A stretch of DNA of 64,000 nt from Acetobacter aceti (lineage in GTDB: Bacteria; Pseudomonadota; Alphaproteobacteria; Acetobacterales; Acetobacteraceae), in the NCBI RefSeq assembly GCF_002005445.1, contig NZ_CP014692.1:434001-498000 (forward strand). The letters run 5' to 3'. How positions within the stretch are numbered: the stretch's first letter is position 1; every line of letters starts with the position of its first letter. The translations under genes were made by a program, and so were the position numbers. This document shows, piece after piece, positions 1-64,000 of this stretch. Under the pieces are notes generated by a model, which searched no databases, was not told where the DNA came from, and worked only from the letters and a program-made list of their open reading frames with translations.

Positions 1-99
1 TTCTTTGGTGAACAGACGCCTCTGCCGATGGCCATCGGCATGGCGATGGGTGCGGTAGCCATGCTTTTATGCCTCCCGATGCGCCCGGCTGTCCGATAG
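1..99 (+). CDS. MFS drug-efflux transporter, C-terminal end (partial)
   Basis: Reading frame 1 is open from the first base to a TAG at 97-99 and gives 32 residues. They include the hydrophobic stretch PMAIGMAMGAVAMLLCL followed by a short basic tail. The pattern TPLPMA followed by a final membrane helix resembles the last helix of Bcr/CflA-type 12-helix multidrug exporters of the inner membrane. Only the end is visible, so the family is an inference. No strong terminator follows; there is just a weak gccc-ttc-gggc hairpin near 107-118. Confidence 0.5.
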   Translation, partial: FFGEQTPLPMAIGMAMGAVAMLLCLPMRPAVR

Positions 100-368
100 G
101 GTCCGCCCTTCGGGCAGGGATAGGGCGCAGCGCGGTTCGGGCCGGTGGTGCGTGATCAGTCCGGGCCGGTTCGGGCTGTAAAGGGGAAACGGCCTTCCTG
201 GCGATCGAGACATGCAGGCGGATGTCAGCGGTGCAGATCATGCCGCAGATGGAATGATAACAGGAAAAAACTGTCTGCTGACTGCCACGTCTGTATAAAG
301 AAGACCTTGACGCACGGCGTGATATGGCAGTGCTATGCCGCACGCGCCACTCTCTGACGGGATAAAAG
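100..368. other. Intergenic stretch, no gene seen
   Basis: GC-rich spacer between the transporter tail and the histidine kinase. A 70-codon open frame at 145-357 has no convincing ribosome site or protein-like composition. The promoter of the kinase presumably lies here, but I cannot point to clear -35/-10 boxes. Confidence 0.4.
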
Positions 369-2606
369 ATGGCTCGCCATCCTGCCAAACGGGCCCATGT
401 TCTTGCACTTCTGGGCGCCGCGCTGCTGATTGTGACTTTCGGAACCCTGGCCATGCAGCTGGGTAATGAAATGGCGCGGCATGGCCAGATGGACCGTCAG
501 AGCGCGAGCGCTGACCAGATTCTCCGCTCGCTGGACCGGGAAATTGAACAGGCCCGTATCTGCCGTTTCGCGTGGCTCGCCACGTATGATGAGACCCAGC
601 GCCAGTGCTTCCACGATGCTCTCGGCCAGATCAATGTGATCAGAGGCGATTTTCCCTCCGTGGAGCACGTTCAGGAGCGTCTGAACCGGATCCGTCCGGC
701 CAGTCTGGATGAGCTGAAAACGTCTCTGGACACGATTTCAAAATGGGAAGCCTCCGACGACAGCACGCTAAGTCGTCCCGAAACCGATACCATCCTCTCC
801 AGAACTGACGCAGCCCTCATCAGCCTGACCAGCGTCGATACGGCACGGCGCGAGGGACGTCTTGCCGACATGCTCCGCAACACGAGCTGGCAGAAACGGC
901 TTGATGCGATCGGCATCATTATCGGCGTGCTGATCATGGTGACGGCCGGGTGGATTCTGGACAGGACTTCGCTTGCAGCCGCGCGTGCCGAGGGGCGCAG
1001 CCGCAATCTCGCGCTTCAGCTTCGGGCCGTGCTCGACAGTCTGGCCATCGGCGTCGCTGTCTTCGGGACTGACGGTCAGCTTCGTCACTGGAATGACCGG
1101 CTTGGCTCCATACTCGGTCTCGACGAGGGCGTTCTCCGCCCGGGTCTGTCATATGACGATCTTAGCGACGCCCTTGTTGTCGATGGGCAGCCGCTGCTCG
1201 AGCCTTTCACCCATGTGGAACATGCGCTCCAGCGTGGCGAATCGGCCCCGCCGGTCATGGTCGAGTGCAAGGGCATCAACGGTGCGGATCTTGAGCTCTG
1301 CCGGACCCTGTTCTTCGCCTCGGATGATGTTCTGCATGCGGAGGATCGCCGGGGCTTCGTGCTGACGGCCAACGACATCACGCTCCGGCTGCGCAGCGAA
1401 CGGGCTCTGGGTGAATCACAGAAACTGCGCGCGGTCGGGCAGCTCACAGCAGGGATAGCTCACGATTTCAAAAATCTTCTGACCGTCATTCTGGGCAACA
1501 TTGAACTCGCTACGGAAGCCAGCGAGGCTTCGGACAGTGAACGGCGACAGCATTGTCTGGATGCCGCGGCGCATGCGGCCAGACGCTCCGAAACCCTGAC
1601 CGGTCAGTTGCTGTCCTTTACCCGTCGGGACAGACCGGCCCCGGATACCGTCGCCCTGGCCGACATTTTCGCTCTGACCAATGGCCTGCTTGCGCGCGTG
1701 ATCGGCCCCCGCATTACTGTCGAGTGCGGAGGAGCCAAAGACATCTGGCATGTGCAGGTCAATCCGGCCCAGCTGGAAAGCGCCCTGCTCAACCTCGCCA
1801 TCAACGCCCGGGACGCCATGCCGGGTGGTGGCAGGGTCAGCATCTGCGCCAGCAATGCGTCATTCCCGACGGCCGTCGACCTGCTGTCGCTGCCTGTCGA
1901 CGCCAATCGTGGCCTGCGCGTTTCGTCCGAGCCGACTCCGTTGCCTGCCGGAGCATGGGTGAGGGTGGATGTCACTGACGATGGCTGCGGGATGGGCCCG
2001 GAAGTACTTCAGCAGCTCTTTGAACCGTTCTTTACGACAAAGGACGATGGTGCGGGCACCGGGCTCGGCATGGCCATGGTGGTTGATTTCTGCCGACAGG
2101 CCGGAGGGCGGGTGGTTGTCGGCTCCTCTCCGGGTCACGGAACCTGCGTGTCACTCTGGCTGCCACGCGCCCTGACCGAGACGGCCCGGACGACAGTTGA
2201 TTACACACCGGCGCCAGCCAGCACCAATCTGCGGGCGCTGGTGGTGGAGGATGATCCGGCCATCCGCGATATCGTCGCGACCATCCTTGGTCTCGACGGA
2301 TATCGCGTCACGGAAGCTGCGGATGGAGAAGCCGCGTTCGATCTGGTGGTCGAAGCGGGTAACAGCTACGATCTGCTGGTGACCGACATCCAGCTACCCG
2401 GACCGCTCGATGGTTTCCGGCTGGCGAGGTTGCTGCGCGAGCGTCTGCCGGAACTGGGGATTGTCTGCATGTCCGGGGATTTCACTCTGGATGGCCCCCG
2501 GCCGGCGGCGGCCCTTCCCGTCGTCCAGCTTCTGCCGAAACCCTTCCGGCGGGAAGGATTTCTCAAAACGGTGGCGGCGGCGATGCAGGAGCGTATTTCG
2601 GCCTGA
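369..2606 (+). CDS. Hybrid sensor histidine kinase / response regulator
   Basis: A 745-residue inner-membrane signalling protein. Residues 10-28 and about 178-197 are membrane helices that bracket a periplasmic sensor loop. A PAS-like domain covers about 215-335. The dimerisation and phosphoacceptor domain has the motif GIAHDFKN with His365 as the expected phosphorylation site. An HATPase_c domain follows, with an N box around NLAINARDAM, then GCGM and a GTGLGM G box. A C-terminal receiver domain starts near residue 620 (VVEDDPAI) and has Asp673 in VTDIQLPG as phosphoacceptor. This His-then-Asp order within one chain is typical of the alphaproteobacterial class with HDFKN boxes. No output domain and no adjacent regulator gene are visible, so the target is unknown. 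The start is preceded by only a weak ribosome site. Confidence 0.88.
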   Translation: MARHPAKRAHVLALLGAALLIVTFGTLAMQLGNEMARHGQMDRQSASADQILRSLDREIEQARICRFAWLATYDETQRQCFHDALGQINVIRGDFPSVEHVQERLNRIRPASLDELKTSLDTISKWEASDDSTLSRPETDTILSRTDAALISLTSVDTARREGRLADMLRNTSWQKRLDAIGIIIGVLIMVTAGWILDRTSLAAARAEGRSRNLALQLRAVLDSLAIGVAVFGTDGQLRHWNDRLGSILGLDEGVLRPGLSYDDLSDALVVDGQPLLEPFTHVEHALQRGESAPPVMVECKGINGADLELCRTLFFASDDVLHAEDRRGFVLTANDITLRLRSERALGESQKLRAVGQLTAGIAHDFKNLLTVILGNIELATEASEASDSERRQHCLDAAAHAARRSETLTGQLLSFTRRDRPAPDTVALADIFALTNGLLARVIGPRITVECGGAKDIWHVQVNPAQLESALLNLAINARDAMPGGGRVSICASNASFPTAVDLLSLPVDANRGLRVSSEPTPLPAGAWVRVDVTDDGCGMGPEVLQQLFEPFFTTKDDGAGTGLGMAMVVDFCRQAGGRVVVGSSPGHGTCVSLWLPRALTETARTTVDYTPAPASTNLRALVVEDDPAIRDIVATILGLDGYRVTEAADGEAAFDLVVEAGNSYDLLVTDIQLPGPLDGFRLARLLRERLPELGIVCMSGDFTLDGPRPAAALPVVQLLPKPFRREGFLKTVAAAMQERISA

Positions 2607-2792
2607 CGCTGCTCATAAAACTGTTCAGGCAGGATCGATGGAAAGGAAAGGTTGCGGCAAACGGCGCAGGTCGCCTTGCGACCCCTTTGCTCACAGAGTA
2701 GTGTCCGCCGCGCTTTGTCCGAAGACGCGTCATGATTGTGGCGCTTCCCTGTCTGAAGACGTTCCTCCCGTCAACTCGCATCGGCCCGGCTC

Positions 2793-3317
2793 ATGAACGA
2801 CATCGACCTCAAGCAGTATATTGCAAGCATTCCGGATTTCCCGAAGCCGGGTATCCTGTTCTACGATATCGGCTCCCTCATGCGGAATGCTGACGCCTGG
2901 CAGCTCGCGACCGCCCGCATGGCGCACGCCGTCGCGCCATGGCAGCCCGATCAGCTCGCCGCCATCGAATCCCGCGGCTTCCTGACGGCAGCTCCGCTCT
3001 CCACACGTCTGGGCGCGGGTATCGTCATGCTTCGCAAGCCGGGCAAGCTGCCGGGTGAGACAATCTCACACAGCTATGATCTCGAATATGGCTCGGACAC
3101 GCTGCATATTCAGGCGGGCGCCATTCAGCCGGGCCAGCGCGTGGTTGTAACCGATGACATGCTGGCGACAGGTGGTACGCTCGCCGCATCCATCGCCCTG
3201 TTGCGCAAGGCGGGTGCGAACGTGGTCGGCGCTTCGGTGCTGATGGAACTGACGGCGCTGCGTGGTCGCGAAAAGGTCGATGTGCCGGTTCACGCGCTGC
3301 TGTCCTACGACGACTGA
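2793..3317 (+). CDS. apt: Adenine phosphoribosyltransferase
   Basis: A 174-residue cytoplasmic purine-salvage enzyme that converts adenine and PRPP to AMP and pyrophosphate. It shows the type I phosphoribosyltransferase fold. The N-terminal segment has [13 protein letters not shown], the family-wide PxFPxxGIxFxDI region. The PRPP loop is [13 protein letters not shown] at residues 117-129. Length matches the family (170-185). It stands alone between the kinase and the FUSC gene, and an imperfect hairpin follows the stop codon. Confidence 0.95.
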
Positions 3318-3323
3318 GAATGA

Positions 3324-3356
3324 CGGCTGGAGAAGAGAACTTCTCTCTTCCAGCCG
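3324..3356 (+). terminator. Hairpin downstream of apt
   Basis: cggctgg at 3324-3330 pairs with ccagccg at 3350-3356, and the purine/pyrimidine interior gaagaga..tctctc extends the stem imperfectly. It lies seven bases after the apt stop codon. It has no long T tract, so a simple rho-independent terminator is likely but not certain. Confidence 0.45.
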
Positions 3357-3610
3357 GATACAGACGTAAAGGGTAGTCCTGTTCGGGTCGATACCGGTAA
3401 AAGATTGCCCTGAGTGCAAAGAGAAATTTGCCTCTCTTTCTGAAAGCGATGAGTTCTTCGTATTCATTGCTTTCATGCGGCCATGTGTGTGCTGCGCCCC
3501 TCCTTGCGGGAAATTGAGTTATTCATCCTGCTGAGACGTGCTTGTAAGCATGCTGGTGTAAGCGGTCACAATGATGACTGTCGGTTCGGGTAACAACGTG
3601 AGGTATGGGC

Positions 3611-5845
3611 ATGAATGATGGGACGATTCCCGGACAGCATCCCTTCATGGCCCGGCTTCATTTTCTTCTGACCTGTTTTACATCAAGCCGGTTCGGCTCA
3701 TGGGTTGCACGGCAGAAATGGCTGTATGCGCCCAGCCTGCTGAATTTCGGTTATGCGCTCCGCACCACCATCGCCTCCCTGATCGCCCTCGGCATCGCCC
3801 TGTGGTGGGAACTCGGCAGTCCGCAATGGGCGCCGCTCACGGTGTGGATGATCGCACAGGGCTCGCGCGGCAAGTCTCTGGCCAAGGCCCGCTGGCATAT
3901 GTTCGGCATGATTGTCGGCACGCTGATCGCTTTCGGACTGGTGGCCTCGGCGCCCCAGCAGCCACTGCTTTTCATCCTGCTTCTTTCAGGCTTCATCGGG
4001 ATGCTGTGCTTTGTTGGCACGCTGCTGCCCGGTCCGGCCTCCATGGCCAACTACCGGATGCATGGCATGCGGGCGAGCGGATTTACCCTGTCGATCATCT
4101 CCCTCGACGGGATCGCCGACCCCAGCCATATTTTCGAAATTTCCATGGCTCGCGCGACTTACATCACGCTGGGCATTGTCTGCGAAACCGTCATCTCCTC
4201 GCTCTTTCAGTTCCAGTTGACACAACGCGCCCGTAACCGACTGGTCGATAATTACGTGGCGGCGATCAAGCCAACCGCGAACACGCTGGGCGCTCTGCTC
4301 GCCGGTGAGCGCGATGCGCTGCGCAAATCAGCCGAGATGATGGCGACGCTGGCCAGTCTTGGCGATCAGATCGAGTTTGCCGAGATCGAGATGGGAAAGC
4401 ACGAGCGTGAAGGCGATCATGCCCGTGCGGCTCTGGCGGGTGTCGCCGCCCTGTTCTCCCGTGGGCTGGAGCTTGCGGCCCTGATGGCCGATCCGGCGTC
4501 CTGTGGCGCGAGTTGGGACAAGCTGGCGTCTGACAGCCGCTCCTTTCTGCTGTCATTGCCCGATCGCCTGCCCAATTCTGCCGCATTCAGCGCCATCATG
4601 GCCGAACTGAATGACCTGCGCGCCACGAGCCGTGTGGAAGCCGCCAACTGTCTGGCGCGTGAGATGGAGATGGTCACGCATCCCCCCGTCGATGTGGTGG
4701 CGGAGACCGTCATCACGCGCGAAGGGCAGGCGGTTCATATTCTGGGCGACATGCTCGACGAACTGGCGACCTCGCTCCAGCAGTTCGAGGCGAGCCGCAA
4801 TCCGATCGCCCATGACCACTTCCGCTATCCGATCGAGACATGGCGTGACTGGCGTCAGGCGACTGGCAACAGTCTGCGCGCCAGCGTCTCCATGTTTGTG
4901 GCGGGTGTGATCTGGATCACCACGGCATGGCCGCAGGGTCTGTTTTTCCTGATGTTCGTCGGCATCATCAATTCTCTCTTCTCGACGCTCGAGACACCGG
5001 CCGTCGCCACGCGCGCCTTCCTGCACGGCACCGTGGTTGTCACGGCCGTCGCAGCGTTCATGGTGATTCTCGTCATGCCCGCCATCTCGACCTACGAGAT
5101 GATGGCGATGTGCTTCATTCCCGTCATGATGGTCGGCGGACTGGCCTTTTCGAACCCTGCGACCATTCTGGGAGCGGTGGCCTACAACCTGTTCCTCACC
5201 ATTCTGGTCAGTCCGTTCAACGACGAGCGGATGCTGGATGAGATCACCTTTTTCAACACCGCCATGCCGCTTTTCCTGACGATGGCGTTCTGCATGTGGA
5301 TGTATCGCATCTTCCTGCCGCTTGATCCGGACGGTGTGCGCTGGACCATGCGCATGCAGATCCTTCAGATGCTGCGGGGACTTGCGCGGCGTCCTTACCC
5401 GCTGCGTCCGCATGACGTGATAGGCGTCAGTATCGAACGCATGGTCCGGTTGCTCAACACCGTCGGCGGACGGCGCGGCCCCGTGGTTGACGCCTATCTT
5501 CATGGCGTGTTGTCCGGCATGACTGTCGGGCTTGCGATCCTGAGCCTGCGGGAGGTTATGGCGCGGGGAAACCTGCCAGCTCAGGCAAAGCGCAATGTGC
5601 AGGACATGCTGGCGCGCATGGCCCAGTTCACGGGGCGCTATGGCGGTCATTATGGCCGCACGGAACATGCGACCGATGCGGCGGTTGCGGCTCTGGTGCG
5701 GCTGGAGCAGGGGGAGACAAATCTGTCCCAGCGGGTGGAAATTCTGCGGGCGCTGGCTGATCTGCGGGTTATTGCGGCGGAACTGAAAGAGAACCGGCTG
5801 TTCTTCGATGCGTCCAGTCCTTATCTTGATCCGGTTTTTCAATAA
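3611..5845 (+). CDS. FUSC-family inner-membrane protein (aromatic acid exporter-like)
   Basis: A protein of about 744 residues with the duplicated layout of FUSC/YccS/AaeB proteins. One membrane block near residues 35-195 contains a PLTVWMIAQGSRGKSL loop. A soluble middle follows at about 200-400. A second membrane block at about 410-570 is followed by a soluble tail. Relatives act with an HlyD-type adaptor to export aromatic acids and similar compounds, but no adaptor gene is adjacent here. An ATG at 3605 lies only two bases after GAGG, so the ATG at 3611 has better spacing; the difference is two residues. Substrate unknown. Confidence 0.85.
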   Translation: MNDGTIPGQHPFMARLHFLLTCFTSSRFGSWVARQKWLYAPSLLNFGYALRTTIASLIALGIALWWELGSPQWAPLTVWMIAQGSRGKSLAKARWHMFGMIVGTLIAFGLVASAPQQPLLFILLLSGFIGMLCFVGTLLPGPASMANYRMHGMRASGFTLSIISLDGIADPSHIFEISMARATYITLGIVCETVISSLFQFQLTQRARNRLVDNYVAAIKPTANTLGALLAGERDALRKSAEMMATLASLGDQIEFAEIEMGKHEREGDHARAALAGVAALFSRGLELAALMADPASCGASWDKLASDSRSFLLSLPDRLPNSAAFSAIMAELNDLRATSRVEAANCLAREMEMVTHPPVDVVAETVITREGQAVHILGDMLDELATSLQQFEASRNPIAHDHFRYPIETWRDWRQATGNSLRASVSMFVAGVIWITTAWPQGLFFLMFVGIINSLFSTLETPAVATRAFLHGTVVVTAVAAFMVILVMPAISTYEMMAMCFIPVMMVGGLAFSNPATILGAVAYNLFLTILVSPFNDERMLDEITFFNTAMPLFLTMAFCMWMYRIFLPLDPDGVRWTMRMQILQMLRGLARRPYPLRPHDVIGVSIERMVRLLNTVGGRRGPVVDAYLHGVLSGMTVGLAILSLREVMARGNLPAQAKRNVQDMLARMAQFTGRYGGHYGRTEHATDAAVAALVRLEQGETNLSQRVEILRALADLRVIAAELKENRLFFDASSPYLDPVFQ

Positions 5846-6170
5846 GGAAACAGACAGGAATATTTCCGGAGATTATTTTGAGTATGTGGTGTGAGGTATA
5901 AAAATTCATATGTCCGGTTTGTTTCAGAGAAATTGATACTCTGTTTTGTTGTTTGTGATGAGTTTAAGAAAAATCCTTATAATTTAAGGATATTGCGAAC
6001 TTAATTCGAATGGCTTTTGTGTTTTCGTGATGCTCATACTGTTATGATTGCTCATAAATATCTGACATGTTACGAATTGAATAAAAGTAAATATTTTAAT
6101 TTTCTGTGATTTTTTCTTAAATTAAATTGAATTTTGCAAAATAATATTATTAAATTACTGGAAAAATATC
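5846..6170. other. AT-rich intergenic region
   Basis: About 325 bases of strikingly AT-rich DNA between two GC-rich neighbours, with runs such as aaataatattattaaatt before the endopeptidase gene. No open frame, tRNA or IS end is recognisable. The base composition suggests that this stretch and the following gene arrived by transfer. Confidence 0.5.
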
Positions 6171-6803
6171 ATGAAAACGTTCGAAACACATGATGATGTT
6201 GTTTTCTTTCAGCGGTTTTGTGCTTCCTGTGGCCTGTATGGTGGCGCCATTGATGGTGTCGTCCATGAGGATATGCGTTCTGCCAGCCGCAAGCTGAAAG
6301 AACAGTATGAGTATATCCGTGATAATGAAGGAAAATTTGACGAGCGTAGTGAGAGAAATATTGAATCACTGCTTCCTGTCGCGCAAATCATTGCACGACG
6401 TATGCTTGCGACATCTCGGGATCTGTATCCTCTTGTGGTAAAAATAATTTCGGGTACGAGGACATATGCTGAACAGAATGCTCTGTACGCTATTGGCCGA
6501 ACCATTGACCCCCAGAAAAAGAAAGTGACCAACGCTCGGGGAGGGGAGAGTAATCATAATTTCGGTATAGCCTGGGATGTCGGAATATTTGAAGAAAACG
6601 GTCGGTATATGGACGGTAGCAAACCGAATGACAGCAAGGCCTATCAGGCATTGGCGACAGCGGCCAAGGCTGCAATACCAGAACTGGAATGGGGCGGCGA
6701 CTGGACTTCCTTTGTTGATCCACCACATTACCAGTTGAAAACAGGTAAGAATGCAAAGGAAATCAGGGCCAGTTTTGAAAAAGGACTTCCGTTCCTGTCC
6801 TGA
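6171..6803 (+). CDS. M15-family peptidoglycan endopeptidase (CwlK/endolysin-like)
   Basis: A 210-residue protein. The C-terminal half matches the M15 (VanY/L-Ala-D-Glu peptidase) signature. ISGTRTYAEQNALYAIGRT is followed by GESNHNFGIAWDVGIF, whose His129 and Asp136 are expected zinc ligands, and His186 in DPPHYQL is the third. Residues about 12-30 (FQRFCASCGLYGGAIDG) resemble a minimal peptidoglycan-binding repeat. There is no signal peptide or membrane anchor, as in phage endolysins that need a holin. Codon use and flanks are AT-rich compared with the neighbours, which fits a phage or mobile origin. No other phage gene is adjacent. Confidence 0.8.
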   Translation: MKTFETHDDVVFFQRFCASCGLYGGAIDGVVHEDMRSASRKLKEQYEYIRDNEGKFDERSERNIESLLPVAQIIARRMLATSRDLYPLVVKIISGTRTYAEQNALYAIGRTIDPQKKKVTNARGGESNHNFGIAWDVGIFEENGRYMDGSKPNDSKAYQALATAAKAAIPELEWGGDWTSFVDPPHYQLKTGKNAKEIRASFEKGLPFLS

Positions 6804-6849
6804 AAGAAGTTCACCTCACCGGAGGATCTTTCAGCATAACGCGACAGTC

Positions 6850-7365
6850 TTACTTCAGCGTTTCGCGCATCCTCTGCCTCAAGGTGTTGCAGCGTTTCGT
6901 ATAGTGTGTAGCGCGAAACGCCGTGAAGAAATTCACACAGAAGGCGGCGAACAGAGACAGAAATGAAGTCAATGTCAGCACCATACCAAATGTGGGTAAT
7001 CGCGTGTCATAACGAACGCCGGAATACCACAGCAGACTGATGCTCAGGATTGCTCCGAGAAGACCGAACACGCCTGTGGTCTTGAGCATTGAATCCTCAA
7101 TCTGCTCGAAGTCTGAAGTTTCATGCCACAGATCGAACAGCTGACGGTCGATCTCGCCCACCCTGTCGGCATGTGCCGCCTTGTCTTCGGTGGTGATCTT
7201 GTGGGGATTTTTCCGATAGATATCGAGTTCCTGTCGCGCTTTGGTAAAGACGTGACGGCGCTCCTTGATGGCTGGAATACTGATGTCGACAAAGCTGAGG
7301 ATGGCGACGTTCAACCCGGCTGAAAGCTGGATAATCGCCTGAAAATCACCCCATGTCGTGGTCAT
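6850..7365 (-). CDS. Small membrane protein of unknown function
   Basis: I place the start at 7365 because TGAGGAATGGGCG precedes that ATG with good spacing; an upstream in-frame ATG at 7452 has no such site. The 171-residue product has a hydrophobic segment near residues 12-28. A charged helical middle follows (RQELDIYRKNPHKI and a DRQLFDLWHETSDFEQIED stretch). Two C-terminal membrane helices (about 95-115 and 122-145) end in a basic tail. The layout resembles small predicted membrane proteins with SLATT-like topology, but I do not recognise the family with confidence. It is convergent with the endopeptidase gene. Confidence 0.6.
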   Translation of the reverse strand: MTTTWGDFQAIIQLSAGLNVAILSFVDISIPAIKERRHVFTKARQELDIYRKNPHKITTEDKAAHADRVGEIDRQLFDLWHETSDFEQIEDSMLKTTGVFGLLGAILSISLLWYSGVRYDTRLPTFGMVLTLTSFLSLFAAFCVNFFTAFRATHYTKRCNTLRQRMRETLK

Positions 7366-7514
7366 CGCCCATTCCTCACAGCATCTGTCTGGTGGAATGT
7401 TTTCTAGCGAGGACAGCTCCGAGGCAGAACACGCCTGCCGCATGACTGCCATTCAGAAGTGCAGCGGCAGGCTGGAGATCTATCCAACCTGTTCGCAGCA
7501 AGAGCGAGATTTCA

Positions 7515-7550
7515 GGAAAGTCTCAAGGAAGAGCGCCTTTGAGACTTTCC
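7515..7550 (-). terminator. Strong hairpin downstream of leuB
   Basis: ggaaagtctcaa (7515-7526) and its complement ending at 7550 form a stem of about 12 pairs around an 11-base loop. It lies 13 bases beyond the leuB stop codon. On the leuB strand it lacks a T run, so it may stabilise mRNA ends or terminate with help. Confidence 0.6.
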
Positions 7551-7562
7551 CGCTTTCAGGGT

Positions 7563-8672
7563 TCAGTCAGCGAGCTTGTCCAGTTCGCGGACAATAGCCT
7601 CGCCCATCACGTCGGTGCCGACGCGGGCCTTGCCTTCGCTCATGATGTCGGCAGTCCGCAGACCGGTCGCCAGCACGGCCGAGACGGCGTTTTCGATCAT
7701 CGTCGCTTCAGTTTCGAGATCGAAGGAGTAACGCAGCAACATTGCCAGCGAGAGGATCTGCGCGATGGGATTGGCGATGCCCTTGCCCGCGATGTCCGGA
7801 GCACTGCCATGGATCGGCTCATAGAGCGCGGGCATGCGACCATCGGACTTCTTCGCGCCAAGCGTGGCGGAGGGGAGCATCCCTAGGCTGCCGGTCAGCA
7901 TGGACGCCAGATCGGACAGGATATCGCCGAACAGGTTGCCGGTGACGATCACATCGAACTGACGTGGATTGCGGACAAGCTGCATGGCGCAGTTGTCAGC
8001 CAGCATGTGCGTCAGCGTGACATCGGAATATTCGCGGGCATGGAGATCGGTGATGACCTCTTTCCACAGCAGGCCGCTTTCCATGACGTTGTGCTTCTCT
8101 ACGGAACAGACGCTGTTCTGACGCTTGCGTGCCATCTCGAACGCCACACGACCGACGCGCTCGATCTCGTGTGTCGCATAGACTTCCGTGTTGATGCCGC
8201 GCTTCTCGCCGTTCGGCAGCGTCTCGATCCCGCGTGGGTCGCCGAAGTAGATGCCGCCCGTGCTCTCGCGGACGATCATGATGTCGAGGCCCTTCACGAC
8301 CTCAGGCTTGAGCGTGGAGGCGTCCACCAGCGCATCGAACACCTTGGCCGGGCGCAGGTTGGCGAACAGGCCGAGTTCCTGACGCAGTTTGAGGATCGCC
8401 AGTTCAGGGCGCTTGTCGAAACCGACACTGTTCCATTTCGGGTCGCCGACGGAGCCGAACAGCACGGCGTCAGCCTCTCGGGCCTTCTGGATGACTTCCT
8501 CGCGGATCGGCGTGCCGTATTCGGCCAGCGACGCGCCACCGACAAGGTCTTCGGAGACGTCGAACGTGATGCCGCGCTTGCGGCTGAGCCATGCGGTGAC
8601 GCGCGCCACTTCGCGCATGACTTCGGGGCCGATGCCGTCACCCGGGAGGATCAGCAGTTTTTTGGCACTCAT
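7563..8672 (-). CDS. leuB: 3-isopropylmalate dehydrogenase
   Basis: A 369-residue enzyme of leucine biosynthesis that oxidises and decarboxylates 3-isopropylmalate with NAD+ in the cytoplasm. The N-terminus [13 protein letters not shown] is the family signature. VGDPKW and [21 protein letters not shown] follow, the latter carrying the substrate arginines. Then come [12 protein letters not shown] and the NAD-site region [19 protein letters not shown]. Length equals the usual 355-370. It stands as a single gene, convergent with the small membrane protein and divergent from tag. leuC and leuD are not in the window. Confidence 0.97.
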
Positions 8673-8765
8673 GACAATCTCCGGTGTCCTGTTATGTCAG
8701 GCGTGCTTATCAGCGGGACGATCCTGTTTCAATGTAAGGCGGATCGGACGCGGCAGGAGAGGGTG

Positions 8766-9365
8766 ATGCAGACGGTTGCAGAACGGGACGGACAGCAGCG
8801 CTGTGCGTGGTGCGCGGTGACGGAACACTATGAAGCCTATCACGATCATGAGTGGGGATTCCCCGTCTCGGATGACCGTCGACTGTTTGAAAAGCTCTGT
8901 CTGGAAGGGTTTCAGGCCGGGCTGAGCTGGCGGAGCATTCTGGCCAAGCGGGAAGCGTTCCGGGCCGCGTTTGCGGAATTCGATCCGGAACGTGTGGCCC
9001 GGTTTGGTGAGACAGATGTTCAGCGGCTTCTGGCAGACGCAGGGATCGTGCGGCATCGCGGGAAGATCGAAGCCACGATCAACAATGCCCGACGGATGCT
9101 GGAGCTTGTGGAGCAGGAAGGATCTCTGGCCGCCTATGTCTGGCGCTTCGAGCCGGACAGACTGGCAGCACCTGAAATCGTGGCGGAGACGGCGGCATCC
9201 CGCGCTCTGTCACAGGATCTGAAAAAGCGCGGCTGGAAGTTTGTCGGGCCAACCACGATGTATGCCTTCATGCAGGCCATGGGACTGGTTAACGACCATG
9301 CGCCGGGCTGCATCACACGGGAGAAGGTCGATGCGGCAAGGGCAGTGTTCAAAGTGCCGGTTTAA
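8766..9365 (+). CDS. tag: DNA-3-methyladenine glycosylase I
   Basis: A 199-residue base-excision repair enzyme that removes 3-methyladenine from alkylated DNA. The start is the ATG at 8766 behind AGGAGAGGGTG; the open frame extends far upstream only as an antisense artefact of leuB. Family signs are RCAWCAV near the N-terminus (zinc cysteine), HDHEWGFP, EGFQAGLSWRSILAKRE, the helix-hairpin region GRLLADAGIVRHRGKI-like, and the end FVGPTTMYAFMQAMGLVNDH. Length and motif order match bacterial Tag. It stands alone. Confidence 0.95.
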   Translation: MQTVAERDGQQRCAWCAVTEHYEAYHDHEWGFPVSDDRRLFEKLCLEGFQAGLSWRSILAKREAFRAAFAEFDPERVARFGETDVQRLLADAGIVRHRGKIEATINNARRMLELVEQEGSLAAYVWRFEPDRLAAPEIVAETAASRALSQDLKKRGWKFVGPTTMYAFMQAMGLVNDHAPGCITREKVDAARAVFKVPV

Positions 9366-9432
9366 AGAGGTGGATGGTAGAACCGGAAGTTTTAGGTGTC
9401 ATATTTTTCAAAAAGACAATGTGTTCTGAAGA

Positions 9433-9457
9433 TTTTTGGAAAAAGCCTCACCAAAAA
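9433..9457 (+). terminator. Terminator-like 25-base repeat, copy 1
   Basis: tttttgg (9433-9439) and ccaaaaa (9451-9457) enclose aaaaagcctca. The same element with one mismatch lies in the opposite orientation at 11351-11375 beside mscS. Both sit downstream of a gene end, so they probably act as transcription terminators that have been reused. Confidence 0.5.
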
Positions 9458-9460
9458 CGT

Positions 9461-9721
9461 TCAGGGCAGATCGACACGGATTTCTTGCTCCACTGCTACG
9501 TCTGAGACCGTGGCGTCCGACAGGCGATCGTTGATCAGGTAGTCCGTCCGTTCATCCGGCAGATTATTCAGGGTCTGGATCACGAGGATTTTGAACATCA
9601 GCACCGGATCAAACGACGGGCTTCCGCCCTTGCGTCCGTCTGAACAGGCCAGAGCCGTCTCCAGATCAGAGCGAAATACTTCAAAATCCACAGTCCGGGA
9701 AAAGACTTCAAGCTGCCCCAA
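9461..9721 (-). pseudogene. IS5-family transposase, N-terminal fragment
   Basis: The 86-residue frame contains LEVFSRTVDFEVFRSDLE, CSDGRKGGSPSFDPVLMFK and VIQTLNNLPDERTDYLIN. These are the characteristic N-terminal region of IS5-type transposases. After NDRLS the frame leaves the family (the usual FMRFLG is absent), and no DDE catalytic domain follows. It is therefore a truncated remnant. Confidence 0.75.
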
Positions 9722-9800
9722 TCACCATAGGAGATATGAAACTATAGACATGCGTGCAAAACCATGGGGTTTTTAGTGCCCTTCTACTGCAGGGCATGGA

Positions 9801-9858
9801 CTTCAGAGCCAGAAAGATTCATCATCAACCCAACCCATCAAATCCCGGGACTGAACAC
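9801..9858 (+). pseudogene. IS481-family element, right-end fragment (plus orientation)
   Basis: Translation gives SEPERFIINPTHQIPGLNT, the same C-terminal tail found in the larger remnants at 10609-11205 and 18875-19256, here on the other strand. Only the last roughly 20 codons and the IS end (tgttcagtcccggg on the complementary strand) remain. Confidence 0.65.
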
Positions 9859-10049
9859 ATATTATGAACAGTAACGCGATTCCGTGGGAATTGATGTGAG
9901 ATCAGGACCGAATTACTTCCTGATTGGAATGTCATTTTTGTGACCAGGAGTATTTATTATAAGCATTCGTTAATGTTTTGTTGACATGTGTGTCTTTTTG
10001 GCGTTTCGTCCACTTGAGCGCTCGAATGTGTCTTAAATGGGAGAAAACG

Positions 10050-10397
10050 ATGCGTGATCTCAACGTAGCTGAAATAGTAGAAGTTTCCGGCGGATGCTGT
10101 CTTTTTCCGGGGGGTTTTGGTCCTGGCGTTCTGCCTGGGTTTAATGATTGGGGTGGTTGCGGCGGTTTTGCACCTCCTCCGGCGCCACCTCCTGGCAATT
10201 GCGGGTTTGCGCCTCCTCCGCCGCCTCCTGGCAATTGCGGTTTTGCACCTCCGCCACCTGGTAATTGTGGTTTTGCGCCCCCGCCACCGCCTTCTGGCAA
10301 TTGCGGCTGTGGTCCTGCCTCATTTCCAGCAGTTTATGGTGGATGGAATGCCGGCTCCTTCTATAATATTCTGAATAATATCATTCGCTGGGCCTAA
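10050..10397 (+). CDS. Double-glycine-leader precursor peptide with Cys/Pro/Gly repeat core
   Basis: The start is the ATG at 10050, preceded by GGGAGAAAACG. The 115-residue product opens with MRDLNVAEIVEVSGG, a classic class II bacteriocin/microcin double-glycine leader (pattern M-R-x-L-x-x-x-E-I-x-x-V-S-G-G). Cleavage after Gly15 would release a 100-residue core. That core begins CCLFPGG and then has tandem units of the form CGFAP(4-6)GN at about residues 37-84. It contains eight cysteines (16, 17, 37, 51, 63, 73, 85, 87) and ends in an aromatic segment YGGWNAGSFYNI. No C39-peptidase transporter, immunity gene or modification enzyme lies next to it. The function is unknown; secretion through a remote peptidase-containing ABC exporter is an inference. 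Confidence 0.72.
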   Translation: MRDLNVAEIVEVSGGCCLFPGGFGPGVLPGFNDWGGCGGFAPPPAPPPGNCGFAPPPPPPGNCGFAPPPPGNCGFAPPPPPSGNCGCGPASFPAVYGGWNAGSFYNILNNIIRWA

Positions 10398-10459
10398 AAT
10401 TTCTTCGCTAACTTCATCCTGTAAAAAATAAGTTGAAGAGATTACAATACAGGCTGGCG

Positions 10460-10506
10460 CGAAAGTTGTCCGGTTTGACCGGACAACTTTCGTAATTATT
10501 TTTATT
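10460..10506 (+). terminator. Strong rho-independent terminator of the peptide gene
   Basis: A perfect 14-base stem (cgaaagttgtccgg at 10460-10473, complement at 10479-10492) with loop tttga, followed by taattatttttattt. It lies 62 bases after the stop codon and shows that the peptide gene is an independent transcription unit. Confidence 0.85.
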
Positions 10507-10608
10507 TCAAGAATTGCATGTTATAGATAATAATTGTTCAGTCTGAACCTAATAGTGTTACGGCAATGCCAACGTCTGAACAACGAGTTCTGTCCGTGAC
10601 CTCTTGCG

Positions 10609-11205
10609 TGTTTAGTCCCGGGCTTTGATGGATTGGGTTGAGGATGAATCTTTCTGGCTCTGAAGCCCATATCTTGCAGATGTATTCACAGGGTGTCAGA
10701 CCGTTGTTGAGCCTTCGCCCGAAGTTACAGGCCACCATGAAGTCATTGAGGTGCGTCCTCAATGGAAGTGTTTGACGGTTGCCTGCCTGATTGTGTGGTT
10801 CATTCGCTTGCCCTGACCATTGGTCCAGGGGTGATTGGGTTTCGTCAGGCGATGCCCGATCCCGTTGGGCTCGCGGGTCATGTCGAACCGCATGGAACGT
10901 GACCATGCCGTGCCACGGTTGCGGGGCTGCTCAGCGAACTGGATGCCGTTGTCTGTCAGGATGGTATGAAACTATGCCGACGAAAGACCTCGATCATCGC
11001 TTCGTCCTTCCCGGACAGGACCATTGAACGCGACTCTTTTGGCTCCGTCTCTGGTTTTCGACAGTCTGACGCCTCCGCATTTCGTCACTGTTTTCGGGTT
11101 GATCCCGAACGCCTCGCCCAGCGCCGCGAGCGAAGCCTGCTATCGCTGTAGTGCTGCTCGCACGGCGTGCGTGGTCGTGGCGCTGCCATGACGTATCCGT
11201 CCCAT
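10609..11205 (-). pseudogene. IS481-family transposase, disrupted copy
   Basis: The N-terminal part reads from about 11205 in one frame as HGSATTTHAVRAALQRSQAS and then EAFGINPKTVTKWRRRQTV, the usual helix-turn-helix start of IS481 transposases. The C-terminal part (LRTHLNDFMVACNFGRRL and LTPCEYICKIWASEPERF) is in another frame. The integrase core between them is mostly deleted, and several frameshifts are present. It is a dead copy that matches the fragment at 18875-19256. Confidence 0.75.
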
Positions 11206-11350
11206 AAGGCTTCCTTCCACTCACGTGAAAATAATGCACCAGCAAACCACGGGACTAAACACGTAGCTGAATGAGCGGCAGGAAACATCATCTGGAACTC
11301 CAAAGCAGCCGAATCGCCCTCCCCCAAAAACGCCGTCAATCGGCCAAAAA

Positions 11351-11375
11351 TTTTTGGTGAAGCTTTTTCCAAAAA
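11351..11375 (-). terminator. Terminator-like 25-base repeat, copy 2
   Basis: On the minus strand this reads tttttgg, then aaaaagcttca, then ccaaaaa, 12 bases beyond the mscS stop codon. It differs from the copy at 9433-9457 by one base. Confidence 0.5.
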
Positions 11376-11386
11376 GCCTCAAAGCC

Positions 11387-12562
11387 CTACAGAGAAAACA
11401 TGCTGCCCGGATGATCCGGCAGGCGAGCCTGCATCCGATACTGTGAAGGCTGGTTTTCGGGCGACGGGTCATGGGCTGAAAACCGTGTCTGCGGAAAGGC
11501 TTCCGGGCAGTTTTCACGTATCCAGACAATGATCTGTTCCCGGATGGCGCAGCGCAGGTCCCAGCTTCGCACGGCGGTCCGGGCTCCGGCGGTGATACGC
11601 AGCATGATGACCCGATCCGTCGAGTCCGCGACCTGCACACTGAAATCCTTGCCGTTCCATTCGCGGCAGCCTTCGACGATTTCGGCGAGCCTGTTTCGGA
11701 TCTGCTCCACGGGGGCCAGAAAATCGAGATAGAGATAAACAGCACCTGTCAGTTCGGCTGAGTTGTAGGTCCAGTTCTCGAAAGGATTATCGAGAAAGTA
11801 GGATAGCGGCACGATCCGCCTGCGCTTGTCCCAGGCCCGGAGAACCACGAATGTCGCGTTGATTTCCTCGACCCACGTCCAGTCACCGTTAAAGGCGATC
11901 ATGTCGCCCATGCGGATGGGTTGCGTGACCGCGATCTGAGCGCCTGCGATCAGGTTGGTCAGCACGGAGCGGGCGGCGAGACCGACAATGATGGACGCCG
12001 CGCCGGCGGAGGCCAGCAGGCTGAGACCATATTGCCGGACCGGCTCGAACGTCATGAGCGCCGCGCCGACGGTCAGCAGCCCGATAAGGATCTCCGCGAT
12101 GCGTTGAAGCAGCCTGACCTGTGTCAGATGCTTTCGACCGAGAATGTTTTCTTCGTGCTCCTCGCCGGAGGCGTCAAGCTGTTCGATATAGAGGGAGCTT
12201 GCCAGACGGGCTGACCGGATAAGGCTGAGCCCCATGGCGAACACGATCAGAACCGCCAGAAGATGCGCGAGAGACCCCACGATCCGGGGCGGGATTTCCA
12301 GCGCCGGAATCGCCAGAATCATGATGACGCATGCCGCCGCCAACTGGACAGGATGCTGCAGGATGGTCGCGCTGGTGCGGATGAAGGAGCCCGGACGTTT
12401 CTTTCCCGGCACACGGGCAAAACCGCGTTTGAGGATAAAGCCAGCTATCCATGCTGTCGTGGCGCCAAGGGCGAAGAGAATGAGAAGGGAAGCGATGGTG
12501 GGAGGGAGCCAGTCAAACCATTCCTGAATGTTCAGGAGAGTTGAAAAAAACGTCTGTTGCAA
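11387..12562 (-). CDS. MscS-family mechanosensitive ion channel
   Basis: A 391-residue inner-membrane protein. Several membrane helices lie in residues 15-200. A pore-lining helix and the start of the MscS beta domain appear around GLAARSVLTNLIAGAQIAV, followed by TQPIRMGDMIAF at about 205-235. The cytoplasmic domain carries FVVLRAWDKRRRIVPLSYFL and FENWTYN. It opens on membrane tension to release solutes during osmotic downshock; this is known for the family. It is monocistronic, downstream of typA on the same strand but separated by about 290 bases. Confidence 0.88.
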   Translation of the reverse strand: MQQTFFSTLLNIQEWFDWLPPTIASLLILFALGATTAWIAGFILKRGFARVPGKKRPGSFIRTSATILQHPVQLAAACVIMILAIPALEIPPRIVGSLAHLLAVLIVFAMGLSLIRSARLASSLYIEQLDASGEEHEENILGRKHLTQVRLLQRIAEILIGLLTVGAALMTFEPVRQYGLSLLASAGAASIIVGLAARSVLTNLIAGAQIAVTQPIRMGDMIAFNGDWTWVEEINATFVVLRAWDKRRRIVPLSYFLDNPFENWTYNSAELTGAVYLYLDFLAPVEQIRNRLAEIVEGCREWNGKDFSVQVADSTDRVIMLRITAGARTAVRSWDLRCAIREQIIVWIRENCPEAFPQTRFSAHDPSPENQPSQYRMQARLPDHPGSMFSL

Positions 12563-12848
12563 AGGCTCGTCCTCATCCTTTCATGCAGGGAAACAGATGG
12601 CCGCACGCCATCGGAAGAGCGCAGCCTACAGCCTCGCTCTAAAAATCTGCCGGTCAGATTTCGAATGGACTGTGTACCGGTCCATATCAGGAGCGCAGAA
12701 ACAGGCGGAAAGTTCCGAGCCTGTTCTGAAAGGGGCATGGCGCCTGTGGCTTCATGCCATGTGGGGAGAGGACTGATCCTCTCCCTCGGGAAGCGCGAAG
12801 CGCTTCAGGGACCGAACGACATGAATCCGTCCGATCCCGTATTTTGTA

Positions 12849-14672
12849 TCAGTCGTTCTTCTTGGAACGCTCGTTCTTCTTGCGCTCGTGCGGATCGAGG
12901 TAGCGCTTGCGCAGACGCACGGCGGATGGCGTGACTTCCACCAGTTCGTCGTCCTCAATGTAGGCAATCGCCTGCTCGAGGCTCATCTTGCGCGGCGGAA
13001 CCAGAAGCAGGGCCTCATCCTTGCCGGCGGCGCGGATGTTGGTCAGCTTCTTTTCACGGACGGCGTTCACTTCGAGATCATTCTCGCGGGAATGCTCACC
13101 GATGATCATGCCAACGTAGACTTTTTCGCCCGCACTGACGAACAGCGTGCCGCGATCCTGCAATGAGAACAGCGAATACTGCGTCGTCGCGCCGTCTTCA
13201 GACGAGATGAGCGAGCCGTTGCGGCGGCCTTCGATCGTGCCTGCATAGGGCTGATAGCCCGCGAACAGACGGTTCATGATGCCCGTGCCGCGCGTGTCGG
13301 TCAGGAACTCGCCGTGATAGCCGATCAGGCCGCGTGACGGGATGAGGAACGTCAGACGCACCTTGTCGCCGCCGGACGGACGCATATCCTGCATCTGGCC
13401 CTTACGGAGGGACATCTTCTCGACCACGACACCCGAGTAGGGCTCGTCCACGTCGATCAGAACCTCTTCGTAAGGCTCCTCACGCTCGCCGGTCTCTTCG
13501 TTGGTGTGGAACAGCACGCGGGGACGACCGATGGTCAGCTCGAAGCCTTCGCGACGCATCGTCTCGATAAGCACGCCAAGCTGAAGTTCGCCACGACCGG
13601 CAACCTCGAAGGCTTCGCTCTCGGGGCTTTCCGTCACGCGGATGGCGATGTTGCTTTCCGTTTCCTTGAACAGACGGTCACGGATCTGGCGGGATGTGAC
13701 CTTCTTGCCCTCACGACCACCCAGAGGGCCGTCGTTGATGCGGAATGTCATGGACAGTGTCGGCGGATCGACCGGAATGGCCTTCAGGGCTTCGGTCACT
13801 TCCGGAGAAGCGATCGTTTCCGGGATCGTGGCCTCGGACAGACCGGCGACGGCGACGATGTCACCGGCTTCGACTTCATCCACAGGCACGCGATCAAGGC
13901 CACGGAAGGAGAGCAGCTTGGTCAGACGGCCTGTCTCGACAACACTGCCGTCTTCACGCAGCACGCGGACCGGCATGTTGACGCGGGCGCGACCCTGCTC
14001 GACGCGGCCCGTGAGCACGCGACCGAGGAAGTTGTCGGACTCGAGAATGGTCGCGATCATCGCGAAGGGTTTCTCTTTGTCGACATTCGGAGCCGGAACG
14101 TGACGCAGCACGAGGTCGAACATCGGGGACAGATCCTTGCGGGGTCCGTCCAGTTCGATGTCCGCCCAGCCCTGACGGCCGGAAGCGTAGAGCATCGGGA
14201 AGTCGAGCTGCTCGTCATTCGCGCCGAGGGAAGCGAACAGATCGAAAATCTCGTTGTGGACTTCGTCCGGACGGGCGTCGCCACGGTCGATCTTGTTGAC
14301 GACGACAATCGGCTTCAGGCCACGGGCCAGCGCCTTGCCGACCACGAATTTGGTCTGGGGCAGCGCGCCTTCGGCGGCGTCGACGAGCACGATCGCGCCG
14401 TCCACCATGCTCAGGATACGCTCGACCTCACCGCCGAAGTCGGCGTGGCCCGGGGTGTCGATGATGTTGATGCGGGTGTCTTTCCAGACGACGGACGTGC
14501 ACTTGGCGAGAATGGTGATGCCACGCTCGCGCTCAAGGTCATTGCTGTCCATCGCACGTTCAGCAACCTGCTGATGTTCGTGGAACGAGCCGGACTGCTT
14601 GAGCAGTTCGTCAACAAGAGTGGTCTTGCCATGATCGACGTGTGCGATAATGGCGATGTTCCGAATATCCAT
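12849..14672 (-). CDS. typA: Ribosome-associated translational GTPase TypA/BipA
   Basis: A 607-residue protein. The start at 14672 gives [19 protein letters not shown], the standard beginning of the family; a longer frame upstream (to 14741) is not supported. The G1 loop is AHVDHGKTT at residues 10-18. G2 is in the RGITI region, G3 is [11 protein letters not shown] and G4 is VNKIDR. EF-Tu-like and EF-G-like domains follow, then the BipA-specific C-terminus ([17 protein letters not shown]). It associates with ribosomes and helps growth under stress. It is a single gene. Confidence 0.96.
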
Positions 14673-14937
14673 CGTAAGGCGGACCTGATCTTTCTTTCCG
14701 TACATGTCCGCCGCTGACAGCTCAAAGCGCGCAGCGGACACCTGTTAACGGCTGTCCATAGAGGGCGGCGGCGCGGATTGCACGCGAAACTTCGCGGTCA
14801 GGCGCGTCTTTGACGTGAAACCGGCGTGAGCGACATGGCCATCCGTGCTGGTTTCACTGTGTTTCTGTCCCGTTTTCCGTGTTGGCGGAGGGGCGGTTTT
14901 CAGGAGACAGTTGAGCGTGGGCCTACTTCTTGGCAGT

Positions 14938-15861
14938 TTAGCCAGGCAGCATCATGAGGCCCTGAGGCATGCCCGGGGTTTCGGTACGCAGGCAGAACAT
15001 GGCTCCGTTCAGCGGTTCCGCCTCAAGTTCGGCAGCCGACAGCCCCTTGCGCGCTGTGGTGATGAACACCATTCGCAGATCATCGCCTCCAAAAGCCGCC
15101 TTGGTCACATTGCTGGCAGGGAGGGGAATAGGCGCCAGACGCACGCCTTCAGGAGAAAAACGTTCCAGCCTGTGGCCACCCCAGATGCCAACCCACAACG
15201 TGCCGGCACTGTCCATGGTCAGTCCATCCGGCGCGCCATTGCTGATTTCGGCAAAAATTCTCTGCCCTGTGAGGGTTCCGGTGGAAGTGACATCAAAAGC
15301 GTAGATCACTCCCTGCGCCGACTCGCAGTGATAAAGGGTGCGGCCATCCGGAGCCACGACGGGACCATTGCTGATCGTGTAGCCGCTATGATGCCGACGC
15401 AGGGCCACGTCTCCCCCCTCCATGCTGTAGAGGGAACCGATGGGGAGTTCTTCCTTGTCATCCATCGTGCCGAACCAGAGCCGTCCGGACCTGTCCACAT
15501 GGGCGTCGTTCAGGCGCGTGCGGGAATGGGTCTGTTCCACGGGCATGAACGGATGGATGCGTCCGGTCTCGGGATCGAAGAGATACAGGCCGTCTTCCAT
15601 GCCGCAGATCAGGCCGCCGTCCTGCGTCGGCACCAGAAATGTCGGCCGCCGTTTTACATGCCAGGTTGAGCGCATTCCGTCTGAAGGCCGGTAACGATGC
15701 AGGGCGCAACTCAGTATATCAACGAAATAGAAGGCAGAATCCGCCTCACTCCAGACCGGTCCTTCTCCCAGTTTGGCCTGCAGATTCCAGACACTGACGG
15801 CTTCGTCGGTCTTTGATTCTGCGGCCCGAAAGACCCTGTCTACAGGGATGTGTGGTGTCAT
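14938..15861 (-). CDS. SMP-30/gluconolactonase-like beta-propeller hydrolase
   Basis: The start at 15861 is chosen because CCGGGAGGT lies about seven bases upstream. The product has 307 residues. Motifs include LGEGPVWSEADSAFYFVDI (metal-ligand Glu in LGEGP), RLNDAHVDRSGRLWFGTMD (Asn and Asp ligands of the SMP-30 active site) and NGAPDGLTMDSAGTLWVG (third metal-site segment). Family members are calcium- or zinc-dependent lactonases acting on sugar acids such as gluconolactone. There is no signal peptide, so it is cytoplasmic. The exact substrate is unknown. It is divergent from the feo operon. Confidence 0.85.
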   Translation of the reverse strand: MTPHIPVDRVFRAAESKTDEAVSVWNLQAKLGEGPVWSEADSAFYFVDILSCALHRYRPSDGMRSTWHVKRRPTFLVPTQDGGLICGMEDGLYLFDPETGRIHPFMPVEQTHSRTRLNDAHVDRSGRLWFGTMDDKEELPIGSLYSMEGGDVALRRHHSGYTISNGPVVAPDGRTLYHCESAQGVIYAFDVTSTGTLTGQRIFAEISNGAPDGLTMDSAGTLWVGIWGGHRLERFSPEGVRLAPIPLPASNVTKAAFGGDDLRMVFITTARKGLSAAELEAEPLNGAMFCLRTETPGMPQGLMMLPG

Positions 15862-16031
15862 CTTCATACCTCCCGGCTGGTAACGGGCGAAAGTGACAGG
15901 AGTTGCCCCTGAAATGATACTTAATCCTTCACCTGATTTCGGGCCGCCTGATTTCGACGTGGACAGCGGCACGAATAGGAAATAGGTATCATTCGCAACA
16001 TGACAACAGAACAGGCCGACAGGATCTGCTC

Positions 16032-16271
16032 ATGCGCCTGGACGAACTTCCGGCCGGAATCGATGCCGTTATTGACCATATTGACCACCGTGCGGCGGAT
16101 GACACCGTAGCGCAGCGGCTGGGCGAACTTGGCTTCGTGCCCGGTGAGCCTTTGCGTATTGTCGCCGTGGGGCCCTTCGGGGCTGATCCGCTGGCTGTAA
16201 AAATCGGTTTCACGCGCTTTGCTCTTCGTCGGTCGGAAGCGTCCCGTGTCATCCTGAGGGACGCTTCATAA
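16032..16271 (+). CDS. feoA: Ferrous iron transport protein A
   Basis: A 79-residue SH3-like protein. RLGELGFVPGEPLRIVAVGP is the typical FeoA core, and GADPLAVKIGFTRFALRRSEA matches the GDPIAIRVRGYRIALRREEA-type C-terminus. It is thought to help FeoB at the cytoplasmic face of the membrane. Its stop codon is three bases before the feoB start, so they form one operon. Confidence 0.92.
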   Translation: MRLDELPAGIDAVIDHIDHRAADDTVAQRLGELGFVPGEPLRIVAVGPFGADPLAVKIGFTRFALRRSEASRVILRDAS

Positions 16272-16274
16272 ATC

Positions 16275-18134
16275 ATGGATGCGGTGATCGAAACTCTCCC
16301 GCTACGGGCAGCACTGGTCGGTAATCCCAACTGCGGCAAGACCTCGCTGTTCAACCAGTTGACCGGCAGCCGCCAGAAAGTGGCGAATTATGCTGGCGTG
16401 ACGGTCGAGCGCAAGGAGGGACGTTTTACAACGCCCGGTGGCAGGTCCGTAAGGCTGCTCGATCTGCCCGGCGCTTACAGCCTTGCCGCCACCAGCCCTG
16501 ATGAAGCCGTTACCCGTGATGTCTGCGCCGGACGGTATAAAGGCGAACCTGCTCCGGAACTGCTGATCTGTGTTCTGGATGCGACCAACCTGCGGTTGCA
16601 TCTGCGGTTCGCTCTGGAGGTCTGCCGTCTCGGACGTCCGACGATCATCGTGCTCAACATGCTGGATGCCGCCCGCAAGGAAGGGCTGGAAATCGATCTG
16701 CCGCGATTGTCGGCCGAACTGGGCGCACCCGTTGTAGGCGTTGTGGCGATCAGGAAGAGCGGTGCGTCTGATCTGCTGGAGCTTCTGGATCATCCGCCTC
16801 TCCATGCGCCTGTCCTTAAGATGGATGTTTCCGAGGAAATTCACGCCACGGTGCGGCGGCTTCTCACGGAATGCACATCCCGTCCGACCATCGCCTCCGA
16901 GGCGCTGGAAGACCGGCTCGACCGTTGGGTTCTCCATCCTGTCTGGGGGCTGGTGATTCTGCTGGCTCTGATGTTCGTCATGTTTCAGGCGGTCTTCTCA
17001 TGGGCGCAGCCAGTCATGGATGCGGTTGACGCCGGCGTCACGGATTTCGGCGAGATGCTCCGCCAGTTTCTGCCGGAGGGTCTGCTCCGCAGCCTGCTGG
17101 TGGACGGGATCATCGCCGGGGCCGGAACGGTGGTCGTGTTCCTGCCGCAGATCCTGATCCTGTTCCTCTGGATACTGATTCTGGAAGAGTCCGGCTATCT
17201 GCCGCGCGCCGCGTTCCTGCTGGACCGGATCATGGCGTCCGCGGGTCTCTCGGGCCGATCCTTTATCCCGCTGCTGTCCAGCTTCGCCTGCGCCGTTCCG
17301 GGCATCATGGCGACACGCACCATCCAGAACCCACGCGACCGGCTTGTCACCATCCTGCTCGCTCCGTTGATGACCTGCTCAGCCCGATTGCCTGTTTATG
17401 CGCTGCTGATCGCGGCCTTCATTCCCCGTCACTCGATCGGCGGCGTGCTCAACCAGCAGGGTCTGGTCCTGTTCGCTCTTTATATGGTGGCGATCCTCAG
17501 CGCGCTCGGCGTGGCATGGGTCATGAAACGGGGTGGCGTTCACGAAGAGCATCCGCTGCTCATGGAACTGCCCGCCTATCGCTGGCCGAGCCTGCGCAAT
17601 GTGGCGCTTGGACTCTGGCAGCGGGCCGTCATCTTTCTCTCGCGTGTCGGCAGCATCATCGTCACGCTCAGTGTGCTGCTCTGGGCGCTCTCGAGTTTTC
17701 CATCGCCCCCGGCTGGTGCGACCGGTCCCGCCATTGATTACAGTCTGGCGGGCTGGATCGGGCACATCATGCTGCCTGTTTTCGCTCCCCTCGGCTTCAC
17801 CTGGCAGATCTGTGTGGCTCTGATTCCGGGACTGGCGGCGCGTGAAGTCGCGGTGAGCGCGCTGGCCACGGTCTATGCGGTTGGCGGCGTGGAAACGGAT
17901 GCCGCGTCGCAACTGATCCCGATCCTGTCCAGACAATGGAGTCTTGCGACCGGACTGTCGCTGATGGCATGGTATGTCTACGCGCCGCAGTGTTTCTCGA
18001 CTCTGGCCGTCATCCGGCGTGAGACAGGCGGCTGGAAGGTCGTCTTTCAGACGGCCGGTTATCTGTTCGGTTTGGCCTATCTGGCGTCTTTCCTCACATG
18101 GAGGTTCGCGCTGGTGATGGGATGGGGGCCGTGA
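16275..18134 (+). CDS. feoB: Ferrous iron transporter B
   Basis: A 619-residue inner-membrane Fe(II) permease with an N-terminal G domain. The G1 loop is GNPNCGKTS at residues 16-24, G2 is around YAGVTVERKEG, G3 is DLPGAYSL and G4 is NMLD. The membrane part starts near residue 215. It contains GYLPRAAFLLDRIM, FIPLLSSFACAVPGIMATR (core Gate motif with a cysteine) and GLAAREVAVSALATVY (second Gate motif). It is shorter than E. coli FeoB but complete in motif content. It overlaps the next gene by TGATG. Confidence 0.95.
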   Translation: MDAVIETLPLRAALVGNPNCGKTSLFNQLTGSRQKVANYAGVTVERKEGRFTTPGGRSVRLLDLPGAYSLAATSPDEAVTRDVCAGRYKGEPAPELLICVLDATNLRLHLRFALEVCRLGRPTIIVLNMLDAARKEGLEIDLPRLSAELGAPVVGVVAIRKSGASDLLELLDHPPLHAPVLKMDVSEEIHATVRRLLTECTSRPTIASEALEDRLDRWVLHPVWGLVILLALMFVMFQAVFSWAQPVMDAVDAGVTDFGEMLRQFLPEGLLRSLLVDGIIAGAGTVVVFLPQILILFLWILILEESGYLPRAAFLLDRIMASAGLSGRSFIPLLSSFACAVPGIMATRTIQNPRDRLVTILLAPLMTCSARLPVYALLIAAFIPRHSIGGVLNQQGLVLFALYMVAILSALGVAWVMKRGGVHEEHPLLMELPAYRWPSLRNVALGLWQRAVIFLSRVGSIIVTLSVLLWALSSFPSPPAGATGPAIDYSLAGWIGHIMLPVFAPLGFTWQICVALIPGLAAREVAVSALATVYAVGGVETDAASQLIPILSRQWSLATGLSLMAWYVYAPQCFSTLAVIRRETGGWKVVFQTAGYLFGLAYLASFLTWRFALVMGWGP

Positions 18135-18367
18135 TGATTGAAAGCCTGATTATCGGACTGCTGGTTCTGGTCTGCGCTCTTTACTGGCTGGGGCGTCTTG
18201 CGCCTTCCGTGACGCGGAAACTGTGGAAAAGCACGGGAGCGCTCCTGCGCACGGTCCATGCTCCTTCCGCGCTCCAGACTGCCGTGGCCGGACGGGCCAA
18301 CGCGGGTTCACGCGGCGGATGTGGTGGATGTAAAGGGTGTGACAGCAGGAGTGGCGGCTGTCACTGA
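18134..18367 (+). CDS. Small membrane protein with Cys-rich tail, third gene of the feo operon
   Basis: A 77-residue protein whose ATG overlaps the feoB stop codon, so it is translationally coupled. Residues 2-22 form one membrane helix (ESLIIGLLVLVCALYWLGRL). The C-terminus is GGCGGCKGCDSRSGGCH, with four cysteines and a final histidine. The position matches FeoC-like or small FeoB-associated proteins of proteobacteria. The tail could bind iron or an Fe-S cluster, which is an inference. It is not a classical winged-helix FeoC. Confidence 0.75.
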   Translation: MIESLIIGLLVLVCALYWLGRLAPSVTRKLWKSTGALLRTVHAPSALQTAVAGRANAGSRGGCGGCKGCDSRSGGCH

Positions 18368-18420
18368 ATATGGCTTTTTTGATCATGGATTGTGAAAGGC
18401 TAAAGCATTTCCACAAGCCG

Positions 18421-18551
18421 GTTAAGGAAGCGTTTGGTTGAATCAAGACCGTTGCCGACTTGCACAAGACCAAGCTGCGAGGTCTGGCTAAGATCGACTG
18501 GCTTTCACTTTCGCGGCTGCCGCCCACAATCTGGGCGGCAGCCCAAGTGAT
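18421..18551 (+). pseudogene. IS5/IS1182-type transposase, C-terminal remnant
   Basis: Reading across a stop codon and one frameshift gives VKEAFG*IKTVADLHKTKL, then RGLAKIDW, then FTFAAAAHNLGG. This is the well-known C-terminal pattern of IS5-superfamily transposases (EAFGWIKTV, KTKxRG, FTFAxAAYNL). It merges into the upstream part of the next open frame, which makes that frame look longer than it is. Confidence 0.65.
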
Positions 18552-18561
18552 TGACGATGTC

Positions 18562-18837
18562 ATGACAGCAAGCCCAGAAAACGAATGGAAGATCGAGAAT
18601 GCCAGCCATCTCAAGGGGGTGCGACTGCATTTTCGCCGCTACACTCAGTGGAGCGAAAGCTGGGATCACGATCACTGCGCGGCCTGCTGGGCCACATTCG
18701 CGGAATTCGAGGGCTTGGACATCCAGCACGAAGGCTACGCTGCCTATCATCTTAAAGACGCTTGCTATGAATGGATCTGTCAAGCCTGCTTTGATGATCT
18801 GAAGGGCAACATGGAATGGACAGCCGACGATACCTGA
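18562..18837 (+). CDS. Conserved hypothetical protein with two CxxC-like motifs
   Basis: I use the ATG at 18562 (91 residues), because the preceding codons in the same frame derive from a transposase remnant. The sequence has WDHDHCAACWATFAEF, HEGYAAYHL and WICQACFDDLKGNMEW. The CxxC pairs plus histidines suggest a small zinc-binding or treble-clef-like fold; similar standalone proteins are common in bacteria without known function. There is no clear ribosome site, so the native promoter and start may have been lost when the IS inserted. Confidence 0.55.
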   Translation: MTASPENEWKIENASHLKGVRLHFRRYTQWSESWDHDHCAACWATFAEFEGLDIQHEGYAAYHLKDACYEWICQACFDDLKGNMEWTADDT

Positions 18838-18874
18838 CAGCGTGTCCGCAGTTCATTTTTTCAACAGTCCGCCA

Positions 18875-19256
18875 CGTGTTTAGTCCTGTGCTTTGATGGG
18901 TTGAGGATGAATCTTTCTGGCTCTGAAGGCCATATCTTGCAGATGTATTCACAGGGTGTGAGGCCGTTGAGGGTCTTGAGCCTTCGACCGAAGTTATAGG
19001 CCACCATGAAGTCATTGAGGTGCGTCCTCAATTGCTCATGACTGTCGTAATGGAAGCGTTTGACGGTTGCCTGCCTGATTGTGCGGTTCGTTCGCTCGAC
19101 CCGGCTATTGGTCCAGGGGTGATTGGGTTTCGTCAGGCGATGCCCGTTTCCATTGGTCTTGCGGGTCATGTCGAACCGCATGGAGCGTGACCATGCCGTA
19201 CCCCGGTTGCGGAGCTGCTCAGCGAACTGGATGCCGTTGTCCGTCAGATGGTATGA
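18875..19256 (-). pseudogene. IS481-family transposase, C-terminal fragment
   Basis: The minus-strand frame gives LTDNGIQFAEQLRNRG, KPNHPWTNSRVERTNRTI, RFHYDSHEQLRTHLNDFMVA and LTPCEYICKIWPSEPERF. This is the end of the IS481 integrase core, including the region around the catalytic Asp and Glu. The N-terminal half is missing, replaced at about 19257 by unrelated sequence. The IS end (tgtttagtcctgtg) lies near 18876. It is dead. Confidence 0.75.
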
Positions 19257-19602
19257 AGTGACATAAAGCGAATACAGTTTCGGCCCTACATAGGTTCCTT
19301 CAGTCAATAGATAAGGATATTCCGCTGCAGGCTCCCGAGAATGGAGGAATGAAACGGAGAAAAGATGTCCTGAGCTTGATGCAGCCGGGACATCTCGTCG
19401 ATCTGTGGCGGAAAACAGCGCTGCAGCTTCGCAAGCAGGATACCGAATACTGTGGTTGGAAATTTGCATCGAGAAAAACCGACGAGACGAACTCCCGATT
19501 CTGGAGGGTGAGGTAATAGGGGATCACGAAATAAAATAACATATGGGTTAACTTCTGCTACAGATTATTTATCATTCGCTAATATACGATTTGGAGAAAA
19601 TT
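19257..19602. other. Low-GC spacer with no recognisable gene
   Basis: Sequence between the IS481 fragment and the prohibitin-like gene. A short plus-strand frame begins near 19350 behind GGAGG, but I cannot link it to any family. The promoter of the next gene should lie near 19540-19600, where the sequence is AT-rich (attatttatcattcgctaatat). Confidence 0.35.
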
Positions 19603-20481
19603 ATGCCTTTCAATCTTTCGCGTAAAACGAAAGTTTATACTTCAGTAGTTACGGTTGGTATGATTGCAGTGCTGATTCTAAATCCATTTCATACTGTCCA
19701 ATCAGGTTATGTGGGCGTCCTAACTGACTTCGGATCAGTGCAAGATGCTCCTCTTGAACCCGGCCTACATTTCGCGATGCCATTTTATCAGCGCATACTT
19801 TCAGTCTCGACCCAGCCGCAAACCAATACGTCAGATGAAACTGCCGCGACTCACGATTTGCAAAATGTTCACACGTCCGTTTCCGTGACATTCCACATTG
19901 CACCGGCATCTGCGCCCGGGTTTTATCGTGATTTCCGTGATTTTGGCACGCTCGGTGCTCGCATCATTGTTCCAACAGTTTCTAATGATGTTAAGGCAAT
20001 AACATCCTCCTATAATGCAGAAGAGCTTATTACCAGACGAGATGAAGTTGATTCTAAAATACGGGAACTTGTGATTAAATCACTGCTTCCATACCATCTG
20101 ACCATTGAAGCAGTTAATATAGCCAATTTTGCATTTTCAGAAGTATATGTTCAGGCAATTGAAGCAAAGCAGGTTGCGCAACAGCAGGCGTTACAAGCCA
20201 AATATACATTGGAACAGGCAGAGATTTCTTCGCAGGAACAGGTGGTAAAGGCAAAAGCAGCCGCTGATGCTGCTGTGGCGCAAGCGCAAGGTGAAGGACA
20301 GTCTTTAAAAATTACCTCTCAGGCGCAAGCTGAAGCGAATGTTCGTTTAACGGCGTCACTTTCTCCGCAAATTTTGCAGAAGGCTGCAATCGACAAATGG
20401 GATGGCACAATGCCCCAATATCTGAGCAATGGCACGCCTCTTCCTTTCATCGGGTCAGCCTCTCAAGCGGTTCGACCATGA
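19603..20481 (+). CDS. SPFH/prohibitin-family membrane protein
   Basis: The start is the ATG at 19603 behind TTGGAGAAAATT; a TTG 12 bases earlier is in frame but unlikely. The protein has 292 residues. Residues 12-29 form one membrane anchor. The SPFH core has VQSGYVGVLTDFGSVQ, EPGLHFAMPFYQR and ITRRDEVDSKIRELV. A long coiled coil of about 60 residues is rich in Ala, Gln and Glu (KQVAQQQALQAKYTLEQAEI). Members form membrane-associated rings that support protease control or membrane microdomains. GC content is lower than in the neighbours and IS remnants flank it, so transfer is likely. Confidence 0.85.
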   Translation: MPFNLSRKTKVYTSVVTVGMIAVLILNPFHTVQSGYVGVLTDFGSVQDAPLEPGLHFAMPFYQRILSVSTQPQTNTSDETAATHDLQNVHTSVSVTFHIAPASAPGFYRDFRDFGTLGARIIVPTVSNDVKAITSSYNAEELITRRDEVDSKIRELVIKSLLPYHLTIEAVNIANFAFSEVYVQAIEAKQVAQQQALQAKYTLEQAEISSQEQVVKAKAAADAAVAQAQGEGQSLKITSQAQAEANVRLTASLSPQILQKAAIDKWDGTMPQYLSNGTPLPFIGSASQAVRP

Positions 20482-20976
20482 CTCCGACACCAGAAATGAT
20501 CGAAGACTGCAAGTAATGACACACGACTCAGGCGCTATGGGGACAGGCGAAAGCACCGGGATTGATCCCATGCCGCTTCCCTGATGCCTGATCTGTTCAC
20601 GTACTGGTGGTTCTGGCTCGGGACCGCCCTGTCATCATTGGCCTCGCCGTTCGGGCTGGCGGTGGCGATGCTCAGGGCGAAGCGGTGGTGTGATCCGTTT
20701 GGGTGAACTATCCGGGATTTCCGGACGGTTGAGCGGCAAGGATCTCTTGATGAGTGACGGACTTCCACTGTCTGCGGCGGCTCCGTCACGGCCTACCTCT
20801 GACCAAGGCCGCACTTGGTGTCAGCGGTTCATGCGGCCCACGCAGAATCCCATATTCCGCCGCGAGAGTACAGGGAAAAATGGATTGGGGCGAGAGATGC
20901 TGCTTTGTAAAACTCTATCCCTCCACTGTAAAACGCCTTCATAAAATGGCTATTTTCTGCGGTTTTATTGGAGAGT
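20482..20976. other. Intergenic region beside the tRNA; one possible 40-codon membrane peptide
   Basis: About 495 bases between the prohibitin-like gene and the tRNA 3' end. A frame at 20584-20706 would encode MPDLFTYWWFWLGTALSSLA plus a second half with a basic end (40 residues, one membrane segment). Its ribosome site is poor. No IS end, integrase or tRNA is seen otherwise. Confidence 0.3.
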
Positions 20977-21283
20977 TGGTGTCCGCGGCGGGATTCGAAC
21001 CCACGGCCCCAGGATTCATACCACTTCGACTTTCGCCGCCGCCGCCTCGTGAGGTGGCGTTCGTGGTCTGGACTGTCCCTTCGCCCTGAATCCATACGGA
21101 TCTGTAGGCGCTGCCCGTCCAGTCTCTACACCTTCCCGAAAAAATCCGGGCTTGGCTCGGGATCGGCATGGCCGGAAGATGACCAAGCGTTCCCCGAATT
21201 TGAGCAGATCCACCATGCGGTTTCCCCTCATGGCGCCCAATTATCCAGGAATCCTGTGCTCTATCCTGCTGAGCTACGCGGAC
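20977..21283 (-). tRNA. tRNA-Arg(CCU), interrupted by a group I intron, with encoded CCA
   Basis: Exon 1 is 21283-21247 and exon 2 is 21016-20977. Joined, they fold as a complete tRNA. Acceptor gtccgcg pairs with cgcggac, D stem gctc with gagc, and anticodon stem cagga with tcctg around loop ttCCTaa. The T arm is gtggg-ttcgaat-cccgc. Discriminator A is followed by CCA. The anticodon CCU reads AGG codons. The intron splits the loop right after the third anticodon base. Confidence 0.9.
21017..21246 (-). ncRNA. Group I self-splicing intron in tRNA-Arg(CCU)
   Basis: 230 bases between U36 of exon 1 and position 37. On the minus strand the conserved core pieces of small bacterial tRNA introns appear in order. 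They are ctcaaattcgggg (P3/P4 side), gagccaagc, ggtgtagagactggacgg (P6-P7), acagtccagacc (P7 3' strand), gcgaaagtcgaagtggtat and a terminal G. These match the order and wording of the Azoarcus tRNA-Ile and Agrobacterium tRNA-Arg introns as I remember them. It is too short to encode a homing endonuclease. Exon 1 ends in U, as required for the P1 U-G pair. Confidence 0.88.
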
Positions 21284-21332
21284 ACACACTGTTTGTGTAA
21301 CGCAGTGCTCGGCGCCCTACAAGACGGAAACG

Positions 21333-21548
21333 TCAGATCAGCAGATCGAGATAATATCCGCGACGCCGGAAAACAGGCATCGGCCCATCAAGGTCCAGAT
21401 CACCTGCAAGTCTGCGGGAGCGGCGAGGAGAAGAGCCTTCAGTTTCATCAGTGTCAGCAGGACCAACGTTTTTTTTACGTCCGGCACGCGATGCTGCGGC
21501 GCGGTCGCCCGGTCGGGACAAAACAGAGATGAGATCGGTCGAAATCAT
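21333..21548 (-). CDS. Possible small basic protein downstream of pgk
   Basis: A 71-codon frame on the pgk strand starts at an ATG next to the hairpin 21549-21570. The sequence is rich in Arg, Asp and Ser (PGDRAAASRAGRKKN, SSPRRSRRLAGDLDLDG) and has no recognised motif. There is no good ribosome site, so it may not be expressed. Confidence 0.25.
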   Translation of the reverse strand: MISTDLISVLSRPGDRAAASRAGRKKNVGPADTDETEGSSPRRSRRLAGDLDLDGPMPVFRRRGYYLDLLI

Positions 21549-21570
21549 GGCGTCAGGTTACCCTGACGCC
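21549..21570 (-). terminator. Hairpin downstream of pgk
   Basis: ggcgtcagg and cctgacgcc form a perfect 9-pair stem around ttac, starting 13 bases beyond the pgk stop codon. It closes the tkt-like/gap/pgk unit. Confidence 0.6.
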
Positions 21571-21583
21571 AATTAAGAGTTTC

Positions 21584-22807
21584 TTAAAGAGGAGCGACCT
21601 CGCGCCCCGCCTCTCCGAGAGCGATCACACCCGGAAGAATCTTCCCTTCCAGCCACTCAAGGAATGCGCCACCCGCCGTCGAGACATAGCTCATCTCATG
21701 CAGGGCGCCAGCATGGCGGAGCGCCGAAACCGTATCACCACCCCCGGCAACGGTTTTCAGTTTTCCGGCGTCGGTCAGCTTCGCAGCAGCCTGCGCGACA
21801 GCATTGGTACCCTCGTCGAAGGGAGGCAGTTCAAACACGCCAAGCGGACCATTCCACACCAGCGTTTTCAGTCCGACCAGCTTCTCAATCAGGAGCGCCG
21901 TGGTCTTGGGACCAACGTCGAGCGCCATCCAGCCATCGGGAATTGCTGTGACATCCACGATCTGCGTCGGTGCACCCGCCATGAAGTCCTCAGCGATCAC
22001 CACATCGACCGGCAGAACCAGATCACAGCTACGTGCTTTGGCCTTGGCCATGATCTCGCGCGCCGTATCCAGCATGTCCTCTTCCTTGAGCGACTTGCCC
22101 ACTGAATAGCCCTGTGCCGCGAGGAAGGTGTTGGCCATCGCCCCACCAACCGCCAGCATATCGACCTTTTCCATCAGGTTGTTCAGCAGATCGAGCTTGG
22201 TCGAGACCTTCGCGCCGCCGACAATCGCACCGACCGGACGTTCCGGATTCTCAAGCGCGGCTTCCAGAGCGTTCAGCTCGATTTCCATCAGACGACCGGC
22301 GAAGGACGGGATGTGATGCGCCACGCCTTCCGTGGAGGCATGGGCACGATGCGCTGCGGAGAAAGCGTCGTTGACGTAAACATCCGCAAGAGCGGCGAGG
22401 TTCGTCGCCATCTCCGGATCGTTCTTTTCTTCGCCTGCATAGAAGCGGGTATTTTCGAGAACGATCACATCGCCATCCTGCATGGCGGCTGCGGCGTCCT
22501 CCGCGACTTTCCCCTGACAGTCCGGAACGAAAGTCACTTTTTTGCACAGCACCTTGGCCAGTGCCTCGGAAACTGGTGCAAGTGAAAGCTCCGGAACCAC
22601 CTTGCCCTTCGGACGGTCGAAGTGGCTGACGACAATCACGCGTCCGCCCTTGTCGGACAGTTCCCTGATGGTCGGAGCCAGCCGCTCGATGCGGGTGAGA
22701 TCGGAGATTGCGCCATCACGCACAGGGACGTTGAGGTCCGCGCGAAGGAGGATTTTCTTGCCGCGAGGGTCAAGGGAGTCGAGCGTATTGTAGGAGAGGG
22801 TAGCCAT
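21584..22807 (-). CDS. pgk: Phosphoglycerate kinase
   Basis: The start at 22807 ([20 protein letters not shown]) sits behind GGAAAGGCTAAAGC; the frame is open further upstream but unsupported. The 407-residue enzyme interconverts 1,3-bisphosphoglycerate plus ADP and 3-phosphoglycerate plus ATP. Visible motifs are LRADLNVPV near the N-terminus, [10 protein letters not shown] (family HLGRPKG region), [13 protein letters not shown], the [13 protein letters not shown] substrate region, [14 protein letters not shown] and [11 protein letters not shown] near the end. It is third in the minus-strand unit after the transketolase-like gene and gap. Confidence 0.96.
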
Positions 22808-22920
22808 CGCTTTAGCCTTTCCAGTCGCCCGTGCCGGTATGGCCCGTTCGGGCAGATACCGTCCGGGGAACATGATCGGGGGTGGCGGTCATGCCAGTGA
22901 GGATGACCGCCTGAAAAGTC

Positions 22921-23943
22921 TCAGAGTGCGCCGAAAACCGCTGCCGTGTCGGACATGCGGTTCGAGAAGCCCCACTCATTGTCATACCATGCGCAGATGC
23001 GGATCAGCTGACCGCCATCGACAAGCGAGGTCTGCGTCGCGTCGAACGTGGAAGACGCCAGAGCATGGTTGAAGTCGCTGCTGACCAGCGGCGCCGTGTT
23101 GTAGGCCAGAATACCCTTCAGCGGACCGGACTCGGACGCCTTCCTGATGGCGTCGTTCACAGCCTCGACCGAGGCCGGGATGTTTTTCGGCACGAAATCG
23201 AGGGACACGAGCGAGACGTTCGCCGTCGGGACGCGGATGGCGGTGCCGTCCAGCTTGCCCTTCAGGTGCGGCAGAACCAGACCGACAGCACGGGCGGCGC
23301 CCGTTGAGGTCGGGATCATGTTCAGACCGGCAGCGCGGGCGCGACGCAGATCCTTGTGCAGCGTGTCTACCGTGCGCTGGTCACCCGTGTAGGAGTGAAT
23401 CGTCACCATGTAGCCGCGCACGATGCCGAACGCGTCGTCAAGAACCTTGGCGACCGGCGCGAGGCAGTTTGTCGTGCAGGATGCGTTGGAGATGACCGTC
23501 ATGTCGGAAGTCAGGATGTCCTGATTCACGCCATAAACGATGGTCGCGTCCACGGCGTCGCCCGGAGCGGAGATGATGACCTTGCGCGCACCGGCTGCGA
23601 GCAGCGGGGAAGCCTTCTCCTTGGAGGTGAACAGGCCCGTGCATTCCATGGCGACATCGACGCCCTGAAGCGGCACCTTGGACGGGTCGCGCTCGGAGGA
23701 CACGGTGATCGGGTCCCATGTGCGGCCATTTGCAGTGATGTGCAGCCTGTTGCCGTCCACCTTCACTTCAGCCGGGAAACGACCGTGCACACTGTCGTAG
23801 GACAGGAGGTGAGCGTTGTCTTCCACGCTGCCAAGGTCATTGATGACCACAGGCACAACGTCTGTCCGACCGCTCTCAATAATGCCGCGCAGGACGAGGC
23901 GACCGATGCGACCGAACCCGTTGATCGCGATTTTGACTGCCAT
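22921..23943 (-). CDS. gap: Glyceraldehyde-3-phosphate dehydrogenase, type I
   Basis: The start at 23943 (MAVKIAINGFGRIGRLVLRG) has GGAGA about ten bases upstream. The 340-residue enzyme forms 1,3-bisphosphoglycerate from glyceraldehyde 3-phosphate, phosphate and NAD(P)+. The Rossmann NGFGRIGR is at residues 8-15. Catalytic Cys156 lies in ISNASCTTNC. Substrate segments are HSYTGDQR and RRARAAGLNMIPTSTGAARA, and the C-terminus has WYDNEWGFSNRM. It lies between the transketolase-like gene (28 bases upstream) and pgk (about 110 bases downstream). Confidence 0.97.
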   Translation of the reverse strand: MAVKIAINGFGRIGRLVLRGIIESGRTDVVPVVINDLGSVEDNAHLLSYDSVHGRFPAEVKVDGNRLHITANGRTWDPITVSSERDPSKVPLQGVDVAMECTGLFTSKEKASPLLAAGARKVIISAPGDAVDATIVYGVNQDILTSDMTVISNASCTTNCLAPVAKVLDDAFGIVRGYMVTIHSYTGDQRTVDTLHKDLRRARAAGLNMIPTSTGAARAVGLVLPHLKGKLDGTAIRVPTANVSLVSLDFVPKNIPASVEAVNDAIRKASESGPLKGILAYNTAPLVSSDFNHALASSTFDATQTSLVDGGQLIRICAWYDNEWGFSNRMSDTAAVFGAL

Positions 23944-23971
23944 CTGCTCTGTCTCCGTCTTGTTCTTCTTT

Positions 23972-26038
23972 TTATCGCCCCGCAACAGGGCGCTGGTTGG
24001 ACTTTACGATGGGGGACGGGCGTAGTCGCGGGTCCCCTCCGCGTTTCTGGGTTTCCATACGCGCACGGGCCTCCTGCTTCCGCTCCACTCCCAGCAGGGC
24101 GCGGACACGTGTGCAGACGACATCCGGCGTAAGGCCAGAACTCTGGTATAACGGGTCGAACCCGGATGCTACTCCGAATTCCTCACTTCCGATGAAAATT
24201 CCTGTGTCCCCGAGCCAGCGCTCCCACCCGAAGCCGGAAGCCGCCTCGATCGCAACGCGCGGACACTGTCCCAGAACGGCCTTGCGATAGGCGCTGCTCT
24301 GTTTTTCGAACAGTTCCCAGCAGGGCAGGGAAACCACTGCTGCGAAGATGCCTTCCTCCTCAAGTCTATGTCGCGCTTCAAGCGCCAGACTTACCTCGGG
24401 ACCAGAGGCGATCAGCGTCACAGTCCGGTGAGCGCCGCCACCTTTTGCTTCAAGCAGTACATAACCGCCCTGTTCGGTTTTGCGTACGGACGGTATGGCG
24501 GTCCCGGCGAGCGCCGGAAGTGCATTCGGAGTGTTGACCGAACTCCCTCTTCGGGAGTGTCTGGCAAGAACAATGACGGCGGGACCATGCCGCCATGACA
24601 GGGCAGCCAGCCACGCCGCTGTGATTTCCTGCGAATCCGCCGGACGGAACAGCGCCAGATTGGGCATGGCGCGCAGGCTGGCGAGCTGTTCAACCTGCTG
24701 CCAGGGGGGGCAGGCGGAAGCCTCGGGATCGTCCTCGATCAGCACGAAAAGCAGTCGTTCACGTGAAAGGGCGGCGAAACGCAAGGCCGGACGCATGCGG
24801 TCGGCAGAGGAGAGATTGGCCGTTCCGCAGGGCAAAATGCTCCCATGGAGCGCCAGCCCGTTCATGAAGCCGACCATGGCGGGTTCACGGGGACCGCAGG
24901 CGAAAGTTCTGGCTTCTCCAGGAGCCATGCCCGCGCTCCTGGGGGTATGCCCTGCGGACATCGACACAAATTCAGGCAGAAGATCAGCGAGTCGTTCGCG
25001 TCCTGCTATTCCGGAGCGGAGCAGGGCGGCATCCTGCTCCTCTTCCTCATGGTCTGCTGACAGCCTCTCATCCGAAGAGCGTAGAAAATCGTCTTCAAGC
25101 CGGGCGGGTGTACGGCGTTCAAGCGTGCGCTCGAATTCGGCCCGCATGGGATGGCGGGTCAGCCTGCGAAGCCAGGCGCGCTGGACAGAACCGCGTCGTC
25201 TGGCGTCGGGCAGATGGGTTTCGGAAGGGCGTGCGGGGAAGCAGGTCGTGTCCGGAGGTGTCGCCGGTGTTTTCCGTGATGTTTCGGCCAGTGTCGCGTC
25301 GAGTGTCGCGTCGAGCGTCGCTCCCAGTGCCGGGGACAGCGTTTTACCCAGTGTTTCGCATAAAATGAGGCGAGGCTTCCGGGCTCTGGGGGTGGCGGCC
25401 AGAACCTGGGCAATGGCGGCGGGGTCGTCACCGTCGAGCCGCCGGACGCTCCAGCCGGATGCCTCGATCCTGTCGAGGGTCAGGGAGAGATCGGCCTTCT
25501 CCTTGGGGTCGCGTGTGGCTGAGGCGACAATGACTGTCAGCCGATCGAGGTGAAACCGGTCGGCGAGCGCAGCCGCTTCCAGAGCCACACCGGTTTCAAG
25601 ATCTCCGGGCAAGGCCAGCAGCCATGTGCGATGATCCACAAGAGAGCGCCCGAAGCGCCCGGCAAGAATTTTTTCCGCCAGTGTCATGCCGCAGGCTGCG
25701 GCGATGGCCTGTCCCGGCAGCGCGCCCGCCAGTCCGAACAGTTCGGCTGAGGCACTGGAGGGAGTGGCGGACGTGACAAGATCAAGAAACGCATTGCGCA
25801 ATGGCAGCAGCCGGGTCGACGAGACAAAGAAACGGTCACGGTCCGGCCAGAGAGGAATGTCGGGATCGAAGCGCAGGGCCTGTTGCCAGAGCAGGGCCGA
25901 GACGAGCCAGAATGGATGCGGAATGTCCTGAATGGCCGCGGGAGTGACGCCTCCGGACCGGAGCGCGAACGCATGGGCCGCTTCAGCGAAAGTCTGCGGA
26001 TTGTCTGACGGTGTGAAAAGATGTGGCTTACGCGCCAT
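23972..26038 (-). CDS. Degenerate transketolase-like protein
   Basis: From the ATG at 26038 the product has 688 residues, the normal transketolase length. The fold is recognisable: LWPDRDRF (residues 63-70), WLLALPGDLETGVALEAAAL, VGFMNGLALHGSILPCGT, EQLASLRAMPNLALFRPAD and a C-terminal ASGFGWERWLG segment. Many catalytic positions are changed. The GHGSML loop is SSTRLLP. The thiamine diphosphate GDG...DDN motif is GDL without the Asn. The HQPVE loop is WQQVE. REHAM is REPAM. Thiamine-dependent activity is therefore doubtful. It leads the gap-pgk unit, where other alphaproteobacteria have true tkt. An insert rich in Thr-Leu-Asp-Ala repeats lies near residue 240. Confidence 0.7.
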   Translation of the reverse strand: MARKPHLFTPSDNPQTFAEAAHAFALRSGGVTPAAIQDIPHPFWLVSALLWQQALRFDPDIPLWPDRDRFFVSSTRLLPLRNAFLDLVTSATPSSASAELFGLAGALPGQAIAAACGMTLAEKILAGRFGRSLVDHRTWLLALPGDLETGVALEAAALADRFHLDRLTVIVASATRDPKEKADLSLTLDRIEASGWSVRRLDGDDPAAIAQVLAATPRARKPRLILCETLGKTLSPALGATLDATLDATLAETSRKTPATPPDTTCFPARPSETHLPDARRRGSVQRAWLRRLTRHPMRAEFERTLERRTPARLEDDFLRSSDERLSADHEEEEQDAALLRSGIAGRERLADLLPEFVSMSAGHTPRSAGMAPGEARTFACGPREPAMVGFMNGLALHGSILPCGTANLSSADRMRPALRFAALSRERLLFVLIEDDPEASACPPWQQVEQLASLRAMPNLALFRPADSQEITAAWLAALSWRHGPAVIVLARHSRRGSSVNTPNALPALAGTAIPSVRKTEQGGYVLLEAKGGGAHRTVTLIASGPEVSLALEARHRLEEEGIFAAVVSLPCWELFEKQSSAYRKAVLGQCPRVAIEAASGFGWERWLGDTGIFIGSEEFGVASGFDPLYQSSGLTPDVVCTRVRALLGVERKQEARARMETQKRGGDPRLRPSPIVKSNQRPVAGR

Positions 26039-26222
26039 CCAGTGCCTGTCCAGACTGCAAAAACATGAAAACCGGGCTGGGATGAATGGTTCAGCCGTCG
26101 GCACAATTAAGCGCCGGGTCTGGTTTCCTGCAAGTATTCCCGCGTGAAGGATTTCGTTCATTGCGCAGGAACGGTATGGACACGGCTTGCTCCACACCCA
26201 ACTTCCTGCGACCGTCTGAACC

Positions 26223-26780
26223 ATGTCGTCTGATTCCTCTTCCGCCAGCAAGGCGCTCACCCGACGTTTGCGGAGTCTCCATTCGCAGGAGCTTCGTTCG
26301 CAGGGAGGGCTGTCTTCGTTTTCCGCTCACCGGAGGCTTGTCCTTCGCGGCGGCCTCATGGGGGCCGCAGCCCTCGCCATTGGCGCATGTGACCCGCTTG
26401 ACCAGCGTACCTTCAATCCCCGCGCATCCAGACCGCCCAAGGTCTATATTCCGCCGCCACCGCCGGGGCCGCCTCCAGTTCCACCGCTGATCCAGCTTGT
26501 GGCGGGAACGCCGGAGCAGGAATGGAGCGGACCGGTCAGGGCGATCGTCAGGAAGGCTCTGGATCGCAAACCGAACATTCTGTTTCAGGTGCAGGCGCTT
26601 GCTCCCGCGGGGAGCGATACGGACGCGACTCGTCTTGCCTTGTCCCGCCTCGTCTCTTCCGATGCGCGGGCTGTTACCGATGCGATCGTCGCGGCCGGCG
26701 CCTCTCCGGCTCAGGTGGAGATGTCCGCCATGCCGGATTCGACGGTGACGCAACCCACCATACGGGTATATGTTCGTTGA
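26223..26780 (+). CDS. Putative lipoprotein with Pro-rich linker
   Basis: A 185-residue protein. Residues 35-56 form a signal sequence with an arginine-rich start (AHRRLVLRGGLMGAAALAIG) and lipobox AIGAC. A proline run follows (YIPPPPPGPPPVPPL), then a globular C-terminal half ending IRVYVR. The N-terminal 30 residues before the signal may not be translated; an ATG at about residue 46 lies too far in. Acylation would place it at the periplasmic side of a membrane. I do not recognise the domain. The start overlaps the divergent promoter region of the transketolase-like gene. Confidence 0.55.
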   Translation: MSSDSSSASKALTRRLRSLHSQELRSQGGLSSFSAHRRLVLRGGLMGAAALAIGACDPLDQRTFNPRASRPPKVYIPPPPPGPPPVPPLIQLVAGTPEQEWSGPVRAIVRKALDRKPNILFQVQALAPAGSDTDATRLALSRLVSSDARAVTDAIVAAGASPAQVEMSAMPDSTVTQPTIRVYVR

Positions 26781-27038
26781 ATGTTTCCGACCGGCACGTG
26801 GTCTTCACGCGTCAGCAATCTGAATATGCTCTGTTCCGCAGGGCTTGCTCGGAGTGGAAGCAGGATTAAGGTCACAGGCGCGATCGTCTTCATCGCCCGG
26901 AAAGCCTTCTTGGGTCCGACAAGGGCGGAAGAGGATGTTCGGAGGCCTGTTGTGAAAATCAGGCTGGAAGAGCGCCGTAAAAAGCAGGCAAAGCCCGTGT
27001 CTGGCGGGCCGGCCAGAAGCAGGAGTGGGACAGGGTGA
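26781..27038 (+). CDS. Possible small ORF coupled to hemA
   Basis: An 85-codon frame whose ATG follows the previous stop codon directly and whose TGA overlaps the hemA GTG (GTGA). That arrangement would allow coupling. The composition (many Arg, Ser, Gly) and lack of motifs make it doubtful as a real protein. Confidence 0.2.
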
Positions 27039-28303
27039 CGATTCGTAACGCGAGACACCCGTTTTACGATTTTTGTGACGAGGCGCTCGCCGGTATCAGA
27101 AAACAGGGACGATACCGGACTTTCACGCCACTGGCCCGTGATGCCGAGCGGTATCCGGTCTATGAGGAGGCGCTTCCGGAAGGCGACGTCAGCCGTGAGG
27201 TCGTGGTGTGGTCTTCAAACGACTATCTCGGCATGGGCGTCGAGCCGGAAGTCTGCGAAGCAGCAATCAGCGCCATCCGCGAACACGGAGCCGGAGCAGG
27301 CGGGACACGCAACATCGCGGGCACCAGTCCACTCCACAAGGCGCTGGAAGCCGAGCTGGCCGCGCTTCACGGCAAGGAAGCCGGACTGCTGTTCGGGTCG
27401 GGCTATGTGTCGAATCAGGCCAGCCTCCTGACCATTCTGACTTCCATGCCCGGCTGGATATGCTTTTCCGATCGCCTGAACCACGCCTCCATGATCGCCG
27501 GGATCAAGGGCGCACGTGGCTCCACCACGGTCATTTACGAACATAACGACCTCGCGGATCTTGAAGCGAAGCTGGCCGCGGCTCCGGCCGACGCCCCCAA
27601 GCTGATAGCGTTCGAGAGCGTCTATTCCATGGACGGCGATATTTCAGACATCGCCGGAACCTGTGCGCTGGCCCGGAAATATAACGCCATGACCTATATC
27701 GACGAGGTTCATGCGGTTGGCCTGTATGGCGAGCAGGGTGGTGGCGTCACGCAGCGTGATGGTGTTGCCGATCAGGTGGATATCATTGAAGGTACGCTGG
27801 CCAAGGGATTCGGCGTGCATGGTGGTTACATCACCGCGTCCAGCCAGATTGTCGATTACCTGCGTTCCACGGCGTCCGGCTTCATCTTCACGACGTCGCT
27901 GCCACCTTCGGTCGTCGCGGCGGCGCTGGCCAGCGTGCAGATGGTGCGCGCCCAGAACTGGCGGCGGGAGAAGATGTTCGAGCGGGTGAATACTTTCCGC
28001 GCCAAGATGCGGGCGGCGGGCGTGGAGTTCACCATGACGCCCAGCCATATTGTTCCTGTGCCTGTCGGTCATGCCGAGCGATGCAAGGTCATCAGCAAGC
28101 GGCTTCTGAACGAATACGGGCTGTATGCGACACCCATCAATTATCCGACGGTTCCCCAGGGGACGGAGAGGCTGCGTCTGACGCCGGGGCCGTTCCATAC
28201 TGACGAAATGATGGATGAAATGGTTGCTGCGTTGAAAATCCTGCTTGCGGAAGTGCCGTTGGCGGCGTTCGCCAATGAGCCTGCGCTGACGGAAGCTGCC
28301 TGA
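27035..28303 (+). CDS. hemA: 5-aminolevulinate synthase
   Basis: A 422-residue PLP enzyme that condenses glycine and succinyl-CoA to 5-aminolevulinate, the C4 entry to heme used by Alphaproteobacteria. Translation begins at GTG 27035 behind AGGAGTGGGACAGG. The N-terminus [21 protein letters not shown] is typical. Other family features are [10 protein letters not shown], the [17 protein letters not shown] glycine-rich loop, NHASMIAGI, and [15 protein letters not shown]. Lys257 in [13 protein letters not shown] is the PLP lysine. A short gcctg-aaa-caggc hairpin overlaps the stop codon and is followed by seven A residues. Confidence 0.97.
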
Positions 28304-28752
28304 AACAGGCGTCCCGCAAAAAAAGATTTTCGTAAAAACTGTCCCGTGTGTGGCGGGGCAGAATCCTTGCGGAAAGGGACGGATTCGGGATGATGTTCCG
28401 GATTCGTCGCACCTGGAGAGGTTCTGGCTTCAGGCCGTCCATGTTGAGGCGCAGGGCTTGATTGGCTTTGTGGGTTTCAGGCTTTGGACATGGGTCCTTG
28501 CCGAGTGATATCCAGCTCTGTCGCCAGAAAGATAGCCGACCTCGACCTCGTTCAGGATACTTTCAGGAATTCTGAAAAATGGTCAGCAGTTTCCAACTGC
28601 CTGTCATCCGCCCGTAGGTGACCCGCGGTCAGTTCCTTCGGGAGAGAGCCGGGAGGCTGAGCCGGAGATGTCTCTTGTCGATCTCTGTCGCGGGGCTGTC
28701 TGGAATGACCGGCATGGCGGGATCTGTAAGCTTTATCACCATAAAAAAAGGA
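28304..28752. other. Intergenic stretch, possibly an eroded transposon
   Basis: About 450 bases without a convincing gene. A minus-strand frame at 28552-28773 contains FYGDKAYRSRHAG, faintly like the ADKGY segment of IS5 transposases, but the rest does not match. I cannot say more. Confidence 0.3.
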
Positions 28753-28783
28753 TGCCGGACGTGAGTCCGGCACCCCTTTTTCT
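28753..28783 (-). terminator. Bidirectional-type terminator
   Basis: tgccggac (28753-28760) and gtccggca (28765-28772) enclose gtga. A-rich and T-rich tracts lie on both sides (ataaaaaaag before, cccctttttct after). It lies 25 bases beyond the stop codon of the secreted Ala/Pro-rich protein gene. Confidence 0.8.
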
Positions 28784-28796
28784 ACCGTAAGGCAGA

Positions 28797-29111
28797 TCAG
28801 TTTGCAGCCGGAGCAGCAACGGCCGGAGCCGAAGGAACGGCTGGTACGGAAGGAACCGTCGGAGCTGTTGCGCTGATAGCCGGAGCCTTGTCCTGCTGGG
28901 CGGCGGACAGGCTCTTCGCGTTCAGGTCGGCAGTGCCTGCAGCCGTGGATTTCTCTTCCTTTTCAGCAGTCGTCTTCGCTGTCTTGGAAGAAGACTTGTG
29001 GTGCTTGTGGTGCGTGCGGGCAGCAGCAGGCTGAGCTGCCGAAATAACCAGAGCTGGCGCACCGACCATCAGTGTTGCCGCGAGGAGGGCTTTTGAAGCG
29101 AAGAACCGCAT
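28797..29111 (-). CDS. Secreted Ala/Pro/Lys-rich small protein
   Basis: A 104-residue protein. The signal peptide MRFFASKALLAATLMVGAPA has a likely cleavage near AAARTHH (residues 30-32). The mature part has a His/Lys-rich segment (THHKHHKSSSKTAK) and a C-terminus of repeating PAV/PSV units (PTVPSVPAVPSAPAVAAPAA). This looks like an unstructured periplasmic or cell-envelope protein. Short His/Lys- and Ala-rich secreted proteins are common in this family of bacteria. No function known. It has its own terminator. Confidence 0.65.
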   Translation of the reverse strand: MRFFASKALLAATLMVGAPALVISAAQPAAARTHHKHHKSSSKTAKTTAEKEEKSTAAGTADLNAKSLSAAQQDKAPAISATAPTVPSVPAVPSAPAVAAPAAN

Positions 29112-29329
29112 TACGGTATCCTTATGAGTTTATCGGGCCCGATGCGGGCCTTCATCAAGACAGGTGTCTTCACCGTCTCTCTCTTCCTGAGATACACTGG
29201 ATTACAAAAGAGGGAAGTGCTCAGGGCAAGAACTTTTGAAGGTATTTTCGAGGCGACAGGGCAGCATCCCGCTGTGCGCAGACGCGCTGAACACACGCCC
29301 TGCACAGTCTCTGTCGCATTATCCGCCAG

Positions 29330-30622
29330 CTACTGGCCGTTAATACCAAAAACCAGAGAAAGAATCAGCGACAGGGAAGCGCCGACCCCAAAGCCTACGA
29401 GAGTTCCGTTGACGCGCACATACTGAAGATCCCGGCCCACCCGGAGCTCCAGCTTTTCCGATACGACATCGGCGTCCCAGTTGCCCACGACGGTTGCGAT
29501 GAACTTCGTCAGGTGCTCCCTCAGATAAGGAAGAGAACGGGTAACGCCCTTTCTGGCGGCGTCTTCAATCCGCTGGCGCATGGCGGGATCTTCCCGCGCC
29601 TGCAGAGCCATGCGGTTCAGTGTCTCGCGCATCAGAGTGAACGTCCAGCCGTCATCACACCGGATATCCGCTTCGATCATCCGCTTGATGCGCGACCAGA
29701 TATCGGCGCCCCAGGTCAGCATGGACTCGTGAGCGAAGACAGAACGCAGCGTCTGGGAAATTTCCTCGGAACGGCCCGGATCCATTTCGATCCGGTCGAT
29801 TTCACTCCGGACCCATTCCGTAAATCCCTCCCGGATGGTCGAATCATCGGGGTTGATACGGTCCAGTTCTTCACTTGCCGCCGCCAGAACCTTGTTGGCA
29901 ATGGAACCGCCGATCGCCCAGCCGACCAGTCGGCCGCCCTGCTCACGCACCCGGGCCTCGATCATGGCGCGGAGCGCCGGCTCTTTCGCCTGCAGGCCCG
30001 ATTTCAGTTGTCGCAAAAGAAAAGTGAGCACTTCCTGATGCTGGTTGCCGTCCACAAGAGAACGAAGACCGCGTGCAATGACCGGGCTCAGATTGCTTCC
30101 ACCCAGCAGGAGAGGAAGGCTGCGTCCGATGGCGGCTCCTGCGCGCCCATCCTCCAGCCGCTCCAGCATTTGAGGCACCGCGCCTATCAGGCTGCTGGTC
30201 AGCGTATTCGCTGTCGCGGGATCGGACAGGATGTTGGCGACGAAAGTCGGCAGGTCGATCGTGGAGAGGACACGGTCGATCTCTTCTTCGGTAAAGACCT
30301 GCGTTGTGACGAACCGTCCCAGCGCGAGGCCCAGCCGTTCTTTCTGCGCCGGGATGATCGCCGTGTGAGGGATCGGCAGCCCGAGCGGATGGCGAAACAG
30401 CGCCGTGACGGCGAACCAGTCCGCCAGTCCGCCGACAACGCCCGCTTTTGCGCCGGCGCGCAGCATGCCGAGCCACAGGCTTTCGGGAAGCAGGCCATAA
30501 GCGGGAGCGACGTAGCCAGCCGTGGTGAGGCCGGCCATCAGGGCCAGCAGGCCTGTCGCAGCCCGCTTCTGGCGGGTCAGATTGCGACGGGCTTCATCAT
30601 CCGGGTGTGTCTGCGTACTCAT
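29330..30622 (-). CDS. DUF445 family membrane protein
   Basis: A 430-residue protein with a membrane helix near residues 20-40. The DUF445 hallmark follows: GAKAGVVGGLADWFAVTALFRHPLGLPIPHTAII, then IPAQKERLGLALGRFV. A long helical region comes next, and a C-terminal hydrophobic segment (VGFGVGASLSLILSLVFG) suggests a second anchor. Homologues are YjiN-like proteins of unknown role. The start at 30622 (MSTQTHPDDEARR) is preferred over 30658. It is divergent from the PEP carboxylase-like gene, with about 120 bases between. Confidence 0.85.
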   Translation of the reverse strand: MSTQTHPDDEARRNLTRQKRAATGLLALMAGLTTAGYVAPAYGLLPESLWLGMLRAGAKAGVVGGLADWFAVTALFRHPLGLPIPHTAIIPAQKERLGLALGRFVTTQVFTEEEIDRVLSTIDLPTFVANILSDPATANTLTSSLIGAVPQMLERLEDGRAGAAIGRSLPLLLGGSNLSPVIARGLRSLVDGNQHQEVLTFLLRQLKSGLQAKEPALRAMIEARVREQGGRLVGWAIGGSIANKVLAAASEELDRINPDDSTIREGFTEWVRSEIDRIEMDPGRSEEISQTLRSVFAHESMLTWGADIWSRIKRMIEADIRCDDGWTFTLMRETLNRMALQAREDPAMRQRIEDAARKGVTRSLPYLREHLTKFIATVVGNWDADVVSEKLELRVGRDLQYVRVNGTLVGFGVGASLSLILSLVFGINGQ

Positions 30623-30742
30623 CACGAGGTTAATAGCATCGGCACATGCTCTTCCCAAATGTGCGCCGGCATGCTCGGATAAGATTGCTGTATCGTATCG
30701 TCCTGTCGATCATGCCCGCCTTCATGAGTGAGAGAAGTTTCA

Positions 30743-33655
30743 ATGGCTGCTGCGTCCTCGTCCTCCGGTTCTCCGCTGATTGCCGGAGGCGATGCTCTTT
30801 CTGCCGGAGCCCGCGCCATTCTGGCGATGGGACATTTTCATGAGAGCGAAGGCGAGACGCAGAACCCGCCCCCTGCGGAGGTGACCGGTAATGACGTCCT
30901 GTCGACAGCATGGCGGGTTTCCACGCTGCTGGAGCAGGGTAAGGCGTCGCTTGTGGATTTGCAGGCGGTTATCAGGCATCTGCGTGACGATGCTTTCCTG
31001 CGGCGTGCGACACGATTGCATCGCTATCCGGGAGGCACCAGTTCTTCCGTCACCGAAGACCGCCTGAAAGGCGTGGTGCGGCAGGTTCTGGACTCGGCAT
31101 TTGGCCGGACGAACGGTACCGAAGGGTCTGACGGGGACGAAGTGACGGAACCCACACGCCCCACGGCTGCGGAGGCGCTCGCCCGTTTTCGGGCTGAGCT
31201 GGAACGCACCCGGTATGCGGCGGTTTTTACGGCGCATCCGACTTTTGCTGTCGCAAATGAAGTGTACGCGGCGCTCGCCAGCTATGCCTCTGCTCCGGGG
31301 CCTCAGGATACCGCGCCAGATCTGCTTTCCCATCGTCGGACGGCGGCGCCCACGCTTGAGGAAGAGTTTTCACTCGCCTCGGCGGCTATCCTGCGGGGGC
31401 GGGATGCGCTCGACAGGCTGAATGTGGAACTGCTCGGCGCGTCGCGTGAAACCTGGCCGGACGCCTGGTCTTCCATCATTCCTCGTCCGGTCATCATGAC
31501 AAGCTGGGTCGGTTATGACACGGACGGCCGCACGGATATCGGCTGGTGGGACACGCTCCGCCTGCGCCTGAAGATGAAACTGTTCCAGTTGCAGAGGCTT
31601 CGGCAGCAGATTATGGAGTCCGGTGTGGAAGCGTCCACATTGACAAGCCGCCTGTCGCGCGCCTGTTACACGGTTGAGGCCCAGATCGCGGCCTGTCCGA
31701 AGAATGCTGATGCAGATGCGACAGTGGAATTCGCCACTCTCATCGTGGACCACAAGGAAGACGCCATTCTCGATCCTGCGGTGCTGGGTGATGCGCTTCA
31801 GGATGTCATCGACACGGCTTCGCCGGACGCCGCTCTTGCGGTGGCAGTCGCCCGCGCTGGCTTCTTCGCGCACGGCATGTCGGCCTCTCACAGCCATACG
31901 CGCCTGAACGCCACGCAGCTTCATAACGTAATCCGCCAGCGCCTCCGTTTCACGGATGATCCGGCTGATCCGGCCCATCGCCGCGCTCTGCTGGCCCATA
32001 TCAACGAGGCGCTGGAAAACGTCTCGCCCGTGCCGGTGGATTTTGGCGCGTTGCTGGTGGAGCAGGCTTCCGCCGCCAAGCTGATGATGACGGTCGCCCA
32101 GATCGTCAAGCATATCGATTCGGCAACACTGGTGCGCTTCCTGATCGCCGAGACGGAGAGCGGTTACACCCTGCTGGCGGCTCTCTGGCTCGCGAAGCAT
32201 TTCGGGATCGACGATAAGGTCGAGATTTCTCCGCTGTTCGAAACGCGCGAAGCCCTGATGGGTGGGGCGCATATCATTGAAGAGGCGCTGCGTTCTCCTC
32301 ACTGGCGGGACTATCTCCGCAAGACCGGGCGGCTCTGTCTCCAGTTCGGCTATTCCGATTCCGGCCGTTATGTCGGACAACTCGCCGCGACCTATCTGAT
32401 TGAACGCCTGCGCCTGAAGATCCTTGATCTGCTGCATGTCTGGGATCTGGAAGATGTCGAGGTCGTGCTGTTCGACACGCACGGCGAAAGCGTCGGACGA
32501 GGCGGCCATCCGTTCCGTCTGTCTGACCGGTTCGCCTATCTGTCGCCCATGCATGTACGGGCGAAGTTCGCTGAACGCGGCGTGAAATACCGCGAGGAAA
32601 GCGCCTTTCAGGGCGGTGACGGCTATCTGCTGTTCGGCACGCCGGAACTGGCGGCGGCGAGTGTCGCCACCATCGCGGAGCACACGTTCGAGCCCGTCCG
32701 TCGCCATGACGATCCGGTCTATGACGAGCCTGATTTTTCCTCGGATTTCTTCTCCACGATCGCTGATGCGATGACCGGTCTGGTCGCGGACCCCGGTTAC
32801 GCCGATGTGCTCGGGGCGTTTGGCCCGTCCCTGATCGACAAGACCGGCTCACGTCCGGCGGCACGGCAGAGTGAAGGTGGCGGGGCGACTCCTCGCATCA
32901 CGCATCCAAGTCAGCTCCGGGCCATTCCGAACAACGCCATTCTCCAGCAGCTTGGCTGGTGCGCTAACACCATTCAGGGACTGGGATCTGCGGCTCGGCG
33001 TCATCCGGAGACTTTCGAGACCTTCCGGGAAGGCAGCGCCCGCTTCCGTCGGGCGCTTGACTTCGCCGCGCACGCGCTGGCGCATTCGGACGATCAGGTG
33101 CTGCGCAGCGTGATCTGGCTGCTTGACCCGGGCTACTGGCTGGACCGGGCGACCGCCGAACCCCGCTCCGGCAAGCGTGAGCGCTATCTCACGGTGATGC
33201 ATGATCTGGAGCGGCTGGATTTCTGGGCGGACACGCAGTCCATGTTCCGTCGGATTCAGGAGGATCATCTGGCATTGCGGGCGGTCTGGCCGGAGGCTCC
33301 GACCATTCATCCGGCTGAAAAGCTTCTGCACGCCATCCGCATCGCCCTGATTGAAAAGATCTGGGTGCTGGCGACCCAGATCCCGTTTTTCATGCCGCGG
33401 GGAAATTTCACCCGTGATGTGATGATGCGGCGGATTCTCTGTCTGGAAATACCGTCTGTGCTGCGTGAACTGGATGCCATTTTCCCGCGGGGCGGCACCA
33501 AGCTGGATTACAATTTCCACGAACCGGCCGGACCGCAGGTGGATAATTCCTACAGTCAGGAACATGACGAGATTTTCCAGCCTATGCAGGAGATGTTCCA
33601 GATGATGCGCGAAATCAGCGTGGCGCTCATGCACGGGATTGGCGCGTTCGGCTGA
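30743..33655 (+). CDS. Divergent phosphoenolpyruvate carboxylase-like protein
   Basis: 970 residues from the ATG at 30743, which has GAGAGAAG upstream. PEP carboxylase adds bicarbonate to PEP to make oxaloacetate. The first catalytic segment TAHPT is present (His165), as is the surrounding fold (KLMMTVAQIVKHID, FQFGYSDS-like, SVGRGGHPF, GSRPAARQ...SLRAIP-like). However, the Lys of GYSDSxKDxG is Arg542 in GYSDSGRYVG. The FHGRGG block is FDTHGE (577-582), which removes the usual His and Arg. The WTQxR segment is LGWCA. The normal C-terminal xNTG is replaced by HGIGAFG. It belongs to the superfamily by overall similarity, but normal activity is uncertain. Confidence 0.7.
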   Translation: MAAASSSSGSPLIAGGDALSAGARAILAMGHFHESEGETQNPPPAEVTGNDVLSTAWRVSTLLEQGKASLVDLQAVIRHLRDDAFLRRATRLHRYPGGTSSSVTEDRLKGVVRQVLDSAFGRTNGTEGSDGDEVTEPTRPTAAEALARFRAELERTRYAAVFTAHPTFAVANEVYAALASYASAPGPQDTAPDLLSHRRTAAPTLEEEFSLASAAILRGRDALDRLNVELLGASRETWPDAWSSIIPRPVIMTSWVGYDTDGRTDIGWWDTLRLRLKMKLFQLQRLRQQIMESGVEASTLTSRLSRACYTVEAQIAACPKNADADATVEFATLIVDHKEDAILDPAVLGDALQDVIDTASPDAALAVAVARAGFFAHGMSASHSHTRLNATQLHNVIRQRLRFTDDPADPAHRRALLAHINEALENVSPVPVDFGALLVEQASAAKLMMTVAQIVKHIDSATLVRFLIAETESGYTLLAALWLAKHFGIDDKVEISPLFETREALMGGAHIIEEALRSPHWRDYLRKTGRLCLQFGYSDSGRYVGQLAATYLIERLRLKILDLLHVWDLEDVEVVLFDTHGESVGRGGHPFRLSDRFAYLSPMHVRAKFAERGVKYREESAFQGGDGYLLFGTPELAAASVATIAEHTFEPVRRHDDPVYDEPDFSSDFFSTIADAMTGLVADPGYADVLGAFGPSLIDKTGSRPAARQSEGGGATPRITHPSQLRAIPNNAILQQLGWCANTIQGLGSAARRHPETFETFREGSARFRRALDFAAHALAHSDDQVLRSVIWLLDPGYWLDRATAEPRSGKRERYLTVMHDLERLDFWADTQSMFRRIQEDHLALRAVWPEAPTIHPAEKLLHAIRIALIEKIWVLATQIPFFMPRGNFTRDVMMRRILCLEIPSVLRELDAIFPRGGTKLDYNFHEPAGPQVDNSYSQEHDEIFQPMQEMFQMMREISVALMHGIGAFG

Positions 33656-33963
33656 GTGGACGGTGCTTTTGCAGCAACGGCTTTATGGGTTGGCGCTGTA
33701 AAAGCGGTCGCGGGATCTGGGCGCTTCCAAAACGAGCCACCGGTCTATCCTTTGTCGATTGATGATAAACGGTTTCCAAAGGCGCGCCTTTGGCGGGGTG
33801 TGGGGCGGAGCCCCAAAACCTTCTCCGGCAAAAAAGACAGGCATGCTGGCCGATATTGCGTCCGCACAGTCCGTTACCAGAGTGCGGCATTGCGCTCTGA
33901 CGGTCTCTTTCACGAGGCTTTGAGCTTGACGGGAAGCCCTGCGCGTTCCATCTGTCCCTAAAC
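33656..33963. other. Intergenic palindrome-rich region
   Basis: Between the PEP carboxylase-like gene and the suf operon. It has a perfect 18-base palindrome ccaaaggcgcgcctttgg at 33776-33793, and the hairpin tggggc-gga-gcccca follows at 33801-33815. They could end transcription or belong to a family of intergenic repeats. No gene seen. Confidence 0.5.
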
Positions 33964-33980
33964 AGGACCGATTTGGTCCT
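33964..33980. promoter_or_regulatory. Putative Rrf2/IscR-type operator of the suf operon
   Basis: The dyad aggacc-gattt-ggtcct (6-bp arms, 5-bp centre) lies about 35 bases upstream of the regulator start. Rrf2 proteins often bind short dyads in their own promoters and repress suf genes. The match is by position and symmetry only. Confidence 0.5.
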
Positions 33981-34015
33981 TAATGGCGGAGGTTCCGCCG
34001 CAACGGACGGAAACC

Positions 34016-34513
34016 ATGCTCAGGCTGTCGAAACTGGCGGATTACGCTGTTCTGACCCTCGTTAATCTTGGACGGCATGATGGCGTTGTCACGTCACCAG
34101 CCCTTGCGGTCGAAACCGGCGTGCCGGAACCGACTGTCGCCAAGGTTCTCAAGGCTCTGGCGTCTGATGGCCTGCTCGTCTCCCAGCGCGGGGCGCACGG
34201 TGGTTACCGGCTGGCCCTGAAGCCGGAGGAGATTTCCATAGCACGGGTCATCACCGCTGTGGATGGGCCGATCTCATTGACGGCATGCGTCACTGGTGGG
34301 GCAGGGTGCGACAATGGTGACTGCACTCTTTACGGTAGTTGGGATGTAGTGAATGAGGCCATCCGGAATACGCTGTCCGGGATTTCCATTGCCCGGATGG
34401 CTGAGATGAGCAATGCGCCAGGGCGTCGGCGGTCGGTTGAAGCGGTGTCCGCAGACACCGCGCCGCAGAGCAACAAGGTGACGACCGGGCCGGTCGGGAC
34501 GTTTGGAGGATAA
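34016..34513 (+). CDS. Rrf2-family Fe-S-sensing regulator of the suf operon
   Basis: 165 residues from the ATG at 34016 behind GGACGGAAACC; an upstream in-frame ATG at 33983 has no ribosome site. The N-terminal winged helix (LSKLADYAVLTLVNLG, then VPEPTVAKVLKALASDGLL and RGAHGGYRLAL) is typical of Rrf2 proteins. Cys91, Cys98 and Cys103 (CVTGGAGCDNGDC) match the three cluster-ligating cysteines of IscR-type sensors. It is first in the suf operon and likely adjusts it to Fe-S demand. A long Ser/Pro-rich C-terminal tail is probably unstructured. Confidence 0.88.
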   Translation: MLRLSKLADYAVLTLVNLGRHDGVVTSPALAVETGVPEPTVAKVLKALASDGLLVSQRGAHGGYRLALKPEEISIARVITAVDGPISLTACVTGGAGCDNGDCTLYGSWDVVNEAIRNTLSGISIARMAEMSNAPGRRRSVEAVSADTAPQSNKVTTGPVGTFGG

Positions 34514-34519
34514 TGGGTC

Positions 34520-36010
34520 ATGCCAGCCGTTACAGAAACCCGTGAACAGGTCGAGAAGCTCGGCAAGTCCTCCTATGAATGGGGTTTTGAGACCGACATC
34601 GAGATGGATTTCGCGCCGAAGGGCCTGAATGAAGACATCATCCGTCTGATCTCGACCCGCAAGGAAGAGCCGGAATGGATGCTGGAATGGCGTCTCGCGG
34701 CCTACCGCTCATGGCTGAAGATGAAAGAGCCGACCTGGGCCAAGGTGACGTATCCGCCGATCGACTATCAGGACGTGCATTACTATGCCGCTCCGAAGAA
34801 GAAGGATGGACCGAAGTCACTGGAAGAGGTCGATCCGGAACTGCTGCGGACCTATGAGAAACTGGGTATTCCGCTGCATGAGCAGGCGATGCTGGCGGGC
34901 GTGGAAGTGCCGGAGGGCGAGGAAGCCCGTCTGCCGGTGGCGGTGGACGCCGTGTTCGACAGCGTGTCCGTGGCTACGACTTTCCGCAAGACGCTTTCGG
35001 AAGCAGGCGTGATCTTCTGCCCGATCTCGGAGGCGATCCGCGATTATCCGGATCTTGTGAAGCAGTATATCGGCAGTGTCGTGCCGGTGGCCGACAATTT
35101 CTATGCGGCCCTGAACTCGGCGGTCTTTACGGACGGATCGTTCGTGTTCGTGCCGAAGGGTGTGCGCTGCCCGATGGAACTGTCCACCTATTTCCGTATC
35201 AACGCCAAGAACACGGGACAGTTCGAACGGACGCTGATCATTGTCGAAGACAGGGCTTCCGTCTCCTATCTCGAAGGCTGCACCGCGCCGATGCGTGACG
35301 AGAACCAGCTTCACGCGGCGGTAGTGGAATTGGTGGCGATGGAAGATGCGTCCATCAAATACAGCACGGTCCAGAACTGGTATCCGGGCGATGAGAACGG
35401 ACGTGGCGGCATCTACAACTTCGTCACCAAGCGTGGCGCCTGCCGTGGTGCGCGCTCCAAGATTTCTTGGACGCAGGTGGAAACCGGTTCGGCCATTACA
35501 TGGAAATATCCGTCCTGCATCCTGCAGGGTGAGGAGTCCGTGGGCGAGTTCTACTCGGTTGCCGTGACCAACAATCACCAGCAGGCAGACACCGGCACCA
35601 AGATGATCCATCTGGGCCGGAACAGCCGCTCGACGATCATCGCCAAGACCATCAGCGCCGGGAAGTCTGACAGCACCTATCGCGGGCAGGTGAAGATCAT
35701 GCCGAAAGCGTCGGGCGCGCGGAACTTCACCCAGTGCGACAGCCTGCTGATCGGCGATCAGTGCGGCGCGCATACGGTGCCCTATATCGAAAGCCGAAAC
35801 ATGACGGCGCGTGTGGAACATGAAGCCACCACGTCGAAGATTTCCGAAGACCAGATGTTCTACTGCCGTCAGCGTGGTCTTTCGCAGGAAGATGCCGTCG
35901 GTCTGATCGTCAATGGTTTCTGCAAGGAAGTCCTCAAGGAGCTTCCCATGGAGTTTGCCGTGGAAGCACAGAAACTGTTGCAGATCAGTCTTGAAGGCAG
36001 CGTCGGCTGA
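34520..36010 (+). CDS. sufB: Fe-S cluster assembly scaffold SufB
   Basis: A 496-residue cytoplasmic protein. SufB forms the SufBCD scaffold on which a nascent cluster is built from persulfide sulfur. Key segments are [12 protein letters not shown] at the N-terminus, [80 protein letters not shown] (a hallmark) and [20 protein letters not shown] near the C-terminus. The start follows GGAGGATAATGGGTC. Six bases separate it from the regulator stop codon. Confidence 0.97.
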
Positions 36011-36033
36011 ACGTGCGGAGAGGAATGGAAAAA

Positions 36034-36804
36034 ATGAGCGAATTACTGAAAATTTCCGGTCTGCATGCCAGCATCGACGCCGATGGCGCTCCCAAGGAAA
36101 TCCTGCGCGGCGTGGATCTGGTGATCCCCCCGGGTGAAGTGCACGCGATCATGGGGCCGAACGGCTGTGGCAAATCCACCCTGTCCTATGTTCTCGCCGG
36201 GCGTCAGGATTATGAAGTCACGGCAGGATCGGTCCTGTTCAAGGGAGAGGATCTGCTGGCCATGGAGCCGGAAGAGCGGGCTGCCGCCGGTATTTTCCTT
36301 GCCTTTCAGGCGCCTGTGGAACTGCCGGGCGTGAACAACGCCAACTTCCTGCGCACAGCCGTCAACGCGGTCCGCCGCGCACGCAACGCGCCGGAACTGG
36401 ATGCTGTCGGTTTTCTGAAAGCTGTCCGCGCCGCCACGAAGAATCTCTCCATGGCTGACGACATGCTCAAGCGTAACGTCAATGTCGGCTTCTCGGGTGG
36501 TGAGAAGAAGCGCAACGAAGTGCTTCAGATGACCATGTTGCAGCCAACGCTGGCCATCCTTGATGAGACGGATAGCGGTCTTGACGTCGATGCGCTGCGG
36601 ATTGTCGCAGAGGGTGTGCAGAACCTGCGCTCTCCCGACTTCTCGGCGCTGGTGATCACGCATCATCAGAAGCTGCTCGATTATCTCGGCCCGGATCGTG
36701 TGCATGTGATGGCCAAAGGTCGCATCATCCGCAGTGGTGGTCCGGAACTGGCCCGGCAGATCAACGAGGAAGGGTATGCAGCCTTTCTCAGGGAGGCGGC
36801 ATGA
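36034..36804 (+). CDS. sufC: Fe-S assembly ATPase SufC
   Basis: 256 residues from the ATG at 36034 behind GGAGAGGAATGGAAAAA; earlier in-frame GTG 36013 and ATG 36025 are alternatives. It is an ABC-type ATPase. Walker A is GPNGCGKST with Lys47. The Q loop lies in FLAFQAPVELPGV, the signature is FSGGEKKRNE, Walker B is TLAILDETDSGLD, and the switch His is in VITHHQKLL. It drives conformational change of SufB-SufD. It overlaps sufD by ATGA. Confidence 0.96.
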   Translation: MSELLKISGLHASIDADGAPKEILRGVDLVIPPGEVHAIMGPNGCGKSTLSYVLAGRQDYEVTAGSVLFKGEDLLAMEPEERAAAGIFLAFQAPVELPGVNNANFLRTAVNAVRRARNAPELDAVGFLKAVRAATKNLSMADDMLKRNVNVGFSGGEKKRNEVLQMTMLQPTLAILDETDSGLDVDALRIVAEGVQNLRSPDFSALVITHHQKLLDYLGPDRVHVMAKGRIIRSGGPELARQINEEGYAAFLREAA

Positions 36805-38102
36805 ACGCCATCGCGCCGATCACGCAGGGTCTTGAACCGTTTGCGGCCCGTCTTTCCGATGTGAAAGGCGAGGACCGCAAAGCTGCCGCTGGTGCTCTGG
36901 CCCGCACAGGGCTTCCGACACCGCGTGTCGAAGCCTGGCATTATACAAATCTGCGGGCGCTCTCTGGGCGTGTTTTTTCTGATGCGCCGGCCGGGTTTGA
37001 TGAAACGGCGGCTCAGGCCGCGCTGGCACGCATTCTGCCGCCGGATTCAGTGGTTGCGGTTCTTCCGCGTCTGGTGCTGGTGAATGGCCGGTTTGCGCCG
37101 ACGCTGTCATCGACAGATCTGCCGGAAGGCGTGACCTGCACATCCTTTGTCCAGTCACCGGATTTCGGAATACTGGCATCGCCTGACCGTGAAGGCATGG
37201 TCGCGCTGAACACCGCGCTGGCTGGTGACGGTGTGCGGATCTCCGTGGCTCCCGGCACGCAGGTCGGGCAACTCGTGCTCGTCTCTCTGGCGCTTGGCAC
37301 GGACAGCGATGTGTCATTCCATCCGCGCCACAGCATAACGCTGGGCGAGGGCGCTTCGCTTTCGATTATCGAGATTGTGGCTTCTGAAAACGCGGGTGCT
37401 TATCTGCATAATCCGGTTCTAAGCTGCACGATTGCCGAGAAAGCCCATCTGACGCATGTGAAGATCCAGCGGGAAGCCGAAAACGCTGTTCATCTGGCGA
37501 CGGTCTATGCCGATATCGCCGTGCGCGCCGCCTATGACAGCTTCACACTCGGTCTCGGTTCCGTGCTGGCGCGGCATGAAGTGCACGCCACGATGCATGG
37601 CGACCACGCTGCTGTGCATGTAAACGGGGCGCAGCTTCTGGCGGCCTCGCAGGTTGGCGACATTACCAGCGTCATTACGCACGGAGCGCCTGACTGCGTC
37701 TCGCGTCAGACCGTGCGCAATGTTCTGTCGGATCGCTCGCGGGCGGTGTTTCAGGGCAAGGTTCTGGTCGAGCGTGTCGCGCAGAAGACCGATGGTTACC
37801 AGATGAATCAGGCGTTGCTGCTGTCGCCGTCCGCCGAGATCAATGCCAAGCCGGAACTTGAGATTTACGCGGACGACGTCAAGTGCAGTCACGGCGCGAC
37901 AGTCGGCGCGCTGGACGATGACCAGCTTTTCTATCTGCGCAGTCGCGGCATCCCTGACGATCAGGCGCGTCAGATGCTGGTTGAGGCTTTTCTGGTTGAA
38001 ACAGTTGAACTCGTTGAAGATGAGACGCTGCGGGCTGCGCTGAACCAGACGCTTGCGACGGTCCTGAGGCAGCGCATCGGTGCCGCGGAGAAAACCGCAT
38101 GA
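36801..38102 (+). CDS. sufD: Fe-S cluster assembly protein SufD
   Basis: A 433-residue SufB paralogue. The N-terminal helical region contains GLPTPRVEAWHYTNLRAL (the family W-Y/K-Y-T segment). The beta-helix core includes LGEGASLSIIEIV and RQTVRNVLSDRSRAVFQGK. The C-terminus is EIYADDVKCSHGATVGALDD, then LFYLRSRGIPDDQARQML, with the conserved His that supports cluster assembly. It begins inside the sufC stop (ATGA) and ends inside the sufS start (ATGA), so translation is coupled through three genes. Confidence 0.95.
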   Translation: MNAIAPITQGLEPFAARLSDVKGEDRKAAAGALARTGLPTPRVEAWHYTNLRALSGRVFSDAPAGFDETAAQAALARILPPDSVVAVLPRLVLVNGRFAPTLSSTDLPEGVTCTSFVQSPDFGILASPDREGMVALNTALAGDGVRISVAPGTQVGQLVLVSLALGTDSDVSFHPRHSITLGEGASLSIIEIVASENAGAYLHNPVLSCTIAEKAHLTHVKIQREAENAVHLATVYADIAVRAAYDSFTLGLGSVLARHEVHATMHGDHAAVHVNGAQLLAASQVGDITSVITHGAPDCVSRQTVRNVLSDRSRAVFQGKVLVERVAQKTDGYQMNQALLLSPSAEINAKPELEIYADDVKCSHGATVGALDDDQLFYLRSRGIPDDQARQMLVEAFLVETVELVEDETLRAALNQTLATVLRQRIGAAEKTA

Positions 38103-39310
38103 ATATCGCAGACATCAGAGCGCAGTTTCCGATCCTGTCGGAAAAGGTTCATGGAAAGCCTCTGGTTTTTCTGGATAGTGCGGCGTCTGCCCAGAAACCC
38201 GATGTCGTCATAGACGCCATGTCGCAGATGATGCGCTCGCAATATGCGAACATTCATCGTGGCCTGCACTGGATGAGCGAGCGGGCGACGGAAGCCTATG
38301 AGGCTTCCCGCAGCCGCGTGGCGTCTTTCCTCGGCGGTGCACGTGAAGAGATCGTCTTTACCCGCAACAGCACCGAGGCGATCAATCTTGTCGCCTATTC
38401 CTACGGAAGTCTGCTGAAGCCGGGACAGGCTGTGCTGATTTCCGAAATGGAACATCACGCCAATCTGGTGCCGTGGCAGATGCTGCGCGATCGGGCCGGG
38501 ATTGAGCTTCGTGTCGCGCCCATCACCGATGAAGGTGACCTCGACCTGGATGCCTATGGCCGCCTGCTTTCGGATGGCAAGGTGGCTCTGGTCGCCATCA
38601 CGCATATGTCGAACGTGCTGGGCACCATCACTCCGGCCGAGCGTCTGGTGACGATGGCGCATGACGCAGGCGCGAAAATCCTGCTGGATGGCAGTCAGGC
38701 CGTGGTGCATCGCAAGATCGATGTACAGAAACTTGGCGCTGATTTCTATGTCTTTACCGGTCATAAGCTCTATGGGCCGACCGGAATCGGCGTGCTGTGG
38801 GCGCGGCGGGAACTACTGGACGCCATGCCGCCTTTCATGGGCGGTGGCGACATGATTTCGAGTGTGACATTCGAGAAGTCCATCTGGGCGCCCATTCCGG
38901 CAAAATTTGAGGCTGGCACACCGGCGATTGTGGAAGCGGTCGGCCTTGGTACTGCCATCGACTGGGTCGAAAGCATTGGCTACGAGGCCATCGGGGCGCA
39001 TGAAGCCACCCTTACGGCGCATGCCCTTCGTGTGTTACCCGAAGTTCCCGGTTTCTCGGTTGTAGGAAAGCCGAAAGAGCGTGGCGGCGTCATCTCCTTT
39101 ACAATGGATGATGTGCACTCCCACGATATTGCCACGCTGCTGGACAGGAACGGCATAGCGGTCAGGGCCGGGCATCACTGCGCCGAGCCTCTGATGCATC
39201 GTCTGGGACTGACGGCCACGGCGCGCGCCAGCTTCGGTGTTTATACGACCGAAGAAGAAATCGACACACTTGCGGAAACGCTCAAGCGTATCCGGCAGTT
39301 TTTCGTATAG
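38099..39310 (+). CDS. sufS: Cysteine desulfurase SufS
   Basis: A 403-residue PLP enzyme of class II desulfurases; it takes sulfur from cysteine for Fe-S synthesis. Motifs are LDSAASAQKPDVVIDAM near the N-terminus, RNSTEAINLVAYSYG, EMEHHANLVPWQ (PLP-ring His region), DGSQAVVHRKIDVQ, and the PLP lysine in FTGHKLYGPTGIGVL. The active-site Cys is in RAGHHCAEPLMHRLG. It sits before a SufU-type partner, which is the expected sulfur acceptor. Confidence 0.96.
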   Translation: MNIADIRAQFPILSEKVHGKPLVFLDSAASAQKPDVVIDAMSQMMRSQYANIHRGLHWMSERATEAYEASRSRVASFLGGAREEIVFTRNSTEAINLVAYSYGSLLKPGQAVLISEMEHHANLVPWQMLRDRAGIELRVAPITDEGDLDLDAYGRLLSDGKVALVAITHMSNVLGTITPAERLVTMAHDAGAKILLDGSQAVVHRKIDVQKLGADFYVFTGHKLYGPTGIGVLWARRELLDAMPPFMGGGDMISSVTFEKSIWAPIPAKFEAGTPAIVEAVGLGTAIDWVESIGYEAIGAHEATLTAHALRVLPEVPGFSVVGKPKERGGVISFTMDDVHSHDIATLLDRNGIAVRAGHHCAEPLMHRLGLTATARASFGVYTTEEEIDTLAETLKRIRQFFV

Positions 39311-39317
39311 GCCGGTT

Positions 39318-39752
39318 ATGGACGGATCATCCTGTTACGATGCGCTGATCCTGTCCCGCTCCCGCAAACCCGAGTTTTCGGGCAGTGTGGAAGAGGAGAC
39401 GGCGACGGCGCAGGGGAATAATCCCGTGTGCGGCGATCGTGTGACGCTCTCGTTGCGTACGACTGATGGGGCCATTGACGCTGTTCGTCACCATACACGC
39501 GGTTGTGCGATCTGCATGGCGTCGGCGGATCTGATGGCGGAAACCGTGACAGGGCGTTCCATTGCTGATGCTCTTGAACTGGGGCGTCGGTTTGCCGATA
39601 TGCTTGAGACCCCTTCTTCGCAGGATCTGATTGCGGACGGGGATGTTTTATCCGTGGGGCTACAGGCGTTTCGCCCTCTGAGAACCCATCGCTCCCGCCT
39701 GCGGTGTGCGACATTGCCCTGGATAGCGCTGGGGGAGGCGCTCACTCAATGA
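39318..39752 (+). CDS. sufU: SufU-type sulfur-transfer protein
   Basis: 144 residues from the ATG at 39318. The IscU-like fold carries the SufU pattern NPVCGDRV (Cys and Asp), GCAICMASADLM and a C-terminal RLRCATLPW. These give the three zinc-site cysteines and Asp that accept sulfur from SufS. It has an extra cysteine in GCAIC where many homologues have GCAIS. It overlaps the next gene by ATGA. Alphaproteobacterial suf operons often have SufE instead, so the SufU form is informative. Confidence 0.85.
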   Translation: MDGSSCYDALILSRSRKPEFSGSVEEETATAQGNNPVCGDRVTLSLRTTDGAIDAVRHHTRGCAICMASADLMAETVTGRSIADALELGRRFADMLETPSSQDLIADGDVLSVGLQAFRPLRTHRSRLRCATLPWIALGEALTQ

Positions 39753-40198
39753 CCGATACCATGCCCGCACAGGACGAACACAGGATGACGCCGCAGAATG
39801 CCGAGTTGTCGGCCGAAAACAAGGATGTTGCTGAGACGCATCAGGGGCAGGTTGCTCACTGGACGCCGGATGGGGAGGTGCAGCCGACAACGGGCGTGCC
39901 GTCTGAAGACGCCGTGATCGACGCCATCGCAACGGTGCATGATCCGGAAATTCCGGTGAATATTTATGAACTCGGTCTGATCTACGCGATTGATCTGCAT
40001 GATGATGGCCGGGTGAAGGTTGAAATGACCCTCACGGCTCCCAACTGCCCCAGCGCGCAGGAACTGCCGGTGCAGGTGCGCGAAGCCGTGGAAAAGGTGC
40101 CCGGCGTCACGTCTGCGGAGGTCGATGTCGTGTGGGATCCGCCATGGGATATGTCGCGCATGAGCGATGAGGCCCGTCTTGCCCTCAACATGTTCTGA
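39749..40198 (+). CDS. sufT: SufT/MIP18-family Fe-S maturation protein (DUF59)
   Basis: 149 residues. The first 60 are acidic and probably disordered. The DUF59 domain runs from about residue 52: AVIDAIATVHDPEIPVNIYE (the DPE signature), then LGLIYAIDLHDDGRVKVEM, and LTAPNCPSAQELPVQVREAV with the family Cys in a T-x-P-x-C-P motif. It ends VVWDPPWDMSRMSDEAR. SufT helps mature Fe-S proteins under high demand. It is coupled to sufU by ATGA. Confidence 0.9.
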   Translation: MTDTMPAQDEHRMTPQNAELSAENKDVAETHQGQVAHWTPDGEVQPTTGVPSEDAVIDAIATVHDPEIPVNIYELGLIYAIDLHDDGRVKVEMTLTAPNCPSAQELPVQVREAVEKVPGVTSAEVDVVWDPPWDMSRMSDEARLALNMF

Positions 40199-40214
40199 GT
40201 CCGGAGATGTCACG

Positions 40215-40598
40215 ATGAACACACAGACTTCAGCAGGCCAGACTTCCTCCCGTCCGGTTCGTGAACTGCCGCCCGTCATCACGCTGTCGGAGAAAGCCGC
40301 CGATCGTCTGCGGACTCTCTATGAAGGCGCGAATGCCGGACAGTTGCTGCGTATCTCGGTCAGCACGAAGGGCTGTTCCGGTCATGCCTATGATATGAAC
40401 TTCGTCGATGAGGCGGGAACACCGGGTGATGAGCGTGTCACCAGTCAGGGCGTGACGGTATTGATTGATCAGAAAGCGGTTCTGTTTCTGATCGGCTCGC
40501 AGATGGACTATCAGACGGGTGATTTCGAGTCCGGTTTTGTCTTCAGTAATCCCAATGAAAAAGGTCGCTGCGGCTGCGGGATGAGCTTTCACGTCTGA
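40215..40598 (+). CDS. A-type Fe-S carrier (SufA/IscA/ErpA family)
   Basis: 127 residues from the ATG at 40215 behind CCGGAGATGTCACG. The domain starts at about residue 22 (ITLSEKAADRLRTLY). Ligand cysteines are in STKGCSGHAYDM and in the C-terminal RCGCGMSF. IDQKAVLFLIGSQMDYQ and GFVFSNPNEKGRC complete the family pattern. It carries clusters to apo-proteins. It ends the operon. SufA and ErpA cannot be told apart here; the operon position favours SufA. Confidence 0.93.
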   Translation: MNTQTSAGQTSSRPVRELPPVITLSEKAADRLRTLYEGANAGQLLRISVSTKGCSGHAYDMNFVDEAGTPGDERVTSQGVTVLIDQKAVLFLIGSQMDYQTGDFESGFVFSNPNEKGRCGCGMSFHV

Positions 40599-40671
40599 CT
40601 ATGATGATAAAGAAATGTCTGTGACATAAAGACGCTCTGATAGTGCTTTTTATAAGCTTTTTAGAGTGTGG

Positions 40672-41174
40672 TCATGATGGCTGATGAGTGCGCGTCATAT
40701 TGGTCTTGGCCCAGGTTTCGTCGATGAATACCAGACGGGTCGGATCTATATCGGCCTGATAGCGCTTCCAGACCTTACGTTTGCGCGCGACGTCAGGCCG
40801 ATCCTGCTCGCAGGGCAGCACGGTTTTTTTTGAAGCTGATCCCTTCGGATTGAAAAAAGCGCGACAGCATACCCGTGTCAGCCTGAACGCCACGCTCGTC
40901 GCGCAGGCGGACCGACAGCGCCGCAAGGGTGATATCAGGCTCGGCGCCAATGATGGCCAGCAGCCACGCTCGTTCAGGCTTGGTTTTTTCGAGGGACGAT
41001 GGCCCCCGTGCCAGCGCAGCACCGATCTCCGACGCTTCTTGCGCGCTGAACCCATTTGATCGCTGAGGCCTCGCTCACGCCGAAGCGGCGCGCCGCCGCC
41101 CGGCAACTTATTCCGGCTTTCTCCACCGCATCAATTACCCGGTCTCGTAAATCCTGTGAGTAGGCTCTCGGCAT
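40672..41174 (-). pseudogene. IS630-family transposase, disrupted and truncated
   Basis: The N-terminal part from 41174 reads [20 protein letters not shown], then [20 protein letters not shown], the helix-turn-helix of IS630 transposases. A shifted frame then carries the linker and [14 protein letters not shown], the first Asp segment of the DDE domain. The remaining DDE residues are missing at about 40672. At least one frameshift and a truncation make it inactive. It borders the suf operon end. Confidence 0.8.
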
Positions 41175-41311
41175 GAAGGCTGGCCTCCTCTACCAGTCCT
41201 CATCTTGAATCACATCACACACTCCCGGGGAATCCCGCGATTCAATCTATTCACAGAGCGCTCTAGCCGCTTAAATCAGATAAAAAACGTCTCCCCAAAA
41301 CCCGGGGCAAT

Positions 41312-41920
41312 TCACGGTTGCCTTCCGAGGCTTTGGAGGGCCATTTCCATATACCAGTTACAAAGCTCCTTCTTCGATATATTCTCTTGAATTCGGAGAA
41401 TATTGATTTCCAGATAGTTAAAAAAATCATACATGGTGATAGAGGCTAAGCGCACCGACGGGACGTGGAAAAGGCGAGCTTGCACACCTCTTTCGACGAC
41501 GTCTGCCCAGGCTTGATATTGTTGGTCCCGTAAACTTAAGACCTCATTTTTGATATTGGCATTCAGTTCCAGCGTTTCTCGTGCGGCCACGATAATTGCA
41601 TTAGCGTGAGTGATCCGAAAATGGACTTGGGCCACAATGCCTTTTTTTACCTGCTCAATCGGATTTTCGCTCACTGCCAGAGCCTTTTTAAGATCGCTAT
41701 ATTGAGCATGGAACATTGTTAATAATATTCGATTTAACACTTCTTCCTTGGAATCGACGTGATTGTACAGGCTCGGAGCACGAATTCCGATGGCGCCGGC
41801 TATGTCGCGCATACTGGTCCGGGCAAACCCCTGTCGAGCAAAGAGATCGCACGCAACCTCGTCGATATAATCTCGCTTAAGGGCTTTTTTACTTACGATA
41901 TGTGTATCATCATCCGCCAT
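41312..41920 (-). CDS. TetR/AcrR-family transcriptional regulator
   Basis: A 202-residue repressor-type protein. The helix-turn-helix lies at residues 17-62 (VACDLFARQGFARTSMRDIA, then GIRAPSLYNHVDSKEEVL). The C-terminal domain is all-helical (TetR_C-like). Codon use is more AT-rich than in the neighbours. It is divergent from the monooxygenase operon, with about 870 bases between. A near-perfect dyad before that operon (42742-42759) is a plausible operator. Ligand unknown; relatives of similar layout regulate acyl-CoA or ketone metabolism. Confidence 0.85.
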   Translation of the reverse strand: MADDDTHIVSKKALKRDYIDEVACDLFARQGFARTSMRDIAGAIGIRAPSLYNHVDSKEEVLNRILLTMFHAQYSDLKKALAVSENPIEQVKKGIVAQVHFRITHANAIIVAARETLELNANIKNEVLSLRDQQYQAWADVVERGVQARLFHVPSVRLASITMYDFFNYLEINILRIQENISKKELCNWYMEMALQSLGRQP

Positions 41921-42741
41921 GTACTATGTGCACCTGTGCTATTTTCACGTTTGACATCAAGTCTGACATCAATTCCGGATATCCGTCCAGAGACTGTTTG
42001 ATCGTCGCGGGTCTGGCCAGTGTCCCGAGACCCAGTGTCCCAAGAAGTAGTGTGGTATGGCCGGTCATTGAGGGCATCCGGTTATCACGATTGGTAACCG
42101 GATATTGGAATTATGGCTCAACGAGGCGAGCCCCCCGTTCTTCATGGAGTGTTGGCATACGGCCCGTTCGATCAGGGCGTCGACGAGATATCTGCGCCAA
42201 GCGCTCTTTGGGGAACCCATAGAGACCAGAACGTCAGCTTTCATTGCGGGCCACAACCACCATGTTCACCATCCGCCCGGCGACAAATGCCAGCATCTCG
42301 CGCACGAAATCTCCATCGGAGACCTGCTCCACAGGCTCAGGTAACACCATCTTCTTATGAGACCTGTGTGCGGGTAGTGGATTTTTCGGATGAATGGTGA
42401 CTCTCTCTGGGCTGATATTAAACCTGGAGCATGACGATGGCGCGGCCTCGCCAAAGCGCCATCCAGATCCATGTCACAGCCATTGCCTGCAATCTCAGCC
42501 GGATGCTCAATATCCTCACTGCAACTGCATGACAGGTTGGCGACAACATCCATCATGTAATGCGCGTGTAGCGTTCCAGGTATGGAGAAAACGGGAAGCG
42601 CTGAGGCATTTTCCTCATCGAATACAGATAACTCCGAAAAATCCACCATCCGCGCACAGGTCTCATGAGCAGCATAAACGAGAATGTGTACGATGATTGT
42701 GCTGATTTCTTTGACGCAGGTCGTTCATGGCAATAAGGTAA
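41921..42741. other. 820-base intergenic region of unknown content
   Basis: Many short frames, none convincing. A 9-bp inverted repeat atccggtta-10-taaccggat lies at 42076-42103. A near-repeat of ccagtgtcccgag/aag lies near 42019-42047. The minus-strand frame at 42266-42649 (127 codons) could be an old protein but shows no known motif. I see no complete gene. Confidence 0.4.
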
Positions 42742-42759
42742 CTAACGACCATTCGTTAG
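42742..42759. promoter_or_regulatory. Putative TetR operator before the monooxygenase operon
   Basis: ctaacga-ccat-tcgttag is a perfect 7-bp-arm dyad 33 bases before the monooxygenase start. Such 14-18-bp dyads are typical TetR sites. The regulator at 41312-41920 is the natural candidate; direct proof is absent. Confidence 0.55.
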
Positions 42760-42792
42760 CATTGTCTGAATAGGAGTGGTCGCAAAAAAACA

Positions 42793-44268
42793 ATGAAAGT
42801 CCGTAAGATGGCTTCGAAACATATCATCATCATCGGTGCTGGAGCTGCAGGCATACGCATGGGCATCAGGCTTCGGGAAATGGGAATCTTGTCCTTCCAG
42901 ATACTGGAAAAGGACGATTCCGTCGGCGGAACCTGGCGCGACAATACATATCCCGGCGTGGCGTGCGATGTTCCGGCGCAATATTATTGCTATCCTTTTG
43001 CGCCGAATATGACGGTCAAGAATACTTTCGCGACCGGTTCCCAGCTTTGGGATTATTTTCAGGATATTGCGACCCGCTTCGAAATCGACGGTCACATCCG
43101 CTTCGGCGTGGAGGTGACGGACGCCAAATGGGTGGACGGAAGGTGGAAACTCACAACGACGGACGGTGAAATTCTCCACGCCGATATCGTCATCGGGGCT
43201 GTGGGTCGCCTGCGCGTTCCAAACTATCCTGTCATCGAGGGGCTCGACGACTTTGGCGGCCCTGTCGTGCATTCCGCCCGTTGGGACAAGAATCTCTCTC
43301 TTGAGGGCAAGCGTGTCGGCATCATCGGCAACGGGTCATCCGCCGTCCAGATCATTAGCGCCACTGCCTCCACCGTGGGGCATCTGGACGTATATCAGCG
43401 GACTGCGCAATGGGTCTATCCGTGGAAAAACAAGGAGATCGATCCGGAAGAACTGGAGAAAGCGCGTACGTCCGACAGCGAGGCGATACGTGCCTATGAC
43501 AGGGCGCGCGACAGCTTTCGGGCGCTTTTCGAAGGCATCGCGGCTGGAGCGGATGCCGAGAAACGGAATGCCGCCTGCGTGGACGCCCTTAATTCCGTGA
43601 AAGATCCGATTCTTCGGGCGAAATTAACGCCGGATTATCCCGTCGGCTGCAAGCGCTTGGTCGTTTCCGGAACATTCTATGATGCGATCCAGCGACCGAA
43701 TGTCTCTGTCGTTACCGAACGCATCGCGCGGGTTGAGCGTGAGGGAATAAGGATGGCCGACGGGTCATTGCGTCCGCTGGACATCATTGTGCTGGCGACC
43801 GGGTTCCATGCCGACAGTTATCTTCGTCCGATGCGGGTGACCGGTGAGGACGGCGTGACGCTCGACGACATCTGGTCGGACGTGTTCCTCAATTACAATT
43901 CGATCGCCCTGCCGTTCATGCCGAATTTTTTCATGGTCAATGGACCGTTCTCGCCAGGCGGGAGTATTTCGATCATCGAAATCATCGAAACGCACGTCAA
44001 TTATGTCGCGCGGCTGATCGACAGGGTGATGAGGGACCACGTGGAAATTGCGCCGAAGATCGAACGATCCGAAAAATTCGTGAACGACGCGCGCGAGCGG
44101 GCAAAAAAGACGATCTGGTACACGGGTGGCTGCAGCAGCTGGTATCTGGATGCCAATGGCGTGCCGCTGGTCAATCCCCTGACGTCGACGCAGCTTGAAG
44201 AACTGATGCGCGACGTTGTGTTTTCGGACTTCAATATCCGGCCTGCTCAGGTGGAAATCGCGAAATGA
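42793..44268 (+). CDS. Flavin-dependent Baeyer-Villiger-type monooxygenase
   Basis: A 491-residue protein with an N-terminal FAD Rossmann motif (IIIIGAGAAGIRMGIRLREM), VGGTWRDNTYPGVACDVPAQ (a BVMO hallmark), and the class fingerprint FxGxxxHxxxW as FGGPVVHSARW. The second Rossmann motif for NADPH is VGIIGNGSSAVQII. Type I BVMOs insert oxygen next to a ketone to give an ester or lactone. The substrate is unknown. It is coupled by ATGA to a patatin-like hydrolase, which could cleave such an ester. Start 42793; an ATG at 42808 is an alternative. Confidence 0.9.
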   Translation: MKVRKMASKHIIIIGAGAAGIRMGIRLREMGILSFQILEKDDSVGGTWRDNTYPGVACDVPAQYYCYPFAPNMTVKNTFATGSQLWDYFQDIATRFEIDGHIRFGVEVTDAKWVDGRWKLTTTDGEILHADIVIGAVGRLRVPNYPVIEGLDDFGGPVVHSARWDKNLSLEGKRVGIIGNGSSAVQIISATASTVGHLDVYQRTAQWVYPWKNKEIDPEELEKARTSDSEAIRAYDRARDSFRALFEGIAAGADAEKRNAACVDALNSVKDPILRAKLTPDYPVGCKRLVVSGTFYDAIQRPNVSVVTERIARVEREGIRMADGSLRPLDIIVLATGFHADSYLRPMRVTGEDGVTLDDIWSDVFLNYNSIALPFMPNFFMVNGPFSPGGSISIIEIIETHVNYVARLIDRVMRDHVEIAPKIERSEKFVNDARERAKKTIWYTGGCSSWYLDANGVPLVNPLTSTQLEELMRDVVFSDFNIRPAQVEIAK

Positions 44269-45107
44269 ACATGCCCAGCAAGGAGCGGGCGCTCGTTCTG
44301 GGCGGCGGCGGGATTACCGGGATCGCGTGGGAGACTGGCGTTCTCGCCGGCCTCGCCCGCGGCGGGCTGGATGTCGTCGCGTCCGCGGATGTCATTATAG
44401 GGACATCCGCAGGGGCGACCGTCGCTGCCCAGATCACGTCCTCCATGTCGGTTTCCGCACTGTATCGTCGTCAGATTGACGGAACGCTCGCGCGCGAGCC
44501 TGATATCGACCTCAATGTAAGTGAACTGATCGCCCGGTTTTCCAGGATCATGACCAGCGAACCGGATGCCCTTCATGCACGGAAAACCATAGGTGCTCTT
44601 GCGCTTGAGCGTGATAGGGTATTCGAGGCGGAACGCCGCGCAATTATCGAAAATCGTCTGCCGTCCCACACATGGCCAGTTCGGGGAGCGGACCTGCGTT
44701 TGACGGCGATCGACGCTCATACCGGCATGTTGCGGGTTTTCGATGCACGGTCGGGGGTCGATCTGGTGGACGCGGTGGCCGCAAGCTGCGCTATTGCCGT
44801 CGTCTGGCCGGCTGTGACGATCGCGGATACGCGCTACATGGATGGCTCCTTCCGTTCGGCCACGAACGAGGACCTCGCCCAGGGGTTCCGGCGGGTTATT
44901 GTCTTGCAGCCGATGAATCTGGGGACAACTTCTGATGTCCGTCCCTTGAGCGCGTCGTCGGATGTGCATGTGGTGCGGCCGGACGAGGCTGCCATCGCCG
45001 CCATGACGGCATTTCTCGACCCTGCCGCCGCGGCGGACAGCGCACGGGAAGGTTATCGGCAAGGATATGGCGAGGCGACACGGTTGGCGCGAATGTGGTG
45101 TTCGTGA
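44265..45107 (+). CDS. Patatin-like phospholipase/acyl hydrolase
   Basis: A 280-residue protein with the oxyanion loop GGGGITG (residues 13-19) and nucleophile Ser48 in GTSAGA. The catalytic Asp appears in YMDGSF, where many members have DGG. It hydrolyses acyl esters. No signal peptide, so cytoplasmic. Its ATG overlaps the monooxygenase stop codon; the pair may convert a ketone to an ester and then to acid plus alcohol, which is an inference. Confidence 0.88.
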   Translation: MNMPSKERALVLGGGGITGIAWETGVLAGLARGGLDVVASADVIIGTSAGATVAAQITSSMSVSALYRRQIDGTLAREPDIDLNVSELIARFSRIMTSEPDALHARKTIGALALERDRVFEAERRAIIENRLPSHTWPVRGADLRLTAIDAHTGMLRVFDARSGVDLVDAVAASCAIAVVWPAVTIADTRYMDGSFRSATNEDLAQGFRRVIVLQPMNLGTTSDVRPLSASSDVHVVRPDEAAIAAMTAFLDPAAAADSAREGYRQGYGEATRLARMWCS

Positions 45108-45590
45108 CCTGATATCCGTTAAAGATGTGCTGTCAGAAAGATTTTGAAACTTCAGTTTCAAATACTGCACATTTTCATACCGGTTGGTGCTCGTGGCAAC
45201 GAGAAGCATGGACTGGCGAAGAATGTAGGGGTGTTCATTCGACCGCACTCTGCCGCCCATAATAGAGATCGGCTGCGATGTTGATGTAATTTTCCTCTTG
45301 CCAACCCGCGCTCACCCACATCGACGCGGGGAAACACAATGACGGAACCTTTTGCGCGGTCTGTAGTTTAGGTGACCAAAACCGCTTTTTTGTTTCATAT
45401 TACGATCATGGAATGATTTCGGGGCTCAGAATCGGTTCCGGTCCGACGGAGCTTTTGAATGTGGATAAGGTGTATGCGTGTGGCGTCTGGAAGCTTCCGA
45501 AGCATGCCGGTTCGTTCCTTCGTCAATCTGTCACGCTCCATCGCACCGGATAGCGTCTGCGACCTTGGAGACAGGAGTTAGAGGCGAATT
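45108..45590. other. Intergenic region before the molybdenum-enzyme operon
   Basis: About 480 bases. It has a short hairpin gaaact-tca-gtttc-like near 45145, and no gene or IS remnant that I recognise. The operon promoter should lie in the second half. Confidence 0.4.
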
Positions 45591-46049
45591 ATGGCAACCG
45601 TTCGTATCAATAATAACGATTACCAGGCGGATGTGCCTCCCGATACGCCCCTGCTCTGGGTGTTGCGCGACGTGCTGGGACTGACCGGCACGAAATTCGG
45701 ATGCGGGATTGCTGAATGCGGCGCCTGCACCGTACATGTGGACGGACAGGCGGTGCGCGCATGTTCCTTGCCGTTAGGCGATGTAGGGACGAAATCGGTC
45801 ACTACAATCGAAGGGCTCGAAAATGACCCGCTGGCACGGGTCATTCAGGATGCGTGGGCGGACATCGACGTGGTGCAGTGCGGTTACTGCCAGCCCGGCC
45901 AGATCATGAGCGCCATCGCATTGCTGAAGAACACACCTCATCCGACGGATGCGCAGATAGACGCCGCGATGTCAGGCAACATCTGCCGCTGTGGCACATA
46001 CCCGCGTATTCGTCAGGCCATCCGCAACGCAGCGGGAGACATCGCATGA
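45591..46049 (+). CDS. 2Fe-2S subunit of a periplasmic molybdenum hydroxylase
   Basis: A 152-residue protein. Plant-type ferredoxin cysteines are in [17 protein letters not shown] and a downstream RAC. The all-helical second cluster domain has [12 protein letters not shown] and [11 protein letters not shown]. It matches small subunits of xanthine-oxidase-family dehydrogenases such as isoquinoline 1-oxidoreductase alpha and the AldF-type subunit of acetic acid bacterial aldehyde dehydrogenase. It passes electrons from the MoCo subunit to cytochrome c. The ATG overlap at 46046 couples it to the next gene. Confidence 0.92.
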
Positions 46050-46495
46050 AAGACCCGGCAACAGGTGTGGCCGTTTCGTCCCGTCGAGGTTTCCTTGCTG
46101 GTGTGACGGGTCTGATCGTGGCGGGGCTGCTCCCTGCCCGCGAGGCTTTCGGGCGTCCCTCGGAGTTCGCGCAGGGTGCGCTCTCGGAAGCCGACGGTGC
46201 TCCGTTCGCGCCGGGTGCGTATATCCGGATCGCACCCACGCAGGTGTCGGGAGACAGTGGCGTTACATTCATTCTTCCGAATGTGGAAATGGGTCAGGGT
46301 ATCTATACGGGCTCAGTCGTTCTGATCGCCGAAGAACTGGGCATCGATCCGGACCGTGTGAACCTCGAAGCAGCACCGCCGGATGTCGCCTATGTCGCTC
46401 CGGAAATGGGCACACAGGCGACAGGTGGATCGACCTCGACCATCTTCGAATGGAAAACGCTGCGTGAGGCGGGGCCGCCGCGCGCACGATGCTGA
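46046..46495 (+). pseudogene. Molybdopterin subunit, N-terminal part (frame interrupted)
   Basis: 149 residues before an early stop. A twin-arginine signal is visible (SSRRGFLAGVTGLIVAGLLP), then the enzyme's first domain (PNVEMGQGIYTGSVVLIAEE, YVAPEMGTQATGGSTSTIFE). At 46471-46474 the sequence reads gaggcggggccgcc. Restoring one G would continue EAGAAARTMLIQAAAARW into the frame of the next feature. It is either a real frameshift mutation or a sequencing error in the G run. The rest of the gene is intact in the -1 frame. Confidence 0.8.
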
Positions 46496-48246
46496 TCCAG
46501 GCCGCCGCTGCACGCTGGCGCTGCCCCGTGACCGAATGCGAGGCACGACAGGGACAGGTTTTGCATAAGCCCTCGAACCGCAGCTTCGCCTTTGCGGATC
46601 TTGCCGAGGATGCGGCGAAAATGCCGCCTCCGAAGAATGTTCCGCTGAAATCAGCGCAGGACTGGACGCTGATCGGTCGCCCGCGTCATCGGCTGGATAG
46701 TCGCGCCAAGATTGAAGGGCGTCCACTTTTCGGGATCGATATCCGTGTGCCGGACATGAAACACGCGACCGTCGCCGCCTGTCCCGTCATGGGGGGAACG
46801 GTCGGAGAGATCGACCGCGACGCGGCGCTGCGCGTTCCCGGCGTGACCGATGTTCTGACAATCGACAACGCGGTGTGCGTCGTCGCCGATCATTACTGGG
46901 CTGCGAAAAAGGGACTTGAAGCCCTTGCCATCGTGTGGCGCGAAGGTGCGAACGCATCGGTTGATACGGCTCGGATCTACCGCGAGCTGCACGATGGATT
47001 GTCAGAGGCGCATCCTATTGTCGCGCAGAGCCAGGGCGACACGACGACCGCGTTCGACCGGGCTGACGCGCGTTTCGAAGCCACATACCAGCAGCCGCTC
47101 CTGGCGCATTCGACCATGGAGCCGATCAACTGCACGATCCATGTCCGCCCGGATGGCGCCGACGTATGGGTCGGAACGCAGGTGCCGCTGCGCGCGCGTG
47201 ACAGCGTGGCGAGCATCAGCGGACTGCCAAAGGAAAAGGTGCATCTGCACAGCCAGTATATCGGCGGCGGCTTCGGCCGTCGCCTCGAGCATGAATACGT
47301 AATCCAGGCTGCCCAGTTCGCCAGACAGGTGCCGTATCCGCTGAAAATCGTGTGGAGCCGTGAAGAGGATCTGATGCTTGACCGGTTCCGACCCGCCTAT
47401 GTCGATCGTGTGCGCGCCGGTCTCGATCATCAGGGTCGGGTCCAGAGCATGGAGTTTCGTGTGGTTGGACCGGCGGTCGTGGCCCGTTGGGCGCCGGAGG
47501 GGCTTTCCCCCAACGGGTTCGACAGCGATCTCGGCGGAGGCATTCTCGAGACACCATACACATATCCCGCCTCGCGACTGGAGTTCGTTCGACGCGAAGC
47601 GCCGGGCGTCGTGACGGCGTGGTGGCGCGGTGTCGGCGGAACCAGGGGCCTTTTCGTCGTTGAAAGTTTTATCGACGAACTCGCCCATCGGGCGAACGCC
47701 GATCCGGTCGCATACCGCCGCGCATTGATTCAAGGGCACCCCCGCGCCCGTACCGTGCTGGATCTCGCGGCGGAGAAATCCGGCTGGGGAACGTCGCTGC
47801 CAAAGGGGCATGGACGTGGTGTCTCCGTGCAGTTCCTGTTCAGGTCGTATCTGGCCACAGTCGTCGAGGTCGATATGAGTATGCCGGGTCAGATCAGGAT
47901 CGTCCGGGTAACCGTTGCGGCCGATTGCGGGCAGCCGGTGAACCCCGACCAGATCCGCGCGCAGATCGAGGGGGGCGTGATTTTCGGCCTGGGCGCAGCA
48001 CTGTTTAACGAAATCACGTTGAAAGGAGGGCGCGTTCAGGAAGACAACTTCAACCTGTGGCGTATCCTCCGCATGAATGAAGCACCACAGATCGACACCC
48101 ATCTTGTGGACAGTACTGAAACGCCGGGCGGCGTGGGCGAGGCCGGCACGGCAGCCGCCGCCCCCGCTCTGGCAAACGCGATCGCTGCGGCGTCGGGGCG
48201 ACGTCTGCGCACCCTGCCTTTGATGCCTGGCGTGGAGGCAGCGTGA
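46489..48246 (+). pseudogene. Molybdopterin subunit, C-terminal part (continuation after frameshift)
   Basis: 585 codons that continue the same protein. Segments are RPRHRLDSRAKIEGRPLFGI, LAHSTMEPINCTIHV, YIGGGFGRRLEHEYVIQAAQ, AWWRGVGGTRGLFVVESFID, QPVNPDQIRAQIEGGVIFGL and GGVGEAGTAAAAPALANA. The last holds the catalytic Glu of xanthine-oxidase-type enzymes. With the first part it forms a subunit of about 730 residues, as in isoquinoline 1-oxidoreductase beta. The ATG at 46489 is internal to the real gene and would not give a working enzyme. It ends four bases into the cytochrome gene region. Confidence 0.8.
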
Positions 48247-48248
48247 TA

Positions 48249-49484
48249 ATGCGGCATTCCTTCCTCATTCTCGGTGTCGTCGGTCTGATGCTGGCGGCCG
48301 TTACAACGGCATGTGCCGCAACGCAGGGTCAGAGTGATCCCGATCTCATTAAGCGCGGCCAGTATCTGGCGCGTCTGGCCGATTGCGAAGCGTGCCACAC
48401 GGCGCCAGGAGGCGTTCCGTTCGCCGGCGGGCGTCCATTCGCCGTGCCTCCAATGGGCACGATGTATTCCTCCAACATCACGCCGGATACGCAATACGGT
48501 ATCGGTCAATGGACGGACGCCCAATTCGTGCGCTCGGTACGCAGGGGAATCTCGCCGCACTGGAAGCATCTGTTTCCTGCCATGCCGTATCAGGATTATG
48601 CGCGGATGAGTCCGGACGACGTTCTCGCAATCCGGGCCTACATCGCGACGGTCCAGCCGGTGGCCAGAAAGGTCCCCAGCAATACCGGAATCTTTCAGTT
48701 CAACATCATTCGTCCGGGCATGTTCGGCTGGGATCTCTTCAATGGGCCGTCCTCATCCTATCCGGATGATCCGAAGCAGAGCGCCGACTGGAATCGTGGG
48801 CGCTGGCTCGTTGAAGGGCCAGGTCATTGCGCCGAGTGCCACTCTCCGCGCACTCTGACGATGGGGGTATCCCATCGCCACGCTTATGCCGGGGCCGTCA
48901 CTGCGGGGTGGCTTGCCTATAACCTGACCTCCGATCCGGAATCGGGAATCGGCTCCTGGACGGATGAGGCGCTCGCGACCTATCTGACGACAGGTCATGC
49001 GGACGGGCATGGAACGGCGGCGGGGCCGATGGCGGAAGCCATCAGCTACAGCCTTCGTTTCATGACGAAGGAGGATGCCGCTGCCATGGTGACGTATCTG
49101 CGGACCATACCGGCGCAACCGGTGAAACCACCGAAAAAGGCTTCGGACGCGTTCTCGCCAGCGGCGTTGAAACATGGCGAGATGCTGTTCGCCGGGGCAT
49201 GTGCAGGATGTCATCTGGAGAACGGTATCGGGCGACAGGTGGTGTCCGCTTCGATCGCGGGCGGACATACGTTGCGCGATCCCGACGGTCTGAACCTTCT
49301 TCAGGTTCTCATTGAGGGCTCCAGGCTGACGACGGCGACGGGCAACGCCGATATGCCGCGCTTCGGTGCGGGCTACAGCGACCGTGACCTTGCGGATATC
49401 GCGGCTTACACGATGATAACGCTGGGCGGAACGCAGCCTGCGTTCGACACGGACGCAGTGAAAGCCGCCCGAAAAGGAAAATAG
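48249..49484 (+). CDS. Triheme cytochrome c subunit of the dehydrogenase
   Basis: 411 residues from the ATG at 48249, after a signal peptide (FLILGVVGLMLAAVTTACA). Three covalent heme sites are visible: CEACH at residues 46-50, CAECH at 194-198 and CAGCH at 318-322. This matches cytochrome subunits of membrane-bound alcohol and aldehyde dehydrogenases in acetic acid bacteria, which hand electrons to ubiquinone. It follows the Mo subunit directly. The 2Fe-2S, MoCo, cytochrome order supports one periplasmic oxidase complex. Confidence 0.92.
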   Translation: MRHSFLILGVVGLMLAAVTTACAATQGQSDPDLIKRGQYLARLADCEACHTAPGGVPFAGGRPFAVPPMGTMYSSNITPDTQYGIGQWTDAQFVRSVRRGISPHWKHLFPAMPYQDYARMSPDDVLAIRAYIATVQPVARKVPSNTGIFQFNIIRPGMFGWDLFNGPSSSYPDDPKQSADWNRGRWLVEGPGHCAECHSPRTLTMGVSHRHAYAGAVTAGWLAYNLTSDPESGIGSWTDEALATYLTTGHADGHGTAAGPMAEAISYSLRFMTKEDAAAMVTYLRTIPAQPVKPPKKASDAFSPAALKHGEMLFAGACAGCHLENGIGRQVVSASIAGGHTLRDPDGLNLLQVLIEGSRLTTATGNADMPRFGAGYSDRDLADIAAYTMITLGGTQPAFDTDAVKAARKGK

Positions 49485-49769
49485 GTACAGTAAGAGACGG
49501 TTCCGCCCGTTCGAAAGGCTTTTCTTGGCGCTACACAGGTGTCCTGTTGACATCATGCAGCCTTCTGACGGCGCGCCGCAGGATGTTCTGGTCCGGGGTT
49601 AACTTCGGATCAGAACCACACCCGTCCATACTGCTTGCTTGCACGGGAGCAGGGAACTTCAATGCTCCGGCTCAGAAATCGGTGCACCGTCTTGCAGTTC
49701 GGCCCCGCCGCTCTCCCGAATTTCCTCTGCCGGTCTTCGCCTGCGTATCCTTGGCCAGTTCCGCTCCGG
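49485..49769. other. Intergenic region with IS scar
   Basis: No gene seen. The second half probably holds the decayed rest of the IS3-type element described next (49770-49919). Confidence 0.35.
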
Positions 49770-49919
49770 TCATGACAGCCCGCCACATTTTCGATTATCA
49801 CGGGTGGAATGTCGCATCTCCGCCCCGTGCCTGCGACACAGATCGGCTGAGGTCGGGCCAGCCCGATGCTCTCTCATGCGTTCCGTGACCTGCCCCCGAG
49901 CGAAACATGCTTTCTTCAT
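49770..49919 (-). pseudogene. IS3-family OrfA remnant
   Basis: From the ATG at 49919 the minus strand reads MKKACFARGQVTERMREHRA and then GPTSADLCRRHGAE. This is a decayed form of the IS3-family OrfA start (KKxRFTxEQI, GxSxADLCRxHG). A frameshift and stops follow, with a short DATF in the next frame. Only a remnant remains. Confidence 0.55.
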
Positions 49920-50081
49920 CGTCTGTTTCCAATGGCCAGACCTTATTTTGGCCAGACCTTGTTTCACATCGCGGGTATTTCAGGAGGGAGGTCAATTCCT
50001 ATGCAAATGGAGAGAGATCAGGTAAATTCTGTTTATGGGCGCATCGGTTTTTCATATACGTCCACATGAGGTATTGCGTCG

Positions 50082-50765
50082 ATGACAATACAGGTCCTGC
50101 TTGCTGGCTCTACCGGACTTGTCGGGCATCGCGTCGGTTCCGGCCTTGCCGAGCGTTCCGATATCGCTCTTACCCGGCTGGTACGTTCAGGATCATCCGG
50201 ATCTGGTCAGCCAATTGATTTCGAAAGTCTGTATTCCGCTCCGGAAGCAACATTGCGTCCGGTTGTGCCGAATGGCGTTGACGTGGCGATTTCCTGCCTT
50301 GGTACGACGATTCGCTCAGCCGGATCGCAGGCGGCCATGTATCGCGTCGACCACGACTACGTTCTGGCTCTTGCACAGGGTGCCCGTGCGCTGGGAGCGC
50401 GCCAGTTCATTCTCGTATCGTCTGTCGGAGCGGGTGGTCCAGGCTTTTACCTGCGCACCAAGGGCGCGACCGAACGTGATATCATCGCGCTCGGCTTTGC
50501 GCGCGTCGATCTGATACGTCCCGGCATGCTGCTGGGGGACCGGGCGAGAGCACGGCCTCTCGAAAGATTTGGTCAGCGACTGGCGGCGGGACTGGCGCCG
50601 CTGATGGTCGGCAAACTATCGCAGTATGGTGTGATTTCCGCCGAAACGGTCGCCGGAGCGATTGTCCGGCTCACTGGCCAGGAAGGCGATGGATGCCGGA
50701 CATATTTCAACCCTCAGATCATGCGGATCGCGCATCCGCAAACATGTCTCGTGATCACGCCATAA
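50082..50765 (+). CDS. Atypical SDR, NAD(P)H-binding oxidoreductase
   Basis: A 227-residue protein. The N-terminal dinucleotide motif is LLAGSTGLVGHRV (GxxGxxG). DVAISCLGTTIRSAGSQAAM, FILVSSVGAGGPGFYLRTKG and RPGMLLGDRARARP are typical of HTATIP2-like or NmrA-related atypical SDRs. The catalytic Ser-Tyr-Lys layout is partial (SS...Y..TKG). Cytoplasmic. Substrate unknown. It is convergent with a classical SDR gene, and the two genes overlap by about 11 bases. Confidence 0.8.
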   Translation: MTIQVLLAGSTGLVGHRVGSGLAERSDIALTRLVRSGSSGSGQPIDFESLYSAPEATLRPVVPNGVDVAISCLGTTIRSAGSQAAMYRVDHDYVLALAQGARALGARQFILVSSVGAGGPGFYLRTKGATERDIIALGFARVDLIRPGMLLGDRARARPLERFGQRLAAGLAPLMVGKLSQYGVISAETVAGAIVRLTGQEGDGCRTYFNPQIMRIAHPQTCLVITP

Positions 50766-51606
50766 AATTCGTGCTCTCACCGAGAGCACGATAGGTCGCG
50801 ACGCTCTGCGCGACCTCGCGGAGTTTGTGGTCGATGCCATGCAGCGCGTCGCTGCCGATATAAAGCCGTGTCGGCGGATTTTTCATCCGGCTGATCTCGA
50901 TCATGACCTCGGCGGCCTTTTCGGGATCGCCGCCCTGATTGCCATTCAACCTGGCAAAGTGCTCCATCGCGGCATGAACGCCCTGATAGGCGTCAATCGG
51001 TTGCTGCGGGTGCCGTGCTGATGTCTTGTCCAGAAAGTCCGTTCTGAATCCTCCCGGACAGATCGCCGTCACCGAAATGCCGAAATCCGCGACCTCCTGT
51101 GCGACGGACTCGGAAAGCAGGATCACGGCAGCTTTTGTCGCGCTGTAGATCGCGGTGGACGCCATGCCGAGCGAGCCGGAAATGGACGCGATATTGATGA
51201 TATGCCCACGTCCCTGCGCGCGCATGACCGGCAGGACGCCACGCATCATGTTCATGACGCCGAAGACGTTGATATCGAAATTCGCCCGAACGTCGGCGTC
51301 GGAAATTTCTTCCATCGCCCCCAGAACAGCATAGCCGGCATTATTGACCAGAACGTCGATGGTTCCGAAATGCTCTTTCGTCTGTCGTACGGCCGAGGCA
51401 ATACTGGTCTCGTCGGTCAGTGTCACGTCCAGCGGCAGGAACACGTCGTCATCCGCGCCGACTTCGGTCCGGAGGCGCGCGGCGTCACGCGACGTCGCGG
51501 CTACCCGAAAGCCCTGCGCGAGCGCGTGTTTCACCAGAGCAAGGCCTAGACCTTTGGATGCTCCGGTAATGAGCCAGACATTTGATTGCGTCTCTTTGCG
51601 TTGCAT
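50755..51606 (-). CDS. Classical short-chain dehydrogenase/reductase
   Basis: A 283-residue protein. Cofactor motif TGASKGLGLAL at residues 14-24, NNAGYAVLGA, catalytic Ser in IASISGSLGM, and Tyr/Lys in YSATKAAV. NADP preference is suggested by the Arg pair after beta strand 2 (TSRDAARLR). It oxidises or reduces carbonyl compounds; substrate unknown. Two copies of attgaaacgcc lie upstream (51630, 51660), spaced 30 bp. Confidence 0.88.
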   Translation of the reverse strand: MQRKETQSNVWLITGASKGLGLALVKHALAQGFRVAATSRDAARLRTEVGADDDVFLPLDVTLTDETSIASAVRQTKEHFGTIDVLVNNAGYAVLGAMEEISDADVRANFDINVFGVMNMMRGVLPVMRAQGRGHIINIASISGSLGMASTAIYSATKAAVILLSESVAQEVADFGISVTAICPGGFRTDFLDKTSARHPQQPIDAYQGVHAAMEHFARLNGNQGGDPEKAAEVMIEISRMKNPPTRLYIGSDALHGIDHKLREVAQSVATYRALGESTNFMA

Positions 51607-51629
51607 GTGTTTCCTCGAAATACCGTCGA

Positions 51630-51670
51630 ATTGAAACGCCGTGCATGGCGTCCGGGTCTATTGAAACGCC
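51630..51670. promoter_or_regulatory. Two 11-bp direct repeats upstream of the SDR gene
   Basis: attgaaacgcc occurs at 51630-51640 and again at 51660-51670. The 30-bp start-to-start distance is close to three helical turns, as expected for an activator or repressor binding on one face. No known regulator can be named. Confidence 0.35.
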
Positions 51671-51714
51671 CGATCACAAAAATGAAATAAGGGATATCAC
51701 TGTATGGAACGCGG

Positions 51715-53289
51715 TTAATGACCCTTGGTCCCCAGTACGGTGCTCAGTTCTTCGTGATCGAGCTGCTGCAGGATCGCCTGCATGAGTTCGTCTTCTATAT
51801 ATCCGCTGCGATGCAGTTCTATCAGTTTTTCCCGCCCGGCTTCATTGACGGCGCGCAGAGCCTCTTCGTGGCGCTGGATTGAGAACTCTGTGCCTGCCAG
51901 CGTCAGGGCATCGCGCGCACGCTGGGCGCGTTGCGTGAACTGGTCAAGAAGCCCCGGATAAACCCCAGCATCCGGTTCCAGCCTTTCCGCCGCGACGCGC
52001 TGGGCCTCGGTGATCTGCGCCATGACTTCCCCGCGCGTCATGAGGGTGGCCTGCTCCGCGTTCTTCCCCGAGCCGAGCAGGGAGATGATCCATCCAAGTG
52101 AGGTGCCCTGCAAGACGACGGTGACCATTACAGTCGTGAATGCAGCAACGACGATCAGGGAACGGGCGGGCATGTCATCGGGAAGCGCCAGAGCGATTGC
52201 GATCGTCATAACGCCGCGCATCCCGACCCAGCTTACGATGAACGCATCACGCCAGGATAGCGGGGTCATGGGGCGGCCGGTGAGGGCGGCGCATGCACGG
52301 GTTACCGGAATCGCGCCGTACACCCACAGGAAACGCGCGAGAAAGAGCGCTGCCAGCGTCCCGCACACAGGCACGCCGTAAAGCGCCCAGACGTCAGGCA
52401 GGCTGCCGATCCGCATCGTGATCTCTCGCAGCGAGAATCCGATCTGCATGAACACGGCCGCCTCCATGAGGAAGACCACAACTTTCCAGAACGACACTAT
52501 CTGCGTTCGCATCGAAGCGGAAAAGACCTTGTGCTGGCGCCATCCGATCAGCATGCCAGTCGTGACGGTCGCCAGTACGCCCGAAACTTCGAGCCGCTCG
52601 CCGATGATGTAGGATGCCCACGAAACCAGAAAGGAGGTCAGCACGACGAGGGATGTATCCCGCAGATGCGGATAGATGCGGATCGCCGTCAGACCAATCA
52701 CCAGCCCCACCGCGACGCCGCCGGCCGCGAGCATGGAAAAGGTCTGCATCGCTGTCCCGATACTGAAGCGATGTGAGATCGCCGCGACCACAGCCACGCG
52801 AACGAGCGTCAGGCTGGCCGCGTCGTTCAGAAGACTCTCGCCCTGCAACTGCGCCCGCACCCGGCGCGACAGGGTCGCTTTCTCAAGGGCGGCCCGCGCG
52901 GCGACCGCGTCGGGCGGGGCGACAATGGCGCCGAGCACCAGACAGGTGGCCCAGGAGAGTCCTGGCGAAAGATGATGGACTGTCCACGCCACGACCCCCG
53001 TGGTGAACAGAACCGCCCCGATCGCAAGGGACAGAATGCCCCACAGGTTTTGCCTGAAGCCGCGCCAGGACGTGAAATACGCGCCTTCCAGCAGGAGCGG
53101 CGGTATGAAAAGTATCAGAACGAGTTCGGGTGGCATTTCGATACGCGGGCCGGGAATCATGGCCAGAGCCGTTCCCCCCGCGATCAGCGCGATCGACGAT
53201 GGAAGCCTCAGTCGCTGGGCCACGACCTCCAGAGCGATGATCAGAAGGAGGAGGAGAAGGAGAAATTCAAAGAGATCCGTGGCGGCCAT
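51715..53289 (-). CDS. CPA1-family Na+/H+ antiporter
   Basis: A 524-residue membrane protein with about 12 helices over residues 1-400. ALEVVAQRLRLPSSIALIAG comes near the start, GAIVAPPDAVAARAALEKA contains the family motif with the transport Asp, and LLNDAASLTLVRVAV follows. WVGMRGVMTIAIALALPDDM is the conserved C-terminal helix. A cytoplasmic tail of about 120 residues follows. It exchanges Na+ or K+ for H+ and could help acid or alkali tolerance. It lies downstream of the SDR on the other side of a short spacer. Confidence 0.9.
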   Translation of the reverse strand: MAATDLFEFLLLLLLLIIALEVVAQRLRLPSSIALIAGGTALAMIPGPRIEMPPELVLILFIPPLLLEGAYFTSWRGFRQNLWGILSLAIGAVLFTTGVVAWTVHHLSPGLSWATCLVLGAIVAPPDAVAARAALEKATLSRRVRAQLQGESLLNDAASLTLVRVAVVAAISHRFSIGTAMQTFSMLAAGGVAVGLVIGLTAIRIYPHLRDTSLVVLTSFLVSWASYIIGERLEVSGVLATVTTGMLIGWRQHKVFSASMRTQIVSFWKVVVFLMEAAVFMQIGFSLREITMRIGSLPDVWALYGVPVCGTLAALFLARFLWVYGAIPVTRACAALTGRPMTPLSWRDAFIVSWVGMRGVMTIAIALALPDDMPARSLIVVAAFTTVMVTVVLQGTSLGWIISLLGSGKNAEQATLMTRGEVMAQITEAQRVAAERLEPDAGVYPGLLDQFTQRAQRARDALTLAGTEFSIQRHEEALRAVNEAGREKLIELHRSGYIEDELMQAILQQLDHEELSTVLGTKGH

Positions 53290-53374
53290 CGAGGCTCCGG
53301 GTGTGTTGCGGAGGGAATAGTCGCTCCATCCTTATGCGGTTGTTCGACCGGAAGCCATGGAGACGATCGTGGGT

Positions 53375-54094
53375 TCAGCTTTCGATATCGCCATTCTGTA
53401 TGGCGGTGCGGATGGCCTGGGCGGTGGTCGATGCGCCCAGACGCTTGCGGATACGTCGCAGATGATTTTCGACCGTGCGTTCCGAAAGTCCGAGGATTAC
53501 GGCAATATCGGCCTGACGACGCCCGGCGGCGGTCCAGGACAGCACCTCCCGTTCCCGTTCCGAAAGACGGATCGCACTATTTTCGCTCGGACCGTCAAGC
53601 AGCCCGCGCACGGTCGAGAACGCGGTGTCGGCGACCAGCGAAAGGGCGAGGCGCGCCGTGATGGAAGAGTCGATCCGGGTCCCCCCGAGGCTCATGGCGC
53701 CTTCAAGGCCAAGAGGCCCGAAGATAGGGATCTGGATGCCGTGGATGCCCTCTCCGGTCGGGGTCTGGACCATGCGGTAGCATTCTCCGGACGCTCCGGA
53801 CGTCTTTGTCCAGAAGAACGGCGCGTGCGCCTCGATCATATGATGCGTCACCGGACAGCGCCGGACATAACTGGCGGCATCGACGGATTTGCCTCCGCCA
53901 AACCAGTCGCCCTCGACCCAGTATATGCGGTCGACGACGTCCTCGCGCGCTGAAGACGCCGCAAACAGCACGAAGCGGTCATAACCAAGCATGCGCCCGA
54001 ACGACCGGATGGCATCCTCGACGACTTCCTGCGTTTCGGCTCTTGCGATCAGGGTCGCGGTCGCAAACGCCGTTTCGGCAGCCGAACCTGTCAT
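53375..54094 (-). CDS. LuxR-family regulator with autoinducer-binding-type domain (solo)
   Basis: A 239-residue protein. The N-terminal domain (about 20-160) has GYDRFVLF, RIYWVEGDWF and YVRRCPVTHHMIEAHAPFFW, the order of LuxR acyl-homoserine-lactone domains. The usual DP at the conserved Asp is CP. The C-terminal GerE helix-turn-helix has LSEREREVLSWTAAGRRQAD, then ILGLSERTVENHLRRI. No luxI gene is in the window, so it is a solo that may sense another molecule. It lies beside the antiporter. Confidence 0.85.
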   Translation of the reverse strand: MTGSAAETAFATATLIARAETQEVVEDAIRSFGRMLGYDRFVLFAASSAREDVVDRIYWVEGDWFGGGKSVDAASYVRRCPVTHHMIEAHAPFFWTKTSGASGECYRMVQTPTGEGIHGIQIPIFGPLGLEGAMSLGGTRIDSSITARLALSLVADTAFSTVRGLLDGPSENSAIRLSEREREVLSWTAAGRRQADIAVILGLSERTVENHLRRIRKRLGASTTAQAIRTAIQNGDIES

Positions 54095-54151
54095 GTCCGG
54101 ACTCCCCGGCGACCGGTTTCCCTCATCTTTCTGTTACCTCTCCAAACGACA

Positions 54152-54586
54152 TCAGGCCAGACTGGTCCTGCCCAGCATCGTAAACCATGAAGCGTTGTCC
54201 CAGTAAGCCGTCATGCGATCGATGCCGCCGTCAGGGCTGCCGGTGATGATGAAGGCGTGCGGCAGTTCGTATCGCTTTCCCAGATTGGGAATGCCGAAAC
54301 CGTCCTTCGCCTGCGTACCCGAAATCATGACCTCGGCCGTGACGGACCGGCCGTCATCGCCGACATAGAGAGCCATGATCCTGTTCGTGAGGTCCGGAAA
54401 GACGTCGATCAGCCCGGTCCAGATGGCGACACCCTGCTGACGGGCAGGGCCCTCCACGCCAGCAGGGATGTAGTGAATGGTCCCCTTGTCCGAGAAACAT
54501 GCGAGCATGGCGTCGACCTCTTGTCGGCGATAGGCGTCGAAGAATGTCCCGACGGTAGTAGCGAGCGACATTTGAATCGTCTCCAT
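54152..54586 (-). CDS. SnoaL-like NTF2-fold protein
   Basis: A 144-residue protein with the small cone fold of NTF2/SnoaL proteins. Visible are FFDAYRRQEVDAMLACFSDK, GTIHYIPAGVEGPARQQGV and DRMTAYWDNASWFTMLG. Relatives are polyketide cyclases, limonene epoxide hydrolases or stress proteins. The catalytic role cannot be read. It lies between the LuxR gene and the oxidoreductase, all on the minus strand. Confidence 0.75.
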   Translation of the reverse strand: METIQMSLATTVGTFFDAYRRQEVDAMLACFSDKGTIHYIPAGVEGPARQQGVAIWTGLIDVFPDLTNRIMALYVGDDGRSVTAEVMISGTQAKDGFGIPNLGKRYELPHAFIITGSPDGGIDRMTAYWDNASWFTMLGRTSLA

Positions 54587-54601
54587 TAGAAATATTGGGG
54601 T

Positions 54602-55597
54602 CTACGCGCCCAGACGCACCAGCGCCTTGCCGGTGTTGCCACCACTGAAGAGCGAGAAGAACGCCTGTGGTCCGTTATCGAGGCCGTCAAAAATTGTATA
54701 GCGGCTCTCGATCAGTCCCTTGGACACCCAGTAACCCATCTGCGCCATGCACTCATCGCGACGGGCCATGAAATCGCCGTTGATGAATCCCCGGATCTGC
54801 AGGCGTTTGGAGATGACGGTGAACAGGTTGGAAAACCCGATCGGTGCGTCGGAATTGTACATGCCGATCATGCCGCAGATCGCAAACCGGGCGTTGCGTT
54901 TCGCCACGCCCATCGCCGCATCAAGCTGTTCGCCGCCGACATTGTCGAAATAGACATCCAGACCGTCCGGCGCCGCCGCGCGCAGCTTGTCCTCGAACGG
55001 ACCGGGAGATTTGTAGTCGATGACATGATCGGCGCCCAGAGACCGCACGAAGTCACATTTCTCGGCGCCTCCCGCTGAACCGATGACCGTCATGCCACGC
55101 AACTTGGCGATCTGCACCACCAGCGATCCGACAGCACCCGCGGCCGCCGAGACGAACACCACATCACCCGGTCTGGCTTCGGCGACGTCGAACAGTCCGA
55201 AATAGGCTGTCATGCCGATAACGCCGAGGGCATCGAGGAAATATTCGTCCTTCAGGTCTCCGACCGGCAGCGGAAGCGCATTCTCGGCCTTGAGGGTGGC
55301 GCTATCCCGCCAGCCCAGAAAATGACTGACCCGGTCGCCGACCTTGTATCGCTCGGAGCGTGTTTCGACCACGCGCCCGACGGCGGCCCCCGTCATGGGT
55401 TCGTTCAGTTCGAATGGCGCGATATAGCTGTCTCCCTCGTCCATGCGGGGGCGCATGTAGGGATCGACGGAGAAGAAACTGTTCGAGACCCTGATCTCAC
55501 CCTCTTTAAGGGGCTGGTCGGGTATGTCCCGCAGCGCGAAGTTCTCCATGCTCGGAGAACCTTTCGGGCGGGATACGAGAGTCCAGGCGTGGGACAT
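54602..55597 (-). CDS. Zinc-independent MDR oxidoreductase (leukotriene B4 dehydrogenase-like)
   Basis: 331 residues from the ATG at 55597 behind AAGGAAGCGCCG; the frame is open to 55843 but unsupported. Segments are RPKGSPSMENFALRD near the N-terminus, DPYMRPRMDEGDSYIAPFEL (family signature), GMTAYFGLFDVAEARPGDVV, then VSAAAGAVGSLVVQIAKLRG (NADPH site). The YFDNVGGEQLDAAM motif is typical of prostaglandin reductases and curcumin reductases. It reduces alpha,beta-unsaturated ketones with NADPH. It fits a carbonyl-detoxifying neighbourhood. Confidence 0.9.
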   Translation of the reverse strand: MSHAWTLVSRPKGSPSMENFALRDIPDQPLKEGEIRVSNSFFSVDPYMRPRMDEGDSYIAPFELNEPMTGAAVGRVVETRSERYKVGDRVSHFLGWRDSATLKAENALPLPVGDLKDEYFLDALGVIGMTAYFGLFDVAEARPGDVVFVSAAAGAVGSLVVQIAKLRGMTVIGSAGGAEKCDFVRSLGADHVIDYKSPGPFEDKLRAAAPDGLDVYFDNVGGEQLDAAMGVAKRNARFAICGMIGMYNSDAPIGFSNLFTVISKRLQIRGFINGDFMARRDECMAQMGYWVSKGLIESRYTIFDGLDNGPQAFFSLFSGGNTGKALVRLGA

Positions 55598-55718
55598 CGG
55601 CGCTTCCTTTGTGATGACCACCGACAGCGTCCCGTTTCGGACCTGCTGCGATGGCATGGTTAAAAACATCTCTGTCTGTATGACTTCTCTTTTCCCGCGA
55701 CGGTGTCCCGTCCGGGCG

Positions 55719-56501
55719 TCAGAAACTGTGTGATATCCCGATCGCGATGACGTGACCCGCGATGTAGCCTGACGGCACCACCGGCCCGGAGATTGAGGCT
55801 CCGCCCCCGGCAGGCTCAAAGGTCTGCCGAAGATTGGTGGCATTCACCACGCCCAGATAGCGGTAGTCGAGCAGTCCCGCTGTGTCCTTCAGGCCCGGTA
55901 TCGGGAAGGCAAAGCCTCCGACCACTTCATAGGTGAAATTCGCACCTGAATTGCCATGTGGACGATTGATCGAGCCGTCCGCGAAATAAGCCTTCGTGCG
56001 AACATGGCTCCACGTCGGTCCGAAACCGACGCCCACATAAGGGACGATCGCCATCGTATTGATGCCCAGCTTCGGAAGCGGCAACGTGTAATAGACTTCA
56101 GCAAGCGTCGCGAGCGTGCCCTGCGTTCCTGTCTGCCTGACGGGACCGTTCGCGGTCGTGATCTTGTTCGCATTATTGCCGGCATAAACAACGGCCAGAT
56201 CGAACATCAGTCCATTCGAAAATGCCCAGCCCGCAACGCCGCCCGCGGCGAATCCGGGATGCCAGTGTTCGCCCCCGCGGGCCTTCAGCGCGCTTGCGAA
56301 ACCGTTTGGTGGCGAAATGAATGTCGCCGCTCCGGCCGCGCCAAGATAGAAATTGCCCTTCGAAAATCCGTCCATGAAGGACGGAGCCGCAGTGCCGGGC
56401 GTCGTGACAGTCATCTTGGGAATGGTCTGGGCGGTCGCCATGGTCGAACCGCCGATGCTTCCCATTAGCACACAGAGGTAAAGGCACGATTTATTGATCA
56501 T
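55719..56501 (-). CDS. Outer-membrane beta-barrel protein
   Basis: 260 residues from the ATG at 56501 behind GGAAGCAAGCTC. A signal peptide is visible (SCLYLCVLMGSIGGSTMATA). Alternating strands follow (FYLGAAGAATFISP, MFDLAVVYAGNNANKI, IVPYVGVGFGPTWSHV, FTYEVVGGFAFPIPGL). It ends in a C-terminal ISHSF, as expected for an OmpA/OmpW-like barrel recognised by BamA. It could be a pore or adhesin; no specific family is clear. Confidence 0.75.
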   Translation of the reverse strand: MINKSCLYLCVLMGSIGGSTMATAQTIPKMTVTTPGTAAPSFMDGFSKGNFYLGAAGAATFISPPNGFASALKARGGEHWHPGFAAGGVAGWAFSNGLMFDLAVVYAGNNANKITTANGPVRQTGTQGTLATLAEVYYTLPLPKLGINTMAIVPYVGVGFGPTWSHVRTKAYFADGSINRPHGNSGANFTYEVVGGFAFPIPGLKDTAGLLDYRYLGVVNATNLRQTFEPAGGGASISGPVVPSGYIAGHVIAIGISHSF

Positions 56502-56635
56502 GAGCTTGCTTCCATGGCCGCGTCGCGCCGTCGAATCGTTCCACGATCCTGCCCGCTCGCTCGCGCGGAGCAAGCGGGAGGTACGGATGGTCGCCAACGG
56601 CCGCGGCGACTACGGCCGCGGCTAACCGTTCGGCT

Positions 56636-57505
56636 TTATGCCTCGACAGCCTCGAGAAGGGTCGTGGCCGCGAGTTTGCCAAGATTGTTCGACGCCAGCG
56701 GACTGTCACCTGTCAGCAGGTAACGATCGCGGTGGACCTGCCCGGTAATACCGGTGTTGAGGATCTTGACGTTGTACTTGCGCAGGTTTTCACCCACCAG
56801 CCATGCCATCGGTCCGGGAATGTAGCCGATCTCGATATTGGCTCCTGTATCCAGACTGTCCGGGAACACGCACATCTCATAGCCTTCATAGGCGAACTTG
56901 CCGCCATCGACCGCCGTGGCCAGCAGGCTGGCCGGTCCGTGGCAGAGCGAGATCGTGAAGCGCTTGTTGGCCTGCGCCCAGTGCAGGATGTCGCCGACCT
57001 GCTTGCTGAACGGGACGCCGTTGAGCACGCCGTGGCCGCCAGGGATAAACACGCCAAGATACGGAGTCTCGGCGGTGAAACCCTCACCGATCACGTCCGC
57101 CAGCTTCTTCGGCTGTTTGAGCTGCTTTTCGTATTTTTTGTAGGTGGCCTTGACGGCCTCGTCCTCGTGCGGGAACGCCCACCACTCGAACTTCACCGGA
57201 TCGCCGGAAATGGTCGCGACTTCGATTTCGAACCCGGCCGCGTCCAGATGATACATCGGCAGCAGCATTTCCACCGGATGATTGCCGGTCGAGAAAAATT
57301 CGCCACCCTTCATCATCAGATACCGCTCCTGCGAGCCGATCATCAGAATCTTCCATTTCCCGCCCTTATAGGGCTTCGGATAGGTCGTGCCGTCGAAATC
57401 CGTCTTCGAGGACGTGTACTGGGTCAGGGAATATGCCGAAGGGAAGAAGGAATCATCTTCCGCACGGTCGGGAACCGGAGCGCGGCTCAGTTGTTCATCG
57501 CTCAT
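56636..57505 (-). CDS. hchA: Hsp31-like glyoxalase III / chaperone (DJ-1/PfpI family)
   Basis: 289 residues from the ATG at 57505 behind AGGAGAAGATCC. It shows the Hsp31 pattern: [20 protein letters not shown] with the Glu79 region, [15 protein letters not shown], and [11 protein letters not shown] with the nucleophile Cys188 and His189. It closes [20 protein letters not shown]. It converts methylglyoxal to D-lactate without glutathione and also has holdase activity in E. coli. It agrees with the aldehyde theme of the island. Confidence 0.92.
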
Positions 57506-57854
57506 GGATCTTCTCCTGTTGTTAAGCCCGCCGCCACCGTCTGATGCGTCGTGGATTTTCAAGGTCTTCCTGGTCCGATCATCTGGAGCGGTAAGGCATG
57601 GATCGGATCATAGCCCTTTTTATCCGGAGAAAAATGAGGGAAATCCCTCAATATATGATTTCATGATTTTCAACGCTCATATCGCCGCTGCCGGTCGTGG
57701 CTATGCACCGTCTTTTGCCTTCGCTTCATCCACAACATTTCTTGCGGGGCGAGGAAAAATGTAAAAATGCGAAAGTTTGTCGTCTTTTTTCGTAACCGGC
57801 GGCATGCCGGATGACATATTATTGATCGCAATCAGATAATCAGAAGGCTCCCAA

Positions 57855-57901
57855 GGGACAGAGGGACAGAGGGACAGAGGGACAGAGGGACAGAGGGACA
57901 G
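57855..57901. repeat. 8-bp tandem repeat (gggacaga, about six copies)
   Basis: Five full copies and one partial copy of gggacaga in direct tandem. The array length is not a multiple of three, so slippage would shift any reading frame crossing it. A minus-strand frame (57701-57997) crosses it but has no other evidence of being a gene. Confidence 0.85.
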
Positions 57902-58057
57902 CGCGATGAGCCAAATACTCGCTTTGGGAGCCAGTGGCGGACTCGTCAGGCCAGCGATGCTCTCCAATTCCGTCCACTCCGCACGACTGTTTGTCATGGA
58001 GGCGAGTAAGGTTTCCTCCTGAAAATATCAGGATATTTTTGTAGGGGGCACTACGGG

Positions 58058-58414
58058 GATGACCTGATCAAGGCGCTCGATGGTATCGATGTCGTGTTCT
58101 CAAATCTGGGCCTATACAGGATGATGGATTTCGCGCAGCCGCTGGTGGCTGCGACGAAACGACATGACACGCGGCATCTTTTGCGGACTGCGACGGGCGG
58201 CATTTATGACGAGTTCCCCAAGGGGACGGGACGCCGCGACCTTCCGATGGAACTGGCTGAGGAACGATCTGTCGACCTCCGAAGCCGTCGTGATGAAAAA
58301 AGGGCAGAAAATCACGGGCGATCCCATTTCCCGGCGTACGACGGCGACACTCGTCATGAACGTGATGAATCACCCGGAACGCTATATCGGCGAATCGCCG
58401 GGCGTCAGTTCGAT
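58058..58414 (+). pseudogene. NAD(P)-binding NmrA/SDR-like gene, truncated and frameshifted
   Basis: One frame reads DLIKALDGIDVVFSNLGLYR, then MMDFAQPLVAATKRHDTRHL and TATGGIYDEFP. After about 58235 the similarity continues in another frame (NWLRNDLSTSEAVVMKKGQK, then ITGDPISRRTTATLVMNVMN). The N-terminal cofactor motif is missing. It is a decayed relative of atypical SDRs in the NmrA group, near the tandem repeat. Confidence 0.6.
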
Positions 58415-58518
58415 CTGGCCACGATCATATGTGACTGCGTCAGAGAGCGCGGAAAACGAAAAACTTTTTTGTAGGAAGGATGCGATCGGTCATGCTCCGC
58501 ACACAATTCCTGTGCGAG

Positions 58519-59418
58519 TCACGCATGCTGCCCGCCGAGATGCGTGTCGCGGTTCCATCTGTCTCGCACGATTGAAACAAGGGCGCTTACTCTGGAATGA
58601 CTTTTGGGCCGGTGTCCGATCATCAGCGGCAGCGCCGCGGGACCGTCCGCGAGTTGCCGGACCAGAACGCCAGGCAAAAGGAACTGAGACATGAATGTCG
58701 GCAGGAGCGAGAAGCCATTGACCGCCCGTATGAGAGAGAATGCTGAGGCTGTATTGCCGGCTTCGTGGGTCGGTTCGAGCGACAGGTTCTTCTGCTGGGC
58801 CCATGTTTCGATCGTGCGCCACAGAGCGGGCGCCGACTGGCGGGCGACTGAAACATAGGTTTTCCAGACCAGATCAATGTAACCAATTTCTGCCTGTTGT
58901 GCGAGAGGGTGCCCGACAGACAGAAAAAGGCTGATTTCGTTATGGCCTATGACGTCGAAGTGGATATCTGGCGCATCTTCATCCTGACGCAGGAATGCGA
59001 TGTCGATTGCGCTGTTCCGCAGGGCGTCGATGAGGCGCGGCGAAGACGCTCCCATGATCCGTATTTCCGCCGTGCTGGAATATGCCGCGACGATCTGTCT
59101 GAGGCGAGGCAGGATCGTATCTTCAAGGCCGGGTAGAATGCCGACACGAAGAATCGTGGGCGCGCTTCTGGTCGCGGCAACGGCATCGTCGACCTGTTCG
59201 AGAATATGACGGCAATATTTCAGAAATATGAAGCCGGCGTCGGTCAGATAGATGCCCCGTGATTTTCGGTCGAACAATTTGACGCCCAGGCTTTCCTCCA
59301 GATCGAGAAGTTGTCGACTGAGAGAGGGTTGCGAGGTGTGTAATTGGGATCGCGCCGCGCCGGAGACGCTGCCGCTGTCGGCCACGGCGACGAAATAACG
59401 GATATGGCGCAGTTCCAC
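58519..59418 (-). CDS. LysR-family transcriptional regulator
   Basis: A 299-residue regulator. The N-terminal helix-turn-helix is MELRHIRYFVAVADSGSVSG, then AARSQLHTSQPSLSRQL. The effector-binding domain runs to about residue 290. It is divergent from the dehydrogenase gene at 59556 with about 140 bases between, the classic layout for LysR control of a neighbouring operon. Ligand unknown. The C-terminus (MIGHRPKSHSRVSALVSIVR) fits the family. Confidence 0.9.
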   Translation of the reverse strand: MELRHIRYFVAVADSGSVSGAARSQLHTSQPSLSRQLLDLEESLGVKLFDRKSRGIYLTDAGFIFLKYCRHILEQVDDAVAATRSAPTILRVGILPGLEDTILPRLRQIVAAYSSTAEIRIMGASSPRLIDALRNSAIDIAFLRQDEDAPDIHFDVIGHNEISLFLSVGHPLAQQAEIGYIDLVWKTYVSVARQSAPALWRTIETWAQQKNLSLEPTHEAGNTASAFSLIRAVNGFSLLPTFMSQFLLPGVLVRQLADGPAALPLMIGHRPKSHSRVSALVSIVRDRWNRDTHLGGQHA

Positions 59419-59555
59419 CCATGCCTCTCAAGCATTTCTCGTAGAGGTATCAAGTCTTAGAAACTCTGGCAACGAGACGTTATGCGTTCTCCATGCCTGA
59501 AACCCGACCGCCGTTTTCGACGCTATTAGTCCGTGTCCCGGGAGAGAACGAAATC

Positions 59556-60497
59556 ATGAATACGATACGAAAGATTGGCATCATTGGATGTGGCGTCATC
59601 GGGGCGAGCTGGGCCGCCTATTATCTGGCGCGGGGCTTCGATGTCAGCGCGACCGATCCGGCGCCGGACGCGGAACGGCAACTGCGCGAACTCATCGCGC
59701 GGGACTGGCGCCTTCTCAGCAGGATAGGACTGTCGCCGGGTGCCTCGATGGACCGGTTGAGCTTCAATGCCGACCCTGTGGCAGCGTTGGCGGATGTGGA
59801 TTTCATACAGGAGAACGGTCCCGAGCGCGTCGACATCAAGCGCGCCCTGCTTGCGGAAATCACCCCCGCCATTCGCGAAGACGTGATCATCGCTAGTTCG
59901 ACATCAGGCATCCGGATATCAGACATTCAGGGCGCAGCCATTCATCCGGAGCGCGTGGTGCTCGGTCATCCGTTCAACCCGCCGCATCTGATTCCGCTGG
60001 TGGAGGTGGTCGGCGGTAAAGAGACCTCGCCAGAAGTGATTGAGCGAACGCTCCGGTTCTACCGCGATATCGGCAAGAAAGCGATCCATGTCCGGCGCGA
60101 GGTCAAAGGACACGTGGCGAACCGGTTGCAGGCGGCCCTTTTTCGCGAGGCCTTTTCTCTCGTTCACGAAGGAGTGGCCTCCGTCGCGGATGTCGACGCG
60201 GCAATCTCTCACGGACCTGGTCTGCGTTGGGCGCTTCTGGGACCGTTCATGAACCTGAATCTGTCCGGTGGCAGTGGCGGCATCGCCCATGTGATCGATC
60301 ATCTGGGGCCACCGATTGAAACATGGTGGGCGGACCTTGGAACACTTTCGTCCTTCACGCCCGAAATCAAGGCGGAAGCCGTCGAGGGGATCAGGGATGA
60401 ACTCGGCGGGCACGCGGTGGCTGATGTCGAAAATCAGCGCGACGACGTTCTGATTCAGCTTCTCACACTGAAGGACAAGGCGGCAGACCTGCCCTGA
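59556..60497 (+). CDS. 3-hydroxyacyl-CoA dehydrogenase-family enzyme
   Basis: 313 residues from the ATG at 59556 behind GGGAGAG. NAD motif IGIIGCGVIGASWAAYYL near the start, VDFIQENGPERVDIKRALLA, then HPFNPPHLIPLVEVVGGKET, the catalytic His segment of the family. VKGHVANRLQAALFREAFSL begins the helical dimerisation domain. The size and motifs are closest to L-carnitine or L-gulonate 3-dehydrogenases rather than fatty-acid FadB. It is followed by a CoA transferase and a propeller protein. Confidence 0.88.
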   Translation: MNTIRKIGIIGCGVIGASWAAYYLARGFDVSATDPAPDAERQLRELIARDWRLLSRIGLSPGASMDRLSFNADPVAALADVDFIQENGPERVDIKRALLAEITPAIREDVIIASSTSGIRISDIQGAAIHPERVVLGHPFNPPHLIPLVEVVGGKETSPEVIERTLRFYRDIGKKAIHVRREVKGHVANRLQAALFREAFSLVHEGVASVADVDAAISHGPGLRWALLGPFMNLNLSGGSGGIAHVIDHLGPPIETWWADLGTLSSFTPEIKAEAVEGIRDELGGHAVADVENQRDDVLIQLLTLKDKAADLP

Positions 60498-60531
60498 CCG
60501 CAATTTTCCACTGTCACGTGAGGCGCACATT

Positions 60532-62025
60532 ATGGACATGACGATTGAAGACCGCATTCGGCGTGCGCTTTCGACGCCGCTCACGTCGGATGATACGATT
60601 GATCCTGCGCGGGAGTTGCAGGACGTTCTGACCTCTGTCGGTCTGGATAGCGGTGATTCGGGTGGCGCGATCACGTTTCTGGGCAAGGATCCGATCATTT
60701 CGAGCCCTTGGCCCCTGGCGACGATGGCCGCCGTTTCGCTGATGGCCAAGGCCGTGGCTTTTGCGAGCGTGTGGAAGGACCGGACGGGGGAAGGTCAGGA
60801 TCTGTCCGTCGACCTTCGCTCGGTGCTGCACCGGCTTTGCCCGTTTTACGACCGGAAATGGGAGCTGCTGAACGGCTATCCGCCCGGCGCTCCTTCCGAT
60901 CCGGTCAACCCGTTCATGCCGAGTTATATGTACCAGACCCGTGATGAACGCTGGATACAATTGCTCAACATCTATCCGACGACGAAAAGCCGGGCGCTCG
61001 CCCTGCTCGGTTGCAACGACAGCGTGACGGCGGTTGCTGCGGCTGTTCGGAAGCATGACGGCCTTGCTCTGGAAGAGCATTTTAACGCAGCAGGATTACA
61101 GGCAACGCTCGTCCGCACCGCCGACGAATTCCTCGCGACGGAGCAGTTTTCGTACCTCAAGGATATGCCGCTGGTCGAGATCACGAAAATTGGCGATAGT
61201 GATCCCGTGCCATTCAGGCCGTCGCCCCGAACGCCGTTGGACGGCATTCGGGCCACGGGGGTCGGCCATGTGATCGCGGGGGCGGGACTGGGGCGGGCTC
61301 TTGCCCATCACGGCGCGGACGTTCTCAATATATGGACTCCCAGCGACTTCGAGGTCGACCTCGTCTATTACAGCGCCAATGTCGGCATGCGTTCGTCGAT
61401 ACTCGACCTGAAGGCCGCCGAGGGCATGTCGCGCTTCAGGGAACTGATACGGGGCGCGGACGTCTTCTTTTCGAACCGTCGCCCCGGTTATCTGGCGCGT
61501 CACAACCTGACGGCGGAGCAGTTGGCGGAAATCAATCCCGGCCTGATCCATGTAGACATGTCGCTCTACGGCTGGAGGGGGCCTTGGGCGGATCGGATCG
61601 GGTTCGATCAGAATGCCGGTGGTGTGAGCGGCGTCTTTACGGGCGAGGGCACGTCTGAACGACCGAAGCTCACCGAAATTTTCGTCGTGAACGATTTTGC
61701 GATGTCGTGGATTTCGAGTGTCGCCGTCGCGGCCGCGTTGCGTCGGCGTGCCGTGGAAGGCGGGAGTTATCGCATCCGCATCTCACTGGCGCGCTTGTCG
61801 CTCTGGCTGCTGCATATGGGCATTTTCGACAAATCCTATGCGGCCGCGATCGCGGGAACGGCTGGCGGGCATGAATATCTCGATCCAGAACTGTTTCAGG
61901 CTGAGACACCGTGCGGCCATTATCAGGGTGTGACCGATCAGGTGAAAATGTCGCGTACGCCGGGTTTCTACGCGACGCCACTCGTGCCCAGGGGAGCGAG
62001 CAGGCCGGAGTGGCTTTCGGTCTGA
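60532..62025 (+). CDS. Class III (CaiB/BaiF) CoA transferase, two-lobe form
   Basis: A 497-residue protein. The C-terminal 270 residues carry the standard order: LDGIRATGVGHVIAGAGLGR, ALAHHGADVLNIW, RSSILDLKAAEG, ADVFFSNRRPGYLARHNL, INPGLIHVDMSLYGWRGPW, and DQNAGGVSGVFTGEGTSE with the catalytic Asp region. The first 220 residues look like the second half of another family member (RTGEGQDLSVDLRSVL, FMPSYMYQTRDERWIQLLNI). This two-lobe arrangement occurs in a known subgroup. It moves CoA between organic acids; partner acids unknown. Confidence 0.82.
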   Translation: MDMTIEDRIRRALSTPLTSDDTIDPARELQDVLTSVGLDSGDSGGAITFLGKDPIISSPWPLATMAAVSLMAKAVAFASVWKDRTGEGQDLSVDLRSVLHRLCPFYDRKWELLNGYPPGAPSDPVNPFMPSYMYQTRDERWIQLLNIYPTTKSRALALLGCNDSVTAVAAAVRKHDGLALEEHFNAAGLQATLVRTADEFLATEQFSYLKDMPLVEITKIGDSDPVPFRPSPRTPLDGIRATGVGHVIAGAGLGRALAHHGADVLNIWTPSDFEVDLVYYSANVGMRSSILDLKAAEGMSRFRELIRGADVFFSNRRPGYLARHNLTAEQLAEINPGLIHVDMSLYGWRGPWADRIGFDQNAGGVSGVFTGEGTSERPKLTEIFVVNDFAMSWISSVAVAAALRRRAVEGGSYRIRISLARLSLWLLHMGIFDKSYAAAIAGTAGGHEYLDPELFQAETPCGHYQGVTDQVKMSRTPGFYATPLVPRGASRPEWLSV

Positions 62026-62079
62026 TGGAACGCGTCAGCGCGCCGGTCTTTCCGGCGAAAGGCATCGGAGGGAATATTC

Positions 62080-62982
62080 ATGAATAACCACAATGCTTCA
62101 AAGGGGCGGCTGGCTCTGCTCGACGTCTTCGAGAGTCATGTGATCGTCATTGATCTGGCGTCGGGAAAGATCGTGTTGACCGTTGACGGGAGCGGGCATC
62201 CCGATGGCATTCAGGTCGATGCGTCGGCGGGCTATATCTACTGGACGGATATGGGCGCGAAGCGGGAGGGCGAAGATTTCTTCGCGCCGGATGGCAGGAT
62301 CATGCGCTGCAAGCTGGATGGTTCAGGATCGACCGAACTGGTTGGCGGCGGGGCGGTCCATACTCCGAAGCAACTGGTGCTCGTACCAGACCACAGGATG
62401 CTGTATTGGTGTGACCGCGAAGGTGGCCGCGTCATGCGCGCGGGCACGGATGGCAGCGGCCTGACCACGCTGGTTGAACGTGGCCGCGGCGGACCGATAC
62501 CACGCGACAAAATGGATCAATGTGTGGGTATCGTGGTCGATCAGGCGCGCGGGCAGATGTACTGGACGCAGAAAGGGCCGCCCAAGGGAGGGCGCGGCAG
62601 GATTTTCCGGGCGGACCTCGATATTCCGCAAGGCGAAACGCCATGGAACAGGTCCGACATCGTCCTGCTTCTCGATCATTTGCCCGAACCCATCGACCTC
62701 GAAATAGACCACCGGAACGGTTTTCTCTACTGGACCGATCGTGGTGTCGAACCCGATGGAAACTCGCTCAACCGCGCGCGTATCACCGACGTCGGCCTCG
62801 CATCGCACGAGGTTGTAGCCCGGGGCTTCAAGGAGGCAATCGGAATGGCCCTCGTTCCTTCTGGAGAAGTCGCCTACGTGTCGGACCTCTCGGGAAAGGT
62901 CTACGAGGTCGCTCTGCAGACAGGAGAGAAGACCGCCGTCTTCGACTTGGGGCGACCCGTCACCGGCATTGCATTTTTCTGA
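62080..62982 (+). CDS. YWTD beta-propeller protein
   Basis: A 300-residue protein with repeated propeller blades of the LDL-receptor class B type. YIYWTDMGAKREGEDFFAPD, MLYWCDREGGRVMRAGTDGS, MYWTQKGPPKGGRGRIFRAD and FLYWTDRGVEPDGNSLNRAR occur about 45 residues apart. It has no signal peptide. Such proteins act as ligand binders or, with SMP-30 relatives, as lactonases; no catalytic residues are certain. It is the last gene of the dehydrogenase/CoA-transferase unit. Confidence 0.75.
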   Translation: MNNHNASKGRLALLDVFESHVIVIDLASGKIVLTVDGSGHPDGIQVDASAGYIYWTDMGAKREGEDFFAPDGRIMRCKLDGSGSTELVGGGAVHTPKQLVLVPDHRMLYWCDREGGRVMRAGTDGSGLTTLVERGRGGPIPRDKMDQCVGIVVDQARGQMYWTQKGPPKGGRGRIFRADLDIPQGETPWNRSDIVLLLDHLPEPIDLEIDHRNGFLYWTDRGVEPDGNSLNRARITDVGLASHEVVARGFKEAIGMALVPSGEVAYVSDLSGKVYEVALQTGEKTAVFDLGRPVTGIAFF

Positions 62983-63247
62983 CCGGGCGTCCGCACCATC
63001 TCTCATGCCATGAGAGAAATCCCTCATTCCAGCGGCGGCATATCTTATGCCGCCGGTTCCGTGCAGGGTTGTGGCGGGAACCAGGACAAGCCGGCAGCAC
63101 CGCTATCCGGCCATCTTTTTCGGGAATGACGCGAAGAATGTCCTCCCGTGAGAGAGAGGCTGCTCTTTCGTTGCCCGTCCGATTTCGTTTAGACCTTATA
63201 TAACATAGGATCAGGTTCCCTGAACCAGCCTATGGGGAAATGCAGTT
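62983..63247. other. Intergenic region before the efflux operon
   Basis: About 265 bases, with tgagagaaatccctcatt near 63009 (imperfect dyad; a similar aatgagggaaatccctcaa lies near 57634) and cgtgagagagagg near 63149. No gene seen. It should hold the efflux-operon promoter. Confidence 0.35.
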
Positions 63248-63544
63248 ATGCGTGCGCATCCGATCATGCCAGACAGGAAAAAAAAATTTTCGACCGAATC
63301 TGCGGGTCTCGCACTTCCTTTTCTCCTGTGCGGCTGCTCATCCGCGCCCTTGCAGAACGTTCTGGGGTCTTTCTTTCCTTCATGGATGATCTGCGTCGTT
63401 CTGGGCGCCGTATCGTCCGCTCTTCTGAGGGCGCTGATCGGCATGTTCGGCGTGCATGAAGCCGTGCCGGTCCCCATGCTGACATACCTTGCATTCGCGC
63501 TTTTCATCACATTCCTTATCTGGCTTCTGGTTTTCGGACACTGA
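63248..63544 (+). CDS. YtcA-family small lipoprotein
   Basis: A 98-residue protein with a basic start, a signal sequence and the lipobox LLCGC. Two further membrane helices follow (WMICVVLGAVSSALLRALIG and LTYLAFALFITFLIWLLVFG). It resembles YtcA, which sits upstream of mdtN-type adaptor genes in enterobacteria. The next gene here is an HlyD-type adaptor, which fits. It probably supports an aromatic-compound efflux system; the role of YtcA itself is unknown. Confidence 0.75.
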   Translation: MRAHPIMPDRKKKFSTESAGLALPFLLCGCSSAPLQNVLGSFFPSWMICVVLGAVSSALLRALIGMFGVHEAVPVPMLTYLAFALFITFLIWLLVFGH

Positions 63545-63546
63545 AC

Positions 63547-64000
63547 ATGAGACGCTTCCAGTTCTCTCCCGCACGGATCGGCGGAATTGCGCTTCTCGTT
63601 CTTTCCCTGTTCGGGTGTACGGTTCTCGGCATCTTTGTCCTCGATCGGCTGCACCAGCGACCGAGGACGGAAGACGCCTATCTTTCGGCGGACATTGTCC
63701 ATCTTGCCCCCGAAGTCAGCGGACGTATCGTTTCTCTCGCCATCCGGGATAACCAGCACGTTCAGCGCGGGCAGGTTCTTTTCGTCATCGACCCCGAGCC
63801 GTTTGAATATCGCGTCCAGCAGGCTGAGGCGCAGGTCGAAAATCTCAGGGCGCAGATCGACGTTCAGACCAATCAGGTCAGCTCGCAGCTTTCCCGCGCG
63901 GGTGCCGAGGCAAGCAGTGTCAATGGCGCCCGCGCCCGTCTTTCTCTCGCGCAGGCCACCCAGGCGCGTCTGGAGCCTTTGACCCGCCAGGGATTCGTGA
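63547..64000 (+). CDS. HlyD-family membrane fusion protein (MdtN-like), 5' part
   Basis: The first 151 residues are visible, and the gene runs off the window edge. One N-terminal membrane helix (RIGGIALLVLSLFGCTVLGI) precedes the barrel-sandwich domain (EDAYLSADIVHLAPEVSGRI, DNQHVQRGQVLFVIDP). Then comes the start of the coiled coil (EYRVQQAEAQVENLRAQIDV). It links an inner-membrane pump, probably a FUSC protein beyond the edge, to the outer membrane. It follows ytcA by two bases. Confidence 0.88.
   Translation, partial: MRRFQFSPARIGGIALLVLSLFGCTVLGIFVLDRLHQRPRTEDAYLSADIVHLAPEVSGRIVSLAIRDNQHVQRGQVLFVIDPEPFEYRVQQAEAQVENLRAQIDVQTNQVSSQLSRAGAEASSVNGARARLSLAQATQARLEPLTRQGFV

Follow-up and report, generated by a model that had tools for sequence, protein, structure and literature searches.

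In a 64,000-nucleotide stretch of the Acetobacter aceti genome, here called the window, a short open reading frame lies among insertion sequence (IS) remnants and encodes a peptide with cysteines set in polyproline. We asked whether this frame is a real gene, how its product would leave the cell, and what the product might do outside. The encoded precursor has 115 amino acids, comprising a 15-residue double-glycine leader and a 100-residue core with eight cysteines, and its parts are listed in Table 1. The core units are CGGFAPPPAPPPGN, CGFAPPPPPPGN, CGFAPPPPGN, and CGFAPPPPPSGN, followed by CG-CG and then by the tail. At the DNA level, TRF reported a 36-nt unit in 4.1 copies at 10162 to 10306. 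The unmodified core chain has a mass of 9,852 Da (9.85 kDa). The leader, the eight-cysteine core of 100 residues, and the CGFA-polyproline-GN repeat were thus all as the initial annotation had described them.

TABLE 1 Features of the precursor gene and its surroundings (window positions)
Feature	Position	Strand	Basis
Other transposase remnant, PF05598 (transposase domain DUF772)	9461..9721	-	Domain match
IS481 end remnant on the left, in inverted orientation to the right-hand one; 72 nt, 89%	9787..9858	.	Sequence comparison
TTGACA, start of conserved upstream block, promoter-like; no clear -10 recognized	9981..9986	+	TTGAC in 8/8 aligned upstream regions of family members
8-bp palindrome GAGCGCTC, possible operator	10016..10023	.	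Aligned upstream regions
Ribosome-binding site GGGAG	10039..10043	+	Sequence; GGAG aligned in 6/8 members
Precursor gene, 115 aa plus TAA	10050..10397	+	Sequence, homology, pN/pS
Double-glycine leader MRDLNVAEIVEVSGG; predicted C39 cleavage after G15	10050..10094	+	Sequence, leader models
N-terminal core segment CCLFPGGFGPGVLPGFNDWGG, counterpart of the nearest relatives' hydrophobic Gly-zipper-like segment	10095..10157	+	Alignment, hydropathy
Tandem array, four CG-x(6-10)-GN units, FA-polyproline filler	10158..10301	+	TRF, CG splitting
Conserved C-terminal part CGCGPASFPAVYGGWNAGSFYNILNNIIRWA	10302..10394	+	Tail model E 8.7e-12, alignment
Hairpin, possible terminator, perfect 15-nt arms within	10459..10493	+	Sequence
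Right-hand remnant of the IS481 family, bounded by its two terminal repeats	10607..11263	-	Sequence comparison

The gene had been called an orphan, which holds for its location but not for its family. The initial annotation had also staked its reading on homologs with a conserved leader, and both a paralog in the same genome and relatives in six other Acetobacter genomes were found. The paralog (G000 C1:1515540) has 50% identity to the window protein (E = 2.3e-12). Relatives occur in 6 of the 48 other genus genomes, with E values of 1e-31 or better in G295, G299, G330, and G328 and of about 1e-6 in G302 and G303; the last two are supported by their shared gene position. In the A2 profile search, 18 of 49 genus genomes matched at an E value of ≤0.1 and 7 were kept at ≤1.5e-6, the 11 further genomes (E = 0.003 to 0.09) being dropped for other leaders or low complexity. 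At their cutoffs, profiles A2 and A4 returned 7 and 8 proteins, which are family members; databases added P0010 and P0011, and in P0009 a frameshift affects the later part. A single-sequence search of 5.8 billion proteins returned nothing at an E value of ≤0.01, not even the query protein itself. When the window protein (P0001) was searched against 299 genomes of the wider bacterial family, 133 genomes matched at an E value of ≤0.1; these matches, which begin at 1.2e-4 below the rows of its own genome and of G295, looked like proline-rich noise, often with internal stops, and were dropped.

Members share the leader MR[ED]LNVxE and the tail GSFxxxLNxII, which mark an Acetobacter LNVAE/GSFxxxLNxII double-glycine family that the window protein fits. 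The full family tail motif is GGWxxGSFxxxLNxII, with GGW not kept in G302 and G303. The paralog and its family adjoin genes resembling a methylcitrate-cycle set and are not enclosed by IS remnants. In each of the six relatives, a convergent Ser-rich gene follows at no more than about 450 bp from the start region, with genes of citrate-synthase and PrpD type further on, and upstream ABC importer genes are common to G295 and G328 only. The convergent gene, present also at the paralog, encodes a Ser-rich protein of 87 to 92 amino acids without a Pfam match (e.g., L005 1096-1356, plus strand). A functional link between this neighbor and the peptide was rejected, since 29 of the 49 genus genomes carry the gene, some of them without the peptide. 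At its start the paralog aligns with ATT, at the position where ATG stands in the window gene and in all six relatives. P0004 is the paralog protein with M first (identity checked), and this initial M is not proof of an ATG allele, since the start codon may be written M.

Four independent lines of evidence show that 10050-10397 is a real gene: its profile matches, its pN/pS, its conserved upstream DNA, and its alternative frames, which are no evidence to the contrary. A tail model built from four orthologs in other genomes matched the window frame at an E value of 8.7e-12 among 1,432 frames, with the next frame at 0.36 and the best shuffled sequence at 0.024. Using a leader model made from twelve precursors outside the window-gene family, the same frame ranked first of the 1,432 (E = 0.0015; next, 5.5; best shuffled, 4.2). 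Comparison of the window copy with the paralog and four orthologs gave pN/pS values of 0.14 to 0.40 for the leader and 0.24 to 0.49 for the tail, with all ten comparisons staying under 0.5; these segments are short (14 and 18 codons, respectively), and in several pairs nonsynonymous changes outnumber synonymous ones by count, only the rates being low. Among the other family members, the tail gave 0.09 to 0.23, so that the window copy is under looser constraint. The only small open reading frame with a membrane-like stretch between the flanking genes, 10117-10371, is another frame of the precursor gene. It was rejected as a gene, as its open length was reached by 2,000 of 2,000 synonymous shuffles and reflects composition.

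The surrounding control elements were examined in the same way. The good ribosome site reported earlier was found, and the perfect 14-bp terminator reported with it stood in part: the hairpin arms (10460-10474 and 10478-10492) are perfect over 15 nt, but the T-run that follows is interrupted (AATTATTTTT), and the terminator-like matches in the region (2 versus 2.3 expected from shuffles) show no excess. Upstream, the palindrome occurs in 6 of 8 aligned regions and is missing from the distant relatives G302 and G303. This conserved palindrome could be a regulator site, as might be expected if the gene encoded the precursor of an extracellular signal and not an effector; some double-glycine peptides are signals. 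However, at 100 residues the mature part would make a long signal, and no receptor or histidine-kinase gene was present among the neighbors examined, and we regard a signaling role as very unlikely.

Comparison of the cores showed which parts of the protein vary. Leader and tail are fixed across the family, while the number of CG...N units (0 to 4) and their filler are variable. Splitting the cores at CG gave four units in the window protein, four in the paralog, one each in G295, G299, G330, and G328, and none in P0010. The filler is Gly/Trp/Ser (also Pro) in the paralog versus Phe-Ala-polyproline in the window protein; the cysteine spacings are 1, 18, 11, 13, 13, 13, and 29 in the former and 1, 20, 14, 12, 10, 12, and 2 in the latter. 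The array is kept while its filler was exchanged, Gly/Trp/Ser giving way to Phe-Ala-polyproline or the other way round. Over 18 residues, mean hydropathy is 1.04 to 1.85 in the nearest relatives, 0.63 in the window protein, and 0.46 in G302 and G303; the hydrophobic segment is broken by prolines in the window copy and is also lacking in the two distant relatives.

A collagen-like or extensin-like rod, as had been proposed for this core, found no support. The polyproline runs extend over 4 to 6 residues, the G-X-Y pattern is absent, and AlphaFold2 run on ten aligned sequences predicted disorder (mean pLDDT, 44) with one weak C-terminal helix at residues 101 to 114, a low confidence that still leaves room for short polyproline II helices. 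This composition also bears on function. The product could be exported as we propose and yet be no weapon but a structural or adhesive extracellular protein, with a Gly/Pro/Cys-rich low-complexity body cross-linked by disulfides. The freely changing filler, the retention of the tail and of a cysteine spacing of about 10 to 14 residues, the predicted disorder, and the absence of an immunity gene would suit such a protein, whereas its small size (9.85 kDa) and a leader common to bacteriocin-like precursors would not; nor was any sorting or anchoring motif recognized in the window protein. We consider this role unlikely.

The window gene is flanked by a methyladenine glycosylase gene and a mechanosensitive-channel gene, with IS remnants between them. 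In G299 and G328, these flanking genes are present with a different sequence between them, in which a motif scan found no such leader frame. Only the right flank was found in G330, and the mechanosensitive-channel gene had no match in G295 or G030. Among the 49 genus genomes searched, the Pro-rich copy was seen in the source genome alone. Arrival of this copy on mobile DNA would fit the site, where the IS remnants prove only past IS activity. A plasmid origin was rejected, as plasmids had no protein match and the plasmid DNA matches were IS481 parts, and a phage origin was rejected with no relative found in viral contigs. A 31-nt inverted repeat (90%; 9427-9457 and 11351-11381) marks the outer limits of the inserted region, and G299 and G330 have similar pieces at this site. 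The window also holds a second copy of the IS481 remnant at 18875-19257 (86% over 389 nt).

Near the window gene, no plausible immunity gene was found: 9366-11386 contains IS remnants and the overlapping frame, and the earlier statement that neither an exporter nor an immunity gene is adjacent was right. A 200-amino-acid open reading frame at 6850-7452, the third gene upstream, has hydrophobic stretches and no Pfam match and fits an immunity gene by size and distance alone. It is a poor candidate because G299 and G328, both of which are without the peptide here, contain sequence that aligns with the greater part of it (from 7004).

Could the window gene instead be a duplicate in decay, carried between IS remnants, whose repeats have slipped and which no longer has a function? 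Both sides carry IS481 remnants, none of the 48 further genus genomes searched showed the window copy, the site is empty of the peptide in G299 and G328, the tail constraint is looser, and the hydrophobic segment is broken by prolines. Yet the frame is intact through all repeat changes, as are the leader, the ribosome site, the upstream block, and the hairpin. The pN/pS values stayed below 0.5 in every comparison, though much of the divergence may predate the duplication, and it is in the paralog and not in the window copy that ATT aligns at the start. We therefore hold decay to be unlikely.

The initial annotation had made its reading depend on a C39-type exporter in the genome, and one C39 match was found, 392 kb from the window gene. 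It is a 750-amino-acid transporter (gene at G000 C1:48419-50671) in which PF03412 and the ABC membrane and ATPase domains are all present. The exporter gene overlaps the end of an HlyD-family adaptor gene, and a 130-amino-acid precursor with the same leader is encoded upstream. The C39 domain contains AECG...C, HWGMNH, and NDP motifs, which we read as the C39 catalytic triad, and outer-membrane channel domains are represented in the genome by 26 PF02321 matches. Five precursors in the genome have the leader in common: the window gene, the paralog, the exporter-linked precursor, C1:2520247, and C1:3512252.

The leader and the exporter co-occur across the genus. Leader matches (E ≤ 0.01) and a C39 exporter were found together in 16 of 49 genomes, the leader only in 2, the exporter only in 4, and neither in 27. 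The exporter is thus present in 16 of 18 leader-positive versus 4 of 31 leader-negative genomes (Fisher, 1.7e-7, shared ancestry ignored) and in 7 of 7 genomes with the window-gene family versus 13 of 42 others (Fisher, 9e-4, ignoring relatedness). The leader model (A3) that picked out the five precursors includes rows from the source genome; its search matched 22 of 49 genomes at an E value of ≤1, and 4 were dropped (G300, G312, G322, and G335; E = 0.25 to 0.87). The leader-positive genomes without a C39 match are G117 and G329 (68% completeness). Conversely, G169, G242, G320, and G321 have a C39 exporter without a leader-model match, and their substrates may bear another leader. In the wider bacterial family, the leader model matched 21 of 299 genomes, in 8 of 102 genera. 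Because of the shared leader, the co-occurrence across the genus, and the intact-looking C39 residues, we think it very likely that the window precursor is exported through the single C39 route of this genome. For microcin V, exporters have been reported with very diverse cargo (PMC10231218).

Other precursors were seen along the way. The exporter-linked 130-amino-acid precursor belongs to a family of its own (AYAGYLAGxYN...ASCSTI; L034 8153-8542, minus strand, L157, L163, L164, and others), the core of which likewise opens rich in Cys and Pro (e.g., CCISSCHPAPSCSPAPSCG), so precursors that otherwise differ come to share a Cys-Pro opening. This leader type is also joined to a DUF5862-like glycine-rich core in precursors at L160 (1186-1512 and 3414-3740), L108, and L162, and such precursors stand in tandem in G030. 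L108, the only one scanned of the L160, L108, and L162 precursors, matched PF19180 above the cutoff (E = 2.2e-8).

The window protein was compared with known bacteriocin classes. It had no NCBIfam match, and Drf_FH1 alone was returned from Pfam, far below its cutoff (E = 0.95). Other genus precursors matched bacteriocin families below the curated cutoffs, the best being TIGR03949 (E = 0.0045), PF10439 (0.026), and PF17508 MccV (0.073). Class II microcins are characterized by an N-terminal leader of 15 to 18 amino acids ending in GG or GA (PMC9746304, PMC10233263). Like those of the microcin V type, the window protein has a 15-residue leader ending in GG and a core below 10 kDa, and its genome encodes a C39 ABC transporter, an HlyD adaptor, and outer-membrane channel domains, although these are unclustered and 392 kb off. 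It differs in lacking an adjoining immunity gene, in its tandem Cys-polyproline array, and in a core of 100 amino acids as opposed to the 60 to 90 given for the ten known ones (PMC10233263). The Gly/Ser-rich C-terminal region that carries the siderophore in class IIb microcins is not found in it, the C terminus being ...NNIIRWA.

With lactobin A/cerein 7B (TIGR03949) and Bacteriocin_IIc (PF10439), the likeness lies in the leader and in the hydrophobic, Gly-rich first segment of the nearest relatives; class IIb bacteriocins differ in that this segment is broken by prolines in the window protein. Relatives matched TIGR03949 weakly (P0008, E = 0.061; L042, E = 0.0045). The window protein matched neither model, and the best relative reached 16.7 bits against a TIGR03949 cutoff of 21.5, while the best of nine other precursors reached 14.9 bits against a PF10439 cutoff of 27.1. 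A search of open-license papers, which says little about absence, returned none pairing a double-glycine leader with Acetobacter or acetic acid bacteria with a C39 peptidase; by title and opening of the abstract, articles on Acetobacter and bacteriocins or microcins dealt with different subjects, and those on polyproline were not relevant. Cysteine directly follows GG in many genus precursors, as it might if these residues were enzymatically modified before export, making the product a RiPP. No modifying enzyme was recognized beside the window gene or beside the exporter, however, and this possibility seems slight indeed.

Taken as a whole, the product of the window gene is probably a double-glycine small protein that is exported in trans and is bacteriocin-like. 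By descent, the gene is a duplicate within an Acetobacter family in which leader and tail are constrained and the middle CG...N array changes in copy number and filler. It would be transcribed from its own upstream region, which was copied along with the gene, as its conservation shows. The only C39-peptidase ABC transporter of the genome, 392 kb away, would recognize the 15-residue leader and cleave it behind GG, working with the neighboring HlyD-type adaptor and an outer-membrane channel. A 100-residue protein with eight cysteines would be released, and disulfides may form outside. There, in the weakest step of the proposal, it may act in competition with other bacteria, as class II microcins and class IIb bacteriocins do. 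A bacteriocin-like role is favored because the leader and exporter are of the class II bacteriocin type and several co-precursors weakly resemble such bacteriocins; it is weakened because there is no immunity gene, because the hydrophobic segment is lost in the window copy and in G302 and G303, and because the low-complexity body would suit a matrix or adhesive function. Given export, we put antagonism at a little short of an even chance.

More tentatively, Acetobacter may possess a dispersed secreted-peptide system in which one C39 exporter serves several unlinked precursors. One branch of it would keep leader and tail and refill a Cys-bounded array, from Gly/Trp/Ser to polyproline, with a copy made on IS-flanked DNA. 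The mature product would then be a polyproline effector stapled through its cysteines, a kind that the searched family libraries do not contain. If this is true, acetic acid bacteria encode a group of double-glycine peptides that has gone undescribed and whose unlinked precursors would escape any search confined to the surroundings of the exporter. The family itself provides a natural series, with zero, one, or four Cys-bounded units between fixed ends, for probing the role of the array.
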